A stretch of DNA of 63,871 bases from positions 1-63,871 of the forward strand of contig CAIJMU010000167.1 in assembly GCA_903821875.1 (NCBI GenBank), read 5' to 3'. Of this stretch, positions 1 to 63,871 are shown one piece after another. Source of the stretch: an uncultured Spirochaetota bacterium. Its GTDB lineage: Bacteria; Spirochaetota; Spirochaetia; Treponematales; Rectinemataceae. Under the pieces are notes generated by a model. That model was not told where the DNA came from. It ran no database searches and worked only from the letters and a program-made list of their open reading frames with translations. Every line of letters begins with the position of its first letter. Positions within the stretch are counted from its first letter, which is position 1. Made by a program: the position numbers and the translations under genes.

Positions 1-470
1 CCGAACCTTCAGCTCGCAGCGAAGACGCTCCCAGCGCCAAAGCCGGGGCATCCGATGAGCATGGATCAACCGCCGCATCGGCCGCCGCTCCGGCGGCAGC
101 ACACGAGGATCGTGGGCACGGCAGCGGCGAAGCGGGTGACAAATCTGCCTCTGGCAAAGCCGAACCTTCAGCTCGCAGCGAAGACGCTCCCAGCGCCAAA
201 GCCGGGGCATCCGATGAGCATGGATCAACCGCCGCATCGGCCGCCGCTCCGGCGGTTGCACACGAGGATCGCGGGCACGGCAATGACCCAGGCAAGGTTG
301 ATTCAGACAACCCAGCCACCCTCAGGAAGGGCGACGACGAGGCGGGTGGCAAGAACGTCTCTGGCCAGGCCGAACCTTCAGCTCGCAGCGACGACGCCCA
401 CGGTGCCAAAGCCGGAGCATCCGATGAGCATGGATCAAGCGCCGCTCCGTCTGCAGTGGCTTCGCACGGC
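1..470 (+). repeat. Long in-frame tandem repeat in the left-edge gene
   Basis: Blocks beginning with ccgaaccttcagctcgcag start at 1, 160 and 370. The first spacing is 159 bp (53 codons) and the second 210 bp (70 codons); both are multiples of three, so the reading frame is kept. The first two blocks are almost identical at the nucleotide level for about 110 bp, which points to recent duplication. The third is partial. Confidence 0.85.
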
Positions 471-1016
471 AAAGACTCACAGGCGGCCGCGACCCCCGCG
501 ACACCGGCCAGCGATACGCACGCCGCTGCTGCACCAGCCGCAGCTGCTGCTCCACACGGCAACGACACTTCTCCAACTGCTGCTTCTGCCGTGCCGGCCA
601 GCCCAGCTGCCGCAGACACCCATGCAAGCGCTATTCCCGCCCAACCTGCCAGTGTATCGCAAAGCAGCGCGGTACCTGCTGCTGCAGATACTTCCCATGC
701 AGCTTCTACGCATACCGACGCGGTACCTGCCGATACCCATGCAGTTGCCGCATCCGCGACTGCGCCAGCAGCTACCGCAGTCAATCCCTTTGATACTGCC
801 GTTGCACCGACACACTCGGGTTCGGACTGGACTTCGATGGTAGACACCGGTTCATCACTCCATGCAACCGGAGCTTCGACGCAGACATGGACCGACGCAC
901 TAGCCTCGCCAGTCTCGACGACGACCCCTGCCGTCGCGACATCAACCGAACATGGCAATGCTGCAAGTCAAAGCCATGCTGCAGATCACGCCGTTGATAC
1001 CAAGGGCCATCATTGA
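3..1016 (+). CDS. C-terminal part of an Ala/His/Asp-rich repeat protein (5' end outside window)
   Basis: An open frame enters at the left edge and closes with TGA at 1014-1016, directly before a strong hairpin terminator. That is why I prefer it to the overlapping frame that ends at 843. The visible 337 residues hold no domain I recognise. The first part consists of near-identical blocks rich in Ser, Ala, Glu, Asp and His (key string ARSEDAPSAKAGASDEHG); the second half is Ala/Pro/Thr low complexity; the end is HAVDTKGHH. No membrane segment is visible. The composition suggests a disordered tail of a larger secreted or surface protein, which is inference. Starting at 456 would give 186 residues but would cut the repeats away. 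Confidence 0.55.
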   Translation, partial: EPSARSEDAPSAKAGASDEHGSTAASAAAPAAAHEDRGHGSGEAGDKSASGKAEPSARSEDAPSAKAGASDEHGSTAASAAAPAVAHEDRGHGNDPGKVDSDNPATLRKGDDEAGGKNVSGQAEPSARSDDAHGAKAGASDEHGSSAAPSAVASHGKDSQAAATPATPASDTHAAAAPAAAAAPHGNDTSPTAASAVPASPAAADTHASAIPAQPASVSQSSAVPAAADTSHAASTHTDAVPADTHAVAASATAPAATAVNPFDTAVAPTHSGSDWTSMVDTGSSLHATGASTQTWTDALASPVSTTTPAVATSTEHGNAASQSHAADHAVDTKGHH

Positions 1017-1024
1017 TTCCTTAC

Positions 1025-1053
1025 CCGGGGAGTTTGCGACTCCCCGGTTCTTT
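1025..1053 (+). terminator. Intrinsic terminator of the left-edge gene
   Basis: Perfect 9-bp stem ccggggagt / actccccgg (1025-1033 with 1039-1047), 5-nt loop, followed by ttctttg. It lies 8 bp after the TGA stop. Confidence 0.85.
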
Positions 1054-1578
1054 GCACTATTGCCTTTGCAGGCTAGCCGATAGGAAAAATCATTTCTCAG
1101 AAGTTCTGAACCCATTCCTGGAGCCAATTCTCGCCTTCGCGATTGCGCTGCTTTGCAGCCTCGAAGCCCTAGTCCGGTCGCAAGCCGCGAGGCTTCAAAA
1201 CTGCCGCGTTCCTCCGCCTTCACCGCGAGCGCGGCCAGACCACCCACATTCTCTTTTCGACCGCATCGCCCGCAGGACCGAGGCTTGGCCCTCTTCATCC
1301 GCCATGGAAACCTCCCCCTCTTCGCAGGATACCATGAGATCTCCCCCCCACGGTCGAAGTCAGGCTGAACTGGGTGCTGCGAACACCCATCAGGGCCGAC
1401 TCGGATACTACTTCCAGAGCAGGAGCGCCTGCTACCTTCTTCATTTTGAAGGAGAGTTGCCCAATGATCACGTCGGCCTCGGTCTTCTTTTCTCCTTTGA
1501 GCGCCGAAAGTCTGAAAATTAACTATGAATTAGGTCCGACAACGATTTTTCCGCCCTTAGGCCAGCTTTGCCCCGACT
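1054..1578. other. Gap with no supported gene
   Basis: Open frames exist on both strands, but none has a ribosome-binding site, a recognisable family or convincing codon use. I see no gene here. Confidence 0.5.
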
Positions 1579-3147
1579 TCAATTGTGTCTGGGAATCGCC
1601 CTGTCCCCAGGCGGAAAGTCAGGCGGCGTTGCGACCCGTGCCAGCTTTAGGGTCTTACCATCATGGAGAATTTCTGCATCTGGGGGAATCATGGGAGGTC
1701 GATCGGGAGGCGAGCCACTGCCAGAGCCTGGGCTTCCGGTGCTGGAATGACCAGGATTTCCCTCCGGCCGATTCTGCGGGCCTCCCGGCCGATTCGGCGG
1801 TCCGCCACGCCCGATGAGTTCCGTCCGGCCGGCCTTGACCTCCAGAAAGAGCATCGCATCCCCATCCTTCCAATTATTAGAACTTATAGCCTCGATCTGG
1901 GCGATGTGGACCTTCAGGAGCCATGCACTCCACCATTCCACACCGTGTTCCGTTACAATTGTGGTATGTGCCGGATCGTGGATGAGGGGCGTGAGGCTTT
2001 TCAGTTCCTCCATGGTCCTGGCATCGAGGATGGCCTTTCCACCCGGAATGATGAGGGTGATGCTCGCTCCGGAACAGAGAACAAGCGCAATTATGATGAG
2101 GCCCGCCCTCAGCCTGGCGCTCGGGATATGGAGGAGGGCGAAGGACACAAGGATGATCGCGGGCAGCAAGGCGATGATGCTGAAGCGCAGCAGCTTGTCC
2201 ATGCCGAGCCAGGGGCCGGTGATCGCAAGCACGGTGATGGCAGCTCCCGCGATGAGAACCAGGTCGGCGTCCTTCATGTCTGCGCGTCGCTTCCAGGCGA
2301 TGACGAGGGCGGGCAGTACAGCCGCGGCGAAGCCCGGGAAGGGTAGCCAGGTGTCGAGGAATGGAGCGCCGCCGGGCGGCATCGGCCCCTGTCTGCCATC
2401 GGAGGCAAAGCGCGAGGGATCGGAGAGGGCGGTGATGAGGCGCCCGATGCGCGAGGGGTCGAACTTCCAGGCCACGAGGGCCGAGGTGATACCAAGTATG
2501 ACAATCCCGGCGATGAGCCAGGGGAGCTGGGGCCCTATGCGGAGGCGCCTGCCACTCTGGAGGGCGAACACCGCGAGCGTCGCGGCAAGCAGCACCAGGG
2601 CCGCACCGAGGACGCCGATGTGCGTGAACCCGAGCGGCACCAGGCAGGCAAGCAAGGCGAGTCCCCGATTCGGCGTGGGAGTTTCGAGCCAGTCGCGGAG
2701 GAGGAGGAAGAGCAGCGCGAGGAAGACCATCGCCAGCGAATTCTTCTGCAGCTCTCCCACCAGGAGGAGCCAAGGTGGGGCAAGGACTGCGAGGGCCGCC
2801 GCGGCGAGCGGGATCCCAAGGCCCCTGCCCATATCATTCGCCCAGCGTCGCAGCAGCATGAATACGGGGAGGGCCACCAGCGCGGGCAGGCTTGCGTCGC
2901 AGACCTTTACAGCTAGTACGATTGCATCGGATCGGGGCAGGCCGCCCAGGGAGGTCATGAGCCAGGCGAGGGCAGCGTGCAGGAAAAAGGTCAGCGGCAT
3001 GTCGGGTATTCCCAGGCTTCCGCGCTCGAGGAGGGCCCTCGCCTGGACCAGGTAGTAGGCTCCGTTGACACCCGGCATGTAGGGAGTGCTGAAGAGGATC
3101 CATGCTCGAACCGTGATGGCGACGAGCAGGATCAGTGCAATACCCAT
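1579..3147 (-). CDS. Polytopic membrane protein, GT-C glycosyltransferase-like
   Basis: About 522 residues if translation starts at 3147 (ATG after a GGGGA-like site). An ATG at 3183 would overlap the stop of the upstream DUF1566 gene. About ten hydrophobic segments spread from residue 5 to about 375 alternate with short loops, the pattern of lipid-linked-sugar-dependent GT-C enzymes; the first loop carries YMPGVNGAYYLVQAR. A soluble C-terminal part follows, including a Pro/Gly/Arg-rich stretch (about residues 440-490, PPNRPGGPQNRPEGNPG). It lies 25 bp downstream of the DUF1566 lipoprotein gene and is probably cotranscribed with it. The enzyme assignment is by topology only. A truncated copy of the same DUF1566/membrane-gene junction exists near 9.1 kb. 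Confidence 0.6.
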   Translation of the reverse strand: MGIALILLVAITVRAWILFSTPYMPGVNGAYYLVQARALLERGSLGIPDMPLTFFLHAALAWLMTSLGGLPRSDAIVLAVKVCDASLPALVALPVFMLLRRWANDMGRGLGIPLAAAALAVLAPPWLLLVGELQKNSLAMVFLALLFLLLRDWLETPTPNRGLALLACLVPLGFTHIGVLGAALVLLAATLAVFALQSGRRLRIGPQLPWLIAGIVILGITSALVAWKFDPSRIGRLITALSDPSRFASDGRQGPMPPGGAPFLDTWLPFPGFAAAVLPALVIAWKRRADMKDADLVLIAGAAITVLAITGPWLGMDKLLRFSIIALLPAIILVSFALLHIPSARLRAGLIIIALVLCSGASITLIIPGGKAILDARTMEELKSLTPLIHDPAHTTIVTEHGVEWWSAWLLKVHIAQIEAISSNNWKDGDAMLFLEVKAGRTELIGRGGPPNRPGGPQNRPEGNPGHSSTGSPGSGSGSPPDRPPMIPPDAEILHDGKTLKLARVATPPDFPPGDRAIPRHN

Positions 3148-3172
3148 GAATCCCCGAGCCTGCCCGGTAGAT

Positions 3173-4450
3173 CTAGTTCGCATTGCGCACCAGACGCACA
3201 TAGTTGAGTACACGATCCGAATCCCGCGCGATACTGCGCACGGAATTGAGCCCAGGATCGGAGTCGATCGTTGTGCGTGCGCTGTTTATTGTCTTGGAGG
3301 CGAAGCGTACTGCGCCCGCTCCGTGCAGGTCCGCACCGACCGCGTCGACCGCCCTGCCGAAGGCGACATACCAGGCGAACCTGTACCCATCGTCCCTTCC
3401 GGGATCGGGAAACACGGTCGTGCTCGTCCAGTACCAGGGATAATCGGCAAGAGCCGCCTCGTTGGTGATCCCCGTGGAGCTGAACAGCGGATCGATGGCC
3501 GGACCAACCTTCGCGGTATCAGAAGCACCGGGAGAGCGTGCATAGTCGACGATGTTCTGGAGTTCCTTGTTGTTTGGCAGCCGCCAGTCGTCATGACCGA
3601 GATAATTGGCGGCATTTTGGCTCTGGGCAAAGGCCAGTGCCTGTTCCCAATCCATGCCGGATCCGCTGTCAGCCTGAGCCCACATCAAGCCTGTAGCCTG
3701 ATCCGTAATGGTTCCATCATTGTTATTCCTGAAATTATTGACGCCGTACATGTCCCCGCGAACACAGCGGACAAAGTGAGTAGGCCCTACATTGATTGAA
3801 TAGGCCTTGATGTGGCCGTGGTCGAAGTTCACACCGAAGGCAAGTTCCGCCCCGGTCCCCGGTTCCATGGTGCTTTCGAGCAGTCCCGAGTACTTTGTGC
3901 CGCTCCAGAAGATCGAGTTCGGAGAGGCCTTCGGGTGGGCGAAATAACCCAGATCAACAAAGGGGAAACCCGTGCCGCCTATCCAGATCGAGTAGAGTTC
4001 CTTGATGGTCGGCAGACGCCAGTCGGTATAGCCGCCGTACCCGGTAGCGTTCAAGGCGTCGGGAACAGCCTTGGCTTCCGACCAGCTTTTGAACTCCTCA
4101 AAGCCCTGCTGCCAGGTCAGACCCGTGACCTTGTCGTTCACGGTGAGCCCATCGCTGCTTTTAGTGTAGCTGGCTTGGGTGCTGGAAAACTGGGCATCCT
4201 GACCGTAGAAGGCCTGTCCGACTGAGGGGGCTACAATCTCCACCGTAGCGTTGTAGCTCTTTGCTTGCCCCGTAGCAACGATGGAATAGCTGCTCTGCAC
4301 AGGCACCGTGTACGCTATTTCGGATGTGTCGCCTGCTGAGAATAGGGAGCAAGCTCCAGTCATCATGGCTGCCGAGATTGCCAGGGTCGCGGGAAGCATG
4401 GTCAGCATTGGGTCGATGCCTGTGCGGAAGGCGGCGTTCTTTGGGTTCAC
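3173..4450 (-). CDS. Lipoprotein with two DUF1566 (Lcl C-terminal) domains, copy A
   Basis: A GTG start at 4450 is preceded by AAGGAG at 5-6 nt spacing, giving 425 residues. A longer frame continues upstream but runs through the conserved leader. The N-terminus has a hydrophobic signal and a possible lipobox TGAC (Cys 34). Two DUF1566 modules follow, each with T-G-L-x-W and the D-W-R-L-P-x-x-K-E-L core (about residues 108-155 and 253-300); the C-terminus is YVRLVRNAN. DUF1566 is a lectin-like fold found in secreted and surface proteins; its ligand here is unknown. Closest relatives in the window are copies B (6561-7823) and C (18063-19358). The membrane gene downstream is probably in the same transcript. 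Confidence 0.85.
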   Translation of the reverse strand: MNPKNAAFRTGIDPMLTMLPATLAISAAMMTGACSLFSAGDTSEIAYTVPVQSSYSIVATGQAKSYNATVEIVAPSVGQAFYGQDAQFSSTQASYTKSSDGLTVNDKVTGLTWQQGFEEFKSWSEAKAVPDALNATGYGGYTDWRLPTIKELYSIWIGGTGFPFVDLGYFAHPKASPNSIFWSGTKYSGLLESTMEPGTGAELAFGVNFDHGHIKAYSINVGPTHFVRCVRGDMYGVNNFRNNNDGTITDQATGLMWAQADSGSGMDWEQALAFAQSQNAANYLGHDDWRLPNNKELQNIVDYARSPGASDTAKVGPAIDPLFSSTGITNEAALADYPWYWTSTTVFPDPGRDDGYRFAWYVAFGRAVDAVGADLHGAGAVRFASKTINSARTTIDSDPGLNSVRSIARDSDRVLNYVRLVRNAN

Positions 4451-4522
4451 GTTATCTCCTTGATGATGATGGTAGCGAGTAAGGGCCTCGTGTTCGTCCG
4501 TGCCGCTAAGGGCGGACGTATT
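4451..4522 (-). promoter_or_regulatory. Conserved DUF1566 leader with hairpin, copy A
   Basis: The stem cgtccg / cggacg (4495-4518) encloses a loop containing gccgctaagg. In the direction of the gene it reads GTCCGCCCTTAGCGGC, then GGACGAACACGAGGCCCTTA and the AAGGAG site. The same arrangement precedes copies B, C and D and the locus at 21.4 kb. Confidence 0.6.
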
Positions 4523-4661
4523 TTCCATGAGGCGGGGCAGGGTAACTCTGCCGATCGCTTGCCAGTCCATTGGCATCAACGTATTCTTAAATAATGCCAA
4601 AGCGCACCGCGCCGGCTCCGTGCAGGTCACCCCCCGTCCGCGCCGGGAGAGCGCGAGTAAT

Positions 4662-5009
4662 TCACAATGACCAGCCGGAGAACACCTCAAGCATCGCCTT
4701 TCTGATCGAAGAAAGGTCCCGATCGGTACACCGCCCCCTCTTTCCGACTATCAAGGATTCTTCGAGAGTGAACACTTTCCAGCGCAGAATCGTGGGCTTC
4801 TTCAGGCCAGCGCTGGCCCAATCCTCGAGCAGCACATCGTTTGGCCAATGGCTTCGCTCGGCGCTTGTGAGCATCACAAGAAGACAGGACCCCGTCTGCT
4901 GTTGAAACTCGGCGGAAGACAGAGCCAAGGCCGAACGTAGCTTTGTCGTTCTGGCATCGATGAAGGGAAACGGTACATCCACCACGTCTCCGGCTTCAAA
5001 GGTCGTCAT
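4662..5009 (-). CDS. MazF/PemK-family endoribonuclease toxin
   Basis: 115 residues from ATG 5009 (a TTG at 5012 is also possible). The N-terminal G-D-V-V-D-V-P-F-P-F resembles the PemK/MazF start, where toxins usually have GDIVLVDFPF; the internal SCLLVMLTSAERSHWPNDV fits the family core. MazF-type toxins cleave mRNA in the cytoplasm. It overlaps the antitoxin gene upstream by 14 bp, so the two are translationally coupled. The C-terminus (IRKAMLEVFSGW) resembles the family's last helix. No defect is visible. Confidence 0.85.
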   Translation of the reverse strand: MTTFEAGDVVDVPFPFIDARTTKLRSALALSSAEFQQQTGSCLLVMLTSAERSHWPNDVLLEDWASAGLKKPTILRWKVFTLEESLIVGKRGRCTDRDLSSIRKAMLEVFSGWSL

Positions 5010-5214
5010 CAAGCGAATCCTCCCATTCGCTCAACGTGGCGACAAGGCCAGCAGTCCAGACAGCATCAATTTTTTTCCGCTTCCGCAGGGTTATCTCACC
5101 GTCTTTTTCCTCGAACAGAACCAGGTCACCCTGCTCGAGCCCCAGCCTTTGTCGAACACTCTGCGGAAGGGTTATCTGCCCTTTGCTGGACACGGTAGCG
5201 ATTACTGGCGACAT
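4996..5214 (-). CDS. AbrB/MazE-family antitoxin
   Basis: 72 residues with the swapped-hairpin signature V-S-S-K-G-Q-I-T-L-P at residues 8-17, R-L-G-L-E-Q-G-D, and an acidic C-terminal tail (WEDSLDDDL) that would bind the toxin. The ribosome-binding site AAGGAGGTAAGGAA is very strong, as expected for an antitoxin made in excess. It is first in the operon, and its 3' end overlaps the toxin gene. An inverted repeat over the ribosome-binding site suggests autorepression. Confidence 0.88.
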   Translation of the reverse strand: MSPVIATVSSKGQITLPQSVRQRLGLEQGDLVLFEEKDGEITLRKRKKIDAVWTAGLVATLSEWEDSLDDDL

Positions 5215-5224
5215 TTCCTTACCT

Positions 5225-5237
5225 CCTTACCGTAAGG
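5225..5237 (-). promoter_or_regulatory. Candidate operator of the MazEF module
   Basis: Perfect inverted repeat ccttac-c-gtaagg, 11 bp upstream of the antitoxin ATG. It overlaps the AAGGAGG ribosome-binding site, so a bound MazE dimer or an RNA hairpin could limit expression. Confidence 0.5.
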
Positions 5238-5706
5238 ATATCTCTGCATAGCAACCGAAGCAAGAGCTTGCCAGCGCTCATGTATGGCATGCAGCATCGC
5301 CACCCCCTGCATGTGGTACGCGCGAGGCATTCTTTTCCGATTGCGTCCAAAAGGAAAATCGACAAATTTGCAGGTTGTACCGAGCGGTGGGGGTGGGATC
5401 AGTCAATGTTCAGTGGGGGCGGACCCAAAGGGTTTGCCACCTTCAATGGCGGGGTCAGACCCGAGGGGCTGTCCTCAAGCACTATCGTGTGCCAATGCGG
5501 GTGCCTGCGCGAGAGTACTCGCGCGCGAGAGTACTCGCGGTCGCATATTCTCCAAAGGTCTGATGACTGGAAATCACTCCGGTGATCAAGTGCCGGCCGG
5601 CCGCCTCTGTGTAGTATTCGGCGATCAAAAGAGGAAAGGGGTCGCAACCTTCGGCACCATCCTGAGTCTACCTAGTGCGCGAGCGTCGGCATCCGGAGGA
5701 TTTTCC
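5238..5706. other. Gap before the SGNH hydrolase gene
   Basis: A longer frame of the hydrolase gene extends to 5284, but the segment has no family resemblance. It carries a 16-bp direct repeat (5507-5538) and phrases such as ggggtcagacccgag that look like intergenic debris. I see no gene. Confidence 0.45.
5507..5538. repeat. Two exact 16-bp direct repeats
   Basis: The unit gcgcgagagtactcgc occurs twice without spacing. Each unit contains the self-complementary core gagtactc, so the array can fold or bind dimeric proteins. Confidence 0.8.
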
Positions 5707-6429
5707 ATGGAACAATTAATAATTGGCAGGATATGGAGCTGTCTGGTCTGTGGGGACTCGATCTCAAGGGGCGTGGTCTTCGACGAGGGGAAGGGGAAGT
5801 ACTCCATCCTCAAGGACAACTACGTATCCCTCGTCCAGCATGGCATCCGCAATGTCGTGCGCAACGTGGCGAGGTTCGGGAACACCCTGCCGCGCGGGAG
5901 CTGCAAGCTGGCTCGCCAGATTGCCGAGGAGCGCCCCGGCATCGTCCTCCTCGAGTTTGGCGGCAACGACTGCGACTTCGACTGGAACGAGGTCGCGGCG
6001 CACCCCGAGATCGCCCACGAGCCCAACACGGATCTCGCCCTCTTCGAACGCACCCTGACCGCTACCATCGGGGACCTCAAGGCCAGGGACATCATACCGG
6101 TCCTCATGACCCTTCCCCCGCTCGACGCCGACAAGTTCATAAAATGGGTGAGCCGGAACGACGCGGACGCAGAGAACAGCATCCTGAAATGGCTGGGGAG
6201 CATCTCCCGGATCTACTGGTGGCAGGAGCGCTACAGCTCAGCGATCGCGAGGATCGCCGCGAAGACGAAGACGCGCTCGATCGACATCCGCGGGGCCTTC
6301 CTCGGGCGCGCCGACTTCCAGGATCTCCTCTGTCGGGACGGCATCCATCCCAATGCCGAAGGTCATCGGCTGATCGCGGATGCCGTTCTCGAGTACATCG
6401 CCGGTGACTACTCCTATATGCTGGCCTAG
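5707..6429 (+). CDS. SGNH/GDSL-type esterase or acylhydrolase
   Basis: 240 residues from ATG 5707, which follows CGGAGGA with 6-nt spacing. The frame stays open to 5284, but that part lacks similarity. The four SGNH blocks are visible: the nucleophile block CGDSISRG (Ser near residue 18), a central Gly in RFGNTLPRG, GGNDCDFDW with the Asn of the oxyanion hole, and DGIHPNAEGH with the catalytic Asp and His near the C-terminus. No signal peptide, so probably cytoplasmic. Members hydrolyse short acyl esters of sugars, lipids or peptides; the substrate cannot be read from the sequence. It converges on DUF1566 copy B. Confidence 0.85.
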   Translation: MEQLIIGRIWSCLVCGDSISRGVVFDEGKGKYSILKDNYVSLVQHGIRNVVRNVARFGNTLPRGSCKLARQIAEERPGIVLLEFGGNDCDFDWNEVAAHPEIAHEPNTDLALFERTLTATIGDLKARDIIPVLMTLPPLDADKFIKWVSRNDADAENSILKWLGSISRIYWWQERYSSAIARIAAKTKTRSIDIRGAFLGRADFQDLLCRDGIHPNAEGHRLIADAVLEYIAGDYSYMLA

Positions 6430-6438
6430 GCGCCGTGG

Positions 6439-6560
6439 TCAGACTCCGATCAGGCCCGGATTCCCGATGATCGCCTCGAGATTGTTGAACTCGAGGGGTT
6501 TGATGAGGAAGGCGGCCGGCTGCAGGGCGAGCGCCGCTTCCTCGAGCCTGCCCAGTCGGT
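6439..6560 (-). pseudogene. Remnant of a response-regulator receiver domain (3' end)
   Basis: Directly after the stop of DUF1566 copy B the minus strand reads ALALQPAAFLIKPLEFNNL and closes with TGA at 6439-6441. The A-A-F-L-x-K-P-L pattern matches the last strand and helix of CheY-like receivers, including the conserved Lys. The phospho-acceptor Asp part is absent, so only a tail of about 40 residues survives. Confidence 0.45.
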
Positions 6561-7823
6561 CTAGTCCACGTCCCTCACCAATCGCACATAGTTGAGCACA
6601 CGCTCGGAATCGATCGTGGCCCGCTCGGTGTTGATCGACTTGGTGTCGAAGCGCACTGCGCCGGCTCCGTGCAGGTCGCCCCCGTTCGCGTCGACAGCCC
6701 TGCCGAAGGCGACATACCAGGCGTAGAGATAGGTACCGTCGGCCTTCGGCACGGTCGAGGTGCTCGTCCAGTACCAGGGATAGTCAGCTTCTCCGGCCTC
6801 GTTCGTGATGCCGGTGCAGCTGAACAAGGGGTCGATGGCCGGCCCGACCTTGGCGGAATCCGTCGCGCCGGGAGAGCGCGAGTAATTCACAATGCTTTGC
6901 AGTTCCTTTGCGTTGGGAAGCCGCCAGTCATTGTGTCCCAGGTAGTTCTCTGCGTTCTTGCTTTGAGCAAAGGCGAGTGCAGCTTCCCAGTCCATGCCGA
7001 CCAGGCTGTCCGTCGTGCTCCACATCAGGCGGGTCGCCAGGTCGGTGATGATGCCGTCGCCCTTGTCTTCGAAGAGGTTGACGCCATAGGCCAGGTTGCC
7101 ACGGACACAACGGACCAAATGCGTCGGGCCGAAGTCGATCGTGTACGCCTTGATGTGGCCGGTGCCGAAGTTGACGCCGAAGGCCATCTCCCTGCCGATG
7201 GACAATGAAGACAATACATCAGTCGAGCTTGCAAATAGGCCTGTATACTTGGTACTACTCCAGAATATCGCGTGGCTGAGTTCGTCCTGGCTGCTGTAGC
7301 TGATATCAAAATACTTGGTATCGATTGAGGGCCAGCCCGTGCCTTCGTTCCATAACGAGTACAGTTCCTTGATGGTCGGCAGCCGCCAGTCGCTGTAGCC
7401 GCCGTAGTTCTCCTTGTTCAGGCTGTCGATCACCGTCTGTGCTTCCCCCCAGTACATACTGCCGCTCGCCTGGCTTTTCTGCCAAGTCAGCCCGGTGACA
7501 TTGTCTTGTATGGTTAGCCCATCCGTGCTTGCTGTATAGGAAGGGATGACTCGGGGGAACTGGGCGTCCTGCCCGTAGTAAGCATCGCCGGAGGTCGGGG
7601 CGGAAAGGCTCTTGCCATCCTTGTCCCAAAAGCCTGTCTGGCTGGTGCCGACTATCGGGTAGGAGCCTGCGTAGGCTGGGTCGCGGGGGACCAGCGAAAG
7701 CGTCGGTCCAAACGGAAAGGTGCATCCGCTGATCATGATGGCGACACCTATCGCAACGATGACTCGAAGCATGTTCCGCCTCAGATCGATGCTGTCGAGG
7801 AAGGCAGCGTTCATCGGGTTCAT
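6561..7823 (-). CDS. Lipoprotein with two DUF1566 domains, copy B
   Basis: 420 residues from ATG 7823 (MNPMNAAF), preceded by GAGGAG at 6-nt spacing. A signal peptide ends in the lipobox ISGC. The architecture is as in copy A: a linker with AYAGSYPIVGTSQTGFW, the first module with G-G-Y-S-D-W-R-L-P-T-I-K-E-L, the second with L-G-H-N-D-W-R-L-P-N-A-K-E-L-Q, and the C-terminus VLNYVRLVRDVD. Long stretches match copy A, so the pair looks like a duplication. Probably anchored in the envelope and exposed; the ligand is unknown. A receiver-domain remnant follows the stop codon. Confidence 0.85.
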   Translation of the reverse strand: MNPMNAAFLDSIDLRRNMLRVIVAIGVAIMISGCTFPFGPTLSLVPRDPAYAGSYPIVGTSQTGFWDKDGKSLSAPTSGDAYYGQDAQFPRVIPSYTASTDGLTIQDNVTGLTWQKSQASGSMYWGEAQTVIDSLNKENYGGYSDWRLPTIKELYSLWNEGTGWPSIDTKYFDISYSSQDELSHAIFWSSTKYTGLFASSTDVLSSLSIGREMAFGVNFGTGHIKAYTIDFGPTHLVRCVRGNLAYGVNLFEDKGDGIITDLATRLMWSTTDSLVGMDWEAALAFAQSKNAENYLGHNDWRLPNAKELQSIVNYSRSPGATDSAKVGPAIDPLFSCTGITNEAGEADYPWYWTSTSTVPKADGTYLYAWYVAFGRAVDANGGDLHGAGAVRFDTKSINTERATIDSERVLNYVRLVRDVD

Positions 7824-7927
7824 GTAATCTCCTCGAAAGAGCCTGGGTATAGCGGCGCTTTCGGGGATGACAATACCGAGGAAGGCCATTGTGTTCGTCC
7901 GCGCCGCTAAGGGCGGACGTTTTTTCT
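7824..7927 (-). promoter_or_regulatory. Conserved DUF1566 leader with hairpin, copy B
   Basis: Perfect stem cgtccgc / gcggacg (7896-7902 with 7913-7919), loop gccgctaagg. On the plus strand the stem is followed by tttttt, so it could also act as a terminator in that direction. Toward the gene the text GGACGAACACAATGGCCTTC resembles copies A and C, then comes a 35-nt insertion before GAGGAG. Confidence 0.6.
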
Positions 7928-8395
7928 GCACCGGGAAGCTCACCTTCGACCTGAGAGTCGCCGGCCGGATCGGGACAAACCCGGGGCCGACAGCGATGGG
8001 TGCCGCCCCGGCCCGGGTCGACATGAGGACAGCCCCGCCCTCGTTCACAACCTCGGGCGCCAGAAGGGCGATCAGGCCCCCCTCGGCTGCCCGGAGCTAG
8101 CCCTCGTTCCTGATCGCCCCCCGTCGCCTTTCCCCGCGCGAACTGGTCGCGGCCCGCCAGGAAGTCCTTGTCCGCGATGTCGAGGCTCAAGGCCACCAGG
8201 GCGGCACCGAGCAGCGATCCGGCTGACCTGGCATCGCAAATGCCCGAATCCTTGCATTTTAACCCCCTCCAAACGACGGTATCACCAGCAAAAAGAACCG
8301 TGCCAAGGTTGTCTTTGAATAGAGGAATTATTATCTGGGGATTTGGGTTTCTGCCCGAACCTTGCCTACCTTGCACCGAGGGGGTAGAATTGCCC
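7928..8395. other. Gap with decayed coding remnants, minus strand
   Basis: The minus strand reads GSLLGAALVALSLDIADKD and, in another frame, GLIALLAPEVVNEGGAVL. Both have protein-like composition but no start, no ribosome-binding site and no family I can name. They are probably leftovers of a gene that preceded the copy B leader. Confidence 0.3.
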
Positions 8396-8613
8396 ATGAG
8401 CCCAACAGTTTTTCGGGAAGGCCCCGTGAGGAAACACGAGTGCATGTTCATGTTCTTGGTCCGACGGCTGAGGCGAAATTCTGGCTCACGCCAACTGTAT
8501 CGTGCGCATCACATTCGGGTTTAGCCGATCGGGAGGTCGCAGAGATCTCGCGAATTGTCGTAGCAAGAAAAGAGGAGATACTTGATGCCTGGCATCGCCA
8601 CTTCCCAGGTTGA
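8396..8613 (+). pseudogene. DUF4160-family gene with internal deletion and frameshift
   Basis: ATG 8396 opens MSPTVFREGP, the usual DUF4160 start. The frame then shifts, and a second frame continues with TRVHVHVLGPTAEAKFWL and ends EILDAWHRHFPG. The aromatic stretch that normally joins the two halves (about eight residues) is missing. DUF4160 genes commonly precede a DUF2442 gene, as here. The product is probably inactive. Confidence 0.7.
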
Positions 8614-8833
8614 GATTGTCCAGGTTACCCGCTTCGGGATCTGGCTTGCCTCAGGTGATGAGGAGTTCTGGCTGGACTATCGGCAGTACCCTTGGTTCCA
8701 AAGCACGACAATCGATGCGGTCTGCGATGTCACCGAACCTAGTCCGGGGCATTACTACTGGCCACGCCTCGATGTGGATCTGGAAATCGAGGGGCTCAGG
8801 AATCCAGAAAGCTATCCGCTGATAGCAAAGTGA
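8585..8833 (+). CDS. DUF2442-family protein
   Basis: 82 residues from ATG 8585 with a GAGGAG ribosome-binding site. Family marks: F-G-I-W-L near residue 17, E-F-W-L-D-Y-x-x-Y-P-W-F, and a C-terminus with Y-Y-W-P-x-L-D-V-D-L-E followed by NPESYPLIAK. It overlaps the upstream DUF4160 remnant by 29 bp, the usual pairing. The biochemical role of the family is not established; such pairs often sit among toxin-antitoxin genes, which fits this neighbourhood. With its partner broken, it may be an orphan. Confidence 0.75.
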   Translation: MPGIATSQVEIVQVTRFGIWLASGDEEFWLDYRQYPWFQSTTIDAVCDVTEPSPGHYYWPRLDVDLEIEGLRNPESYPLIAK

Positions 8834-8961
8834 TATACTGCGGGATCGGACCTCGAGGGGGTCTGAGCTTATACGCGAGTCAGGCCCCACAAGGGCGTCA
8901 CAGAAAACCGACCCTGAACCCGAGACCTGCCGAGCAGAGATTCATCTGCCTATCAAAGCCC

Positions 8962-9039
8962 TATGGAAACCAGGTTGCCGGGGTCAGCATCCTCCGCCCC
9001 AGACAGGCAGCCGAGGCCTTGCTTTTGGGTTCTCTGTAA
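8962..9039 (+). pseudogene. Tail of a PIN-domain toxin gene
   Basis: The last 25 codons (VAGVSILRPRQAAEALLLGS) and stop are nearly identical to the end of the PIN gene at 21816-22259. The similarity continues about 50 bp past the stop in both places. The catalytic part is gone. Confidence 0.85.
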
Positions 9040-9069
9040 CTCCGCAAGGGGCATCGCACCTGTCTGTCC

Positions 9070-9205
9070 TCAATCCGAGTTCCTCATAATTCGTACGTTA
9101 ACGCCCGGCATGTAGGGCGTGCTGAAGAGGAGCCAGGCACGCGCCGAAACAGCAGCGGGCAGGACAAGGGCAAGACCCAAGCGTCCTTGGGTCTGCCCGA
9201 TGGGT
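9070..9205 (-). pseudogene. Chimeric remnant: start of a GT-C-like gene joined to a DUF1566 tail
   Basis: The minus strand reads RAWLLFSTPYMPGVN, matching residues about 12-28 of the membrane protein at 1579-3147, then continues in frame into VRIMRNSD and a stop. The latter is the end of another DUF1566 gene (compare VRIMRNAE at 22.3 kb). The rest of the membrane gene was deleted between the two pieces. Confidence 0.8.
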
Positions 9206-9445
9206 CTAATTCGCATTGCGCACCAGACGCACATAGTAGAGCGTACTTCCGTCCCCTTCCCCTTCCCCTTCAACTTCGACTGCAAGCCCGCTCACCTTGA
9301 CGTCAAAACGCACAGCCCCGGCTCCATGCAGGTCTTTACCGTAGCCATCACCTGCCCTTCCGAACGCGACATGCCATGCGAAGATATAGGGCCCATTCGC
9401 CTGGGCTATCGCCGAAGTGCCTGTCCAATACCAAGGATCTGAGCA
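9206..9445 (-). pseudogene. 3' fragment of a DUF1566 lipoprotein gene
   Basis: It encodes DPWYWTGTSAIAQANGPYIF, then FAWHVAFGRA and DLHGAGAVRFD, and ends YVRLVRNAN with TAG at 9206-9208, matching the last 80 residues of copy A. A run of Glu-Gly codons (EVEGEGEGDGS) replaces the usual segment before the end. The 5' part is lost at the junction with IS91-type sequence. Confidence 0.85.
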
Positions 9446-9533
9446 CGCCAGCCGGGCTGAAGTGGAGGCCTTTGCGCTTGCATTTTGCTTCAGCAATGCA
9501 ATCGCGAGCTGGGGGTCCGGGCGTATCCTCTGT

Positions 9534-10014
9534 ATGGTCTCATCCCTCGCTGCTGCGCCAGATCCGGCATTCGCCCCTGCCACGCCCGTCTACCAGCCTC
9601 GTGGCAGGAGCGACCTCCAGCGCCTTTTTCATGAACGCTTCCCCGCCTTCGAAAAAGCCTATGAGGAAAAGTACGCGGCCGGCTTCGGGAAATTTCGCCT
9701 ACCGCTGATTAGTGCCGCCTCCTCGGTCTTCGATGCTTGCGGTGATTGGGAGAACGGCATAGCCCGCATTCGTTGCTCAGACTGCGGCTATGACTACTTT
9801 CGCCCTTTCTCCTGCAAGTCCTTTTTCCTCTGCCCCTCCTGCGGTCAGAAACGGACCCTCCTCCTCGGGGAGTACCTGGCCGAGGATCTGCTCTTGCGCC
9901 TCCCACACCGGCAGTTTGTGTGGACGATACCGAAGGCCTTGAGGGGATTCCTCAGGCAGGACCGCTCGCTGTTCGCCGCAGTCGGGAAGCTGATCTTCGC
10001 CCTTATCGCCGAAC
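9534..10014 (+). mobile_element. Truncated IS91-family transposase (N-terminal zinc-binding domain)
   Basis: A frame with ATG 9534 encodes about 160 transposase-like residues: a Zn-binding module R-C-S-D-C-G-Y, S-C-K-S-F-F-L-C-P-S-C-G-Q-K (CxxC, C, CxxC) and then FVWTIPKALRGFLRQDRSLF, typical of the IS91 N-terminus. The HUH nuclease domain is absent: similarity stops near 10014, where an oppositely oriented peptidase fragment begins. It is not autonomous. Confidence 0.8.
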
Positions 10015-10017
10015 GAA

Positions 10018-10418
10018 GTCCGGGTGCTCGAGCGGATGAAGCGCGGATGGGCGGCCAAGGCCAGTTCAACACCGTCGGGGCTCGCCCGCGGCACCACATA
10101 AAAAGCCCTGGTATCGAGGGCCCGCGTGATGAGCTCGTCCCTGCCATAGCCGCCGGCCAGGGCATAAAGAAAATTGAGCGCTGCGGATGAGCCGGCGATC
10201 TCCATCGCGTGGATGTTCCCGTCCACCCAGACCGCCGGTTTTTCGCGGTCCGGTCCCGTGGCGGAATTCGACGCGGTAACCAGCCAGATATCCCTTCCCT
10301 CATGGCTCTTGCCAATGGACTGGAGCTTGAACAAGCCGGGCTGTCTGTCCACAAGGGAAACAAGCAGGTTGGTCAGCTCGTCGTGACGGCAATAGCGCTC
10401 ACATCCGGTTCCGACCAT
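10018..10418 (-). pseudogene. 5' fragment of an M14 zinc carboxypeptidase gene
   Basis: From ATG 10418 the minus strand encodes IGKSHEGRDIWLVTASN and VDGNIHAMEIAGSSAALNFL, holding the His-x-x-Glu zinc ligands of M14 peptidases, then FYVVPRASPDGVELAL and FIRSSTR. Reading breaks at about 10018, where IS91-type sequence starts on the other strand. The third zinc ligand and the catalytic Glu are missing. No signal peptide is visible. Confidence 0.8.
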
Positions 10419-10723
10419 GAAAACCCCCTACTGTCCAACCCCGGCCAGAAAGGGCGGCTTCCTTTTCCCCCGACAGGTCGGCTTTGGATCATCGACAGCT
10501 ATCCCAACCGAGTCTTCCCGGATAGTCGCAAAACCGCCTCGTCTTCCCGACCTTATTGTGCCAACAATATGCATTCAATGCCCTCCCACATGCCCGTCAA
10601 TAGTCTCTCCATCCCTATGCCGAGTTCTCGACTCAAATGAATGCTTTGAGCGGTCCGGTCACGCTGCCGCAGCGGGCCGCCGCTCAACTCCGACGAAGCC
10701 GGGTTTGACAGGCATGGCACGGG
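10419..10723. other. Gap with no supported gene
   Basis: Open frames here have no ribosome-binding site and no family resemblance. I see nothing further until the dispersed repeat at 10724. Confidence 0.45.
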
Positions 10724-10816
10724 GGGCGGTGCCCGAGCGTCGAATCGGGCTCCGAAGGGCGGTCCGGGAGCCTTCGGTGAGGGTTCAGGGTTGGCGAGGG
10801 GCTATAACTTTTCCTG
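10724..10816 (+). repeat. Dispersed intergenic repeat, copy 1
   Basis: It contains ggtgcccgagcg, tcgaatcgggctccgaaggg and ggctataacttttcct in this order, shared with 46029-46125 and 51353-51448. This copy overlaps the 3' end of a decayed membrane-protein gene. Confidence 0.75.
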
Positions 10817-11583
10817 GCGGTGATTGATAAAAACCGCGGCCGCATCGAAGCCCAGAGCCACCGCGACCAGTCCAAGGCCATACACGAAGGAAGCCAAGCC
10901 CTGGCCTGCCAAAAGGCCTACGGCGCAGAGTCCTCAAGCCAGACATAGGAAACCGACAAGGCGTAGAGCCCTCTCCACCACATCATGGGGTGGGCTTTCG
11001 AGCATAGGCAGCCGTATCTTGGCGAGCCAGTCGCCAAGCGGTGCGGGTGGCGGTTCCGTTTCCCGAGCCAGGCTGAAGGTCCCCGCAGCCTTCCTGATCT
11101 CTGCCGTGGCCGCATCGAAGGGGGCCGTCGCGCTCCAACCCATCCGGGGAAAGGCTTTCTCGAAGTCAACAGTGACCGCTTCGCCAACCTGGTTCCCGGT
11201 CAGTGTCCTTGCCAGGACGATCTGCTACTGCGTTCGAGTGGTAGCCCAATCTGGGGTATCAGCTGGACAGCATCGGCTGCAGGCAAATCCAGCATGCCGC
11301 CACCACTACCGGCAGCGGCCAGCAGAAGCGCCACAAGCAGGGATGAAGGGACGGCGATGAGAGGCGAAAATCGCTTCAGGATGGAACTATGGAGCCCTTG
11401 ACTAAAACCGAGGGCGATGGCGAGAGGCAAGAAAGTGAAGGCAGCCCGAAGAAATGCCAGTCCGAAAACCCGCGGCTCGGGCGAGGAGAGGGTCGACGCG
11501 AACGCCGAGGCGCTCGCGCATAGCCCAAGCACCACGAGGATTTCGACCACCATCTTCGCGGCCGCTGCCAACCATCGATTCAT
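10802..11583 (-). pseudogene. Decayed multi-pass membrane protein gene
   Basis: ATG 11583 (MNRWLAAAAKMVVEIL) opens about 120 residues with three to four hydrophobic segments. A frameshift near 11145-11200 follows, then MGWSATAPFDAATAEIRKAA, an in-frame TGA at 10934-10936, and a last hydrophobic stretch ending INHRQEKL with TAG at 10802. Three separate lesions indicate a dead gene. I do not recognise the family; the layout resembles spirochaete hypothetical inner-membrane proteins. Confidence 0.6.
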
Positions 11584-11592
11584 CAGCTATGA

Positions 11593-11739
11593 TTATCGGC
11601 CGCAATGCGCGATCGGCAAGCCACCCGGCAGCCCGAAATGTTTCCTGATCGCCTCTCGCCTCGCTCCGATATCGTGAAAGGCCAGATCCGTGCCCTCTTT
11701 GCCCCAGGAAACAACGAAAACGCCGGCGTGAAGAACCAT
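11593..11739 (-). CDS. Possible small ORF, 48 residues
   Basis: ATG 11739 opens MVLHAGVFVVSWGKEG and closes with REAIRKHFGLPGG...AHCGR and TAA. The composition is protein-like, but there is no clear ribosome-binding site. It could be the tail of a lost gene rather than a real small protein. Confidence 0.25.
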   Translation of the reverse strand: MVLHAGVFVVSWGKEGTDLAFHDIGARREAIRKHFGLPGGLPIAHCGR

Positions 11740-11881
11740 GCCAAGGTCGTTCTCGGAATGCGGAATTCGCTAGTCAGGGTTTAGGGGCCTATATTCTGCG
11801 GACATTACTGCATAATTGTTACATCAAACTAATAGGCAATATTTGCACGAAGCCATTAGCCACACGAAAATCCAAAATTCC

Positions 11882-11909
11882 TTGATATTTCAATCACAGG
11901 TCCTATGCT
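11882..11909 (+). promoter_or_regulatory. Candidate promoter of the twin-lipoprotein operon
   Basis: TTGATA (11882-11887), 16-bp spacer, TATGCT (11904-11909), about 50 bp upstream of ATG 11960, inside an AT-rich stretch (about 11790-11955) that stands out from the GC-rich surroundings. Confidence 0.45.
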
Positions 11910-11959
11910 GTGAAATAATAGGATTCGTTTCACTCAAGATCGCAATAAAGGAGCATGCG

Positions 11960-14900
11960 ATGAAAAAATCACTTCTTTGCTGCTTTGGAATCCTTGGAAT
12001 TATCATATTTTCTTCAGCAACAGCCTGCTCGCTGCTCTCGCTGCTGGGGCTTGATCCAGCCGTCGCGACTCCCAGTGAGGCTCTGATCTGGAAGGGGCAT
12101 CTTCCCTCCGCTCCCAATCCTGCGGAGGAACGCTGGTCCTATTACAACACGACGGATGAAACTTGCTACGTATATGAGGCGAATACCTGGCGTGCCTTGG
12201 CCAAGCAGGTCGAGGTGCCGGTCACCGTCCTCGTCTGGGCAGGCCAGCTTGCTGAAGCCCCGGCGAGTCCAACCAAGGGAACGGCATACTACAACACGAC
12301 GAACGGAAAGACCTATATCTGGGATGGGGAAAGCTGGCAGTCCATCGCGGCAGACCGCGTCGAAACTGTCACAATCAACGAAATCTCATGGCAAGGTCAC
12401 AGCACAGCGGCACCTTCCCCCGCACAGAAAGGGTATGCCTATTTCAACCCAAGCGATGGCAAGTCGTACCTCTACGACGGTACCACATGGAACATCATCG
12501 CAGCTAGTACGAGTACGACGACAAACACCCCAGTCGCGACCGTCATCTGGAAAGCAAATACGACTGCTCCCGCGTCCCCGCAGGTCGGCTGGGCCTATTT
12601 CAACACGGCCGACCAGAAATCCTACATCTGGGACGGCAGCACCTGGAACCTCATCGCCACGAGCACGACGACCACAACGCCGTCCACCCCGGTCGCGACC
12701 GTCATCTGGAAAACAAATACGACTGCTCCCGCGTCCCCGCAGGTCGGCTGGGCTTATTTCAACACGGCCGACCAGAAATCCTACATCTATGACGGTAGTG
12801 CCTGGAATCTTATCGCCACAAGCACGACGACCGAAGTTCCCGTTTCGGACATCCTCTGGCAGGGCTCCGGGGCGAGCAATCCAGCCTCTCCGCAAAAAGG
12901 CTGGGCTTACTACAATACCGGCAGCGGGACCTCTTTCCTCTACGATGGAGCGACCTGGCAGACCATCGCGGTCGACAGGACTGTCAATGTTCCCGTTACC
13001 GACATCACCTGGAAGGGCTCATCCGTCGGCGCCCCGACGGGAACTCCCGCAGAGGGCTGGGCCTATTACGATACGGGCGATGGTAAATCCTACATCTATG
13101 TCGATGGTACCGGCTGGATCATGATTGCCCAGGCCCAGACTGTCCTGAGCAACGATGTCAAGTGGAAGGGTTCCTTCGCGACAGCGCCTTCGAATCCGCT
13201 CGTCGGGGATATCTATTATAACAGTACGGACAACCAGACCTGTCTCTACACCGGGAGCGCATGGGAGGCCATCGCCCAAGACGCTGGCAGCAGCCTGAAC
13301 GTGGCTAATATCAGCGTGGCTCCAGGCTCCTTCCTCACCCTTTCCCACGGACTCAACCGAAGCGACCTGACCTTCAACGCCCAGTTCGTGAAGGAAGGAA
13401 TCGTTCGTAATTATGACGAATATACGCGGCTCTACGGGATAGAGGCATTCTCGGCCACCCAGTCCTCCTTCTACACCACGGACGTGAGCGGTGTCGTGGC
13501 CCAGAAGCTCAAGACCTCGCCCTACAACATAGTGGTGGCCTACAGGGATGCTTCAATCGGGAAGTTCAAGATCTATTCGACAGCCGGCGCCTTGGTCAGG
13601 AACGAGCAGACCTTTATCACAAATACATCCTTTATCAGCATGGATACCCTGCCCAACGGCGACTTTGTCATCGTCTACTCCGACGAGTCCTCGACGCCGA
13701 GCGGACGCTGTTTCTTCGATGTGTGGTCGGGCGACGGAAAGACGCGCAAGGTCGCCAACCAGAGCGTCACGGACTATGATACCAATCGTCTCGAGGTGAC
13801 AGCCCTCGCCGATTCGAGTTTCGCCCTCCTCTTCCGGGTCGAGGTCAATGGCATGGATATGGGCATGAAGATCTATGGCCCGACGGGCAGCATGATCAAG
13901 GACCTGACCTATGTTTCCGTTAGCGATAACTACACTTCAAGCAGCATAACCACCCTAGCCCCGTCGCTGATCTCGTCTGGGGATATCGGCGTCCTGACCG
14001 AAAACCGAACCGGGGGCTATATGCTCTACGGGGCGACCTATTCTCCCTTAGGCATGCCGCGAGGTACCTTTACGCAGATTACCGACTGCGACAGCGTCTG
14101 GACGAAAAACACCTGGGCAAATGGCGCTACCAATCTCGAGGTAAGCGTGGACACGACGACAAAGGTGGAAGACACGGGTTCCCTCAAGCTCTTAATTCCT
14201 TCCGACTTTGGCAACGACCAGACCTTGGCCTACTTCAATCTTCCATACCCCTTCACGGTGAGGTCCAACTACAGCAATTGGAGCTTCAAAATACGATCTA
14301 ATGCTCCGATCCCCGCGGACGGAATCCGCATCCGCGGCTGGCAAAACTCCTGGGCGGTGAGGACGAGCGATACTCAGCCTGATGGAGGAACCTACCATGA
14401 TTTTCGTACGCCCTACATTCCTGCCAATACCTGGGTTGACGTGGACTTCTCCTTCAGGACTGATCCGGCTTCTACTCTGTCCCTGCCTATCAACTCTTTG
14501 AGCGTCCGCCTCAACTTCGACAACCTCGCGGATCAGACCGTCTGGATCGACGACATTCGTCAGGCTCCCCTCAACAAGCTCACGAGCTACCATTTCCACC
14601 AGTACAAGGACACCGAAGATACCCATGGCAAGTTCCTCCTTCCCCTTTCCGGAGGGCTGGTAATGACCTTGTACAGGCAGAATTCCTCAGACTTCCTCTA
14701 TGTCCGCATCCTCAACGCGGACATGACTGCTTCGCTGAGCGAGACCCTGATCAATCCATACGAAACCCATAACAAGGTCGGAAGCGCCCTCCTTTCCGAC
14801 GGGACGATCGCAGTTACCTACTACGACAGTGCGCGTCTCGAAACAGCCTTGGTCATCCTGGATTCCCAGGGGCGGATCATCAAGCCCCACACCAGGCTGA

Positions 14901-15106
14901 GCGACTACCGCTATGACTACCAGAACCTCCTGCCATTGGACAACGGTCGTTTTGCCCTTTTCGCCCAGAACGACACACAGGACTTTGGTGTATTTCATTT
15001 GACTTGCAATGCGCGCCTTGAGCTTGTCGAGGTGGGGGTCAACGAGGCCCGGCTCTACAACTACACGCCCGAAACCCTGGAACTTAGGCTTTCGGTCAAC
15101 CAGTAG
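11960..15106 (+). CDS. Large lipoprotein with eight W-K-G / Y-I-Y-D-G repeats and a jelly-roll domain
   Basis: 1048 residues from ATG 11960 after AAAGGAG with 6-nt spacing. A signal peptide ends with the lipobox ATAC. Residues about 35-440 hold eight units of 45-52 residues with the pattern V-x-W-K-G-x(4)-A-P-x-x-P-x-x-G-W-A-Y-Y-N-T-x-D-x-K-S-Y-I-Y-D-G-x-x-W-x-x-I-A. Units 4 and 5 are almost identical in DNA. A beta-rich region follows, then a carbohydrate-binding-like jelly roll (about 710-880) ending near QTVWIDDI, then more beta repeats and the end LRLSVNQ. Envelope-anchored and probably exposed. The repeat resembles short modules in phage and surface proteins; its ligand is unknown. The next gene, a shorter relative, begins 9 bp downstream. 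Confidence 0.8.
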   Translation: MKKSLLCCFGILGIIIFSSATACSLLSLLGLDPAVATPSEALIWKGHLPSAPNPAEERWSYYNTTDETCYVYEANTWRALAKQVEVPVTVLVWAGQLAEAPASPTKGTAYYNTTNGKTYIWDGESWQSIAADRVETVTINEISWQGHSTAAPSPAQKGYAYFNPSDGKSYLYDGTTWNIIAASTSTTTNTPVATVIWKANTTAPASPQVGWAYFNTADQKSYIWDGSTWNLIATSTTTTTPSTPVATVIWKTNTTAPASPQVGWAYFNTADQKSYIYDGSAWNLIATSTTTEVPVSDILWQGSGASNPASPQKGWAYYNTGSGTSFLYDGATWQTIAVDRTVNVPVTDITWKGSSVGAPTGTPAEGWAYYDTGDGKSYIYVDGTGWIMIAQAQTVLSNDVKWKGSFATAPSNPLVGDIYYNSTDNQTCLYTGSAWEAIAQDAGSSLNVANISVAPGSFLTLSHGLNRSDLTFNAQFVKEGIVRNYDEYTRLYGIEAFSATQSSFYTTDVSGVVAQKLKTSPYNIVVAYRDASIGKFKIYSTAGALVRNEQTFITNTSFISMDTLPNGDFVIVYSDESSTPSGRCFFDVWSGDGKTRKVANQSVTDYDTNRLEVTALADSSFALLFRVEVNGMDMGMKIYGPTGSMIKDLTYVSVSDNYTSSSITTLAPSLISSGDIGVLTENRTGGYMLYGATYSPLGMPRGTFTQITDCDSVWTKNTWANGATNLEVSVDTTTKVEDTGSLKLLIPSDFGNDQTLAYFNLPYPFTVRSNYSNWSFKIRSNAPIPADGIRIRGWQNSWAVRTSDTQPDGGTYHDFRTPYIPANTWVDVDFSFRTDPASTLSLPINSLSVRLNFDNLADQTVWIDDIRQAPLNKLTSYHFHQYKDTEDTHGKFLLPLSGGLVMTLYRQNSSDFLYVRILNADMTASLSETLINPYETHNKVGSALLSDGTIAVTYYDSARLETALVILDSQGRIIKPHTRLSDYRYDYQNLLPLDNGRFALFAQNDTQDFGVFHLTCNARLELVEVGVNEARLYNYTPETLELRLSVNQ
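12535..12822 (+). repeat. Recently duplicated repeat unit inside the large lipoprotein gene
   Basis: Units at about 12535-12660 and 12695-12820 share almost all bases (for example gcgtccccgcaggtcggctg in both), with a period near 160 bp. Other units have diverged, so this pair is the youngest duplication. Confidence 0.75.
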
Positions 15107-15115
15107 GTGGCGGCG

Positions 15116-17281
15116 ATGAAAACGCTTGTAGCGCTTTGTCTAGTACTGATGATCCTGGCCTCCTGCGCTCCGGCGGCGGGGCCGGGGGGCGGGGCTTCCT
15201 ACGGCTTTGTCTGGAAGGGAGAGTTCGCCGCCGCGCCCTCGTCGCCGGAAAAGAGCTGGGCCTATTATGACACGGCCCTGAGCCAGGCTTTTTATTGGAG
15301 CGGCTCGGCCTGGCTCGAGCTCCGCTCGATACCCGAGACAGGTGCGCCTGACATAGCCTGGATCGGCAGCCTCGCCGAGGCTCCAGGCCAGGCCTCGGTC
15401 AACGATGCCTATTTCGACCGGAATGAGTCGCGGGCCTTCATCTGGGACGGGAACGCCTGGCTCCAGCTCTCCACGCTTTCCACGAGCAAGAATGCCATGC
15501 TCAGTGTCGCCAATGGCGAGGCCCTCGTCCTCGACCACAATCTGAACAATTCAGAACTTACGTATAATGCCAGCTATCGCGATGGAACGACGGTGCGGGA
15601 CATCTCCTGGTTCAACGCCATCCAGGAAGGGGGAAGGATCGGAGCGATCCCGCCCATAGAGCTTTTGGCAAGAGCGTCCGACCTCACTCCATCCAACTAC
15701 AATACGGACAACTTTAGCGCCGCCGTCAACTCTTTCGGGGAAATCCTCGTCGCCTACTACAATGGCACGGATACTGGCCATGGCTGGTTCAAGATCGTCG
15801 ACCTGTCAGGCAGCCTGAAGTACGGCCCCATCGAGTTCGCCACGACGAGGCCTGCCAATGCCGTCAAGGTCGCAGCCCTCCCGAGCGGCAACTTTATCAT
15901 CGGGTACATGGAGGGCACGGGGAGCCTCTACTTCAGCATCTGGACCCGCCTCGGTGTCAATGCTCTCCCCGAGACCGTCGTCGATTCGGACTCTGTTACC
16001 TATTGGGAATGGGATCTCGCAACCCTTGTGGGTGGAAACTTCGCCTTTGCAATGATGCACAACCCCGGTGCCGACTACAGCGGCAGGGCCGAGATTTTCA
16101 CAGCTGCCGGGGCGCAGGTGAACCAATACGATTTCGAGTCGCTGGACTTTGCCGATGCCCGCGACATGGCCATCATCCCCCTTTCCGACGGAAGCTTTTA
16201 CGCCTCCTACAAGGTCATCTCCTCGTCGCGACATCAGGCTGTGCTCCAGCATTGCATGACATCCGGCCCAGACTATGGGGCTCTCAAGTACATGCTGGAG
16301 GATGGCGAGGATGCCTGGAACAATTACGTTGTTACAGGCGTTACCAGCACTGCAGACAACACGGCCGGCTTTTTCGATGATGGGAGCAATTCTGCGAAGT
16401 TCGCCATCGACGGGAATTTTGTGTACGGATCGGGGGCCCTGGTCGCCTCGGAAACGGTAACGGCGGTCGACCTTTCGCAGTACACGGCCCTCGTCTTTGA
16501 CATGCGCTCAGACCAGACCTGGAACGGCAACGAATTCCAGATACTCCTCGACGAGGACGGAAACTGGGGAACAACCGATTACTCCTTCACGGTCGTCTCG
16601 GCGACGAACAGCGGGGCCTGGCGACGCCATTACATCCCCCTCCCTGGCAACCGCGACAATCTCGACGAGGTCACGGCCATCGGCTTCAAGGCCCTGGCGA
16701 ACAAGGGTGTCTGCATTGTCTGGATCGACAATGTCCGCCTCGTGAAGGGCTACGAACCGGATACCACAAGCAGCTACTTCTTTTCGAGCGGCGCTGCATT
16801 AGACGCGACTCACTTTGTCACCTTCGGTCAGCACAGCGACGGATCGCTGAGATACGGGCTCTACACCACCGTGACTGATGGCGGCACGGGCCGGGTGACG
16901 AGCGCTACCGTGGTCCGGGACATCCTCGATCCGATGAGCCCCCACTGGATGCGCGCGGCCACCCTTTCGCACGGCGCGATCTGCCTGGCCTACGACGAGG
17001 ATCGTGGCTACTTCTCCTTCATGAGGCTTGGCGCGACAGGATCCTTAGAAGTGTACCGGAGGCGCCTGATCTTCGACGCGGGAGGCAACGTCAATATCGC
17101 CGCCGTCCTGCCCCTGCCCAAGCGCGAAGCCCTCATCGTGTACCGCGACACCTGGAACGCGGTGCAGATGAAGCGGGTAGGCGACTATTCTCTCTACGTG
17201 CAGGAGACCTCGACCAACCAGGCCAAGCTCTGGAACTTCTCCGGCCAGACGATGACGTTGTATCTTTCGATCGATCAATAG
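15116..17281 (+). CDS. Second repeat-bearing lipoprotein, shorter relative of its upstream neighbour
   Basis: 721 residues from ATG 15116 (GTG 15107 is possible; AGGTGG precedes the ATG). Signal peptide with lipobox LASC. Only two W-K-G type units are present (about residues 25-115), against eight upstream. A shared beta-rich body follows (V-A-N-G-E-A-L-V-L-D-H-N-L-N), then a jelly-roll-like segment ending WIDNVRLV (about 430-545), and the tail TMTLYLSIDQ, which parallels the upstream tail. The pair is evidently a duplication with change in repeat number, expressed from one transcript. A surface or adhesive role is inference. No terminator is visible after the stop. Confidence 0.8.
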   Translation: MKTLVALCLVLMILASCAPAAGPGGGASYGFVWKGEFAAAPSSPEKSWAYYDTALSQAFYWSGSAWLELRSIPETGAPDIAWIGSLAEAPGQASVNDAYFDRNESRAFIWDGNAWLQLSTLSTSKNAMLSVANGEALVLDHNLNNSELTYNASYRDGTTVRDISWFNAIQEGGRIGAIPPIELLARASDLTPSNYNTDNFSAAVNSFGEILVAYYNGTDTGHGWFKIVDLSGSLKYGPIEFATTRPANAVKVAALPSGNFIIGYMEGTGSLYFSIWTRLGVNALPETVVDSDSVTYWEWDLATLVGGNFAFAMMHNPGADYSGRAEIFTAAGAQVNQYDFESLDFADARDMAIIPLSDGSFYASYKVISSSRHQAVLQHCMTSGPDYGALKYMLEDGEDAWNNYVVTGVTSTADNTAGFFDDGSNSAKFAIDGNFVYGSGALVASETVTAVDLSQYTALVFDMRSDQTWNGNEFQILLDEDGNWGTTDYSFTVVSATNSGAWRRHYIPLPGNRDNLDEVTAIGFKALANKGVCIVWIDNVRLVKGYEPDTTSSYFFSSGAALDATHFVTFGQHSDGSLRYGLYTTVTDGGTGRVTSATVVRDILDPMSPHWMRAATLSHGAICLAYDEDRGYFSFMRLGATGSLEVYRRRLIFDAGGNVNIAAVLPLPKREALIVYRDTWNAVQMKRVGDYSLYVQETSTNQAKLWNFSGQTMTLYLSIDQ

Positions 17282-17456
17282 GCTTTTACCAAAATTGTTT
17301 CCTTAATGGGGGATAAAGACATGGATCTCGCGTCCTCAGGGAGGTTCTCGCAGGATTTGGAAAAGCTGGATTCCGGATCAAAACCGCGATCTCCCCACGT
17401 CCAAAGCGCAACCTACCTTGACTGCCAGCCTCGCGTACAGGAGACTGCGTGGTACG

Positions 17457-17549
17457 ATGAGCGACTACCTCGACCCGAACAATGAAGAGTTGCTCAAGGA
17501 CTTCTTCTCCGAGGCCTTTGCCCAGGTGGAGACCCTTGAGAAGAACATC
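17457..17549 (+). pseudogene. 5' fragment of a cheA-like gene
   Basis: ATG 17457 opens 31 codons reading MSDYLDPNNEELLKDFFSEA then QVETLEKNI, the beginning of the CheA Hpt domain as I know it from spirochaete CheA proteins. The phosphorylated His, dimerisation and kinase domains are absent; the frame runs into antisense DUF1566 sequence. AGGAGA lies upstream, so the 5' leader was probably carried along. Confidence 0.6.
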
Positions 17550-17552
17550 TCC

Positions 17553-18066
17553 ATCTCCTTGCCGATGGAGCTTTCGTCCAGAGTGCTTTCAAAGAGTCCG
17601 GCATAGGGAGTCGAACTCCAGAAGATCGCATGGCTGAGCTCTTGCTCGCTGGCGTACACTATCTCGAAATAGTCCGTGTCGATGGAAGTCCAGCCAGTGC
17701 TTTCGTTCCACAGGGAATACAGCTCTTTGATGGTCGGCAAGCGCCAGTCGCTGTAGCCGCCGTAGTTTTCGGCGTTCAAGGCGTCAGCCCGTCGGCGCTC
17801 GTGGTGTAGGACGGCGCGGTCCGCGAAAACTGGGCGTCCTGTCCGTAGAAGGCCGCACCGACTGCCGGGGCGGCGATGCTCGTGCCATTATTGCTTCAAA
17901 ACCCCGTCTGACTAGTACTGACTATCGGATAGCTGCCGGCGTAGGCCGGGTCGCGGGCGACCGGCGTGAGCGTTGGACTGAACAGGGAGGTGCATCCTCC
18001 GATCGTGATTGCGGCGAGGAGGGCCAGGGTCGTGGCGACCGCAGGGATAAATCGATGCTTGCTCAT
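17553..18066 (-). pseudogene. Broken DUF1566 lipoprotein gene following copy C
   Basis: ATG at 18066 overlaps the stop of copy C in ATGA, an operon-like arrangement. It encodes a lipoprotein signal (ITIGGC) and AYAGSYPIV, closely like copy B. Lesions: TGA at 17896-17898 where copy B has Trp; a frameshift and a loss of about 30 codons before N-A-E-N-Y-G-G-Y-S-D-W-R-L-P; truncation at SSIGKEM, where the cheA fragment begins. Confidence 0.85.
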
Positions 18067-19358
18067 TCAACGTTCCTCACAATACGTACAAAGTTGTCGA
18101 TCCGGATGGCGTCGCCCTGGGGCCCGCGGCCATCGGGGAAATCGGCCGCGCTGCCTGCCTTGGGATCGCTGCGCTGGGCTCCGGCGCCATGGACATCGCC
18201 CCATGAGCCTCCTTTCTTGCCCATGGCCCTCCCGAAGGCGACGTAGCCAGCCTTCTCCCCGCCTTCCCGCCCAAGGTGCGAGGTCGATGACCAATAGCAA
18301 GGCCAATCAGGATTACCAGCCTCGTTGGTGATCGCTGTACACGAAAACAGCGGATCGATGGCCGCCGAACCCGTGGTCGCGGGCGATCGCGAGTAGTCCA
18401 CGAGGCTCTGCAGTTCCTTGACGTTGGGCAGGCGCCAGTCATTATGACCGAGGTAGTTCTCGGCATTTTTTTCCTGGACCCAGGCCAGCGCTTTCGTCCA
18501 GTCCATGCCCAGGCCTGAGTCGGCCCGCGTCCACATGAGTTTTGTTGCCCCGTCGGTGATGGTGCCGTCGCCATTGTCCTGGAAGTCGTTGACGCCGTAG
18601 GCCAGATTTCCCCGGACATAGAGGACGGAGAAACGATGATGGACAGGATAGCCCTTGATCCGGCCGTCGGCGAAATTCACGCCGAACATGGTCTCGGTTT
18701 CGCCGATCACCGACCCCATCTCAATGGTAGTTTTGGCGGTGTACAGGGTGGACGAGGCATAAACGGAGCCAATTATTCGCTCCCCGGCACTGACATCGCC
18801 ATAGCTGAATCCGAAAACGGCGCTGTCGATAAAGGGCGTGAGGCCCGTCGCGCTTGTGTCTTCCGGTCGAGGTTCCTGTCCGTCAAAACGGATCAGGGAG
18901 TACAGCTCCTTGATGGTCGGAAGGCGCCAGTCGCCATATCCGCCGACCTTTACCGTGCCAGCGCTGCGCAAAGCCTCGGCGAAGGTACGGTAGTCGGCTG
19001 TGTTGGTGGTTCCATCCCCATTCAGGTCGGTCGTCTGGGTCCACATCAGGCCCGTCACGTTGTCGCTTACCGTCCCATCGCCATTGTCGAGGTAGCTCGG
19101 CGCTGTGCCGGGCTGCTGGGCATCCTGCCCGTAGAGGGCGTCGCCTGCGGCGGGAGCGGTTATTTCTCGGCCGTCAGAGCCCCAATACGAGGTCTGTCCG
19201 GTGCCCACGATCGGGTAGGATCCGGGGCTTGGGGCTTCTCGTTCAGCAATGTAGCCATCCAAGGAAGTCGCGCAGGCGACGAGCGAAAGGGTAGCGGCCA
19301 AGGCTGCTGCTGCCATCAGGCGGCAGAGGCCTTGCAGTGTGGTGGTTCTCAGGTTCAT
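18063..19358 (-). CDS. Lipoprotein with two DUF1566 domains and an EF-hand-like loop, copy C
   Basis: 431 residues from ATG 19358 (MNLRTTTL), with GAGGAG upstream. Signal peptide with lipobox LVAC. After the linker (PGSYPIVGTGQTSYWGSD) comes a calcium-loop-like D-L-N-G-D-G-T-T-N-T-A-D, which recalls dockerin or EF-hand loops and is absent from copies A and B. Then come the two modules with G-D-W-R-L-P-T-I-K-E-L and N-D-W-R-L-P-N-V-K-E-L-Q. The end is NFVRIVRNVE. It forms a second subfamily with the broken copy D. The downstream broken gene overlaps its stop by 4 bp. Confidence 0.85.
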   Translation of the reverse strand: MNLRTTTLQGLCRLMAAAALAATLSLVACATSLDGYIAEREAPSPGSYPIVGTGQTSYWGSDGREITAPAAGDALYGQDAQQPGTAPSYLDNGDGTVSDNVTGLMWTQTTDLNGDGTTNTADYRTFAEALRSAGTVKVGGYGDWRLPTIKELYSLIRFDGQEPRPEDTSATGLTPFIDSAVFGFSYGDVSAGERIIGSVYASSTLYTAKTTIEMGSVIGETETMFGVNFADGRIKGYPVHHRFSVLYVRGNLAYGVNDFQDNGDGTITDGATKLMWTRADSGLGMDWTKALAWVQEKNAENYLGHNDWRLPNVKELQSLVDYSRSPATTGSAAIDPLFSCTAITNEAGNPDWPCYWSSTSHLGREGGEKAGYVAFGRAMGKKGGSWGDVHGAGAQRSDPKAGSAADFPDGRGPQGDAIRIDNFVRIVRNVE

Positions 19359-19432
19359 GTCGTCTCCTCGGAGGTGACAGTAGCGAGGAAGGGCCTCGTG
19401 TTCGTCCGCGCCGCTAAGGGCGGACGCCTTTT
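19359..19432 (-). promoter_or_regulatory. Conserved DUF1566 leader with hairpin, copy C
   Basis: Perfect stem cgtccgc / gcggacg (19403-19426). Toward the gene it continues GAACACGAGGCCCTTCCTCG, then CTACTGTCACCTCCGAGGAG and the ATG. Confidence 0.6.
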
Positions 19433-19515
19433 CTTTCAATCTGCAGGTACTGTGGGAGGCTGGATGAGGTGGGAGCCGTTACATGACAGCGAAGCGCATA
19501 GCCGCCAGGGTTCCC

Positions 19516-19543
19516 TTGACGCAAGGGCGCATCGCAATACACT
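19516..19543 (+). promoter_or_regulatory. Promoter of the first BrnTA module
   Basis: TTGACG (19516-19521), 16-bp spacer, TACACT (19538-19543). The same promoter text lies before the second brnT copy at 30351-30378. Transcription should begin about at the toxin start codon. Confidence 0.6.
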
Positions 19544-19549
19544 GTATTT

Positions 19550-19837
19550 ATTATCACATTCCAATGGGATCAACCCAAGGCTAATGCCAACCTCAGGAAA
19601 CATGGAATCTCCTTCGAGGAGGCCCAGTCGGTTTTCTACGATGAATTCGCCATTCAGTTCTACGACGATGGACATTCGTCTGTCGAAGAACGATTCCTGA
19701 TGCTTGGCATGAGCTCAAGCGCACGGGTGCTTGTCGTCTGCCACTGCGCACGCGAGGCTGGTGATGTAATCCGTATCTTTTCAGCACGAAGAGCCACAAA
19801 ACGTGAATCCACATTCTATGGAGGTGAATTGCCATGA
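19550..19837 (+). CDS. brnT: BrnT-type toxin 1, without a standard start codon
   Basis: The frame encodes F-Q-W-D-Q-P-K-A-N-A-N-L-R-K-H-G-I-S-F-E-E-A, H-S-S-V-E-E-R-F and VIRIFSARRATKRE, all BrnT landmarks; the family is a RelE-like ribosome-dependent RNase. About 95 residues if the ATT at 19550 is used. The second copy has ATG at the corresponding position (30385), so this start appears mutated from ATG to ATT, and no other ATG, GTG or TTG lies in frame upstream. It could be silent or weakly translated. The stop overlaps the antitoxin ATG in ATGA. Confidence 0.7.
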   Translation: MITFQWDQPKANANLRKHGISFEEAQSVFYDEFAIQFYDDGHSSVEERFLMLGMSSSARVLVVCHCAREAGDVIRIFSARRATKRESTFYGGELP

Positions 19838-20058
19838 GAGCTGAATACGATTTTTCAACAATGAAGGCCCGCAAGAATCCTTACACTTTGAAATTAAAGA
19901 AGCCAGTTACCATGCGCCTCTCTGAGGAAGTTGTCCTTTATTTCAAGAACATGGCCCTTGAGGCAGGAGTTCCCTATCAGAGCCTCATCGACCTTTACCT
20001 ACGGGACTGCGTCGCTCATCACCGTAAAGTCAAAATCGCATGGCCGGCCAAGCCCTGA
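19834..20058 (+). CDS. brnA: BrnA-type antitoxin 1
   Basis: 74 residues. The pattern is that of BrnA/CopG-like antitoxins: a basic lead, KLKKPVTMRLSEEVVLYFK (ribbon strand and helix), M-A-L-E-A-G-V-P-Y-Q-S-L-I-D-L-Y-L-R-D, and a basic tail. GGAGGT lies 5-6 bp before the ATG, and the gene overlaps the toxin by 4 bp. BrnA binds its own promoter and neutralises BrnT. It looks intact and may now serve as an orphan if the toxin start is dead. Confidence 0.85.
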   Translation: MRAEYDFSTMKARKNPYTLKLKKPVTMRLSEEVVLYFKNMALEAGVPYQSLIDLYLRDCVAHHRKVKIAWPAKP

Positions 20059-20145
20059 AGCTTTTCGGCAGCAGGTTGGTGCGCCTCGCTAAAATCGACA
20101 ATCAACCCCGAGCAAGCTTGAGCGATCCTTGAGACCCCCCCGCGC

Positions 20146-21207
20146 TTAGAAGCTGAAGCCATTCACCAGGACCTGGAGTTGCGGATCGATATCCGCCTCC
20201 GATCCCGGCAGTGGGCCACAGACGGCCACCCAGGACAGCCGTGGGCTTGCTCGCCATGAGCCCTCCGAGAGGGATGCCATGTCTGAGCAGGCGAGCGAGA
20301 CCGTCGAACCGCCGATCTTGGAGAAGGTTCCAACGCTTCTCCGCGTCATCCTTGCTGTAGGAGAAGCCGATCGTCTCTTGTGTCAGCAGGCTGCCGTCGT
20401 TGGCCGCGACCACGAGGCCGCCATTCCCGTCATCGGCAAGCCGTTTCTGGTCGTTGCCCCAGAATAGGAGCGACTCGGTGTAGCAGTTGAGGTCGAAAAG
20501 TTTGAAGGCCGTCGTGGCGAAGAGCCGCGGGGATGCGTCCCCGGAGGGCTGGTAGAAGCCACCAATTGAGATTTCTGTGCCGGCGAGGAGCCAGCTACCC
20601 TGAGCGGAGAATTTCACATCGGAGCCTGAGGTGGCGCCATTGGTGGAGATGACCGCCTGATACGTGCCGGCCGCTCCTGTCTCGAGGGAAGCCTTGAGGG
20701 AGACCGGGCCTTCGCGGACGGCGCCGAGGTCGGCGGGATCGATGGAAGACAGGCTGAGCACGTCGGCCGGGCTGTAGTAGAGGCCCTTGCCCCAGGAGAT
20801 GAACTGCTTGCCCACCCTGAAGTAGGCCAGGTCGCCTCCCTGGAAATCGCGCTGACGTGGAAATCCCCCGTAGCCGACACGGGGTTTAAGGTCCAGGTTC
20901 CCTTGGCCCCGATCCGGAGGTCCTGGTCGGGCCGGGCGGTCAGGCCGAGATCGAGGGAGAGGGACTGGGACAGGGCGGGGTCGCTGTCGGACCACAGGGC
21001 CCTCGCCTGGGCATGGAACTCGCCGAAGAGCAGGGTTTTCAGGTCGGTGCCCATGAGCTTTCCGGTCACATCGGCCGTGGACGAAGCGGATTCCGTGGCG
21101 ACCCCGGCGTCCGGGGAATCGAAGAGGGCATCGTCCGCCGACTGGCCAAAGACAGGAGCGGCGCATAATGCAAGCTAGGCCGAAAGCCTGAGGGCGCGGT
21201 TTTTCAT
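20146..21207 (-). pseudogene. Dead outer-membrane beta-barrel protein gene
   Basis: ATG 21207 after GGAGGGG encodes MKNRALRLSA, then TAG (21175-21177), then LALCAAPVFGQS, a signal peptide interrupted by one stop at codon 11. Further on, the frame shifts near 20860 and again near 20320. Pieces read GTDLKTLLFGEFHAQARAL, VGKQFISWGKGLYYSPADVL and TLSQETIGF-type beta strands, with the C-terminal phenylalanine (LVNGFSF) typical of barrels. The W-G-x-G-L-Y-Y-S-P-A-D-V-L motif resembles DUF1302-like or capsule/alginate-export porins. Three lesions make it a pseudogene. Confidence 0.75.
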
Positions 21208-21217
21208 GCTACCCCTC

Positions 21218-21307
21218 CTAAATTAGTGGCTTTTTCGAGGAAGGATTTGGGGAAACCAAAACCAGAAGTGTGAGGAAGCCCAGCGTCCCTATGCGTTGTG
21301 GATTCAT
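21218..21307 (-). CDS. Small ORF behind a DUF1566-type leader, 29 residues
   Basis: ATG 21307 encodes MNPQRIGTLGFLTLLVLVSP and stops after PSSKKPLI. The M-N-P start and hydrophobic run match the signal peptides of copies A and B, and the conserved leader lies upstream. It looks like the stub of a lost DUF1566 gene, though a leader peptide for the barrel gene 10 bp downstream is possible. Confidence 0.35.
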   Translation of the reverse strand: MNPQRIGTLGFLTLLVLVSPNPSSKKPLI

Positions 21308-21428
21308 GTCGTACCCCGAGCTGTGTGGCGTCGCAGCCACGACAGTGGCTTTAGGCGACGCTTTCGGGAGTGACGATACTGAAGAAACCGGGACGCTTCG
21401 TCCGCGCCGCTAAGGGCGGACGCTTTTC
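21308..21428 (-). promoter_or_regulatory. Conserved leader with hairpin, copy E
   Basis: Perfect stem cgtccgc / gcggacg (21399-21422). It continues GTCACTCCCGAAAGCG toward the gene, as in copy B, and holds a further complementary pair around gtggcgtcgcagccac (21327-21342). It precedes the small ORF and the dead barrel gene instead of a DUF1566 gene. Confidence 0.55.
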
Positions 21429-21495
21429 CCTGTACTCCGAGCGGGTAGAGCCAATGATGCCCTTGCTTGCTTCGTTGAAGGCCGACCAGGAGTTG
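21408..21495 (-). pseudogene. 3' tail of an AraC-family regulator gene
   Basis: The minus strand reads SAFNEASKGIIGSTRSEY, almost the end of the AraC-type gene at 62448-63587 (SAFNEAFKGIMGCTPSEYG), then one extra base shifts the frame before the K-S-V-R-P-stop text that overlaps the leader hairpin. Confidence 0.75.
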
Positions 21496-21577
21496 TGTAC
21501 CGGTCTGATGCGACTCCCTGAATCGAAAGTCGCGCGACCTATTTGCCGAAATACTGAAAATCAGCTATACTGAGAAC

Positions 21578-21853
21578 ATGAAAGCTTCGCTTATAGTGAA
21601 CGCACGCGGAACAATCACACTGCCTGCCAAGTTCAGGCGAGAGCTCGGCATCAAGGCCGATGATGTCCTGATCGCCGAAGTGACAAGCGAGGGAGTGCTG
21701 CTCCGGCCGTCCGTTGCTCTGCCATTGGAAATCTATACACAAGAAAGAGTTGCGGAGTTTGCAGTAGCGGAGCGCGAACTTGAGGATTGGTACAAGGAAC
21801 GCGCATCAAAGCTGGATGCAAGCGGGGGGAGCAATCCTGCGCCTGTTTCTTGA
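21578..21853 (+). CDS. AbrB/SpoVT-type antitoxin of a PIN module
   Basis: 91 residues. The core V-N-A-R-G-T-I-T-L-P-A-K-F-R-R-E-L-G-I-K-A-D-D at residues 7-29 is the AbrB-type beta-alpha-beta DNA-binding fold; a longer helical tail (AEFAVAERELEDWYKERA) should wrap the toxin. It overlaps the PIN gene start, so the two are coupled. Only a weak ribosome-binding site is visible; the preceding text tatactgagaac suggests a promoter -10 close to the start. Confidence 0.8.
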   Translation: MKASLIVNARGTITLPAKFRRELGIKADDVLIAEVTSEGVLLRPSVALPLEIYTQERVAEFAVAERELEDWYKERASKLDASGGSNPAPVS

Positions 21854-22259
21854 CGCCAACATCCTGTTCTCCGCCTCCTGCAGCGACGGGGCGATCAGGC
21901 GACTGGTTTCGGACCTCCGGAGTTGTGGCCATGTTCTTGTCGTCGATGGCTATGTGTGGGAAGAAGCGCTTCGCAACGTGACCCTTCAGCAGCCTTCGTC
22001 GCTGGAGTTCCTCCACCACCTCAGTGTCGAACTTGAGTTGCATACTGGCTCTGCATCAACTGGGGTGATTTCAAGTTCCGAGTGGGGATTGCCCGCCAAG
22101 GACATAGCGGTGCTGGCCGCCGCCATCAACCTTCACTGCCACATCCTCATAACTGGTGACGTTCGCCATTTTGGGCAACTCTATGGAACCAAGGTAGCCG
22201 GAGTCAGCATCCTGCGCCCAAGGCAGGCAGCCGAAGCCTTGCTTTTGGGTTCCCTGTAA
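21816..22259 (+). CDS. PIN-domain ribonuclease toxin
   Basis: 147 residues from ATG 21816; a CTG at 21837 after GGGGGAG or a TTG at 21780 are alternatives. PIN landmarks: L-R-L-F-L-D-A-N-I-L-F-S-A with the first catalytic Asp, VWEEALRNV with the Glu, P-A-K-D-I-A-V-L-A-A-A and I-L-I-T-G-D-V-R-H-F with the later acidic residues. Such toxins cleave RNA and are held by the AbrB-type partner encoded just upstream. The end (RQAAEALLLGSL) is duplicated at 8962-9039. No lesion visible. Confidence 0.82.
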   Translation: MQAGGAILRLFLDANILFSASCSDGAIRRLVSDLRSCGHVLVVDGYVWEEALRNVTLQQPSSLEFLHHLSVELELHTGSASTGVISSSEWGLPAKDIAVLAAAINLHCHILITGDVRHFGQLYGTKVAGVSILRPRQAAEALLLGSL

Positions 22260-22289
22260 CTCCGCAAGGGACATCGCACCCGTCTATCC

Positions 22290-22545
22290 TCATTCCGCAT
22301 TCCTCATAATTCGTACAAAGTTGTCGATCCTGATGGCGTCGCCCTGGGGGCCCCTGCCATCGGGGTTGTCGGCTGCGCTTCCCGCCTTGGGATCGCTCCG
22401 CGGGCAGCCCGCTCCGTGCACGTCCATCCAGATACCGACCATCTTGCCCGTGGCGCGGCCGAAGCTGATGTATACGGCCTCGTTTCCCGCATCGGGACCG
22501 AAGCCAACATGCGTCGTCGATGACCTATGGCATCCGTAGTCAACA
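22290..22545 (-). pseudogene. 3' fragment of a DUF1566 gene
   Basis: It encodes SSTTHVGFGPDAGNEAVYIS, FGRATGKMVGIWMDVHGAGC and GPQGDAIRIDNFVRIMRNAE with TGA at 22290-22292. This is the C-subfamily tail (compare copy C). The 5' part is absent; an NHL-like fragment on the other strand abuts it. Confidence 0.85.
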
Positions 22546-22670
22546 GATCCACTCTGATAGCGGTAATTTCTGTGTGCGGAAAGTCAGCGCAACTGGTACT
22601 ATCAGCACGATAGCTGGCACGGCAGCCCAGGGATCGTCCATCGGTCCGACGAACGGGAGCGCGGCGCGGC
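22546..22670 (+). pseudogene. NHL-repeat fragment
   Basis: The plus strand reads FCVRKVSATGTISTIAGTAA, the R-K-V-x-x-x-G-x-I-x-T-x-A-G-T motif of NHL beta-propeller blades. Only about one blade survives, with no start codon of its own. Confidence 0.55.
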
Positions 22671-22689
22671 TCCTTACTGGGACGACACA

Positions 22690-22715
22690 GCACTCGGTGA
22701 AACTTCACCGAGTGC
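22690..22715. other. Near-perfect 26-bp palindrome
   Basis: Arms gcactcggtgaa and ttcaccgagtgc (12 bp each) around ac. There is no T-run after it on either strand, so it does not look like an ordinary terminator. It lies between the NHL fragment and the HigBA promoter. Confidence 0.75.
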
Positions 22716-22862
22716 CGCTCGACTAGGGGTCTCACCACTTTTGGGACAAGGATTGCAGGCGCGCCCTCGTGATCGGGTTCTACGGGCTTTCCGAGGAGGA
22801 TGTGCCGCTGGTGGGCCTTCCGCCGTACGGGGCGGAAGCGGGTGCGGTTGAGGAGACCAATC

Positions 22863-22890
22863 TTGACGTCTTACCATATTTTAGTAATAC
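22863..22890 (+). promoter_or_regulatory. Candidate promoter of the HigBA module
   Basis: TTGACG (22863-22868), 16-bp spacer, TAATAC (22885-22890), only 7 bp before ATG 22898. The toxin mRNA would be leaderless or nearly so. Confidence 0.4.
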
Positions 22891-22897
22891 TCTGATC

Positions 22898-23164
22898 ATG
22901 AGCTACGAGGTGCACATCCTCAAAAAGGCCAAGAAGGACATAGACAAAGCGCCTGTCTTTGTTCGGGCCAAGTTTGTGAACCTCGTCCGTGATTTGAGCG
23001 ATTTCGGCCCGGTTCTGCCGCGTTGGCCGCACTATTCGAAGCTTGGCGCAGTCACCCACCATTGCCATCTTGCTGACAAGTGGGTCGCATGCTGGCGCAA
23101 TGAATCGGGCACACTGCTCGTGGAGGTCTACTATGCTGGTAGTCGAGAAAGCGCGACATATTGA
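22898..23164 (+). CDS. RelE/HigB-family toxin
   Basis: 88 residues from ATG 22898. Family marks: an N-terminal helix rich in Lys (ILKKAKKDIDKAP), L-S-D-F-G-P-V-L-P-R-W-P-H-Y-S-K-L-G, then HHCHLADKWVACWRNE, the basic and aromatic strand of HigB/RelE-type ribosome-dependent RNases, and VEVYYAGSRE. No ribosome-binding site is evident. The antitoxin gene follows with a 32-bp overlap, the toxin-first order usual for higBA. Confidence 0.82.
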   Translation: MSYEVHILKKAKKDIDKAPVFVRAKFVNLVRDLSDFGPVLPRWPHYSKLGAVTHHCHLADKWVACWRNESGTLLVEVYYAGSRESATY

Positions 23165-23489
23165 AGTCGAGATCCGCGGCCCCGGCGCTGAGTCCGTCCT
23201 CGAAGTGTTGCGCCGGGAATTCCCGAAGATCAAGGTTTCTGGCGACGACGAGTATGAGCCCATCGCCGACTCCGCTTGGTTCGCGGAGCTTGAGGCTGAG
23301 GTTAGCCCCGGCGCTACACTTCGCGTCTACCGTGACAATGCCGGTCTCACCCAGGCTCGACTATCGGAACTGACCGGCATTCCCGTACCGCACATCTCCG
23401 GTATGGAACATGATCGGCGCCCCATAGGAAAAATGAGCGCCAAAAAACTCTCCGAAGCCCTCGGAACCGATTGGCGCAGATTCATGTAG
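23133..23489 (+). CDS. HigA-like XRE-family antitoxin
   Basis: 118 residues from ATG 23133 after GGAGGT. An N-terminal acidic and hydrophobic part (ESVLEVLRREFPKIKV) precedes an HTH near residues 68-110: YRDNAGLTQARLSELTGIP, then H-I-S-G-M-E-H-D-R-R-P-I-G-K, K-L-S-E-A-L. The HTH should repress the operon from the promoter upstream of the toxin; the N-terminal part probably binds the toxin. Intact. Confidence 0.85.
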   Translation: MLVVEKARHIEVEIRGPGAESVLEVLRREFPKIKVSGDDEYEPIADSAWFAELEAEVSPGATLRVYRDNAGLTQARLSELTGIPVPHISGMEHDRRPIGKMSAKKLSEALGTDWRRFM

Positions 23490-23840
23490 TGCTTGGAAAA
23501 GCTGGTTCCAATCCTTCCATCGCTACGACGGGCGCTTGCAATTCAGCTCAGCCTGTCACTGTAGCTTCCGGCAACCACTCCATTGTTGGCGATTCAATCC
23601 TGTTCGCGTGATAGGTCAGCTCAATTGTAACTATCAGCGGGATAACGGGCATGGCGAGGTGGGATTGAAAACTCCCACCGCCCTGGTACCACACTGCGGC
23701 AGTATTCTTCCCTGGCGGCTCGGCCCGGTAGCATAACAGCCCTCGCTCAAGCCCTGACTTGTGCTCATATTGGCCAGTTGGGCGCAAGATGGCTATTGCC
23801 GTATTTAGGCCTTATTATTGTGTTCGCCGAGTAGCATGGC
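23490..23840. other. Gap with no supported gene
   Basis: Frames on both strands lack a ribosome-binding site and family marks. The minus strand has a protein-like stretch (PVIPLIVTIELTYHANRI) that may be a remnant. Nothing else is evident. Confidence 0.4.
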
Positions 23841-24470
23841 ATGCCGGTCGATATCAGCCGGTTTGCCGAGAAGGTCGCGCCTAAGTCGACCTATCCGGCA
23901 AACATAGCCTACGAGGCGGCACGGCTCCAGGATCCCGCGAAGGCGGACCGCTACCTGCGGCGCTTCCGCGAAGGGGCGGCCACCGAGAGCCGCTCGATCC
24001 ACCTGCCGGAGATCCAGGCGGACCTCGCCGAGGAGACCGGCCTTGACCGGGCACGGTTTCTCGCGGATCTTGTCGGCCCGGTCAAGGAAGCCTTCGCGGA
24101 GGACCAGCGCCTGTGCCGCGAGCATGGAGTCCAGGGCTTCCCGACCTTTCTCGTTAGAGGAGGCGGTCGTGAGCGCATCCTGCGCGGCTATGCCAGGTTT
24201 CCCGCCTTCGCCGCTCTTTTTGACAGCCTGGCCGACAAGCCCCTCGAGAGGTTCCGGTCAGCGATCAATGAAGCCTCGGTCCTCGGATTCGTCAGGAAGT
24301 ACGGCAGCGCAGCCACGCGCGAAGTCTCGGAGGTCTTCGAAGTCACCGACTCCGACGCGGAAGCACTATTGCGGCCTTATGATAGGAGCAGCCACCTTCA
24401 TGCTTCTGTGCCTAGAGGTCGCCGCACACAAGTATCACCGCAGGCGCACAGTTGGGCATATTGGGACTAA
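23841..24470 (+). pseudogene. N-terminally truncated DsbA/FrnE-like oxidoreductase gene
   Basis: The frame from ATG 23841 encodes STYPANIAYEAARLQDPAKA, AEDQRLCREHGVQGFPTFLV and GYARFPAFAALF, the helical insertion and the cis-Pro strand (G-F-P-T-F-L-V) of DsbA-family proteins related to FrnE and YjbH. The thioredoxin half with the catalytic C-x-x-C is missing, and no ribosome-binding site is present. The last 20 or so residues look unrelated. A non-redox function of the remaining helical part is possible but less likely than decay. Confidence 0.65.
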
Positions 24471-24658
24471 ATACTTCAAATTAATTTCACGAAAATAAAT
24501 ATAGTTCGGCTACGAAAATGCAGCAAGCTTTAAAATAGCAAGCAGTTAAGCGGTCCTCCACCAGGTATTGCCCATCCAGGCCAGGTTTCGCTACAGTGTC
24601 GTCGCCGTGCACGAAGCCCAGGGATCGACGGCCTCTGGTCGTGACCGGTGGAGGATCG

Positions 24659-25102
24659 ATGCCTGATCGGAAAAATGGCGAGCGACTCGAGCGATGGCAG
24701 GCCGAGCTCGAAGCCCAGGAACGGCAGCGCGCAGCGCTCGCGCTGCCGGGGGACCCGGAGGGCCTGTCCTCGAGCCAGCATCCTTCGCCCGATGCCGTGG
24801 AATTTGCCGCGGCCATCGCGGCCGCCTTGGAAAGCGGCATGTCCCCTGCGGTCGTCGCCCGTTCGGCCCGTCTCGAGCTCGTCCTCGGAACCCTCGAGAG
24901 CAACGCTCCCTCGGCCTTCGAGCGCTGGGCTGCGGTCGCGAACGGTGTTCCCGATCCGCCCCTTGTAGCCGCAGGGAGGTGCCCCCTCGCACCCGCGGCC
25001 TTTCTTGCCGCCGCCGAGGCCGCTGTCACGAACGAGCTCTACGGCATGCGCTTTGTCGACGCACGCGAACTCGCCGATGCTTCGCTGCTCCATATCTTAT
25101 AG
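24659..25102 (+). CDS. Hypothetical protein, 147 residues
   Basis: ATG 24659 follows GGTGGAGG with good spacing. The protein is helical by composition: a charged start (RLERWQAELEAQERQRAALA), then Ala-rich helices and the end LYGMRFVDARELADASLLHI. No signal peptide, membrane segment or known motif. I do not recognise a family. GC-rich codon use matches the long genes around it, which supports a real gene. The next frame (25148) may be linked. Confidence 0.45.
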   Translation: MPDRKNGERLERWQAELEAQERQRAALALPGDPEGLSSSQHPSPDAVEFAAAIAAALESGMSPAVVARSARLELVLGTLESNAPSAFERWAAVANGVPDPPLVAAGRCPLAPAAFLAAAEAAVTNELYGMRFVDARELADASLLHIL

Positions 25103-25147
25103 ATCGCTGGGAGTTGGGACGGTCAGACCAGGCCCTTCCGTGACAGG

Positions 25148-25471
25148 GTGCGGACCTATGCCTCAATCAAGAGCCTGGCCCTCGTCGTCGAACCGGAGGG
25201 GGAGGGTGGTTCCCGCTTCGAGATCCTGGCGGACACGAGTCGGAGCGCCCGTCTCTATGGGGCCAGCCTGATAGGCACTGCCATCGCCTTGGGCTCGGGC
25301 CTTTCCCGCGGCCCGCAAGGAACTCCTCGCCCTCGCGCGTTCTCTCGCGCTCAGGACGGGCGGGGAGGGATGACAGACGGATCGCAGACAAACCGATGGT
25401 CTGACCTCTGGGTAGGCTACGTGGATCAGGACGGGGCCATCGCCCCTTATTTCTTCATGCCAACAAGGTAG
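25148..25471 (+). CDS. Hypothetical protein, possibly truncated
   Basis: GTG 25148 opens YASIKSLALVVEPEGEGGSRFEI and further plausible sequence up to GASLIGTAIALGSG; the second half (RGPQGTPRPRAFSRAQDG) is less protein-like before WVGYVDQDGAIAPYFFMP. It may contain a frameshift. No family recognised, no clear ribosome-binding site. Confidence 0.3.
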   Translation: MRTYASIKSLALVVEPEGEGGSRFEILADTSRSARLYGASLIGTAIALGSGLSRGPQGTPRPRAFSRAQDGRGGMTDGSQTNRWSDLWVGYVDQDGAIAPYFFMPTR

Positions 25472-25724
25472 CCAGATGCTGCGTGGGATGCTCAACGGTG
25501 ACGTTCTGCCTGATCTCGGCCGGGAAATGGGCCAGAGCAGGGAAGCGCAGGTCTTCAGGATCGGGCCCTTGCAAGGGCCACGGTTCGGCTTCATCCAGCA
25601 TCAGGCTGTCTGCGATAAGAAATTCAAGCCAATTGGGTTGAAAGCCATGGGTTTGAAACACTGCCCGCGCGAACACCTGGCGATACTCGCTGGAGATGGA
25701 AGGACAGACGACCGGCTGCAGCAT
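25455..25724 (-). CDS. Doubtful ORF, 89 residues
   Basis: It reads EYRQVFARAVFQTHGFQPNW and LEFLIADSLMLDEAEPW, plausible protein sequence, but has no ribosome-binding site and overlaps the end of the preceding frame on the other strand. It may be a remnant. Confidence 0.25.
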   Translation of the reverse strand: MLQPVVCPSISSEYRQVFARAVFQTHGFQPNWLEFLIADSLMLDEAEPWPLQGPDPEDLRFPALAHFPAEIRQNVTVEHPTQHLATLLA

Positions 25725-25759
25725 CGCAGGGTTTGCGGTAGAATCCTTGGGAGGTTCGA

Positions 25760-26914
25760 ATGAAAAGCAAGGGAATTCGAAAGGCAGGATTGTCCGCCAT
25801 AGCCATCTTCGTCCTCGATATCATCCTGTCAGGTTGCACGAGCCTGCGCAGCTTGGTGGGAGGCCTGCCGTCCACCGGCCGCGATCCTGCCGAGGTCCTC
25901 GCCGAATACGTGACAATGAGGGGACTGCCGGCCGCCGCCCTCCTTGCCCTGGGTCCCGAGGGCGTTTTGGTCAAGGAGCTAGCCGGAGTCCGCAAGGCCG
26001 GATCGGAGCAGCCGGTCGAGAGGGACGATGCCTTCCACATCGGCTCGGACACCAAGGCCATGACAGCCCTCCTCTGCGCCATGGCCGTGGACGAGGGTCG
26101 CCTGGCCTGGAACAGCAGCGTGGCCGAGGTTCTCGGCAGGAACATCGCTGGTAACTTTGCGGCGGTGACGCTGGAACAACTCCTCTCCCACAGTTCCGGA
26201 ATGGCCGGTAACCCGCCTGCGTCCTGGAAGTCCTTCTTCGAGGCTTGGGAGGAGCCGGTGGCGCAGGAGCGGGAGCGCATGGCCAAGGACGCCCTTGCGG
26301 GCCGGCCAGCTTCGAAGCCTGCCCGGGCCTTCATCTATTCCAACTTCAACTACGTCGTCGCTGGCCTCATGCTCGAGCGGGTCTACGGGGAATCCTGGGA
26401 GAAGCTGATCGGCGAGCGCATCTTCATGCCCCTTGGCATGGAAGGCGCGGGCTTCGGTCCGCCCAACACGGGGTCGGGAGACGACGCCCCCTGGGGCCAT
26501 AGTCCCAGGCCTGTCCCCTTTGGACCCTACGCCGACAATCCTCCAGCCATCGGCCCTGCGGGCACCGTCCACCTCAGCCTCGACGATCTCTCGGCCTGGC
26601 TCCGCTTTATCCTGGACGGGGGCCGTGCCGCCGACGGGACGAGGCTCGTGAGCGAGGAATCATTCCGCTCCTTGTTCGTCCTGCGTCCTGGAAGCGGGGT
26701 CTACGCCCTTGGTTGGGGCGTGGTCAGCGGACCCGCCGGGGAGACCATGTACGCCCATGACGGCAGCAATACCATGTTCTATTGCTCGATCCTGATCCTG
26801 CCCGACTCTGGCCAGGCCTTCGCGGTCCTCGCAAACCGGGGGGATGGGCCGACGGCGGGACGGGTCGCGGAACTGGTGGAGTATCTCAGGAAAAGGCAGA
26901 TAGGAGGGGGATGA
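25760..26914 (+). CDS. Beta-lactamase-family serine hydrolase lipoprotein
   Basis: 384 residues from ATG 25760 after GGGAGG. A signal peptide ends with the lipobox LSGC (Cys 27). Class C beta-lactamase/DD-peptidase marks: HIGSDTKAMTALL with the S-x-x-K nucleophile (about residue 94), I-Y-S-N-F-N-Y with the Y-x-N motif (about 194), and YAHDGSNTMF in the K-T-G-equivalent H-x-G position (about 332). Such proteins act on peptidoglycan peptides, D-amino-acid peptides or esters; true beta-lactamase activity is not implied. Anchored in the envelope. The length is normal for the family and nothing looks broken. An ABC ATPase stub follows 61 bp downstream. Confidence 0.87.
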   Translation: MKSKGIRKAGLSAIAIFVLDIILSGCTSLRSLVGGLPSTGRDPAEVLAEYVTMRGLPAAALLALGPEGVLVKELAGVRKAGSEQPVERDDAFHIGSDTKAMTALLCAMAVDEGRLAWNSSVAEVLGRNIAGNFAAVTLEQLLSHSSGMAGNPPASWKSFFEAWEEPVAQERERMAKDALAGRPASKPARAFIYSNFNYVVAGLMLERVYGESWEKLIGERIFMPLGMEGAGFGPPNTGSGDDAPWGHSPRPVPFGPYADNPPAIGPAGTVHLSLDDLSAWLRFILDGGRAADGTRLVSEESFRSLFVLRPGSGVYALGWGVVSGPAGETMYAHDGSNTMFYCSILILPDSGQAFAVLANRGDGPTAGRVAELVEYLRKRQIGGG

Positions 26915-26975
26915 GTCCGGCCAATTGCCAGGTCGGACCCCTATGGCCGTGAGCGCATGAACGGGAGGTTACGCC

Positions 26976-27080
26976 GTGCTCGAAGTGAAGGCTGTCATCA
27001 AGACCTTCGATTCCACCCGCGCGGTGGATGGTATCACTTTCACCGCCAAGCCGGGAGAGATCTTCGGGCTCATCGGCCCA
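26976..27080 (+). pseudogene. 5' stub of an ABC-transporter ATPase gene
   Basis: GTG 26976, preceded by GGGAGG, encodes VIKTFDSTRAVDGITFTAKP then GEIFGLIGP, ending inside the Walker A motif. About 35 codons survive; unrelated text and a partial dispersed repeat follow. Confidence 0.8.
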
Positions 27081-27133
27081 TGGCAGAAGCCCGCGTCGTG
27101 GGCATCGCCGACGGTTTCCGCAGCCTCATCGAG

Positions 27134-27183
27134 GGACGGGCGAGGCTGCATGGCAGGCGGGTGGCTATGACTTTTCCTATCGG
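27134..27183 (+). repeat. Dispersed intergenic repeat, partial copy
   Basis: It matches the 3' half of the copy at 51353-51448: cgaggctgcatggcaggcgg then gtggctatgacttttcctat. Confidence 0.75.
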
Positions 27184-27327
27184 TTACCGCGTACTCAAAC
27201 GCAGACCAAGCCAATCCGACTTCACGGTGGTCGTAGGCGGAGAGGCGCAAGGATTCTGAGGAAGGAATCTGCCTGATCTCGACAACTAGCCCAAAGCTGC
27301 CTTTGGCGCAGGTTGGCCGATTGGAAT

Positions 27328-29130
27328 TCAGCTGGCACGCGTCTTGAATTGACCGAGTTCCCGGTCGATTTCGAGGAGTCCCTCCTTGTTTTCCTTTCCG
27401 ACATCGGACAGCCTGGCCATCGCTTCGGATACATGTAATACCGCAGTAGAGATCTCCTCCATGCCAGCCGTCGTCTGGGACGACAGACCCGAAACGCGCT
27501 CCATTGCGGCGCTGATGTAATGCGCATTCTCGTCGATTCCGGTAGATCTCCCCCTGATCACCATCGTTACTTCCATCAGCGACTCGACCGCCTTTACGAT
27601 CTCCGAGCTGCCAACCGATAGCTCGCTCAATCCGGAACGCGTTTCATCCATAGCGTCTATGATATTTTTGATACCCACAATCAGTTCTTCTATGGAATGC
27701 TTTGCAGCGTTGTTTACCAAGGTCGCCGCCTTCATGTCGCTGACTGTCCCCTTCAAAGTCAAGGCTATGGATTTCGCCTTTGCTGCCGTTTGCTCGGCAA
27801 GATTACGTACCTCGTTGGCGACCACGGCGAAACCCTTCCCCGATTCCCCCGCGTGGGCCGCCTCGATGGCGGCGTTCATGGCGAGAAGATTGAGATTCGC
27901 CGTTATCCCGTTGATCACGGCCACCAGATTCACTACCTCCTCGGTGGACCGGGACACTTTCGAGATTGCCTCCGAGGATTCCTGCATTTTCTTCAACCCG
28001 ACGGCGGCAGTCACCGACAAGCGGTCGGAGAGTTCCTTTTTTTGCTCCGTGATGGACGAGATCGCGTGAATCGATGCGTCGATCTGCTCGATCGCCGCGG
28101 ACGACTGGCTGACCGCCGCTGATTGGCTGTCTATGGATTTTGCCATCAGTGTGATGTGCTGCGCGATCTCATTGACGATGCTCGCGGAACTTTGGATTTC
28201 GGCGTCCAGCCTTTGGATCTTCTCTTTGCTGGAGCCGATGGTTGCCGATATCTCATGGGAGTCGGCTGAAGTGTCGATCGCGATCTTGCTGAGGGTTCCG
28301 CCGATGCCATTGTTCTTCTCCGACACTTCCTTGACGTGCGCGATGATACCTTCCAGCTTCGATATGAAGCCGTCGAGCGAGCGCCCGAGATAGCCGATCT
28401 CGTCATTCGTTCCGACATCGATCGTCAGGGTAAGGTCCCGCGTTCCCTTTGAAAGATCCTCGGCCCTGGCCATCAACTTCTCTACGGAACGCATGATCTG
28501 CCGGCTCAAAAAGAGGGCGACCGCGACAGATGTCGCGATGGCAACCATGAAAATGGCGATGACCATCGCAAGGACGAAATCGGAGTTGCGCCTGGCTGTT
28601 TGATATGCTTCATCGGACGAACGCAGCTCGATGGCCTTGAGCGCAATCAGCGTTTCCTGCAACACTGCCATCTTGTCTTCCGCTGTTCCCATGAACATGT
28701 TGGCGATGGAAAGATCGGAGGCTACGATTCCCATCACCCTCCCCGACCAGTCCGCATATTCCTTTATTAGCGCCAGGGATTTTGCGTAGAGCGCCTTCTC
28801 CTCGGCGGTCCGCACAGGCGATATCGACGCTGCCTGCAATTCATCGGTTACACTTCGTATCGACAGCTTCTGTGTCTCTCCCATCTGGAGGATTTTTTCT
28901 TCGTCATAGCCGCTTCCACTCCATGCGATCATTCTATACAGGCCGGTATGGTAGAGGAGGATCCTTTCATAGAGGTCCGCACAGGATTGATAACCTTTGA
29001 ACCTGTTCAGGTAGATGTCGTCCAGGGCCGTCCGCTGCACTCCGAAGCCCCAGTACACCGTACCGAGCAGTATCAGAAGGAAGAGGAAACTCACTGCCGG
29101 GCTGACCATCAATTTGGTTCTGATCTTCAT
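27328..29130 (-). CDS. Methyl-accepting chemotaxis protein
   Basis: 600 residues from ATG 29130. Membrane segment at about 8-28, a periplasmic helical sensor of about 155 residues, second membrane segment about 187-208, HAMP about 210-262 (D-E-I-G-Y-L-G-R-S-L-D), then the long signalling coiled coil. The hairpin tip reads LLAMNAAIEAAHAGESGKGF then AVVANEVRNLAEQ, the region that binds CheA and CheW. The sensor looks like a four-helix bundle. The Cache-domain protein encoded 92 bp upstream is probably cotranscribed and may deliver ligand information. No C-terminal CheR-binding pentapeptide is visible (end GQFKTRAS). Confidence 0.92.
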   Translation of the reverse strand: MKIRTKLMVSPAVSFLFLLILLGTVYWGFGVQRTALDDIYLNRFKGYQSCADLYERILLYHTGLYRMIAWSGSGYDEEKILQMGETQKLSIRSVTDELQAASISPVRTAEEKALYAKSLALIKEYADWSGRVMGIVASDLSIANMFMGTAEDKMAVLQETLIALKAIELRSSDEAYQTARRNSDFVLAMVIAIFMVAIATSVAVALFLSRQIMRSVEKLMARAEDLSKGTRDLTLTIDVGTNDEIGYLGRSLDGFISKLEGIIAHVKEVSEKNNGIGGTLSKIAIDTSADSHEISATIGSSKEKIQRLDAEIQSSASIVNEIAQHITLMAKSIDSQSAAVSQSSAAIEQIDASIHAISSITEQKKELSDRLSVTAAVGLKKMQESSEAISKVSRSTEEVVNLVAVINGITANLNLLAMNAAIEAAHAGESGKGFAVVANEVRNLAEQTAAKAKSIALTLKGTVSDMKAATLVNNAAKHSIEELIVGIKNIIDAMDETRSGLSELSVGSSEIVKAVESLMEVTMVIRGRSTGIDENAHYISAAMERVSGLSSQTTAGMEEISTAVLHVSEAMARLSDVGKENKEGLLEIDRELGQFKTRAS

Positions 29131-29222
29131 GGTAACGGGACCTCTTCAGATTTTTCGGGAATCCAGTGTTCCCACCGAATCACTGGTCGCGCAGCGGAGA
29201 ATCCAGGTTGATGAACCCGGCC

Positions 29223-29687
29223 TCAGTTCTTGAGATAGATACCACAGCCGAGGAAGTAGTCCGAGCCAGTGTAGCTCTTCACATAGGTGCTTTTCGGCTC
29301 TACCTTCTTCGTGGTGGGATTGGACCACTTGTAATCCACCCATGCAGTGCCTTTTTCCTTGGCTACCTTGATGAATTCCTGGATGAAAAACTTGCCGTCC
29401 GCGTCCTTAAGCTCGAACATGCTCTGTCCGACGAGCGCGGGGTTCCCTCCGTGGGCCAAGGTAAGACCCTTGAAATCGACAACGAAGATGTAGTACGAGC
29501 CGTCGACAAACCCCCCGTTCTTGTCCGTGAAATCCTTGAAGGCTTTTTCGGTTCCCACTTTCTTGATGTGCGCTACCGCCTTGTCGACCAGGTCTACAGC
29601 CTGCTTTTTTGCCGCCGCATTTTCGTCCGCGGCGTATGTGGCAAAAAGAAAGACTCCCGCAATCAAGAGCGCCATAAGTCGTTTCAC
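29223..29687 (-). CDS. Periplasmic single-Cache-domain protein
   Basis: 154 residues from GTG 29687 with GGAGGAG upstream. An N-terminal signal peptide is cleaved near TYAAD. The body carries sCache_2 marks: V-D-K-A-V-A-H-I-K-K-V-G, Y-Y-I-F-V-V-D-F-K-G-L-T-L-A-H-G, GQSMFELKDADGKFFIQEFI, and T-A-W-V-D-Y-K-W-S-N-P. Single Cache proteins bind small ligands in the periplasm. It is first in a two-gene unit with the chemoreceptor, so a role as a separate ligand-binding subunit is likely but inferred. Intact. Confidence 0.85.
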   Translation of the reverse strand: MKRLMALLIAGVFLFATYAADENAAAKKQAVDLVDKAVAHIKKVGTEKAFKDFTDKNGGFVDGSYYIFVVDFKGLTLAHGGNPALVGQSMFELKDADGKFFIQEFIKVAKEKGTAWVDYKWSNPTTKKVEPKSTYVKSYTGSDYFLGCGIYLKN

Positions 29688-29932
29688 TGCAGTTCCTCCT
29701 CCAAATCAGGCTCGGTCCTGCAATGCAGTATAGATTTGCCGTAGCTCGATTTCAATGTTTCCAGGCGCAAATACTGAATGATTTGCATGAGCGGCAGGAG
29801 GATCCGCGATTCGGGGCTCAAGCTCCAGTTGACCGTAAGCCGGGGAGAAGGAGAGGGCTATCGCCGCGACGACTAGGCCCCGCGCCCTGTCCAACCAGGC
29901 CCCGCGCCGAGCCACCGTTATTCTGCGCCCCC

Positions 29933-30285
29933 ATGCCATCAAGCGAGACACGATCGATCATCGAGAACGCCTCCAGAGTTGTCGTGGGCTAGACACGCGC
30001 GCTTGAGTTCAAGACCGTCGCCTTGCTTGTGGGGGGGGCATGTGCTGCTCGAGGACCCACCTGATCTCGGAAAGACAGTAATGGCCAGGGCACTGGCCAG
30101 AGTAGTGGCTGAAATTTCAGGCGGATCCAGTTTACGCCCGATCTGCTTCCCTCCGAGGTGACGGGCTTTCGGTGTACGACCAAAGAACTGCCGAATTTGT
30201 GTTCCATCCCGGTCCGGTCATGTCCAATGTATTTCTGGCCGACGAGATCAACCGCACGATCCCACGGACCCAGTCCAGACCTTCA
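29933..30285 (+). pseudogene. Decayed MoxR-type AAA ATPase gene (5' part)
   Basis: Pieces of a MoxR start remain in several frames: ENASRVVVG then TAG at 29990-29992 where Gln is usual, HVLLEDPPDLGKTVMARAL (Walker A), LLPSEVTGFSVYD-type text, and FVFHPGPVMSNVFLADEINR (Walker B with D-E-I-N-R), ending at TIPRTQS. At least two frameshifts occur. The sensor and lid parts are gone; the second BrnTA module follows. Confidence 0.8.
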
Positions 30286-30350
30286 TTTCTCGGCTTCATT
30301 CAGCGCCTCGGTGCAGGCGGGGCCGGCTGGCTTCATCCGCCAGGGCTCCC

Positions 30351-30378
30351 TTGACGCAAAGGCACATCATAATACACT
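30351..30378 (+). promoter_or_regulatory. Promoter of the second BrnTA module
   Basis: TTGACG (30351-30356), 16-bp spacer, TACACT (30373-30378), conserved with 19516-19543. The toxin ATG at 30385 is 6 bp beyond the -10 box. Confidence 0.6.
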
Positions 30379-30384
30379 GTATGT

Positions 30385-30545
30385 ATGATCACATTCCAAT
30401 AGGATCAACCCAAGGCAAAAGCCAATCTCAAGAAACACGGGATCTCCTTCGAGGATGCCCAGCCGGTTTTCTACGACGAATTCGCCATTCAGCAAGAAGA
30501 GCTACAAGACGCGAATCCACGTTCTATGGAGGTGAATTGCCATGA
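30385..30545 (+). pseudogene. Broken BrnT-type toxin 2
   Basis: ATG 30385 opens M-I-T-F-Q then TAG (30400-30402) where copy 1 has Trp. It continues KHGISFEDAQPVFYDEFAIQ, then loses about 40 codons, and resumes in RESTFYGGELP with TGA overlapping the antitoxin start. It is certainly inactive. Confidence 0.9.
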
Positions 30546-30766
30546 GAGCTGAATACGATTATTCAACAATGATGGCCCGCAAGAATCCATGCGCTTCGAA
30601 ATTGAAGAAACCAGTTACCATGCGCCTCTCTCAGGATGCTGTCCTCTATTTCAAGAACATGGCCATTGAGGCAGGCCTTCCCTGTCAGCGCCTCATCGAC
30701 CCTTGCCTGCGAGACTGTGTTGCTCATCACCGGAAAGTCAAAATTGCATGGCCGCCCCAGAGCTGA
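30542..30766 (+). CDS. brnA: BrnA-type antitoxin 2, orphaned
   Basis: 74 residues, about 80 percent identical by eye to antitoxin 1 (KLKKPVTMRLSQDAVLYFK, then MAIEAGLPCQRLID). The frame is intact with GGAGGT upstream although the toxin next to it is broken. It could still neutralise toxin 1 or repress both promoters, since the promoter texts are the same. Substitutions such as L-Y to P-C in the last helix hint at relaxed selection. Confidence 0.8.
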   Translation: MRAEYDYSTMMARKNPCASKLKKPVTMRLSQDAVLYFKNMAIEAGLPCQRLIDPCLRDCVAHHRKVKIAWPPQS

Positions 30767-30800
30767 GGACGGCGCGGGGCCAGACCCCCGGAGCAAGCCA

Positions 30801-31739
30801 ATGAAAGAGGCAATTGCAGGCAAATATATCTATGTGATAAATCACACACTTGATGAAGAGAAATTATGTCAAATGGAAATAAAATACCTATTCAATATAG
30901 TTGTAAAAGGAAAGATCTTCATTTCCGACATATGGATCAATCCATCAAGAAGTCCCTATATCAGGTGCGTCTTGTCAGTTCAGTATCAAGCTTATTCATT
31001 GGATGAGCTGGTAAGGGTCATTGAATCCGGAAAGATAGCTCTCAGCAATTTCAAATTCGTCCGGATCCGAATCAAGGACGGCGAACCTGGATATGATGCA
31101 TGGATCGAAAGTGTAGCCAGAATAGGAGATGTGATTGAAGGGAATCCTGGCATGGAGAATCCTGAAATACTGTTGTCGGTAATGAGTGTTGATGGGTCAT
31201 GGTATTTTGGAAAATATGAAAGAAATGACAATAGATGGATGGAACACAAAAATAAGCCACACAATAGCACCTATTCCCTGACCTCCGTGATATCCCGGGT
31301 TCTCGTCAATATTGCAGTCGGAAGGGTTGGAGAGTGCTCCTTGGTTGATCCATGTTGCGGTGTTGGCACAGTCATCATTGAGGCACTCTCCATGGCGGTC
31401 CGGGTCAGAGGATATGAGATCAATGGGAATATCGCGAAACAAGCCAAGGCAAACCTGGCGTATTTTGGATACGAGGATGTCATAGAGCATGCGGATATGC
31501 ATGATATAGAAAAGCATTACGATGTTGCAATAATAGATATTCCATACGGATTGATCACTCCATATTCCATCGACAAGCAAATGCAACTGATAAAATCAGC
31601 ACGAAGGATATCCGATAGGCTCGTCCTAGTATCAATCACATGCATGGACGAAGCTTTGCTGATGGTGGGTTTCAGCATTTTCGATCGTTGCCAGGTCAAC
31701 AAGGGATATTTCAAGCGCTACGTTACCCTATGCGAATGA
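30801..31739 (+). CDS. TRM11-like SAM-dependent RNA methyltransferase
   Basis: 312 residues from ATG 30801 after GGAG. N-terminal half with THUMP-like character (Y-I-Y-V-I-N-H, L-C-Q-M-E-I-K-Y-L-F, INPSRSPYIRCVL) and a Rossmann half: SLVDPCCGVGTVIIEALSMA (SAM loop), VRGYEINGNIAKQAKANLAY, and D-I-P-Y-G in place of the N/D-P-P-Y catalytic motif. Such enzymes modify guanosine N2 in RNA; the target here is unknown. The gene is much richer in A+T than its neighbours, with ATA and AGA codons, and resembles a Bacillus-type family, so recent transfer is likely. Confidence 0.8.
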   Translation: MKEAIAGKYIYVINHTLDEEKLCQMEIKYLFNIVVKGKIFISDIWINPSRSPYIRCVLSVQYQAYSLDELVRVIESGKIALSNFKFVRIRIKDGEPGYDAWIESVARIGDVIEGNPGMENPEILLSVMSVDGSWYFGKYERNDNRWMEHKNKPHNSTYSLTSVISRVLVNIAVGRVGECSLVDPCCGVGTVIIEALSMAVRVRGYEINGNIAKQAKANLAYFGYEDVIEHADMHDIEKHYDVAIIDIPYGLITPYSIDKQMQLIKSARRISDRLVLVSITCMDEALLMVGFSIFDRCQVNKGYFKRYVTLCE

Positions 31740-31815
31740 TCCGCGCATTCGGAAGGACGGGATGCGGCTAAGTCGTGGCGGTAGAACCTGACCGCCTCGA
31801 TCAAGTGGAAGGGTG

Positions 31816-31890
31816 ATGTGGTTTGTAGGGCATGATGTCCATGTCGAGACCATTGCGGTGGCCGTTGCCGAGGTCGACGGCGAGGTGACG
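31816..31890 (+). pseudogene. 5' stub of an IS110-family transposase gene
   Basis: ATG 31816 encodes MWFVGHDVHVETIAVAVAEV, close to the start of IS110-type transposases (V-G-I-D-V-H), with His where Ile is usual. The DEDD-type catalytic core beyond the first Asp is gone. Confidence 0.6.
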
Positions 31891-31917
31891 AGCCGAGCCG
31901 AGGTGACGAGCCGAGCC
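31882..31917 (+). repeat. Tandem 18-bp repeat
   Basis: gaggtgacgagccgagcc occurs twice without spacing at the end of the IS110 stub. Confidence 0.8.
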
Positions 31918-32196
31918 GAGGTAGTCGCGGTCGCCGTCAACGCCGCCTCGAGGACGGCCGCGTCCGCCCTGGGATGCCACGACACGCCGGAGGGGATTCC
32001 ATCAGCGAGCCGTCTCCGTTTTCGACCTGGAAAAGGGGGTGAAAATGGGTATCGGGCGATTTTCCCAACGCTGCGGGGACTGACCTTCCCCGGCGTTTAT
32101 TTTGCACTCTGGAAGCCGCGCAGTATCTTTTCCCTTGGCTGGCGCTCTACTACCGCTGGTCGTGATTCGGCGAAGCGTGGCATTTCAAGGAGGTTG
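31918..32196. other. Gap between the IS110 stub and the DUF4287 gene
   Basis: The downstream gene's frame stays open through here, but the text is not protein-like (low complexity, then unrelated). No gene seen. Confidence 0.4.
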
Positions 32197-32769
32197 ATGG
32201 TGGGTACTCTGGATAAGGCAGTCAGCACCCAGATCGAGAACATTCAAAAGAAGACAGGGAAGTCGCTCGAGGCCTTGGCGGCGATCGTCGCCAAGAGCGG
32301 CCTTTCGAAGCACGGGGAGATCCGGGTTTTTCTCAAGGAGAGCCTTGCCCTGGGTCATGGCGATGCCAATGCCCTTGTCCATGCCATCCACGCCTCCGAC
32401 GGCACGAGGGCGGCAGCCGGAAAGGAAATCGACTCCATCCTCGATGAGATCTACACTGGCCCCAAAGCTGGCTTTCGTGGCATCCACGACACACTCATCA
32501 AGGCAATCGACGGATTCGGGCCCTACGAGATCGTGCCGAAAAAGGGCTATGTCAGCCTGCGAAGGAAGAAGCAGTTCGCCATGATCGGCCCCAAGACCAA
32601 CACGCGCTTCGAGGTGGGCATCAACGCCAGGGAACTCGGGCCGAATCCCCGACTGCTCCCCCAGCCCAAGGGAAGCATGTGTCCCTGGATCGTCATAGTT
32701 AAGAGTAAAAATGAAGTGGATGCCGAGCTCAAGGCCTGGCTCAAAGCCGCTTTCCAGGAAGCTGGCTGA
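32197..32769 (+). CDS. DUF4287 and DUF5655 domain protein
   Basis: 190 residues from ATG 32197 (GTG 32200 gives better spacing to AAGGAGG). First domain (about 1-70): KKTGKSLEALAAIVAKSGLS and FLKESLALGHGDANALVHAI, the DUF4287 pattern. Second domain (about 85-190): YEIVPKKGYVSLRRKKQFAM and IGPKTNTRFEVGINA, the DUF5655 pattern, thought to be a small DNA- or RNA-related fold. No catalytic motif is known to me. No membrane or signal segment. A longer frame exists upstream, but it belongs to the IS110 stub and filler. Confidence 0.82.
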   Translation: MVGTLDKAVSTQIENIQKKTGKSLEALAAIVAKSGLSKHGEIRVFLKESLALGHGDANALVHAIHASDGTRAAAGKEIDSILDEIYTGPKAGFRGIHDTLIKAIDGFGPYEIVPKKGYVSLRRKKQFAMIGPKTNTRFEVGINARELGPNPRLLPQPKGSMCPWIVIVKSKNEVDAELKAWLKAAFQEAG

Positions 32770-33162
32770 CCCCTCTCCGCGCAGGGCTTCGACGGAGACC
32801 TTTCCTTCTGGGGGCCAGATCGCTGCCATGGGCGGCGAAGGGACTAACGGGCCACCCGTGCCCATACCCGGGTCCTGACGACATCGATCATGTCTTCACC
32901 TCCATCAATCCCCGGACCTGCCCCCGCCCGGATCGCCTGGCTATCGAAGTCCGGTACCCCACGACTTTGGCAATTGGCACAATCATATGACAGTCGCCAG
33001 TGTCGGCAAAGACCCGGCCGTCGATGGTCAAGGTTTTCCCAGGGTTCTGGGCGGGGTCCGGCCATCGGGTGGAATGGGAATGAATCAGGGCCCGGATCAA
33101 GCACGAAACAGGTCCAGGTTCAGTAGATTACAGGTCAGACGTCCAATCGCAGAGGAGAGAAC
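32770..33162. other. Gap upstream of the glutathione peroxidase gene
   Basis: The minus strand contains RVFADTGDCHMIVPIAKVV, which looks like part of a former gene, without start or family. No functional gene seen. Confidence 0.35.
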
Positions 33163-33747
33163 ATGAACAAGGTAGTCGCGACCATCATCCTTACCCTGTC
33201 CTTGATCGCAACGGAAGCCGGGGCCCAGGTCGCCCCCTCCCAGGCGGGGGGCACGGGCATCTATGCCTTCACCCTCGCCGACATCGACGGAAATCCGACC
33301 TCCCTGTCCTCCTTCAAGGGGAAGGTCCTCCTGATCGTCAATGTTGCAAGCAGATGCGGGTACACCTACCAGTACGAGGGCCTCGAGGCCCTCTATGCCC
33401 GCTACAAGGACCGTGGCCTCGTCATCCTGGGGATTCCTTCCAACGACTTCCTCGGGCAGGAACCGGGCACCAATGCCGACATCAAGCAATTCTGCACCCT
33501 CACCTACGGCGTGAGCTTCCCCATGTTCTCGAAGGCTGTCGTGAAGGGCGCGGGCATCCACCCCCTTTATGGATACCTCACCTCGAAAAAGGCCAATGGA
33601 GCCTTTGGCGGCGCCATAAGTTGGAACTTCAACAAATTCCTTGTCGGGCGGGACGGCGCCACCCTGGCCCGTTTCGACAGCAAGGAGGAACCTGGATCGG
33701 CCGCCGTGGCCGCAGCGGTGGAAAGAGCCCTTGGTGGCCCCAAGTGA
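33163..33747 (+). CDS. Glutathione peroxidase-family protein, exported
   Basis: 194 residues from ATG 33163 with AGAGGAG upstream. A signal peptide (ILTLSLIATEAGAQ) implies periplasmic location. The fold begins at I-Y-A-F-T-L-A-D-I-D-G. The catalytic block N-V-A-S-R-C-G-Y-T has Cys where animal enzymes have selenocysteine. The active-site Gln and Trp/Asn are in SNDFLGQEPG and ISWNFNKFLVGRDG. Bacterial members usually use thioredoxin-type reductants and reduce lipid or hydrogen peroxides. The Cys pair of thioredoxin-type members is only partly present (C-T in KQFCTLTYG). Confidence 0.9.
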   Translation: MNKVVATIILTLSLIATEAGAQVAPSQAGGTGIYAFTLADIDGNPTSLSSFKGKVLLIVNVASRCGYTYQYEGLEALYARYKDRGLVILGIPSNDFLGQEPGTNADIKQFCTLTYGVSFPMFSKAVVKGAGIHPLYGYLTSKKANGAFGGAISWNFNKFLVGRDGATLARFDSKEEPGSAAVAAAVERALGGPK

Positions 33748-34035
33748 GGACGCGGCAGGGAAGCTGAAGCCCCGCTCCGACTCCGGTTCCGGTCAGGGCG
33801 GCCGGGTCCGAGGTCCTCATCCTATATCAATAATAAAATATTCCGTCCCCCCTCCAGGCGGGCGCGCAGGGCGTGGAAGTCAGCCAATTGGCGAGTTCTG
33901 CCTGCCGCCTCGGCGCCACGTCGGAGTCGGGAATCAATAGCCTTGGTACGGACGCGATCCCTATCCCCTCTCGCACAGCCTCGCCCTCGGCTGGAGGGGG
34001 CATGTGCGCCACGGGCAAGAAGGGCATGACAGCCC
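33748..34035. other. Gap before the arsenic operon
   Basis: No gene or hairpin is evident; frames are short and lack ribosome-binding sites. Confidence 0.4.
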
Positions 34036-34081
34036 TTGACGTTGAGCCCCAAAACGAATAGTCTATCGTCGATGAACGATA
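34036..34081 (+). promoter_or_regulatory. Promoter and candidate ArsR operator of the arsenic operon
   Basis: TTGACG (34036-34041), 17-bp spacer, TAGTCT (34059-34064). An inverted repeat TATCGT-cgatga-ACGATA (34064-34081) covers the transcription start and the arsR ATG, a place where a bound repressor would block initiation. Confidence 0.5.
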
Positions 34082-34455
34082 AGCCTTGCATGAGTTGTGG
34101 CAGCGATCGCATGGACATCGACGTCCCGGCGTATCAAGAACAAAACGACGAAGCCTTGGCGGTCTTCGCCAAGGCCCTCGCCCACCCGATCAGGATCGAG
34201 ATACTCCGCATCCTCGCCCGTCGCAGCGCCTGCGTGTGCGGAGACATCGTGAGCGAGTTGCCTCTGGCCCAATCCACCGTCTCGGAGCATCTCCGGATTC
34301 TAAAGGCGTCAGGGCTCATCCTCGGCGAGGTTTCCGGACCCCGTGTCTGCTATTGCATCGACAGTTCCGCCTTGTCCCGCTTCAAATCCCTCGTCGAGGG
34401 ACTTCCCTGTCCGCCGCAATACGCGGCGACAAGCCAATGCCAGGAGGCACAATGA
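34072..34455 (+). CDS. arsR: ArsR-family arsenite-responsive repressor
   Basis: 127 residues from ATG 34072. Winged helix: ALAHPIRIEILRILARRSAC, then the metal-binding C-V-C in S-A-C-V-C-G-D-I-V (at the position of ELCVCDL in classical ArsR), recognition helix AQSTVSEHLRILKASGLI, and wing G-E-V-S-G-P-R-V-C-Y. Additional Cys in the N-terminus (CMSCG) may add ligands. As(III) binding should release it from its operator, which overlaps its own start. The stop overlaps the next start in ATGA. Confidence 0.9.
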   Translation: MNDKPCMSCGSDRMDIDVPAYQEQNDEALAVFAKALAHPIRIEILRILARRSACVCGDIVSELPLAQSTVSEHLRILKASGLILGEVSGPRVCYCIDSSALSRFKSLVEGLPCPPQYAATSQCQEAQ

Positions 34456-35066
34456 TGTCTACTATCCAGGTCTTCGACCCCGCCATGTGTTGCTCGACGG
34501 GGGTCTGTGGACCCTCGGTTGATCCGAAGCTGATCCGTTTCGCGGCTGACCTCGATTGGGTCAAGCACCAGGGCGTGACCGTGCTGCGGTTCAACCTGTC
34601 ACAACAGCCTGCCGACTTCGTCGCCGACGCCGACGTGAAGGCGGCGCTGGAAGACTCGGTCGATGGGTCCCTTCCCCTCGTCAAGGTGGACGGCAAGGTC
34701 ATGAGCAAGGGCCGCTATCCCTCCCGTGCGGAACTCGCCGGATGGGTGGGACTCGCGCCTCCCGAGCCGGGAATCTACTCCGACGCCGTGGCCGAGCTTG
34801 TCGCCATCGGCGCGGCCATCGCCTCCAATTGTGAACCTTGTTTCAAGTACCACTTCGACAAGGCCCGGAAACTCGGTGTTTCCGACGAGGACATGCTTTG
34901 CGCGGTGAATACCGCGAAGGCGGTCAAGGAGACTCCGTCCGCCTCCATTCTCTCGCTCGCCGAACGGCTTCTAGCTGCGAAGGGCTCTGATCAGGAAAGC
35001 ACGCCAGCGACTTCGGAAGCCTGTTGCAGTGGAAGCGCGCCGAGCAAGAATGGCGGCTGTTGCTGA
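34452..35066 (+). CDS. arsD: ArsD-type arsenite chaperone fused to an AhpD-like domain
   Basis: 204 residues. N-terminal half is ArsD: IQVFDPAMCCSTGVCGPSVD with the vicinal Cys pair, LDWVKHQGVTVLRFNLSQQP, and ALEDSVDGSLPLVKVDGKVM. The second half (about 115-180) is a carboxymuconolactone-decarboxylase/AhpD-like helical unit with C-E-P-C and YHFDKARKLGVSDEDMLCAV. The tail has two more Cys pairs, E-A-C-C-S-G and N-G-G-C-C. Classical ArsD is about 120 residues and passes As(III) to ArsA through such pairs; here the last pairs are moved behind the extra domain. Role of the AhpD part is unknown; its C-x-x-C could be redox-active. Overlaps arsR by 4 bp. Confidence 0.85.
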   Translation: MMSTIQVFDPAMCCSTGVCGPSVDPKLIRFAADLDWVKHQGVTVLRFNLSQQPADFVADADVKAALEDSVDGSLPLVKVDGKVMSKGRYPSRAELAGWVGLAPPEPGIYSDAVAELVAIGAAIASNCEPCFKYHFDKARKLGVSDEDMLCAVNTAKAVKETPSASILSLAERLLAAKGSDQESTPATSEACCSGSAPSKNGGCC

Positions 35067-35094
35067 AAGCGAATTGCTGAAAGCGAATTGCTGA
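35061..35094 (+). repeat. 14-bp tandem repeat at the arsD-arsA junction
   Basis: tgctgaaagcgaat occurs twice and then tgctga again. The arsD stop lies in the first unit. Copy-number change would alter the arsD-arsA spacing. Confidence 0.8.
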
Positions 35095-35107
35095 CAAGGA
35101 GTCCTCG

Positions 35108-36838
35108 ATGTCTGTCCTCATCGATAAACCCACCCGCGTTCTCTTCTTTACCGGCAAGGGTGGTGTTGGCAAAACCTCCGCGGCCTGTTCCATGGCCATC
35201 AGCCTGGCTGATGCTGGCAAACGGGTACTTCTCGTCAGCACCGATCCCGCCTCGAATCTCGACGAGATGCTCGGCGTGGTCTTGAGCGCGAAACCGAGGC
35301 CGGTTCCTGCGGTACCCCTCCTGTTTGCGCTCAACATAGACCCAGAGGAGGCCGCACATGCCTATCGCGAGCGGGTAGTCGGCCCCTACCGCGGCCTCCT
35401 GCCGGCAGCCGCTGTCACAAGCATGGTAGAACAGCTTTCTGGCGCCTGCACCATGGAGATTGCTGCCTTCGATGAGTTTTCGAAGCTCCTGGGTGACGAG
35501 ACCTTCACGGCTGACTTCAACCATGTCATTTTTGACACCGCTCCGACAGGGCATACGCTTCGCCTCCTCGAGCTCCCTGCCGCGTGGTCGGGCTTCATCG
35601 AGACGAGTGTCGGGGGCACATCCTGCCTCGGTCCCCTTGCCGGTCTCGCTGCGCAGAAGCTGCTCTATGCCGCTTCCAACGCAGCGCTTCGGGATGCGAC
35701 CGCGACGACCCTCGTGCTCGTGGCGCGTCCGGATAGGGCCTCCCTCGCGGAGGCCGAACGCACCCGCAACGAACTCTCCAGACTCGGGGTCGACAACTTG
35801 CGTCTGATCATCAATGGTGTATTCATGGCAGGTGATCCAGATGATCCCATCGCCCGTGCCATGGAGGCGAGGGGATCCCTGGCGCTCCGGAATCTCCCGG
35901 CCGGTCTCGATGCGATTCTCCGGATTCATGTTCCCCTACTTCCCTTCGGACTTGTAGGCATCGAGGCCTTGCGCAAGTTTGGCCAGCCAAAGGCCGAGGC
36001 AGCTCCACAGGCAAAGTCAACCAAGGTCCACTTCCAAGGCGAGACCCTGGATTCCCTCGTTGATGAGATCGCAAAACAAGGGAAGGGCGTAATCATGACC
36101 ATGGGCAAGGGGGGTGTGGGGAAAACCACGGTAGCTGCGAAGATAGCGATGGAACTCGCCAGGCGAGGCTATGCGACCACCCTGACCACAACCGATCCCG
36201 CCGCCCGCGCGAACACGTCCGCGTTCGAGGCGGCGTCTTGCGATCGTCCGCCATCGCTGGAAGTGGCAAGGATCGATCCAGAGCTGGAAACCCGTCGGTA
36301 TGCTGAAGAAGTCCTCGCCAACGCCGGAGCAGGACTTGATGAGCAGGGCCTCGCGTTGCTTAAGGAAGATCTTCGGAGCCCCTGCACCGAAGAAATCGCC
36401 GTCTTCCGCGCCTTCGCTAACACGGTCGCGGAGGGCGAGGATCGCTTCGTCGTGATCGATACCGCGCCTACGGGTCACACTCTCCTCCTCCTCGACGCGG
36501 CCGAATCCTACCATCGGGAGGTGCTTCGGAAGCCGAGCGGGAGTCCTGAAGCGGTCAAGCAGCTAACCCCGCGTCTCCGTGATCCATCCTACACGCACAT
36601 CCTTCTCGTCACCCTCCCCGAGGCGACGCCAATCCACGAGGCGATGCAGCTCGAGAGGGACCTCGCCCGTGCCGATATCCTGCCCATCGCCTGGGTCGTG
36701 AACCAAAGCCTCACGCCGCTCGCCCTCATCGACCCGCTGCTCAGGTCGCGGCAAGCAGAGGAAGTACGGTATTTGAAGGAGCTGGCAGCGCATGCAAAAA
36801 GGATCGTGCTCATGTCGTGGAATGCCGAAGCCATTTGA
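35108..36838 (+). CDS. arsA: ArsA, arsenite-stimulated ATPase with two nucleotide-binding halves
   Basis: 576 residues from ATG 35108 after AAGGAG. Each half has a deviant Walker A (F-T-G-K-G-G-V-G-K-T near residue 15 and T-M-G-K-G-G-V-G-K-T near 335), a D-P-A-S-N / D-P-A-A-R switch, and D-T-A-P-T-G-H-T signature (near 141 and 452). Cys residues in SGACTMEIAAFDEF and RSPCTEEIAVFRAF lie at the metalloid-binding positions. ArsA takes As(III) from ArsD and normally drives the ArsB or Acr3 pump. No pump gene follows: downstream is decayed sequence. ArsA may act with a pump encoded elsewhere. Confidence 0.93.
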   Translation: MSVLIDKPTRVLFFTGKGGVGKTSAACSMAISLADAGKRVLLVSTDPASNLDEMLGVVLSAKPRPVPAVPLLFALNIDPEEAAHAYRERVVGPYRGLLPAAAVTSMVEQLSGACTMEIAAFDEFSKLLGDETFTADFNHVIFDTAPTGHTLRLLELPAAWSGFIETSVGGTSCLGPLAGLAAQKLLYAASNAALRDATATTLVLVARPDRASLAEAERTRNELSRLGVDNLRLIINGVFMAGDPDDPIARAMEARGSLALRNLPAGLDAILRIHVPLLPFGLVGIEALRKFGQPKAEAAPQAKSTKVHFQGETLDSLVDEIAKQGKGVIMTMGKGGVGKTTVAAKIAMELARRGYATTLTTTDPAARANTSAFEAASCDRPPSLEVARIDPELETRRYAEEVLANAGAGLDEQGLALLKEDLRSPCTEEIAVFRAFANTVAEGEDRFVVIDTAPTGHTLLLLDAAESYHREVLRKPSGSPEAVKQLTPRLRDPSYTHILLVTLPEATPIHEAMQLERDLARADILPIAWVVNQSLTPLALIDPLLRSRQAEEVRYLKELAAHAKRIVLMSWNAEAI

Positions 36839-36908
36839 AGGCATTTAGCCTAGTTGGCGATAGTAGCGATTCGGACTTGACCCCTACCCTGACAGTGCAG
36901 GGGCGGCC

Positions 36909-37241
36909 TCAGCTTCGCGCAGAGACATTCATACAGTCATCGGCTGTGACCTTGGCATCGATTCCCGACTCGAGGCAATTGATGAAATGGCTCACACAAC
37001 CGCATACAAGCTCGTAGTCGCTCCAGGTCCCGCGCTTTTTGTCGCGGACGAGACCGGCCTTCTTATGGAAAGTCAGGTGCTTGGATACGGTCGTCTTGTC
37101 GGCGCCCACTGCGGCAGCCAGGTCAGCGACAGTGCGAGGTCCCTATTCGAGCAGCTCGATGATGAGGAGGCGCGAAGGATGGGCCAGGGCCCTCAAGAGT
37201 CCCGTTCGGCTTTCCAGTCTATCCCTTTGCATAGCGGTCAT
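36909..37241 (-). pseudogene. Second ArsR-type regulator gene with an internal stop
   Basis: ATG 37241 encodes RTGLLRALAHPSRLLIIELL, then TAG at 37143-37145, then TVADLAAAVGADKTTVSKHL and KKAGLVRDKKRGTWSDYELV with metal-type Cys (VCGCVSHFINC). A single premature stop at codon 33 divides an otherwise good 110-residue repressor. Confidence 0.82.
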
Positions 37242-37551
37242 GGCCAGCCGCATCGTACTGGATACCAAGGTCCTGATCAGTGGAACGCTTACGGAAAACG
37301 GAACTACGGCATGGCTCCTCCGTGACCTGAATGCCATCGCATATTGGGTGGAGATACCAAAAGAGATCACCGGACTCCGCCTGTGCCCAGACCCTGACGA
37401 CGACAAGCTCATCCGTGCGGCGATGGCGGCTAAGGCAGCGTGGCTTGTCTCCGGCGACAGTCATCTGCTGGATATGGAAGCCCAGCCAGACCTGCTTTTT
37501 CTCCACCCGGTCGCGGCACTAGAGCCAGTGCTTGAACGACGAAGTGTCTAA
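37240..37551 (+). pseudogene. PIN-domain gene with internal deletion
   Basis: ATG 37240 encodes RIVLDTKVLISGTLTENGTT, then a jump to GLRLCPDPDDDKLIRAAMAA and WLVSGDSHLLDM. This is a COG1569-type PIN protein missing about 40 central residues with the middle Glu, and the usual D-T-N is D-T-K. Its start codon overlaps the start codon of the divergent arsR remnant, which only a rearrangement would produce. Confidence 0.7.
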
Positions 37552-37610
37552 CCCATGTTTCTCCGAAATCCGCTGGCCGCTTCCCAAGGACCAGCGCTGC
37601 GTGTTGGTCC

Positions 37611-38725
37611 CTACTCCGCGTCCCGCACGAGGAGCACGAAATTGTCGATCCTGATTGCGTCACCCTGGGGTCCCTTGCCATCGGGGTAGTCGCCGGTATT
37701 TCCCACCTTGGGATCGGTCCGCTGGCCGATGAATTGGTCGTCGCGGGCGAGCGGCTGTAGTCGACGATGCTCTGCAGCTCCTTGATGTCCGGGAGGCGCC
37801 AGTCGGAGTGACCAAGGTAATTGCCGGCATTTTTCGCCTGGACCCAGGCCAGGGCCTCTTCCCAGTCCATGCCCTCGCCTGAGTCGGCCTTGGACCACTT
37901 GAGCCCTGTCGCATTGTCGGTTATCGTGCCGTCGCCATTGTCCTTGAAATCATTGACGCCATAGGCGAGGTTTCCCCGGACATAGTAGACGTAGAAGTCG
38001 CTCTCTCCGAGGCCTTGCATGCTGACGCAAAGTGGATAGCCCTTGATGCGACCGTCGGCGAAGTTCACTCCGAACATGGTCTCGAAAACGAGGAAGGTCT
38101 TGTCCACGTACAGGGTCGAGGTGGTGCACCGGGCGTCGATGATGCGGTCGCCCGAGCCGATATCGCCGTAGCCAAAATCGAAGTAGCCGGTATCGATGAA
38201 GCGGATGCTCCCGCGGGCGTCGGGGGCGCCGGTACGCACATCGGTGCCGCTGAAGTCGATGAGCAAGTAGAGCTCCTTGATGGTCGGTAACCTCCAGTCA
38301 CTGTAGCCCTCGACGGTGATAGCCGAGGAGCCCTTTGCTGCCTTGACCAAGCTGCGCTTGTCGGCGGCGTTTATCGTGCCGTCCCCATTCAGGTCGAGGC
38401 TTTTTGTCCACATCTGTCCGGTCACGAGGTCGCTGACCGTCCCGTCGCCATTGTCACGGTAGCTTGGCGTCGTGCCGGGACGCTGGGCATCTTGGCCGTA
38501 GAGTACCTCATCCTTGGCAGGAGCAGTCATTTCCCTGCCGTCCGTGCCCCAGAAGCTCTGCTGTCCCGTGCCCACAATCGGGTAGGAGCCTGGGCTGGAG
38601 GCTTCCCGCCCAACCAGGTAGACATCAATCGAGGTTGTGCAGCCGGCGAGCAACAGCGTAACGACTAATGGCGCGGCCTCCAGCAGTCGGTGCAGGCGCC
38701 GCCATGCAGTGGTTCTCAGGTTCAT
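37611..38725 (-). pseudogene. DUF1566 lipoprotein gene with a broken 3' part, copy D
   Basis: ATG 38725 with GAGGAG opens a good lipoprotein (lipobox LAGC) of the copy C subfamily, with the calcium-loop-like D-L-N-G-D-G-T-I-N-A-A-D and both D-W-R-L-P motifs. After SPATTNS about 70 codons are missing and the frame shifts. The original frame resumes as GPQGDAIRIDNFVLLVRDAE with stop at 37611. The shifted frame runs on to 37430 and would give an altered 431-residue protein. Secretion of a truncated form is possible. Confidence 0.8.
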
Positions 38726-38800
38726 GTCGTCTCCTCAAGGATGACAGTACCGAGGAAGCACGTCTTGTTCGTCCACGCCGCTAAGGGCGCACTTTTTTCT
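38726..38800 (-). promoter_or_regulatory. Conserved DUF1566 leader with hairpin, copy D
   Basis: The hairpin (38770-38793) has mismatches compared with copies B, C and E (cgtccac / gcgcac). The following text CTTCCTCGGTACTGTCATCC and GAGGAGACGAC agrees with copies B and C. The weaker stem parallels the decay of its gene. Confidence 0.5.
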
Positions 38801-38950
38801 GCAATCCGTGGACACCGTGGGAGGCTGAATGACGTCGAAGCTGCTATATGGCGCTGAGGCGTATCACGCATCGAGGGCTTTTACCAACTCTCTACCCTAA
38901 GCCCTGGAATGGGTGCCAGATTCCCCCCGGATCACTGGGGAAGGGAAACT

Positions 38951-39008
38951 TGTCAACATGGTGTTGACATAGTCTTGACCCCTTAGTATATCTACACTGT
39001 GTAGATAT
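38951..39008 (+). promoter_or_regulatory. Promoter with two palindromic operators upstream of the hydrolase operon
   Basis: TTGACA (38964-38969), 17-bp spacer, TATATC (38987-38992). One inverted repeat, tgtcaaca-tgg-tgttgaca (38951-38969), covers the -35 box. A second, with 10-bp arms ATATCTACAC and GTGTAGATAT around one T (38988-39008), covers the -10 box. Both are perfect. The second has the form of a TetR-family operator, and a TetR gene closes the operon. Confidence 0.65.
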
Positions 39009-39055
39009 TCAGAGGCGGAATGCAGAGCAGCGCCCTTCCAAGGAGCAGAGAACCA

Positions 39056-40063
39056 ATGACGACTTCCCGACCCGGCAGATCCTTCGCACTTTTAGGAGTT
39101 GTCCTTGCAGGCATGGCAGCGACCTCCCTTGGGGGCTGCGCGACGGGCCCCCAGGCCCAGACTGACAGGAACGCCTCTTTCCGAGCGAAGAACCAGGCTG
39201 CCCACGACGCGGTCGACGCGAAGTACACGCATCGGTACCTCGAAGCCGGCGGCGTACGCTGGCATTATGTCGAGGCCGGTGATCTGAAGGGTCCGGTTGT
39301 CCTCATGCTCCACGGCCTCCCCGAGAGCTGGTACTCCTGGAGCAAGGTCCTCCCCCTTCTCGACCCCGCCTACCACTACATTGTGCCCGACATGAAGGGC
39401 TACGGCCGCTCGACCTCGGCGGACATGGACTACAACTGGCACCACGTCGGCGACCAGACCCTGGCCCTCCTCGACGCCCTCGGCGTCCAGAAGGCCTACA
39501 TCGTCGGCCACGACTGGGGCACCCTCATCTCGAGCGTCATGGTCGCGGGCCACCCCGAACGCTTTCTCGGCTATGTCCGCATGGAAGCCGACCTCGTCTA
39601 CACGCCGGGTCAGAGCCTCGAAAGGCTCTATGAGCTGAAGCCCCAGTGGAAGGCCTTCCAGGACACTCCCAAGGCCATCGAGTTCCTCCGCGACGCCGAG
39701 ATGGTCATCGACCGCGTCTACCCGACCCGCATGAAGACCAAGCTCGAGAAGGCCGACCGCGACTACTTTGTCTACGAATTTTCGCGGCCGGGAGTGGCCG
39801 AGGCTATCGCCAATTATTTCAAGTATGAGAACTGGGACCTCGAGGCCGCCGTTTCGAAAATAGCGAACAATACCTTCGAATTTCCCGTCCTCCAGCTCCA
39901 GGCCGATTCCGACGCCTCCCAGCCCAGGGAGAACTTCGCCGACGCATCGAAGTTCCCTGGTGTCAAGCTCGAGTGGATCACCGACGCGAACCATTTCGAC
40001 AATCTCGACCAACCGAAGCAGGTGGCGGAGGGGATCAACCGATTCCTGGCCGCCAACAAGTAG
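39056..40063 (+). CDS. Alpha/beta-hydrolase lipoprotein, epoxide-hydrolase-like
   Basis: 335 residues from ATG 39056 after AAGGAG (ATG 39020 possible). The signal peptide ends in LGGC. Fold marks: oxyanion loop VLMLHGLPESWYSWSKVL, D-M-K-G-Y-G-R-S, nucleophile elbow V-G-H-D-W-G (Asp, about residue 155, as in epoxide hydrolases and haloalkane dehalogenases), a helical cap, and late His in DANHFDNLDQP. It is tethered to the envelope, so it acts outside the cytoplasm. Substrate unknown. First of six genes in one orientation ending with tetR. Confidence 0.85.
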   Translation: MTTSRPGRSFALLGVVLAGMAATSLGGCATGPQAQTDRNASFRAKNQAAHDAVDAKYTHRYLEAGGVRWHYVEAGDLKGPVVLMLHGLPESWYSWSKVLPLLDPAYHYIVPDMKGYGRSTSADMDYNWHHVGDQTLALLDALGVQKAYIVGHDWGTLISSVMVAGHPERFLGYVRMEADLVYTPGQSLERLYELKPQWKAFQDTPKAIEFLRDAEMVIDRVYPTRMKTKLEKADRDYFVYEFSRPGVAEAIANYFKYENWDLEAAVSKIANNTFEFPVLQLQADSDASQPRENFADASKFPGVKLEWITDANHFDNLDQPKQVAEGINRFLAANK

Positions 40064-40107
40064 AAGTAGAAAGGCATGCGCACTACCACTCAGAAGGGCA
40101 TTGAATC

Positions 40108-41568
40108 ATGAGGCTTGCCGGAATTTTCGTTCTCCTTTGCCTTCTCATCCCGCAGGCCCTCGCGGGTCAGGGGCTCGATGCGGCCGCCGCGAAGGCAGGC
40201 TACTACGACACCGCCTGGCCGAGCGAACATGCGGATCTATGGCGTTCGCATGCGTCTCAAGGCGCGGGCCTGCCGGCAGGTTTCGACCCCACGACGCTCA
40301 CGGTTACGCAGGCCTCGCTCGACTTGCCGGTCTGGGGCTACACGCGTGCCAGGGACGAGGTCTTCGTAATTGGTGGTAGTCCCTTTACCCTCTCGACCTT
40401 CACCGAATCGATGAGGACAGGCAAGCCGGTCTCTGGCGCGGCGGCCTTTTTCGCGATGGCTGGCGATCTCCTCTCCGGGTCGCGGCCCTATGTGGCGAAG
40501 CTGCGGCCTTCGGACATGTCGAAAACCGTCCTTCCGCTTGCTCTGGGTTCTACCGTCAACTACACCGGCGGACTCCTCATGCACAGGAACGGCTTCGTAT
40601 ACGCGGTGGCTAGTTCGGTCCTCTACAAGATCGACGCGGAAGCCCTGACAATTGTGAAGAGTATCACCTTGCCCCTGGTGGATGGGGACGGGTTCTGGAC
40701 CACTTACAACGGCCTGCAGGTCCTGCCCACGGGAGAACTCGTCCTCAAGGGTTTTGACCTGCGGGACAGCGCCAGGGTCCCCGGCTGGCTCCTCCTCGTC
40801 GACCCCGACAGCCTGGCCATCAAGGTCAGGCAGTCTGCCGCCGTCTCTTCCGCACGCCTCATGCTCGGGCCTCGCCCCGAAGGAGCGATGTGGCTCTACC
40901 ACGTGAACGCCCTCGAATCATTGCGCTACGTGGTGGATGGTGGCGGATTCCGGATCGATGATGGCTGGACGCGGGCATATAGGGCGACGGGCGATGGCAG
41001 TTCCCAGGCGAGCTCGCCTCTTCTGTTCGGGGGCATCGGTCAAATCGCATTCGCGGACAACACCGCCGTGGGGGCCACGACGCCGATCAGGCTCTACGTC
41101 CAGCAGGTCGAAGAGACCGGCGATCCCGGGCGCCTCGAGGGCAAAAGCGCCTTCTCGAAGAGTCTTCCGGGCTACAACTTCTTCATGATCGCCGGCGATC
41201 CTTACAGTACCCAACTTCTTATCTATTATGATCCGGTCAATGCCCTGGTCTCGGCCCACCGGGTCGGATCCGACGGATCTCTCGAGGCTGTCTGGGAGCG
41301 CTCCGGCTATCGGGCGAGCGCCTCTCCCTCCCTCGTGCCCGACCGCGATCTACTCTACATCGACGACTGGAAGGATGGGCATGACCATCTCGTCGTGCTC
41401 AGGCTCTCAACCGGCGAGGAACTCGCCAGCGTGGCCCTTTCGTCCCGGTTGCCTACAATTGGGACTATATTCCCCGGCATGGACAGCGATGTGTTCTTGA
41501 TTTCGAGCGAGGCAGGCAGCCACGGCCTGATAAGCAGGATCCACGTCCGGGCAGGGGACGCGAAATGA
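40108..41568 (+). CDS. Secreted beta-propeller-like protein of unknown function
   Basis: 486 residues from ATG 40108. Signal peptide IFVLLCLLIPQALAG. The mature part is a series of four-stranded segments with W or Y ends (RPYVAKLRPSDM, GFVYAVASSVLYKIDAEALT, TGELVLKGFDLRDSARVPGW, DRDLLYIDDWKDGHDHLVVL), which resembles PQQ- or WD-like propellers though no canonical repeat is clear. Location between two hydrolase genes of the same family suggests a substrate-binding or scaffold role, which is inference. It starts 44 bp after the first hydrolase and ends 47 bp before the second. Confidence 0.65.
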   Translation: MRLAGIFVLLCLLIPQALAGQGLDAAAAKAGYYDTAWPSEHADLWRSHASQGAGLPAGFDPTTLTVTQASLDLPVWGYTRARDEVFVIGGSPFTLSTFTESMRTGKPVSGAAAFFAMAGDLLSGSRPYVAKLRPSDMSKTVLPLALGSTVNYTGGLLMHRNGFVYAVASSVLYKIDAEALTIVKSITLPLVDGDGFWTTYNGLQVLPTGELVLKGFDLRDSARVPGWLLLVDPDSLAIKVRQSAAVSSARLMLGPRPEGAMWLYHVNALESLRYVVDGGGFRIDDGWTRAYRATGDGSSQASSPLLFGGIGQIAFADNTAVGATTPIRLYVQQVEETGDPGRLEGKSAFSKSLPGYNFFMIAGDPYSTQLLIYYDPVNALVSAHRVGSDGSLEAVWERSGYRASASPSLVPDRDLLYIDDWKDGHDHLVVLRLSTGEELASVALSSRLPTIGTIFPGMDSDVFLISSEAGSHGLISRIHVRAGDAK

Positions 41569-41615
41569 AGAGGGTGCCCGCCACTAATGCCCTCGATACG
41601 CTTGATGGAGGCAAC

Positions 41616-42782
41616 ATGGAACGACATTCATCGCTCGCGCGGCTTGGACTTGTCCTCGCCACCTCGATGCTTCTTCTCGCCTGTGCGACGACCGGGAATA
41701 GCGCCCGTTCCCTCGGCGAGGTCAATCCCAGGCCTGCGGCACCGACGGGCCTCGTCGACCCCTCGGTACCCATTTTGCGCACGGTCGCGGGCGTCGAGTT
41801 CGTCCGCACGCCCGAGGAGCGGTTCAAGAACCTCAAGGACTTTCCCAATGAGGCCCACTACCTCGAGGTCGACGGCCTTCGGCTCGCCTACGAGGACGAA
41901 GGACCTGCGGACGCTCCGGTTGTCCTCATGCTCCACGGCCAGCCCGACTGGTCCTATCTCTACCGAAAGATGATTCCGCCGATCACGGCAGCGGGCTATC
42001 GCTGCATTGCCCTCGACCTCATGGGCTTCGGCAGGTCAGACAAGCCTGTCGATGGAAGCATTCATACCTATGAGCAACAGGTAGCCTGGGTCAAGGAATT
42101 CATCCACGGACTCGGCCTCCACGACATCACCCTTTTCTGCCAGGACTGGGGAGGCCTCATCGGGCTCAGGATCGTCGGCGACGAGCCGGAACTCTTTGCG
42201 CGCGTCATCGCGGCCAACACGACCATTCCGGTGATGAAGAAGGGGACGAACCCCTACCGGCTGCCCGCGAGCGTGGCGGTCGATCCGAAGGCCACGAGCC
42301 TTGCCAAGGCCGTCGGCCCGGCCATGCTACGGGGCCAGGTGCCGATGTTCAACGCCTGGATCCAATTCTGCCTCACCTCCCCCACATTCATGCCTTCGGA
42401 GGTGATGAAGCAGTCCATCCGCGGGCTCTCGGACGAGGAGGCTGCCGCCTACGACGCGCCTTTCCCGTCTTACATCTACAAGGCCGCACCCCGCACCTTT
42501 CCCTCGATGATCGTGGCCGTGGATGACAACAACGCGTCGGCCTGGGCTTCGCTGGGGCGCTTCACCAAGCCCTTCCTCACCATTGGAGGGGAACGTGACA
42601 ACCTCCTCGGCAAGAAGGAGAACCAAGACCGCCTCATCGCCCAGGTGCCTGGAGCGAAAGGCCAACCACACGCCCGCTTCGACGCGGGGCATTTCATCCA
42701 GGACGACCTCGGCCCCGATATGGCAGCAATTGTGATCAAGTTCATCGCGGAAAATCCCCTTCCGCAAGGGAGCAACCAATGA
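41616..42782 (+). CDS. Alpha/beta-hydrolase lipoprotein, haloalkane-dehalogenase-like
   Basis: 388 residues from ATG 41616, which follows GGAGG and gives a clean signal peptide with lipobox LLAC; ATG 41565 overlaps the upstream stop. Marks: VVLMLHGQPDWSYLYRKMIP (H-G-x-P-x-W-S-Y-L-Y-R as in dehalogenases), D-L-M-G-F-G-R-S-D-K-P, nucleophile C-Q-D-W-G-G-L-I-G-L, and catalytic His in FDAGHFIQDD. These agree with the haloalkane dehalogenase type, including Trp next to the nucleophile. The family also contains other hydrolases, so activity is not proven. The next gene overlaps by 4 bp. Confidence 0.85.
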   Translation: MERHSSLARLGLVLATSMLLLACATTGNSARSLGEVNPRPAAPTGLVDPSVPILRTVAGVEFVRTPEERFKNLKDFPNEAHYLEVDGLRLAYEDEGPADAPVVLMLHGQPDWSYLYRKMIPPITAAGYRCIALDLMGFGRSDKPVDGSIHTYEQQVAWVKEFIHGLGLHDITLFCQDWGGLIGLRIVGDEPELFARVIAANTTIPVMKKGTNPYRLPASVAVDPKATSLAKAVGPAMLRGQVPMFNAWIQFCLTSPTFMPSEVMKQSIRGLSDEEAAAYDAPFPSYIYKAAPRTFPSMIVAVDDNNASAWASLGRFTKPFLTIGGERDNLLGKKENQDRLIAQVPGAKGQPHARFDAGHFIQDDLGPDMAAIVIKFIAENPLPQGSNQ

Positions 42783-43537
42783 GCATTTTCAAGGCACTAT
42801 TCAGCGTGGTCGCCGTAGCGGCCGCCCTTTGCCTCAGTTCCTGCCTCACCGTCTCGATACCCACCGCGGCCCAGGCAGGAATCAGCTTCGAGACGAAGGC
42901 CGAGCCCCTTCCCGCCGACCTCGAATGGGGCCATCGCGCGGTGGCCCACGAACTCATCAATGCCAAGGAAATCGTCGTCGTCGTATCCGGAGGTTCCAAC
43001 CCGATATCGGACGAGGAGTGGGTGAAGTACAATCCGCCCCTCCCCTGGACCAAGAACATGGAGCGGAATCTCTTGTTCAGCCAGACCTTCTTCATGCGCT
43101 CACCCAACGCCCCAGCCGACGCCACCGGAGACGCCCGCTACACATTCCGCGAAGTCTCAGGCCATACCTGGCTCGAGCTCGCGCAGCCGGTGGCCGTGGA
43201 CCTCGTGCCCGCCGGCGAGAAGACCGACTGGATGAAGCCCGCGCCCGGCCACCTCGTCATCAAGACCATCAGGAAGCCCCAGGTGATGCGCTGGGATGGG
43301 CCTATCTGCAGGCTCACGGACGGTCATGGCAATTACTACGTCATGCACGCGACCGAGACCGGCACGCCGACACTCGACGTCGTCCTGCCCGCGCTCTGGA
43401 GCCTCGAAAAGGTCGATCTCGCGGAGCCCCTCGTCATCACGCCCTCGCAGGGTGGTTACTACAACATCGTCGGCGACTGCCTCGGGCAGGGTTACCACCA
43501 GTACGTTTTCGCGGACTCCGTGTATCCGGCGGATTGA
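42779..43537 (+). CDS. Lipoprotein of unknown function
   Basis: 252 residues; ATG 42779 overlaps the stop of the hydrolase gene in ATGA. Signal peptide with lipobox LSSC. The mature part reads EWGHRAVAHELINAKEIVVV, YTFREVSGHTWLELAQPVAV and DGHGNYYVMHATETGTPTLD, with beta-strand character. I do not recognise a family. Coupling to a hydrolase suggests a shared task at the envelope. Conserved His and Trp residues could line a binding site. Confidence 0.6.
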   Translation: MSIFKALFSVVAVAAALCLSSCLTVSIPTAAQAGISFETKAEPLPADLEWGHRAVAHELINAKEIVVVVSGGSNPISDEEWVKYNPPLPWTKNMERNLLFSQTFFMRSPNAPADATGDARYTFREVSGHTWLELAQPVAVDLVPAGEKTDWMKPAPGHLVIKTIRKPQVMRWDGPICRLTDGHGNYYVMHATETGTPTLDVVLPALWSLEKVDLAEPLVITPSQGGYYNIVGDCLGQGYHQYVFADSVYPAD

Positions 43538-43644
43538 TTCGGGCCAATAATGAAAGCATTGACAACAATAGGCCGGCCACGCGCGGGAATGACGAATCGA
43601 GAAATGCCTGGCGCGATCCCTGTGGCCGGCACCTGGAGGACAGG

Positions 43645-43740
43645 ATGAGCATGGCTGATTTCTTGATAATTGCCGCTTTCTCCGCCTTCGCCGTCTGGGG
43701 AGCTTTACTGCTCGCACTCAAGCCTCGGCGCGCGGCCTGA
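43645..43740 (+). CDS. Small single-pass membrane protein, 31 residues
   Basis: ATG 43645 follows GGAGG at 6-nt spacing. It reads MSMADFLIIAAFSAFAVWGA then LLLALKPRRAA: one hydrophobic helix and a basic C-terminus, topology probably N-out, C-in. It lies between the lipoprotein and tetR genes, only 6 bp before tetR. No family known. Confidence 0.55.
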   Translation: MSMADFLIIAAFSAFAVWGALLLALKPRRAA

Positions 43741-43746
43741 GCCACC

Positions 43747-44304
43747 ATGGCGAGACTGACCAAACTCACCGAACGCGGCCTCGATACCCAGCGGGAACTG
43801 TCGGAGGCCCTCATCGGGCTCACGCTCGAAAAGGGTTTTTCCTCCGTCACGATCAAGGACATCACCGACCGGCTCGGTGTCGACCGCACGACCTTCTATC
43901 TTCATTTCAAGGACAAGGACGAGCTCGTCCTGGCCACCCAGCGGAGGATCTTCGATGAGCTTGCCCTGTCCTTCCGGGAGGCAGCAGAACCGGCATCAAG
44001 GCTGGTCGCCTTTTTCGAGGTCATCGGATCCGACCGCAGGACCTGGAAGGCCATGCTCGGCTTCGAGGAGTATCCCCGCTTCGAGGGACGCTTCGCCGAA
44101 AACCTCGCGGCCAACCTGCCCCTCTTCCCCACCATCCTCGCGAGGGCCTCGGGCTCGACCGGCCTGCCACGCTCCCTAGTGGCGCGTTTCATGTCCACCA
44201 CGCTGCGCAGCTGCGCACTCTGGTGGCTCGATCAGCCCGATCCCTGCCCCCCAAAGGACGTGGCGGAGATGGCCAAGACCCTGCTCCTTAAAGGTCTCGG
44301 CTGA
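43747..44304 (+). CDS. TetR/AcrR-family repressor
   Basis: 185 residues from ATG 43747. HTH at about 20-62: ALIGLTLEKGFSSVTIKDIT, DRLGVDRTTFYLHFKDKDEL, the usual T-F-Y-x-H-F recognition helix. The ligand domain (about 65-185) is helical and family-typical in length. Last gene of the hydrolase operon; it probably controls the promoter at 38951-39008, whose palindromes fit a TetR dimer. The inducer is unknown and may be the substrate of the two hydrolases. Confidence 0.88.
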   Translation: MARLTKLTERGLDTQRELSEALIGLTLEKGFSSVTIKDITDRLGVDRTTFYLHFKDKDELVLATQRRIFDELALSFREAAEPASRLVAFFEVIGSDRRTWKAMLGFEEYPRFEGRFAENLAANLPLFPTILARASGSTGLPRSLVARFMSTTLRSCALWWLDQPDPCPPKDVAEMAKTLLLKGLG

Positions 44305-44313
44305 GGAAGCGGG

Positions 44314-44346
44314 GAGCGGCGAATCGGGCTTCGAAGGGCGATCCGG
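44314..44346 (+). repeat. Dispersed intergenic repeat, partial copy
   Basis: gagcggcgaatcgggcttcg then aagggcgatccgg matches the central part of the copies at 46029 and 51353. It lies between two convergent genes. Confidence 0.7.
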
Positions 44347-44348
44347 GG

Positions 44349-45872
44349 CTATTTGAGCTTGTTCGAGAAGACCAGGAGCTGCATCGAGCCGCCGACGCCG
44401 TTGACAACGAGGTCCTGGTCGCCGTCGCCATCGAGGTCGAGAATGGCGAGCCGTGCGTCGATCACCGCGTCGGACTCGCCCAAACCCTGGATATTGTTGG
44501 AACCCAGCCCTTGCTTTAGTTTGTCCAGATCGACTATGCGGTATTTTCCATTGACGTTTTTGTAAACATAGAGGGACTTGTCGTTGGTATTGCCGCCTAC
44601 AACGAGGTCGAGGGCCCCGTCACCGTCGAGGTCCCCAAAGGCCAGGTCGCCGTTGAAGGCGGGCACGATGCAGTCGGGCGAGTTGGGAACGCGGTCGTAG
44701 ATCTGGCCGCTGTCTTCCGTAAAGGTCCCATCGCCCTTGCCGAGGTAGATGCGGATAAATCTGCCGCCAGCGGGGTCCTTGGGGGCCCCCGTGCTTCCGA
44801 GTACGCCGAGATCCAGGTTGCCGTCGCCGTTTAGGTCGATGGCGGTCGCCGAGCAGTCGATCAGGGCCCGGAGTCCTGTTTCCTTGAGCGCCCGAAAGCT
44901 TCCGTCGCCATTCCCGAGGCAAAGCTCGACGAGGGGCTGTCCGTTGCGCTGGGTTTCGGGAATGCCCGGATTGGCCTTTGAACCGGTGTTAGCCTGGCCC
45001 CACATCACGATGTCCATTTTGCCGTCACGGTTAAAGTCGCCCGAGACGCTGGAGCCGCGCTGTACCTTGGGCAGACCCGAGGCGCTCCGCTCCGGTTCTT
45101 TTTCCGGATCTAAAGGGAATCCCGCCTTAGGAAAGCCCAGCTTTTGAAGGTAGGTGAATGCGCCGTTTCCCTGGTTCAGGAAGACTCCCGAGGTCTCCCA
45201 ATCCCGCTGGATCATCTGGCCAGAGGCGTCGGTACCCGATTCGATGCCCTTGGACCCGGCAAAGGCGATGTCAAGCTTTCCGTCACCATTGAAGTCGGCC
45301 AGTTCGAGAACCCCTTTGGACCAGCCTTGGGAATTAAACAGCCCCTTGGTCGCCGCGTCGGTCTTGTTGTCCCCCTTGGCCGTGGCGCCCCAGGCTCCAG
45401 GTACGTCGGCAAAGTCCTCCAAGGGAAGTTCCACCCCTAGGTCATAGAGCGGAGAGAATTTGCCCCCCTCATTCTTCCACACCTTGAAGAGGGCGGTATC
45501 GGCCGCCACCCCGGTGCGGCCAAAAGCCACGACATCGAGGTCGCCATCGCCATCCATGTCGCCTAGCCTTAAGACGACACCCCGATCCATCGCCGGTATG
45601 CCGTGGTCTGCTGGCTTTTGGGCGGCCTCGAAGCCCCCGCTCTTTTTTTGCAGGTAGAGGAGGGTGGCTGGTGCGGTGCCCGAAAGCCCCGAAACGAGGA
45701 TATCCTTGAGTCCATCGCCATTAAAATCGCCGATGGCCAAGCTTCCCCCCGCGACCCCATTATGCCCTGGGTAGGGCGTATTGATTGTGCGAGCAAAGGA
45801 AAATTCCGCCTGAGCTGCCAGCGGAAGGCAGAGCACTGCGGCCCAAAATGCGCTAAGCCAGAACAGCTTCAT
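44349..45872 (-). CDS. Secreted FG-GAP/VCBS-repeat beta-propeller protein
   Basis: 507 residues from ATG 45872 with AAGGAG upstream. Signal peptide cleaved near AAQAEF. About seven F-G-G-A-P/VCBS units carry D-x-N/D-G-D-G-x-x-D calcium loops: GDFNGDGLKDI, GDMDGDGDLDV, ADFNGDGKLDI, GDFNRDGKMDI, IDLNGDGNLDL, GDLDGDGALDL and LDLDGDGDQDL. They form an integrin-alpha-like propeller stabilised by Ca2+. Probably extracellular or periplasmic binding protein. It converges on tetR and stands alone. No lesion visible. Confidence 0.87.
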   Translation of the reverse strand: MKLFWLSAFWAAVLCLPLAAQAEFSFARTINTPYPGHNGVAGGSLAIGDFNGDGLKDILVSGLSGTAPATLLYLQKKSGGFEAAQKPADHGIPAMDRGVVLRLGDMDGDGDLDVVAFGRTGVAADTALFKVWKNEGGKFSPLYDLGVELPLEDFADVPGAWGATAKGDNKTDAATKGLFNSQGWSKGVLELADFNGDGKLDIAFAGSKGIESGTDASGQMIQRDWETSGVFLNQGNGAFTYLQKLGFPKAGFPLDPEKEPERSASGLPKVQRGSSVSGDFNRDGKMDIVMWGQANTGSKANPGIPETQRNGQPLVELCLGNGDGSFRALKETGLRALIDCSATAIDLNGDGNLDLGVLGSTGAPKDPAGGRFIRIYLGKGDGTFTEDSGQIYDRVPNSPDCIVPAFNGDLAFGDLDGDGALDLVVGGNTNDKSLYVYKNVNGKYRIVDLDKLKQGLGSNNIQGLGESDAVIDARLAILDLDGDGDQDLVVNGVGGSMQLLVFSNKLK

Positions 45873-46028
45873 GGTTTTCGTCTCCTTTTGGTACGGGTGC
45901 TCCGCCGAAAGGGGCGGGCCTTCTGGATATGAAATGTCTTGATATGAAATAACGTGACATTTGATGAACTATGGTGTCGGGCGAGGCGGCTTACAATGGG
46001 GATTTACCATTTCGCGCGCCGGAGTGGC
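45873..46028. other. Upstream region of the FG-GAP gene
   Basis: No gene is visible. AT-rich text (atatgaaatgtcttgatatg) just upstream of the FG-GAP gene probably holds its promoter. Confidence 0.3.
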
Positions 46029-46125
46029 TGGGCGGCGCCTGAGCGGCGAATCAGGCTCCGAAGGGTGTCTATACGGCTCGGACGAAGTTGCAGGGCAGCC
46101 GTGGGGCTATAACTTTTCCTATCCG
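46029..46125 (+). repeat. Dispersed intergenic repeat, full copy
   Basis: It has ggcggcgcctgagcggcgaa, tcaggctccgaagggtg, ctcggacgaagttgcagggc and ggctataacttttcctatcc in the family order. It lies about 130 bp upstream of terC. Confidence 0.75.
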
Positions 46126-46253
46126 TGACACTGAGCGCGAATATGTCTAAATGGTTGCAGGAAATCGTCATTCACACACAGATTGCTCTATCTGCATGAA
46201 TGGAAAGGCAGTATCTTTTTCCTCTTGAATATTTTGCACACATGGAGTGTTAC

Positions 46254-47018
46254 ATGGATTGGTTGGTCGACCCCCAGATCTGGATCGCGCTTCTAACCCT
46301 CACTGCCCTCGAGATCGTCCTCGGCATCGATAACATCATTTTCATCTCGATCCTGGCAGGCAAGCTGCCCAAGGATCAGCAGGCCAAGGGGCGCTTCTAC
46401 GGCCTGGGCTTCGCCATGGTCACGCGCGTCCTTCTCCTTCTGTCACTCACCGCCATCATGCGCCTTACGCAGCCTCTCTTCACCTTCATTCAGGAAATCT
46501 CTGGCCGCGACCTGATCCTCATCATCGGTGGTCTCTTCCTGATCGCGAAGAGCACCTTCGAGATCCACGAGAAGCTCGAAGGCATCGAGGAGGAACATGA
46601 GGTCAGATCCAAGGGCAAGTTCTGGGGCGTAATCTTTCAGATAGGGCTTCTCGACATCGTGTTCTCCCTCGACTCCGTCATCACGGCGGTAGGCATGGCC
46701 AACAACGTCGGCGTCATGATCGCCGCGGTGATGATCGCCGTCGTCTTCATGATGTTCGCCTCCGGGACGATCAGCGACTTCGTCAATCGCCATCCCACCG
46801 TCAAGATCCTGGCTCTTTCCTTCCTCATTTTAATCGGAGTCTCCCTCGTGGCCGAGGGCCTCGAGCAGCACATCTCGAAGGGCTACATCTACTTCGCCAT
46901 GGCCTTCTCCGTGATCGTGGAGCTCCTCAATCAGCGCCTCCACGCCAAGGCCGCCAAGAATCCCATCCACCTGCGCGGAGAAGTTTCCCTCGAGCGAGGA
47001 GAGACGACCGTCCCCTGA
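46254..47018 (+). CDS. TerC-family integral membrane protein
   Basis: 254 residues from ATG 46254 (GGAG at 6 nt). The start IWIALLTLTALEIVLGIDNI is the family signature with the acidic pair E-I-V-L-G-I-D-N inside the first membrane helix. Seven or so helices follow, with a second motif LLDIVFSLDSVITAVGM containing D-I-V-F-S-L-D-S. The acidic membrane residues are thought to carry metal ions (Mn2+ or others); members are linked to tellurite resistance and manganese export. A longer frame to 46200 lacks similarity. Normal length. Confidence 0.9.
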   Translation: MDWLVDPQIWIALLTLTALEIVLGIDNIIFISILAGKLPKDQQAKGRFYGLGFAMVTRVLLLLSLTAIMRLTQPLFTFIQEISGRDLILIIGGLFLIAKSTFEIHEKLEGIEEEHEVRSKGKFWGVIFQIGLLDIVFSLDSVITAVGMANNVGVMIAAVMIAVVFMMFASGTISDFVNRHPTVKILALSFLILIGVSLVAEGLEQHISKGYIYFAMAFSVIVELLNQRLHAKAAKNPIHLRGEVSLERGETTVP

Positions 47019-47067
47019 GCGGAGAGGCGATTCGCTGACAGCCTTTGACAGGGCTTCCGCCCAATCC

Positions 47068-47109
47068 CTAGCCCTTGATGCGGCCGTCGGCGAAGTTCAC
47101 TCCGGACAT
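47068..47109 (-). pseudogene. Very short DUF1566 gene scrap
   Basis: The minus strand reads SGVNFADGRIKG, identical to a stretch of copies C and D (F-G-V-N-F-A-D-G-R-I-K-G), then a stop. About 40 bp survive. Confidence 0.75.
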
Positions 47110-47395
47110 CTTCGTCTCCCAGATGGTGGTTCTCGACGATGTCGTGGAGGTCCAGAATCTCGCGATTGGACAGGCGACGTACCATCGCGCCTCGTCGCGG
47201 GAAGATCTCGACCAGGACCTCCGTAGAGAGCCTCGTGATAGCGTTCACGATCGGAGTTCGGGAAACCTTGAGCCTGGTGGATAGCTCTTCCTGTCTGAGT
47301 TTCTCTCCCGGCTGGATTTCCCCTTAGAGAATCAGGTTCCTGAGCCGGATGTAGACCTCTTCCGAGAAATCCTCGAACTCGATTTCGTCCGCCAT
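47110..47395 (-). pseudogene. GntR/FCD-type regulator gene, HTH part with an internal stop
   Basis: ATG 47395 encodes ADEIEFEDFSEEVYIRLRNL, then TAA, then GEIQPGEKLRQEELSTRLKV, SRTPIVNAITRLSTEVLVEI and PRRGAMVRRLSNREILDLHD. That is a complete GntR winged helix with one premature stop; the FCD ligand domain is lost at the DUF1566 scrap. Confidence 0.82.
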
Positions 47396-47623
47396 CGTGT
47401 TGGGATGAGCACAACGCTTCAAGGGGAAAAGGTCAAAATGTATAATGCAGAAATCATGGCGAAAGCCCGAGCCGCCACCGGTACGTTGCTCGAAGTAGGT
47501 CGCCCGTTCGAGCAAGTCTTCCAAGGCGTAGTGAGCGCCTCTCCCGGCATTGCCGGGAAGGACTTAGGCTCCATCACCGCTAAGCGGCAGCCAAGGACGT
47601 CCTAGGCCGACGGTGCCAGGGAG

Positions 47624-47992
47624 TCAGCCGGCCTTGGCCTTCTTCGCGAGGCGCATGCCGAGGATCTCCGCAAGGCCGACGGCGCCGAGTCCGCAGATCA
47701 CATGGATAACCCGGCTGAGCCACGGCAGGGCCAGGAATACCTGAGTCTGGACGCTTCCCCAGACCGGCAGGGCTATAGCCCAGGTCGCAGCCACGATGAC
47801 GAGGAGGAGGGGCTCGCCGGCCTTCCTCGCCTTCCCCGCGAGGAGTAGCAGCGAGAGGGCAAGCAGGGTCCCCAGGGACATATGGAGAGGCACAGGTATG
47901 GCGACAAGGCCGGTGGCGAGGGCGGTACCTGCAGCCAAGGCGAGAAGACCGCTTATGCGGGCGATGATGAGCGCTATGCCAAGGGATTTCAC
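47624..47992 (-). CDS. Small membrane protein, four predicted helices
   Basis: 122 residues from GTG 47992, which follows AAAGGAG with 5-nt spacing; an ATG at 48046 lacks such a site. Hydrophobic segments at about 5-22, 30-50, 60-83 and 90-113, then a basic tail (RLAKKAKAG). A motif W-L-S-R-V-I-H-V-I-C-G-L-G-A-V with His in a membrane helix resembles small cytochrome- or heme-type membrane proteins, but I cannot name a family. Adjacent to the ZIP transporter gene with the same orientation, 172 bp away. Confidence 0.55.
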   Translation of the reverse strand: MKSLGIALIIARISGLLALAAGTALATGLVAIPVPLHMSLGTLLALSLLLLAGKARKAGEPLLLVIVAATWAIALPVWGSVQTQVFLALPWLSRVIHVICGLGAVGLAEILGMRLAKKAKAG

Positions 47993-48164
47993 GAGGGCTC
48001 CTTTCGGAATCGGGCCTGGAGACGCATGGGCCGCCTCAGGCTCCACTATACCTTTACCAATGAGGAGGCAGAAGCGGAAATCTCCACCCTGAGTCAGGAA
48101 TCGAGAAAGTTCCCGGCGATGCCTCGGTTTGCCCCTGTCTATCGGGATGGTCGCCTTAGCATGG

Positions 48165-48977
48165 CTAACCCAGAGCCACGTCCAGCAGCATCATCAGCGC
48201 GAAGCCTCCCAAGGCTCCGAGGGTGCCGATGTCGGAGTTTCCCGAACCCTGGGACTCGGGAATGACCTCCTCGATCACTACGTAAATCATCGCCCCGGCT
48301 GCGAAGGACAGAGCGTAGGGCAGTATCGGCAGCATGGTCACCACCAAGAGTGCGCCGGCGACGCCCGCGATGGGTTCGACGAGGCCGGAGGCCTGGCCGT
48401 AGAAAAAGCTCTTCGGTCTTGACATGCCTTCCCGGCGGAGGGGTATCGAGACTGCGGCCCCTTCGGGGAAGTTCTGGAGGCCGATGCCGAGTGCCAGTGC
48501 CAGGGCTCCGGCCTGGGTGGCTGAGGGGATGTCGGCGGCGAGGGCGCCGAAGGCGACACCCACGGCGAGTCCCTCGGGGATGTTGTGGAGGGTGATGGCC
48601 AGGACGAGGAGGATGCTGCGCTTCCACGTCGTCTTCAGGCCTTCCGCGCTCTCGACCGGGGCCTCGATGTGCACGTGGGGCAGGATCTTGTCGACGAGCT
48701 TGAGGAAGAGCCCTCCGGCCAGGAAGCCGACGAGGGGCGGCAGCCAGGGTGGGAGACCCATGCCCTTCGACATCTCGATCGAGGGGGCGAGGAGGGACCA
48801 GAAACTCGCGGCGATCATGATGCCGCCCGCGAAGCCGAGCATGCCATCGAGGACCCTGCGGTCGATGTTCTTGAAAAAGAAGACCATGGCTGCGCCCAAC
48901 GCGGTCACACCCCACGTGAAGGTAGTGGCGAGGAGCGCTTGGATCCAGTGGGGCAGGCTGAAGAACCAGTCGAACAT
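48165..48977 (-). CDS. ZIP-family metal transporter
   Basis: 270 residues from ATG 48977 after AGGGAG. Eight membrane helices. The metal-binding helices 4 and 5 carry LAITLHNIPEGLAVGVAFGA and IGLQNFPEGAAVSIPL, the H-N-x-P-E-G / Q-N-x-P-E-G pair of GufA-like ZIP proteins; H-V-H-I-E in the cytoplasmic loop may also bind metal. ZIPs move Zn2+ and related ions into the cytoplasm. An inverted repeat lies 19 bp upstream of the start. Intact and of normal length. Confidence 0.9.
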   Translation of the reverse strand: MFDWFFSLPHWIQALLATTFTWGVTALGAAMVFFFKNIDRRVLDGMLGFAGGIMIAASFWSLLAPSIEMSKGMGLPPWLPPLVGFLAGGLFLKLVDKILPHVHIEAPVESAEGLKTTWKRSILLVLAITLHNIPEGLAVGVAFGALAADIPSATQAGALALALGIGLQNFPEGAAVSIPLRREGMSRPKSFFYGQASGLVEPIAGVAGALLVVTMLPILPYALSFAAGAMIYVVIEEVIPESQGSGNSDIGTLGALGGFALMMLLDVALG

Positions 48978-48995
48978 GGCGGACTCCCTTGGCCG

Positions 48996-49016
48996 ACCGA
49001 CCCTGATCAGGTCGGT
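48996..49016 (-). promoter_or_regulatory. Candidate operator of the ZIP gene
   Basis: Inverted repeat accgacc-ctgatca-ggtcggt (7-7-7), with the inner palindrome cctgatcagg, just upstream of the ZIP start. Could bind a metal-dependent regulator. Confidence 0.35.
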
Positions 49017-49034
49017 TCCGGTACCTCAAGTTAC

Positions 49035-49170
49035 TCAAGAGAGACAGGGGGGCAAAGCCTTCCCCGAGACGCTGCCACCCATGCCGAAGAACTCGTGGAT
49101 GAGGATGACGACGGGGCCTTCTTTTCCTTGGGTATGAACTTTATGACCCAGGTCACTCTCCACATCTCGC
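49035..49170 (-). pseudogene. Fragment of a dienelactone-hydrolase-like gene
   Basis: The minus strand reads VHTQGKEGPVVILIHEFFGM then GGSVSGKALP and a stop. The G-P-x-V-x-L-I-H-E-x-F-G strand is that of dienelactone hydrolases. Start and catalytic residues are missing. Confidence 0.35.
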
Positions 49171-49249
49171 CAATGGTCTGCCCCCGAAGGCGCTATGGAC
49201 CTCGTGCCCATTCCGGAAGAGGACGGATGGACAGCTCCCCCGCCAATCC

Positions 49250-50554
49250 CTATGCAACCGTGATGCAGAAAGCCGCGTAAAGGGGCATCGACTTGATGCC
49301 ATTCTCGAAGCCGAAGTTTTTCATGGAAAGCCTGATGCTGAACGGCGGATGATAGCGTTGCACGAACTGGTTCAGGCTTCGAGATCGCGTGTTCAAGCCG
49401 GCTTTCACTTCGACTGGGATGATCTCGGAACCCGACTGGATCAGGAAATCAATTTCGGCAATGCCTCCCGATTCCCAGTAGTGGAGACGGTGGCCGTTGG
49501 CAGCGAGGCATTGTGCCACGTAGTTCTCGGCCAGCGCGCCCATAAAAGTCGAGTCGATAGCCATGGAGGACAGGACAGTCTGGGCTGCAAGGCCGCTCTT
49601 TGCGCAAAGGAGTCCGGTATCTCCCATGTAGAGCTTGAAGCTGGCGTTGTCGACATGGACAGCCAAGGGTGAGCTGCCTTGCTCGGTCTTTTTGCAGTGA
49701 AGCACGGTGCCTGCGCTCGCGAGCCACTCGATGGCGATCCCGAATAGGGCAGCCGTGCCTCCCTTCTGGACTACCTTGTATTGGAACTTCCTGTTGTCCT
49801 TGGCCAGTTGGCTGGGTAACGAGTTGAAGGCCGCACGGATTCGCACGCTGTCGGACGGCGCGGCGTACTTGGCCATGTCGGCGAGGTAGCCGTCGAGAAT
49901 CTGCTGCTGGATTGTCGCAATACCGGCCAAACTGCCTCTTTCGGCCAGGTGGCGGATTGCCGCTGGCATGCCGCCGCAGACGAGGTAATGTCGATAGGCT
50001 TCCAGCGCGCGATCGTGAAGGGCGGCTGGCATGGCCTCCATCGAGACGGATCGTTCCCTGATCGCGTCGGCGAGGTCAGCCAGGTTTCGTGCCCAGAGGA
50101 ATTCCTCGAAATCCATGGGGTGAAGGGTCAGCATGTCAACGTTGCCGACGGGAAAGGAAAATTTATCATGATTGATTGAGACGCCAAGGAGGCTGCCAGC
50201 GGCGGCGATGTGATACTCGGGCGCTTGTTCGCGAAAGTATTTGAGCGCGGTAAGCGCGCGCTCGCAAGCCTGTATCTCGTCAAGTATGATGAGGGTCTTG
50301 CCTGCCGTGATCTTCTGGCTGCTGTAGGTCTCGAGGAATGACAGAATTCTGGCCGGGTGGATATCCCCGGAAAACACATCGGCTACCGCGAGGTCCATTT
50401 CCAGATTGATCAGGATATGGTTGTCGAAGGCTGCCTCGGCAAAGGAAGCGAGAAGCCAGGACTTACCCACCTGGCGGGCCCCAAGAAGGACAAGGGGCAT
50501 CCGAGTGGGCGAAGCCTTCCACGAAAGGAGAGCTTGGAGTAACTTTCGCTTCAC
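49250..50554 (-). CDS. AAA-type ATPase with DUF4143 domain
   Basis: 434 residues from GTG 50554. N-terminal ATPase: Walker A L-L-G-A-R-Q-V-G-K-S-W, Walker B T-L-I-I-L-D-E-I-Q-A-C-E, sensor A-A-A-G-S-L-L-G-V. The DUF4143 part (about 200-400) includes LYMGDTGLLCAKSGL and a PD-(D/E)XK-like end: Y-V-A-Q-C-L, YWESGGIAEIDFLIQSG, I-I-P-V-E-V-K-A-G. The family is widespread in accessory regions; function is not settled. The start has no ribosome-binding site. A possible promoter (ttgact ... tataca) on the minus strand ends about 12 bp before it, so a near-leaderless mRNA is likely. Confidence 0.87.
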   Translation of the reverse strand: MKRKLLQALLSWKASPTRMPLVLLGARQVGKSWLLASFAEAAFDNHILINLEMDLAVADVFSGDIHPARILSFLETYSSQKITAGKTLIILDEIQACERALTALKYFREQAPEYHIAAAGSLLGVSINHDKFSFPVGNVDMLTLHPMDFEEFLWARNLADLADAIRERSVSMEAMPAALHDRALEAYRHYLVCGGMPAAIRHLAERGSLAGIATIQQQILDGYLADMAKYAAPSDSVRIRAAFNSLPSQLAKDNRKFQYKVVQKGGTAALFGIAIEWLASAGTVLHCKKTEQGSSPLAVHVDNASFKLYMGDTGLLCAKSGLAAQTVLSSMAIDSTFMGALAENYVAQCLAANGHRLHYWESGGIAEIDFLIQSGSEIIPVEVKAGLNTRSRSLNQFVQRYHPPFSIRLSMKNFGFENGIKSMPLYAAFCITVA

Positions 50555-50689
50555 GGGTCGAATGTATATCCATCATACCGTTAAGTCAACATAAAACGTA
50601 AAAATATGATAAATGTCGACTAAATATTCTTCAGTCTGATTTCGGGTCTAGGAATGCTGAGTCTGGCACTGAGGCATGGCAACATCGTA

Positions 50690-51120
50690 TCCCTTCTGCG
50701 CATCGCTGACCAACCGTACGAAATTGTCGATGCGTATAGCGTCACCCTGGGGTCGCTCCGCTGGCAGCCGGCTCCGTGCACGTCCATCCAGATACCGCCC
50801 ATCTTGCCCATGGCACGGCCGAAGCTGATATATGCGGCCTCGCTTCCCGCATCGGGGCCGAAGCCGAGCTGCGTCGTCGATGACCAGTAGCATCCATAGT
50901 CTGTCAGTCACGCCTTCGTTCGCGATCGAGGTCGAAGCGAAGGCCGGATCAATGGCCGCCGAATTGGTCGTCGCCGGCGAACGGCCGTAGTCGACGATGC
51001 TCTGCAACTCCTTGATGTCCGGCAGGCTCAAGTCGGAATGACCGAGATAATTGTTTGTATTCTTCGCCTGGACCCAGGCCAGCGCCCCTTCCCGGTCAAT
51101 GCCCTCGCCTGAGTCGGTCT
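50690..51120 (-). pseudogene. 3' fragment of a DUF1566 gene with frameshifts
   Basis: It reads ALAWVQAKNTNNYLGHSDLS, LPDIKELQSIVDYGRSPATT, then shifted frames, then PQGDAIRIDNFVRLVSDAQ without the usual stop. W-R-L-P is changed to L-S-L-P. Copy C/D subfamily. Confidence 0.85.
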
Positions 51121-51352
51121 GAGACCTCATGAGCCTTGGAATCCGTCCAAAGTGCTCAAGATCACGGGTGAGTGCGGGCAGACCTTCCTGCTTGGCGCAG
51201 GGTCCAATGAGAAGCTCCATGAGCGCTATCATCGCCCCTGCCGATCGCAGCGACTGAAGCTTTAGGCGAGCCGGACCCTATAGGCTGCGCGAGTTCTCCC
51301 GAAGCCAATCAGCGCAATAAAAGTGCGACCGCGACGGGCCCTGCGGGATCGC

Positions 51353-51448
51353 TGGGCGGTGCCCGAGCGGCGAATCGGGCTCCGAAGGTCGGTCCATGTT
51401 GCTCGGACGAGGCTGCATGGCAGGTGGGCGGCTATGACTTTTCCTATC
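51353..51448 (+). repeat. Dispersed intergenic repeat, full copy
   Basis: It has ggtgcccgagcggcgaatcg, ggctccgaaggtcggtcc, ctcggacgaggctgcatggc and ggctatgacttttcctatc. It ends 7 bp before the -35 box of the ABC operon. Confidence 0.78.
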
Positions 51449-51454
51449 ACTCAC

Positions 51455-51505
51455 TTGACAGCTGCAAGGGCAGGACCTATATCTGTGTATGCACAATATA
51501 CACAG
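51455..51505 (+). promoter_or_regulatory. Promoter and candidate YtrA-type operator of the ABC operon
   Basis: TTGACA (51455-51460), 17-bp spacer, TATATC (51478-51483), then the inverted repeat ctgtgtat-gcacaat-atacacag (51483-51505) over the expected transcription start. The last gene of the operon encodes a GntR/YtrA-like repressor. Confidence 0.65.
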
Positions 51506-51575
51506 TGCAATTGAGGGACCTGCGCTACGACCGTGGCCGAGGGTTCCGCCCAAGACCGGAGGGGAGACCAGGAGG

Positions 51576-52448
51576 ATGAAGATGGAGCTGTTCTCGGTTC
51601 GTAATCTCTGCAAGTCCTATGGGACCTTCGCGCTGCGCGACGTGAGCCTATCGCTGGAAGAGGGCTACATCATGGGCTTTATCGGCAGGAACGGAGCCGG
51701 AAAGACGACGACGCTCAAGTGCATGCTCGGCCTCGTGCACCGGGACGGCGGCGAAGTGCTCATGTTCGGCAAGGACTTCCAGCACCACGAGCTCGAGTTG
51801 AAGCAGGAGATCGGATACATGGCCGGCGGCATCGACTACTACCCCAAGACCAGGATCCGGCACATCACCGACGTCGCTCGGCGCTTCTACCGTTCCTGGG
51901 ACCAAGGGGCCTACGAAGGCTACCTGCGACGTTTCGACATCGACGAGGACAAGCGCCCCTCCGAACTTTCGCAGGGGATGCGCACCAAATATTCGTTGGC
52001 CATGGCCCTGTCGCACGGCGCCAGGCTCCTCATCCTCGACGAGCCGACGAGCGGCCTCGATCCGGTGGCCCGCGACGACCTCCTCGAACTCTTCCATGAC
52101 CTCGTGGAGGATGGCAGGCGCGGCATCCTGTTCTCGACGCACATCACGAGCGACCTCGAGAAGTGTGCCGACTTCATCGCCTACATAGAGGAAGGGAAGC
52201 TCCTCGAGTGCGGGGAGCTGGATTCGGTCCTCGATTCCTATCGCCTTATCAAGGGTCGAGCCGACCAATTCGAAGGCGTTGCCCCTCGCCTCATCGCGAG
52301 CAAGCGCCACTCCTTCGGCTTCACCGCGCTGATCCGCAGCGCGGACCTCGGCCCGGGAAGCGAGTTCACTGTCGAGACCCCGGGTCTCGAGGACATCATG
52401 GTCTATTACGCGAAAAAGGAGGTCCCCGATGAACCTGCTGCTCTATAA
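51576..52448 (+). CDS. ABC-transporter ATPase subunit
   Basis: 290 residues from ATG 51576; ATG 51582 has GGAGG at better spacing. Walker A G-R-N-G-A-G-K-T-T (about 44), Q-loop region M-A-G-G-I-D-Y-Y, signature L-S-Q-G-M-R-T-K (weaker than LSGGQ), Walker B R-L-L-I-L-D-E-P-T-S-G-L-D, switch F-S-T-H-I. Resembles YtrB/BcrA-type ATPases. Overlaps the permease gene by 20 bp. The substrate is unknown; systems with YtrA regulators often respond to cell-wall or peptide stress. Confidence 0.9.
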   Translation: MKMELFSVRNLCKSYGTFALRDVSLSLEEGYIMGFIGRNGAGKTTTLKCMLGLVHRDGGEVLMFGKDFQHHELELKQEIGYMAGGIDYYPKTRIRHITDVARRFYRSWDQGAYEGYLRRFDIDEDKRPSELSQGMRTKYSLAMALSHGARLLILDEPTSGLDPVARDDLLELFHDLVEDGRRGILFSTHITSDLEKCADFIAYIEEGKLLECGELDSVLDSYRLIKGRADQFEGVAPRLIASKRHSFGFTALIRSADLGPGSEFTVETPGLEDIMVYYAKKEVPDEPAAL

Positions 52449-53076
52449 GGAATTCCGCCTGGCCATCCATCCCCTGTTCGGGCTCGTCTCCCTCTTCGGC
52501 CTGCTCCTCCTCATCCCGCATTGGCCCTATCCCTTCGCGATGATGTACATCTTCTACATAACCGTCCCCAACGCCTTCGTCGCGGCCAAGGCCCAGAACG
52601 ACCTGGGCTTCACCGTGATGCTGCCGGTGAGGAAGCGCGACGTGGTCGGCGCGCGGGTCGTCTCCTTCGCCACCCTCGAGGTCCTCAACGTCCTCGTTGC
52701 CGCGCTGGTGGTCGCGGTGAAGCTGGTGCTCCATGCTCCGGGCAACTTCTTGATGGACGCGAACCTCGCTTTCCTCGGAGCGACCCTGGCCATGTACGGG
52801 CTCTTCAACCTCGTGTTCTTTCCGATGTTCTACCGCACGGCCTACAAGCTTGGCATTCCCCTCCTCGTCGCGTCCTTCGTGGCGGCGGTCTTCGCCTTCT
52901 CGATCGAAGCCATCTCGGCCGTGGTGCCCGGCGCCTCCCGATGGCTGGATGGGAGCGCGCCGGACGACCTCGTCCGCCAGCTGCCGATCCTGGCGGCGGG
53001 CATCCTCGCCTTCGCGGCCCTGACAGGTCTCGCCTCGACCACGGCAGGCAAGCGGTTCGAGCGCCTCGACCTCTGA
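52429..53076 (+). CDS. ABC-2-type permease subunit
   Basis: 215 residues from ATG 52429 with GGAGGT upstream. Six hydrophobic segments (FGLVSLFGLLLLIPHWPY, YIFYITVPNAFVAAK, VLNVLVAALVVAVKLVL, LGATLAMYGLFNLVFFP, IPLLVASFVAAVFAFSI, ILAAGILAFAALTGLAS). The cytoplasmic loop T-V-M-L-P-V-R-K-R-D-V-V-G-A-R is the usual mark of ABC-2 permeases that pair with YtrB-type ATPases. The stop overlaps the regulator start in TGATG. Confidence 0.85.
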   Translation: MNLLLYKEFRLAIHPLFGLVSLFGLLLLIPHWPYPFAMMYIFYITVPNAFVAAKAQNDLGFTVMLPVRKRDVVGARVVSFATLEVLNVLVAALVVAVKLVLHAPGNFLMDANLAFLGATLAMYGLFNLVFFPMFYRTAYKLGIPLLVASFVAAVFAFSIEAISAVVPGASRWLDGSAPDDLVRQLPILAAGILAFAALTGLASTTAGKRFERLDL

Positions 53077-53450
53077 TGGACCTTTCGATCACGGGCTCGA
53101 CGGGGCTGCCCATCTACCAGCAGCTCCACGACCAGATCGCCGCGCAGATCCTCACGGGCGACCTCAAGGCAGGCCGCTGCCTGCCTCCGATCCGCACCGT
53201 GGCCAAGGAATTAGGCATCAGCGTCATCACGGTCAAGAAAGCCTGGGAAAGGCTGGAAAATTCGGGCCTCATCGTCACGATGGCTGGGAAGGGCTGCTTC
53301 GTCGCCGGTACGCCCTCCTCAGGGCTCGTCGACCGGAGGGAGGCGACGGCGCAGGAGCGGCTTCGGAAGGAACTGCCCTACTACCGCGCCCTGGGGCTAG
53401 AACTTGATACGCTGCTCCGCCTGGTCCGAGGCGTGTACGGGGAACCCTAG
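53076..53450 (+). CDS. GntR-family regulator, YtrA subfamily
   Basis: 124 residues from ATG 53076. Winged helix: G-L-P-I-Y-Q-Q-L-H-D-Q-I, LKAGRCLPPIRTVAKELGIS, V-I-T-V-K-K-A-W-E-R-L-E-N-S-G-L-I. The short C-terminal helices (RKELPYYRALGLELDTLLRL) are typical of YtrA, which lacks a large ligand domain. It probably represses its own operon at the repeat 51483-51505. Translationally coupled to the permease. Confidence 0.88.
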   Translation: MDLSITGSTGLPIYQQLHDQIAAQILTGDLKAGRCLPPIRTVAKELGISVITVKKAWERLENSGLIVTMAGKGCFVAGTPSSGLVDRREATAQERLRKELPYYRALGLELDTLLRLVRGVYGEP

Positions 53451-53865
53451 ACTGTGTCCTGTCAGATTCCGCTGGCTTGTGACCCAACCAGGGCAAAGCC
53501 CGGCCCAGCCATGGCGGTGCGCGGACTCTCCGAAAGGAGACTGAGCTCTCCCCTTGCAGGGAGAAGCAAGCAATTAGACGAAGCGCTTCGCGCCCTGAGG
53601 GGGCTCAGGGAACCCTGCGCCGGAAAATGCGCCGACCGTTTCACCGACATCCGTCTCGGGCCGAGTACGATGGATGTGAGCGCCAGGCTCGCCGCCAAGC
53701 TCCTCAATGCCGAGGGTACCTCCAGGGCGACGCGGCGGCTTTGTGATTGCCGTTGTATTCTGCCCGGCGGGAACGGAGAATGGAGGTAGTCGCAATCCAC
53801 CAGCTGCGATGGGCCTGGAATACAGGTCAGCAAAATATCTTGCGATGCGAGAACCGGGAGAAAAG
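53451..53865. other. Gap before the cyclase gene
   Basis: The cyclase frame remains open to 53707, but the sequence before ATG 53866 is not family-like. A small stem tctccc / gggaga lies near 53550. No gene seen. Confidence 0.4.
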
Positions 53866-56800
53866 ATGGCAACTCCGAGCGCAGCGACCGCATCCGAACG
53901 CCGCCAGGCGACCATCCTTTTCGCTGACATAGCCGGCTTCACGGCCCTGTCTGAAACGCTCGATCCCGAGGAAGTGACGGCGATCGTCAATTCCTTTTAC
54001 GCGATCGCGAGGAGGGTGATCGTCTCCCATGGCGGTACGGTGGACAAATTCATCGGCGATTCGGTGATGGCCCTCTTCGGTGTCCCGATCGCCCTTGAAC
54101 AGGCCCCCCGCAAGGCCATCGAAGCGGCAATTGGACTGATGGCGGAGTTTCGGGCTTTCAGTTCCGTGCAGGCTGGCGGGCCTCCGCTCGAACTCCACAT
54201 CGGCATAAACTCCGGGACAGTCGTCTCCGGAGGCATGGGAAGCGAAGGGAACAAGGACTTCACGGTGATAGGCGACGCGGTCAACCTGGCTTCCCGTCTC
54301 GAGGGCGTAGCCAAGGCGGGGCAGATCATCGTCGGGCCCCTCACCTGGCGCTACGAGCGCGAGCACTTCCGCTTTGCTGAGGGGAAACCGGTCACCGTGA
54401 AAGGCAAGTCCGAAGCGGTACAGGTGTGGGAGCTGCTCGGGGAGCTCGAGGACTGCGAGGAAGGATCTGTCCAGGATCGAGCCATCCAGTCCGTGCTCGT
54501 GGGACGGGAGGCAGAACTCGGAAAATTGGGTTCGCAGGCAGCCCTCCTCCACGAAGGCAGCGGCTCGATCGTCAGCCTCATCGGGGACGCGGGGCTCGGA
54601 AAGTCGCGGCTCTGTGCGGAGTTCCGCGCCTCGGAGGCCATGAAGGGGTTCACGGTGCTTGAGGGGCGTGCCCTGTCCTCGGGCAGGACGCTGAGCTACT
54701 GGCCGATCATCGAAATTATCAAGAGTTGGGCTTCCATCGGCGAAGACGATGGAGAAGAAGCAGCCCTCGGCAGGCTCGAGGCTGCCATCCGCGCGGTTCT
54801 ACCCGAAACGTACAGCGATGTCTTTCCCTACCTTTCCGTACTCATCGGCCTGAAACCGAGGGGCGAGGCGGGGAAGGCCATCGAGGGAACGGCCAGCGAA
54901 ACAATGAGCAAACTGATTGCGAGGAGTTGCCGCGAGCTGATCGGGGCTGCCACGGGCTTGCGTCCGATCCTCTTCATCCTCGAGGACCTCCACTGGGCCG
55001 ACGAGAGCACCCTCGAACTTGTACGTTCGCTCTCGGCCCTCGTCGAGGAAAAGCCGATCATGTTCCTCCTCGTGTACCGCCCCGGCTTCGGGCCAGCCCT
55101 CGAGGCCTTCCGCACCGCGCTCGCCGGGCGGCACCCGACCCGTCTCGTCGACATCGCACTCGACGCCCTTGGGAGCGGGGAATCGGAAACCCTCGTTCGC
55201 AACCTCCTCAGGGCGAAGGGCTTTCCCGAATCGGTTATGGAACGCATTGTGAAGAATTCCGAGGGCAATCCCTTCTTCATCGAAGAGGTCATCCGCTCCT
55301 TCATCGACTCGGGAGCCATCCGCGCCGAGGGAGGGGGCTTCGTGGCGGGGGACGGAATTGTCGAGGCGAGCGTGCCGAACGGAATCAACGAGGTGATCAT
55401 GGCCCGTGTCGACAGGCTCGATCCGAAGCTGAAGGAACTTCTCCGTGTGGCTTCGGTGAACGGGAGGATTTTCTTCGGAAGGGTCATCGAGAAGGTCGCC
55501 GAAGAGCCTGATTGCCTCGGAGAGCGGATGGGCATCCTGCAGGAAATGCAGCTCGTGCGGGAGCGCAGGCGGATGGGGGAGCTGGAGTACCTCTTCAAGC
55601 ACGTGCTCGTCCAGGAGGCGATCTACAATTCGCTTCTCATCAGCACAAGAAGGGAATTGCACCTTCTCGTTGCGAAGGCAATAGAGGAATGCTTTCCGGA
55701 CCGCGCCAACGAATTCCTCGGGATGCTTGCCTGGCACTACAGCCGTGGGGAGGATACGGAGAAGGCTGAGGAATTCCTGGAGAAAGCGGGGCGGGTCGCG
55801 CTCGAATCCGGGGCCTCCTCGGAGGCCCTTGTCTTCCTCAAGGAGGCCCTCGAGTCCTACAAGAAAAAGGTCGGTAGCGAGGCCGTACCGGAAAGGCTGG
55901 CGGTTTTCGAGGCACTGCTCGCCAAGGCCACGCTGAGCAAGGGCCGCAATCCCGAGGCGCTGCGGTACTACGACGAAGCGCTCAGGCACTTGGGTGTCGA
56001 GCCGCCCCAGGGCCTCGCCTTGACCCTTCAGGCGGTTTTGGGAATTGCCAGGATGGTGGCATTCATCTATCTCCCCTTCGCTCGGTCGCGAAGGAACGCC
56101 TCGGAACGCGAAAGCGGGATTCTGGATACTCTGGTGGAAAGATTCCAGTCCCTTTCCATGTCGGATGACGATCTGTGGCTGCTGACGGGCTTTGCCGCGA
56201 TAAAGGACGGCTTGAAATGGGAGCCTTCCACCAATTCCCGCATACTTGCGAATATAGGGACTATTCCCGCTTTTCTGAGCCTCTTCGGATTGTTCCACGG
56301 AACCTCGAAGCGGATACTGGAAATGGTTGAAAAAACGGCAAGCGATGAGCATGCCCGCGCCATGTTCGAATGGGGCGCGATGGGCTTCAATCTCCTCCAT
56401 GGGGAAAGCAGGCTTGAGTATAAAAAAGCGACGGTGGACGTGTTCATCAAGAAGGGAGGCTTCATCTACGCGAGGTGGTACCTCACCTGGGCTGGTTACG
56501 GACTGAGCTGCGCCGGGCGTTTCGAAGAGGTGGAGGAGATAGGGCGAATGCTGGAATCGCTCGCCCTTGATTTCGACATGCCACCCTATGCCTTGGGATG
56601 CCTCGCCGTGCGGACGCTCGCACATTTATCGAGACGGGAGTCCTCGGACGCACTGAGGCTGGTCGAGGAGCTCCTCGAGAGGTCGGAGAGGGTTGAGGAG
56701 CCGAACGAATACACATTTTCCCTTTCGTACAAGCTCATGGCCCTCGTTCAGGCGGACAGGCTTGACGAATCCGATCTCGTCGTCCAGGAGATGCACAAGC

Positions 56801-57339
56801 TCATGGCCGCCGAGAAGATGAAGTTGGTGAGCCAAATCGTCCCGGTTCTCGAGGCGATCGTCTTTCATGGCTGCGCACGGCTCGAGGCCGAGCCCGATTC
56901 AGCGCGCCGCGCAGTCATCGAGCGTGCTGGTACAGCCCAGGCCGCCCGACTTGTCAGAACTGCCCGCAAGTACGCCTATTACAAAGCATCCGCCCTCCGC
57001 ATCGCCGGCACCTGGGACTGGCTCACCGGGAAACGGAAGAAAGCCCTTGCCCTCTGGGTCGAGGGCCTCGAGGTCGCAGAGCGACTCGAACTGCTGCCAG
57101 AGCTCGGGAAGATCAGGCTCGAAGCAGCCAAACGCTTCCTGAATGCGGGTGCGGCGCGCGTCCCCGGGGCAAAAACATCCGACGGATTTGAGCTTTCCGG
57201 TGAGGGCTCACGAGCACTCCTCGACAATGCCCTCGCCATCTTCGGGAAGCTCGGTCTCGCAAAGGACGCCGAGGAAGCGCGCCAGCTCGTTGACGCGATG
57301 CAAGCGCAGGCCTTGTCGCGCATCGACGGAGGACCGTGA
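53866..57339 (+). CDS. Class III nucleotidyl cyclase fused to AAA ATPase and TPR-like repeats
   Basis: 1157 residues from ATG 53866 after GGGAG. Cyclase domain (about 12-185): ATILFADIAGFTALSETLDP with the first metal Asp, VDKFIGDSVMALFG with the second metal Asp and a Lys in the base-recognition position, DFTVIGDAVNLASRLEGV with the transition-state Asn and Arg. All catalytic positions look intact, so an adenylate cyclase is likely. ATPase domain (about 210-490): Walker A G-D-A-G-L-G-K-S-R-L, Walker B LFILEDLHWADEST. The rest (about 600-1150) is helical, TPR-like. Cytoplasmic, no membrane segment. The combination is known from large multi-domain regulators in actinobacteria, cyanobacteria and others. 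Isolated gene. Confidence 0.88.
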   Translation: MATPSAATASERRQATILFADIAGFTALSETLDPEEVTAIVNSFYAIARRVIVSHGGTVDKFIGDSVMALFGVPIALEQAPRKAIEAAIGLMAEFRAFSSVQAGGPPLELHIGINSGTVVSGGMGSEGNKDFTVIGDAVNLASRLEGVAKAGQIIVGPLTWRYEREHFRFAEGKPVTVKGKSEAVQVWELLGELEDCEEGSVQDRAIQSVLVGREAELGKLGSQAALLHEGSGSIVSLIGDAGLGKSRLCAEFRASEAMKGFTVLEGRALSSGRTLSYWPIIEIIKSWASIGEDDGEEAALGRLEAAIRAVLPETYSDVFPYLSVLIGLKPRGEAGKAIEGTASETMSKLIARSCRELIGAATGLRPILFILEDLHWADESTLELVRSLSALVEEKPIMFLLVYRPGFGPALEAFRTALAGRHPTRLVDIALDALGSGESETLVRNLLRAKGFPESVMERIVKNSEGNPFFIEEVIRSFIDSGAIRAEGGGFVAGDGIVEASVPNGINEVIMARVDRLDPKLKELLRVASVNGRIFFGRVIEKVAEEPDCLGERMGILQEMQLVRERRRMGELEYLFKHVLVQEAIYNSLLISTRRELHLLVAKAIEECFPDRANEFLGMLAWHYSRGEDTEKAEEFLEKAGRVALESGASSEALVFLKEALESYKKKVGSEAVPERLAVFEALLAKATLSKGRNPEALRYYDEALRHLGVEPPQGLALTLQAVLGIARMVAFIYLPFARSRRNASERESGILDTLVERFQSLSMSDDDLWLLTGFAAIKDGLKWEPSTNSRILANIGTIPAFLSLFGLFHGTSKRILEMVEKTASDEHARAMFEWGAMGFNLLHGESRLEYKKATVDVFIKKGGFIYARWYLTWAGYGLSCAGRFEEVEEIGRMLESLALDFDMPPYALGCLAVRTLAHLSRRESSDALRLVEELLERSERVEEPNEYTFSLSYKLMALVQADRLDESDLVVQEMHKLMAAEKMKLVSQIVPVLEAIVFHGCARLEAEPDSARRAVIERAGTAQAARLVRTARKYAYYKASALRIAGTWDWLTGKRKKALALWVEGLEVAERLELLPELGKIRLEAAKRFLNAGAARVPGAKTSDGFELSGEGSRALLDNALAIFGKLGLAKDAEEARQLVDAMQAQALSRIDGGP

Positions 57340-57921
57340 TGGAATGCCCTGGGTGGCGGCGCTCCATCGTCGAGGGCGAGCGACTCGGCATCAGGGCGCC
57401 ACGGAAGGTTATCGCAGCGGAACTCGCGATGATTGCCTGGGTGTCCCTCGGTCCAGTCTGCCCGCTAAAGCCGGACGCTTTTCCTGTACTCCGAGGGGGA
57501 GCCTTCCCGGCATCGGTGGGGCGTCTTTGATTATTGGGCAGCGATGAACGATGATTGGGGGGAGGGAAGGGCAGGAATATGGTGTCAGACGATCAGGTCA
57601 TTGGCGGGGATGGACATAAAAGGGTTTAACTGTTTGTACTCGATACCAAGTCTTTGGTGTTCATTGTTAGCTTGGCTTTGGAACCACGATGCCCTAGACT
57701 TCTTAGGACAGACGGAAGACGGGTTTGCCGTCGCCAGGGCTCTGATCGGTGCGCGATCCGGAGAATTCGCCGTTTGTACCTGGAACGCAGAGCCTGGCTG
57801 GTATCCTTGCATGAATACTCCCCTGGGTGCGGGCGCAGCAGCGGCCTCGCGACCGTCGAGCTTGCCAATTCGGCTGGGCGAGTATTCGTAACCCTGTCGC
57901 AGTAACGTCTTCTCGAGTCAC
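57340..57921. other. Gap with an AraC tail and no complete gene
   Basis: Apart from the AraC-tail remnant at 57462-57505 no gene is supported. The base composition becomes less GC-rich from about 57600 on, which may mark the left border of the MarR/UvrA-like insertion. Confidence 0.4.
57462..57505 (-). pseudogene. 3' tail of an AraC-family regulator gene
   Basis: The minus strand reads S-P-S-E-Y-R-K-S-V-R-L-stop, the same as the last residues of the AraC-type gene at 62448 (S-E-Y-G-K-S-V-R-L). The DNA ctaaagccggacgcttttcc is identical in both places. Confidence 0.7.
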
Positions 57922-59025
57922 CTACTTGGTGACGATGGTCACGGCGGTGAGACGGGCCGTCACCTCGATCACATAGCGGTCGGTCGCCTCTTCGTAACCT
58001 GGACTGCGATAGAACGTTTGGGCAGCCGCGCTCATGTCTTCCCCATCGACGATCAGGCTCGATTCGCTTCGCCCCAGGCGTACCTGGAGGGCGGTGGCCA
58101 CAGCGCACCGAAGCACAACATTGTTGGCATTGCCCGCGATCCGTACCGTCACGCTTGCCACTGCTTGTGGCAGGGTGATCTCGATGTTACTAGCTTTGGC
58201 AGTCAGGTCGAGTGCGCTGATCGCGACGTGTCGCAAATCGGCTGTACACGGTGCACTGCTGGTCACCAGGTTGAGCTGCCACTTGATGCCCCCATTGAGT
58301 GTGAGTTCCGCTGTGTTGGAACTGCGGTTGAAGCGAGTATGCGGATATGACAGCGTGACAACCCCGTCTTCCGCCAGGACGGTCGGCACCCGCGCGCCAA
58401 ACTGCGCCCGGAGCAGGTCGGGCTGAGTTGGGTCACCGGTTATGGTCAACCGCGTCGCTCCCAGGGTCGTCATGAGCTTTCCCGCCGCCGCCGTACCCCG
58501 GCTCACGGTTATCCTTTGGCTCTTCTTGGTTTCGCCGTAGTCTCCGCTGGCGGCTGGGTGCCGGAGTTTGACCGCTTCGTCCAGCGTTAAGGAGCCGCTG
58601 CGGGCCAGTTGATCGACCAACAGCGTCAACTCCTCATCACTGTAGCGCATGATCATCGCCTCGGTGGCGTGCGCGAGAGAGGTATAGAGCACACCTATCT
58701 CGCGCTCCATCGCTGTACCGTCCGCCTCGACGATCACTCGGCGTCGGTCGTGAGGATCACTGGTGCGCCGGACGAACCCCACCCGCACAAGCCGGTCGAT
58801 CATCGCGGTGACCGCGCCGGTGGTTAAGCTCGTGTGCGAGGCGAGTTGCCCGGCGGTCATGGGCCCATGCAAGCGCAACACGTTTGCACAGTGCAAGTCG
58901 GCGATGTTGAGCGCCAACTGGTCGGCGGCGGCCTGCTCGAACATCACGATCGCGGCGGTATAAAGCTGGGTCTGGTGGTTGAACGCTTCGAGCAACTGCG
59001 CTCGGTCGCGTGACGGGCTTGACAT
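57922..59025 (-). CDS. MarR-family regulator fused to a DUF4097-like beta domain
   Basis: 367 residues from ATG 59025 (GGGAG at 8 nt). Winged helix (about 30-145): LHGPMTAGQLASHTSLTTGA, VTAMIDRLVRVGFVRRTSDP, H-D-R-R-R-V, typical MarR. The C-terminal half (about 190-367) consists of regular short beta strands (V-V-T-L-S-Y, T-A-E-L-T-L-N-G-G-I-K-W-Q-L-N-L, ISALDLTAKASNIEITLPQA), like the DUF4097 beta-helix. MarR proteins are normally about 150 residues; the extra domain is unusual and may sense a ligand. Divergent from the UvrA-like gene with a perfect palindrome between them. Codon use differs from the GC-richer genes nearby. Confidence 0.82.
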   Translation of the reverse strand: MSSPSRDRAQLLEAFNHQTQLYTAAIVMFEQAAADQLALNIADLHCANVLRLHGPMTAGQLASHTSLTTGAVTAMIDRLVRVGFVRRTSDPHDRRRVIVEADGTAMEREIGVLYTSLAHATEAMIMRYSDEELTLLVDQLARSGSLTLDEAVKLRHPAASGDYGETKKSQRITVSRGTAAAGKLMTTLGATRLTITGDPTQPDLLRAQFGARVPTVLAEDGVVTLSYPHTRFNRSSNTAELTLNGGIKWQLNLVTSSAPCTADLRHVAISALDLTAKASNIEITLPQAVASVTVRIAGNANNVVLRCAVATALQVRLGRSESSLIVDGEDMSAAAQTFYRSPGYEEATDRYVIEVTARLTAVTIVTK

Positions 59026-59052
59026 ACAGACGCACTCCCTATATGTTTTGAG

Positions 59053-59072
59053 TATCTTAATATATTAAGATA
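59053..59072. promoter_or_regulatory. Perfect 20-bp palindrome, candidate MarR operator
   Basis: Arms tatcttaata / tattaagata with no spacer, AT-only except for the two C-G pairs. It lies 28 bp upstream of the marR-like start in the divergent region and has the length and symmetry of MarR operators. Confidence 0.7.
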
Positions 59073-59329
59073 ATTATCTAGTACGAATGTTCGACCGATT
59101 GAGAGGATATCACGAATCGGGATCGAGCGCAGCGGAGATATAGCGATGCAGTTATCACCCTCAGCCCCACCCACCCCCGAGTTGGCGCAGCATTGATGCT
59201 ACTACTGCCGCGACGGACGTCGGACGCCGCACCACGGGTGTAGTCCATACCCTGGCCGATAGCGTTGCTTACCATTGGCCTTCTTATGAAGGGTCGTATT
59301 CGCAAGCCCACCAGACCAAGGAGATCGCG

Positions 59330-61567
59330 ATGTCAAGCCGATCACATATTGAAGTGCGTAGGGCACGTGAGAACAACCTCAAGCAGATTTCATTGGATAT
59401 CCCCAAGCAGCAGATTACGGTCTTTACCGGAGTCTCGGGCTCGGGCAAATCATCGCTGGTCTTTGATACCATCGCCGCCGAGGCCCAGCGGCAGCTCAAC
59501 GAGACGTTCACCTCGTTCGTCCAGGGTTTCCTGCCGAGCTACGGCCAGCCCGATGTGGACAGCATCGCAAACCTCAACGCTCCCATCATCATCGACCAGA
59601 AGCGCGTCGGTGGGGGGGTGCGCTCGACCGTCGGAACCTACACCGATATCGCCGCGCCACTGCGAATGCTGTTTGCGACCGTGGGACGACCGACGTCTGG
59701 GCCGGCAAATAACTTCTCGTTCAACACACCACAGGGCATGTGTCCAGAGTGCGAGGGGATCGGGACGACGGCCCGACTGGCGATGGATCGCTTCCTGGAC
59801 CGAAGCAAATCACTCAACGAAGGCGCGTTGCTGCACCCCGAGTTCAAGGTCGGCAAGTGGTTCTGGAAAACCTATGCTCTCTCTGGGCTCTTCGACAATG
59901 ACAAACCGATCACCGCGTACAACGAGCAGGAACTGCATAAACTCCTCCATGGCGCAGAGGTCAAAGTCGACTTTGGCGCGTTTGGCAATCTGCACTACGA
60001 AGGGCTGCTGGAGCGGTTCCACCGGGTCTACTTGAAGAAAGACGCGGCGGCGATGTCCGAGCGCAATCGAGCGGTGTTTTCACACTATACCGACGCACAG
60101 ACCTGCCCGATCTGCAACGGTGGTCGGCTCAACCCAGTTGCGCTCTCCTGCCGGATTCAGGGCAAGAATATCGCCGAGGTAACGGGTATGGAAGCCACTG
60201 AGCTCATCCCCTTTCTCGGCAGCGTGACCGACCCCCTCGGCATGAAAGTAGCGGCGAACCTGACCGTACATATCCAACAACTGGTCGATATCGGGCTCGG
60301 CTACCTCACCCTTGACCGCGAGACCGGGACTCTCTCGGGTGGCGAGTCGCAACGGCTTAAGCTGATCCGGCATTTGGGGAACAGCCTGACCGAGATGCTC
60401 TATATCCTCGATGAGCCGAGCGTCGGACTGCACGCTCGCGATGTCGCCCGGCTCAACGGACTGCTACGGCAATTACGCGACAAGGGGAATACCGTATTGG
60501 TGGTTGAGCACGATCCGGATGTAATCGCGATTGCCGATCACATTGTCGATATCGGTCCGCGCGCCGGCACCCACGGCGGCGAAGTGGTCTTTGAGGGGAC
60601 CTATGCAGGCTTGCAGCGGGCCGCGACGCTAACCGGGCAGTATCTCAGCCAGCGGTTGCCGATCAAGCAGCAGGTGCGCCAGCCGACCGGGCAGCTGCCG
60701 ATCCGCAACGCGACTCGGCACAACCTGAAGGACATCTCGGTCGACATCCCGACGGGTGTGTTGACGGTTGTCACCGGCGTGGCAGGTTCTGGCAAGAGTA
60801 CGCTGATCAATCAGGTTTTTTTGGCGCGGTATCCCGATGCTCTAGTGATCGACCAATCGCGGGTAGTGGCGAATAGCCGCTCGGCACCGGTCACCTACAC
60901 TGGTATCATGGACCCCATCCGCCAGGCTTTTGCCAAGGCGAATGGGGTCAACGCAGCGCTTTTCAGCTTCAACTCGGCGGGTAGCTGTTCGAACTGCAAT
61001 GGGCTAGGCGTGATCTTCACCGACCTCGCATTCATGGAAGGAATCACCACCCGCTGCGAAACCTGCGAAGGCAAGCGCTTCAAGTCTGAGGTGCTGGCAT
61101 ACCATCTTCGTGGCCAAACGATCAGCGACGTGCTGAACATGACGGTAGAGACTGCGCTCGCCTTCTTCAGCGAACCCAAGATCCTCCCTATTCTCCAGTC
61201 GATGCAGGATGTCGGGCTGGGCTACCTCACTCTCGGACAGCCGCTCACGACGCTGTCTGGTGGCGAAGGGCAGCGGCTTAAGCTGGCCACGGAGCTCCAC
61301 AAAAAGGGGAGTGTGTATGTGATGGACGAGCCCACGACAGGTCTACATCTCTCGGATATTGGCTTGTTGATGGGGATCATCGACCGATTGGTGGATGCGA
61401 GGAACACGGTTATTGTGATCGAACACCACCTGGACGTCATTCGACAGGCGGATTGGATCATCGATTTGGGGCCGGAGGGCGGTAGCGACGGCGGCAACCT
61501 GCTGTTCGCAGGGCCCCCGTCGGCGCTGAAAGGCTGCACTCGTAGCATCACCGCGCAATTTGTGTAG
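59330..61567 (+). CDS. Short UvrA-like ABC ATPase, possible drug-resistance type
   Basis: 745 residues from ATG 59330 after AAGGAG with perfect spacing. Two ABC halves: Walker A G-V-S-G-S-G-K-S-S-L (about 36) and G-V-A-G-S-G-K-S-T-L (about 485); signatures L-S-G-G-E-S-Q-R-L-K-L and L-S-G-G-E-G-Q-R-L-K-L; Walker B I-L-D-E-P-S-V-G-L-H and V-M-D-E-P-T-T-G-L-H. Zinc-type Cys clusters CPECEGIG, CPICNGG, CSNCNGLG and CETCEG remain. It is about 200 residues shorter than UvrA of excision repair. Such short forms occur next to regulators and are linked to protection against DNA-binding drugs (DrrC-like). The MarR neighbour supports a stress-induced role. Repair function is not excluded. Confidence 0.87.
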   Translation: MSSRSHIEVRRARENNLKQISLDIPKQQITVFTGVSGSGKSSLVFDTIAAEAQRQLNETFTSFVQGFLPSYGQPDVDSIANLNAPIIIDQKRVGGGVRSTVGTYTDIAAPLRMLFATVGRPTSGPANNFSFNTPQGMCPECEGIGTTARLAMDRFLDRSKSLNEGALLHPEFKVGKWFWKTYALSGLFDNDKPITAYNEQELHKLLHGAEVKVDFGAFGNLHYEGLLERFHRVYLKKDAAAMSERNRAVFSHYTDAQTCPICNGGRLNPVALSCRIQGKNIAEVTGMEATELIPFLGSVTDPLGMKVAANLTVHIQQLVDIGLGYLTLDRETGTLSGGESQRLKLIRHLGNSLTEMLYILDEPSVGLHARDVARLNGLLRQLRDKGNTVLVVEHDPDVIAIADHIVDIGPRAGTHGGEVVFEGTYAGLQRAATLTGQYLSQRLPIKQQVRQPTGQLPIRNATRHNLKDISVDIPTGVLTVVTGVAGSGKSTLINQVFLARYPDALVIDQSRVVANSRSAPVTYTGIMDPIRQAFAKANGVNAALFSFNSAGSCSNCNGLGVIFTDLAFMEGITTRCETCEGKRFKSEVLAYHLRGQTISDVLNMTVETALAFFSEPKILPILQSMQDVGLGYLTLGQPLTTLSGGEGQRLKLATELHKKGSVYVMDEPTTGLHLSDIGLLMGIIDRLVDARNTVIVIEHHLDVIRQADWIIDLGPEGGSDGGNLLFAGPPSALKGCTRSITAQFV

Positions 61568-61806
61568 TGTCAGTTTCAGGCGATACAGGGTGTTATCAAT
61601 CGCGCATTCACAAAACATGTGTAACGTCCTTGCCAAGAACCGGGAGAGCTGGCAGGTTTACTCAATTCAATGCCTACAAGACCGTCCGGGATGCCACGGC
61701 CGACGTCTTCGACCAACGGCCTAGGTCCCGCGGGATTCCGACCTGTTTAAGCCCTACCTGGAGTCACCGGGATGCAGGTCTTTGGTCTGATCGTAAACAC
61801 CCTTCC

Positions 61807-61835
61807 TTGACCCCTGTATATTCCTGCAATATACT
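61807..61835 (+). promoter_or_regulatory. Promoter and operator of the third BrnTA module
   Basis: TTGACC (61807-61812), 17-bp spacer, TATACT (61830-61835). The inverted repeat gtatat-tcctgca-atatac (61816-61834) covers the spacer and -10 box. The toxin ATG at 61842 is where transcription should start. Confidence 0.65.
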
Positions 61836-61841
61836 TGATCT

Positions 61842-62147
61842 ATGATCAACGCCGAGGTGACTGGCTTCGACTGGGACGAGCAGAACACGGACAAGAACCG
61901 AAACAAGCACGGCGTCGAAGCGATGGAGTGCGAGGAAGTCTTCTTCCACCAACCCTTGGTGGTGACCTTCGACACCATGCACTCGCAGGACGAACAGCGG
62001 TTCCATGCGCTGGGTCAGACCGACAAAGCCCGCCTGCTATTGTTGGTCTACACCATCCGGAGCCAAAAGATCCGGGTGATCTCGGCCCGAGACATGAGCC
62101 GAAAGGAGCGGAAAATCTATGAGAGCCACCACAATGCCACTACCTGA
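61842..62147 (+). CDS. brnT: BrnT-type toxin 3
   Basis: 101 residues from ATG 61842. Marks: F-D-W-D-E-Q-N-T-D-K-N-R-N-K-H-G-V, C-E-E-V-F-F, Q-D-E-Q-R-F-H-A-L-G-Q-T, RLLLLVYTIRSQKIRVISAR and D-M-S-R-K-E-R-K-I-Y-E. This is a full-length BrnT, unlike copies 1 and 2, and belongs to a different branch. RelE-like ribosome-dependent RNase. No Shine-Dalgarno sequence; promoter position suggests a leaderless mRNA. The antitoxin gene overlaps its end by 29 bp. Confidence 0.88.
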   Translation: MINAEVTGFDWDEQNTDKNRNKHGVEAMECEEVFFHQPLVVTFDTMHSQDEQRFHALGQTDKARLLLLVYTIRSQKIRVISARDMSRKERKIYESHHNATT

Positions 62148-62385
62148 GTTTGCGGACGAAGCCGAGGAAACCCTGTTCTGGCAGACCCATGATTCGACGG
62201 ACTATGTGGACTGGACAAAGGCCGAGTCCGTGACGTTTTCCAACCTTCAGCCCAGCCTCAAGAGCATTTCGCTCAGGCTTCCCGAACCCATGTTGGCCCG
62301 GCTCAAGTCGCTCGCCAATGAGCGCGATGTGCCCTACCAGTCCCTCATCAAGATGATCCTGGCCGACCATCTCGCACACTCCTGA
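62119..62385 (+). CDS. CopG/BrnA-type antitoxin 3
   Basis: 88 residues from ATG 62119 with AAAGGAG nearby inside the toxin gene. It reads TLFWQTHDSTDYVDWTKAES, then SLKSISLRLPEPMLARLKSL (ribbon and helix) and N-E-R-D-V-P-Y-Q-S-L-I-K-M-I-L. The N-terminal W-x-T-H-D-S-T-D-Y motif is common in antitoxins of BrnT toxins. It should neutralise the toxin and repress the promoter over the inverted repeat at 61816-61834. Confidence 0.87.
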   Translation: MRATTMPLPEFADEAEETLFWQTHDSTDYVDWTKAESVTFSNLQPSLKSISLRLPEPMLARLKSLANERDVPYQSLIKMILADHLAHS

Positions 62386-62447
62386 AGGAGATCACTCATG
62401 CCAGCCATGGTCCCTGGCAGACCGGAAATCGCACTGGTGATGCACCG

Positions 62448-63587
62448 CTAAAGCCGGACGCTTTTCCCGTACTCCGAGGGTGTGCAACCCATGATGCCCT
62501 TGAAGGCCTCGTTGAAGGCCGACTTCGAGTTGAAGCCCGAGTCGAAGGCGACGCCCAAGATGGAGAGCCTCTTGGCCTCCCCCAATGCAATTTTCCGCTT
62601 CACTTCTTCGACGCGGCATTCGTTGACATAGCGGTAAAAATTCTTGCCCAGCCTGTCGTTGATGACCTGGGTCAGGTGGTGCCGCTGGACTCCCAGGGCG
62701 AGGGCCAGATCCTCGATCGTAAGGTCGGCATCAAGCCAGGGCCTGTCCGACAGCATGCGCTCTTCCAGGCGAGCAAGGAGGGCGGTCGCCTCGTCATCCC
62801 TTAGACCCGACTTTTCGTACTTCCTCGCGGGCGCATCTTCGACGCCAGGGAGCTCAGGTTCCGGAACAGTGCCCCTGGCGACCTTGAAGATGACCGGCTG
62901 CTTGATGGCGCAAAAACCGAAAATGACGGCGAAGAACAGTGTGCCGGCGTCGCGCATGCTGGTGGCTTCGGAGCTCATGCTCCCGCTAGTCCCGGGGAAA
63001 ATCAGCTCTCCCAGGATGGCCATGGCATAGGCCAGGAAAAAGCCAAGGGTGATCCCACCGAGCCACCTGAGATTGATCGCTATCGAATCATGGGAAAAGT
63101 AATCCGGAATGCCCTTTGCGTGCGCGCGCAGCATGGCGACGAGCTTCAGGGTATAGGCCAGGAAGGAAATTACCATCAGTATGCTGATAATCATGAGCCC
63201 CGGATCCGGGAAGGCGCCATTCGCCGGGCCGGCAGTGGTCCAGGCTGGCCTGTTAAGGCCAATGACCAGGGCGAAGCCGACAGAAGCCAGGACGGGAAGG
63301 AAATGGAGGAGGGTGAGCGGACTTCGCAGGGAACCAGGGTGGATGACGCTTCGGGCATAGAGGTAAAGAAAGGGGCCGAAGGCCAGGGGTACTCCGGAAA
63401 AGAGGCTGAATCCCAGATAGGGGAAGGAGATGCCCCCGGAAAGGAGGAGCTTTTCCAGCATGGGCAGGGCGAGGATGAGCATGAAGGCGGCGGCGTCCCT
63501 GTCGGCGTCCGCAAGCGGGCGCTTGGTCAGGAGGAGGAGGCAGGTGAATGCGGCGATCGAGCTTCCTGCGATGATGATGGCGACCAT
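62448..63587 (-). CDS. AraC-family regulator with an N-terminal membrane sensor
   Basis: 379 residues from ATG 63587 with AAGGAG upstream. Seven hydrophobic segments cover about residues 3-225, then a linker, then an AraC DNA-binding domain (about 270-379): LTIEDLALALGVQRHHLTQV, G-K-N-F-Y-R-Y-V-N-E-C-R-V-E-E-V-K, SILGVAFDSGFNSKSAFNEA, ending S-E-Y-G-K-S-V-R-L. Membrane-tethered AraC proteins with seven helices are known from spirochaetes and Bacteroidetes. Ligand and targets unknown. Its last codons are the text that recurs as tails at 57.5 kb and 21.4 kb and, less exactly, in the DUF1566 leaders. Confidence 0.9.
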   Translation of the reverse strand: MVAIIIAGSSIAAFTCLLLLTKRPLADADRDAAAFMLILALPMLEKLLLSGGISFPYLGFSLFSGVPLAFGPFLYLYARSVIHPGSLRSPLTLLHFLPVLASVGFALVIGLNRPAWTTAGPANGAFPDPGLMIISILMVISFLAYTLKLVAMLRAHAKGIPDYFSHDSIAINLRWLGGITLGFFLAYAMAILGELIFPGTSGSMSSEATSMRDAGTLFFAVIFGFCAIKQPVIFKVARGTVPEPELPGVEDAPARKYEKSGLRDDEATALLARLEERMLSDRPWLDADLTIEDLALALGVQRHHLTQVINDRLGKNFYRYVNECRVEEVKRKIALGEAKRLSILGVAFDSGFNSKSAFNEAFKGIMGCTPSEYGKSVRL

Positions 63588-63647
63588 GGCGGCTCCTTCG
63601 ACCGAGAGTACCGTGGAATCACTGCGGATGGAAATGCGAGGAGGTGA

Positions 63648-63871
63648 TCATGAAGGCCCTGCACCAACTCCTCCCCCCTTGCCTTCATTCCCTGGTCGAG
63701 GTATCCAGCGCGCCCGGGCCCCTTCGATGAACGAAGGCTCCTCGGCGGGCTTTACGCCTGCCACCAAATCTTCAAAGGCAGCCATGAATGACTTCTTGCG
63801 CCCATGATCGGCCCGAACTTGATCCACGAGCTTTTCCCATTCCTCATGTAGCCCAGCCTTGGCATAACAGC
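63648..63871 (-). CDS. C-terminus of a SWIM-type zinc-finger protein (5' end outside window)
   Basis: The minus strand is open from the right edge to TGA at 63648-63650. It reads CYAKAGLHEEWEKLVDQVRA, DHGRKKSFMAAFEDLVAGVK and PSFIEGARARWIPR. The L-H-x-E-W-x-x-L-V-x-x-V-R-A-x-H-x-R-K pattern is that of the C-terminus of SWIM-domain proteins; the zinc finger itself would lie outside the window. The AraC-type gene starts 60 bp downstream on the same strand. Confidence 0.6.
   Translation of the reverse strand, partial: CYAKAGLHEEWEKLVDQVRADHGRKKSFMAAFEDLVAGVKPAEEPSFIEGARARWIPRPGNEGKGGGVGAGPS

Follow-up and report, generated by a model that had tools for sequence, protein, structure and literature searches.

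A conserved palindromic block upstream of diverged DUF1566 lipoprotein paralogues in an uncultured spirochaete, most likely a DNA control site

What kind of signal is shared by the leaders of several strongly diverged lipoprotein genes in an uncultured bacterium of the family Rectinemataceae, and does it act as RNA or as DNA? The window, i.e., the whole stretch of 63,871 nt analysed here (contig CAIJMU010000167.1), carries on its minus strand the DUF1566/Lcl_C lipoprotein genes A (3173–4450, GTG start; PF07603, E 2.3e-46), B (6561–7823; PF07603, E 1.3e-49), and C (18063–19358; PF07603 domain match), together with the DUF1566/Lcl_C gene D (37608–38725; domain match), whose reading frame is broken close to the 3' end. 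Each of the four contains two Lcl_C (DUF1566) stretches. A fifth minus-strand start belongs to a stub, S, a 29-codon remnant (MNPQRIGTLGFLTLLVLVSPNPSSKKPLI) with its ATG at 21305–21307, and 3' of it lies a disrupted gene, probably for an outer-membrane protein (20102–21208; outer-membrane-like, weak DUF1302 match), whose signal peptide contains a stop and which also has frame breaks. Another broken DUF1566 copy (about 17546–18067), interrupted by in-frame stops and a frame break, lies directly 3' of C and its start overlaps the end of that gene. Further DUF1566 fragments without the leader are found at 9100–9583, 22287–22541, 47066–47116, and 50648–51232, some of them joined to shared flanking sequence, and amount to a graveyard of duplicated pieces.

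An earlier note had described the same hairpin-containing block before copies A to D and before the stub at 21.3 kb, and this holds. A 24-nt palindrome, CGTCCGCGCCGCTAAGGGCGGACG on the plus strand, occurs at five places, each upstream of a minus-strand start, whereas its chance expectation is zero (no match in 100 shuffles). The palindromes of B (7896–7919; CGTCCGCCCTTAGCGGCGCGGACG in gene orientation, 89.9 bits with the covariance model), C (19403–19426), and S (21399–21422) are exact, that of A (4495–4518) has one mismatch, which turns a C–G pair into C–A in the gene-strand RNA, and that of D (38770–38793) has three mismatches, with three broken pairs or changes, and retains the core CGCCCTTAGCGGC..GGACGAA. 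The near end of the palindrome is 44 nt from the start codon in A, C, and D, 72 nt in B, and 91 nt in S, so that the 70–105 nt given previously is roughly true of the far end. The details of the block described in that note fared unevenly: GAACAC(G/A)A is confined to A, B, and C, with GAACAAGA in D and GAAGCGTC in S; CTTCCTCG is found unaltered only in B, C, and D; and the GAGGAG site reads AAGGAG in A and is absent from S. The proposal that the hairpin decays together with its gene fails, since it rests on the single case of D, broken and with a decayed palindrome, and is contradicted by S, which is more broken and keeps a perfect one.

The suggestion that conservation of this non-coding block implies function is supported by comparison with the genes behind it. 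At 4-fold degenerate sites, the A, B, C, and D genes are 35–51% identical, where 29–37% is expected at saturation, whereas the 24-mer is 96–100% identical among A, B, C, and S (83–88% against D); a block kept to this degree while synonymous sites approach saturation is probably functional. Columns invariant in all five copies comprise AAA, CGCCCTTAGCGGC, GGACGAA, TT..TC, and TA...TCA, although such counts are not independent, given the common ancestry of the copies, and the core CGCCCTTAGCGGC plus GGACGAA is unchanged throughout, loop included. The 20-nt linker between the palindrome and TA varies in sequence (down to about 30% identity for S against A) but has the same length in every copy, with no insertion or deletion, whereas the stretch between TCA and the start codon differs by 28 nt or more between copies. 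A and C are identical at 19 of 20 linker positions, which suggests an exchange of leaders between copies or a wider constraint. On the upstream side, A, B, and S are recognisably homologous only to about 7 nt before the palindrome, beyond which every pair other than C/D is no more, or hardly more, similar than shuffled sequences (A/C is borderline, with 7 of 200 shuffles scoring as high).

This fixed spacing points to a promoter. A hexamer of the form TAYYRT begins exactly 20 nt after the palindrome (+44 from its start) in all five copies, all on the minus strand: TACCAT in A (4469–4474), TATTGT in B (7870–7875), TACTGT in C (19377–19382), TATCGT in S (21373–21378), and TACTGT in D (38744–38749). 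When scored with a sigma-70 weight matrix written from general knowledge, +44 is the only offset with a common -10 signal (summed score 20.9; the next best of 210 offsets reaches -2.3), and a conserved -10-like signal thus stands at a fixed distance, as in a promoter with an activator or operator palindrome. Moreover, the pattern GGACGAA-N17..19-TANNNTCA is found at five places in the genome, all of them at these copies. GGACGAA itself is invariant, yet it has poor likeness to TTGACA, the -35 candidates being CGAACA or ACGAAC, and since this region is poor, the whole-promoter scores at the fixed offset are weak (1.3–4.4, below the background median of 5.5). This would imply either a weak, activator-dependent sigma-70 promoter or a different sigma factor.

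Our preferred reading, which we hold to be slightly more probable than not, is that the block represents a co-duplicated promoter of the DUF1566 lipoprotein paralogues with a protein-binding palindrome at about -56 to -33. The 24-bp palindrome would function as double-stranded DNA, as the target of a putative sequence-specific regulator, with its 3' arm merging into GGACGAA, which would occupy the -35 region. The TAYYRT hexamer 20 nt further on would be the -10 element, placing the palindrome centre at about -44.5, and transcription would begin some 12–13 nt past the first base of TAYYRT, giving a short 5' UTR that includes the ribosome-binding site and excludes the hairpin. A start downstream of the hairpin is the outcome that the earlier note had itself named as refuting its proposal. 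Class II activators and promoter-overlapping repressors bind at about such positions. We infer the promoter activity, the start site, and the regulator with its sign, whereas the copies, their positions, spacing, and conservation, and their absence elsewhere are direct observations. In B, an alternative promoter, TTGTCA-N16-TATACC, has a higher score (10.2) at a position even further downstream, which would again leave the hairpin outside the transcript.

The main rival places the hairpin (7 bp, a bulge, 2 bp, and a UUAGC loop) at the 5' end of the mRNA, where it would control stability or translation. A stable hairpin is indeed predicted in A, B, C, and S, and the sequence shows that the ribosome-binding site (CGAGG or UGAGG) can pair with a CCUCG present in B, C, and D. 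In a structured RNA, however, pairing is expected to outlive sequence, and the five copies show the reverse: compensatory stem changes, which had been named as the support to look for, are lacking (none of nine pairs is changed on both sides), three cells of the pair comparison are broken, with pairs lost in D and A, and the loop is as fixed as the arms. Transcription of the hairpin would also call for a common promoter on its upstream side, which is unlikely given that upstream similarity falls to the shuffled level except in C/D; instead, the one -10-like signal common to all copies is downstream of it. The leaders of A (z -0.71) and D (z +1.08) do not fold clearly better than their shuffles, and an Rfam search of the window gave no match. 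For these reasons, among the RNA element, attenuator, or protein site offered previously, the protein site fits best, the first two are unsupported, and we regard an RNA element in the 5' UTR as unlikely.

More doubtful is an intrinsic terminator on the plus strand that would shield a divergent plus-strand neighbour from antisense transcription. All five palindromes lie between a minus-strand DUF1566 copy and plus-strand genes, and in B a GC-rich stem is followed by TTTTTT; A, B, C, and S have three to five T among the first five bases past the stem, the run consisting of four T in A, C, and S, each offset by 1–2 nt. A stem with a direct U-tract is present on the plus strand in B, where alone it is convincing, weaker in A, C, and S, and absent on the gene strand. 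However, the best T-run besides that of B is the long one of D, whose stem is broken, which together with the fixed loop speaks against termination as the principal role, and terminator-like sites in the region number 19 against 15.9 in shuffles. A terminator requires pairing and not a fixed sequence, so that the earlier idea of a stem plus T-run terminator, possible on the plus strand only, leaves the invariant loop and the uncompensated stem unexplained.

A bolder proposal, which we consider slightly less probable still, is a lineage-specific RNA or DNA switch acting in concert on a few arrayed DUF1566 surface lipoproteins and on broken copies, where the exchange of leaders would select the paralogue to be expressed. 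Finally, a recombination or mobile-element end (attC-like or of the IS200/605 type), with the palindrome as left border of a copied unit, is highly improbable: homology of A, B, and S does begin at the palindrome, the five copies share one orientation, and broken duplicates are common in the region, which also contains a gene resembling a PIN-domain toxin, but the attC R boxes RYYYAAC and GTTRRRY are lacking within 120 nt on both strands, no match in the genome exceeds the TIGR02249 cut-off for an integron integrase, no copy stands apart from DUF1566-type starts, and no common right end was seen.

How far does the block extend beyond this region? A 65-nt covariance model finds exactly five matches in the 4.68-Mb genome (E 1e-16 to 1e-20; the next at E 6), and neither the model nor pattern searches reveal a sixth palindrome there. 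The four further DUF1566 genes that the genome carries (contigs C23, C92, C1, and C138) lack the block, and searches of the genome with the palindrome and the GGACGAA pattern yielded no regulon member outside the paralogues. The remaining CGTCCGC/GCGGACG palindromes of the genome were rejected, one being inside a long open frame and one having a different spacer, with no related start. The covariance search across spirochaete relatives, which had been proposed as a check, returned only chance-level matches in the 293 other genomes of the order (294 with its own), the best reaching E 0.004 per genome. An exact pattern with 18 fixed bases matched 12 times in wider genome contigs, none with the full stem and mostly inside open frames, in a number close to chance expectation; viral contigs gave 31 matches to the 15-base core, none with the full stem, and plasmids gave no palindrome match. 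The nearest homologous gene (44% identity over the aligned part), in genome G054 of the same order, has a hairpin of similar shape, which was set aside as coincidence since it appears in a short fold only, is lost in a longer one, and is unrelated in sequence. That lipoprotein homologue is divergent from a gene that by eye is an AraC-type regulator (the two genes are at 4959–6161 and 6311–7642 of L085), and an inverted repeat, CGGTCGGCT/AGCCGACCG, lies between the two, an arrangement that offers a lead on the regulation of this lipoprotein family.

Other features of the surroundings are recorded here in their own right. A two-gene module is duplicated at 19502–20058 and 30337–30766 (88–89% identity) and, judged by eye, resembles a BrnT/BrnA toxin–antitoxin pair. 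A tandem palindromic run (GCGCGAGAGTACTCGCGCGCGAGAGTACTCGCG) is present at 5507–5544 inside the frame of a GDSL hydrolase gene. The literature on diversity-generating retroelements mentions DUF1566 (e.g., PMC4159848). Reverse transcriptase matches in this genome (G000) number four, on contigs C6, C153, C69, and C50, and none is on the present contig.

Taken together, the block is a real, strongly conserved, promoter-proximal feature of a local paralogue family and most likely acts as a DNA control site. It belongs to an ordinary kind of element, and its reach is narrow, since among the genomes searched the site is confined to one contig of one species. Its importance is that strongly diverged surface-lipoprotein paralogues appear still wired to one common control signal, and that the 24-bp site, available in five natural versions including a decayed one, provides a clean test object. 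Among known systems, intrinsic (Rho-independent) terminators share the GC-rich hairpin and T-run, on the plus strand, but the hairpin here is upstream of genes in antisense orientation, with a fixed loop and no compensation. Class II activator sites and promoter-overlapping operators, such as those of CRP class II and the LuxR/TraR-type boxes, are closer: their palindromes are centred about 41–45 bp before the start and abut or overlap the -35 element, with a weak promoter behind, although the position relative to the start is here deduced from sequence and, to our knowledge, the palindrome resembles no such site that can be named. A parallel also exists with the duplicated promoters of paralogous families of surface lipoproteins, in which a near-identical upstream block likewise precedes diverged paralogues within one region, but here only a short block is retained, limited to one contig.
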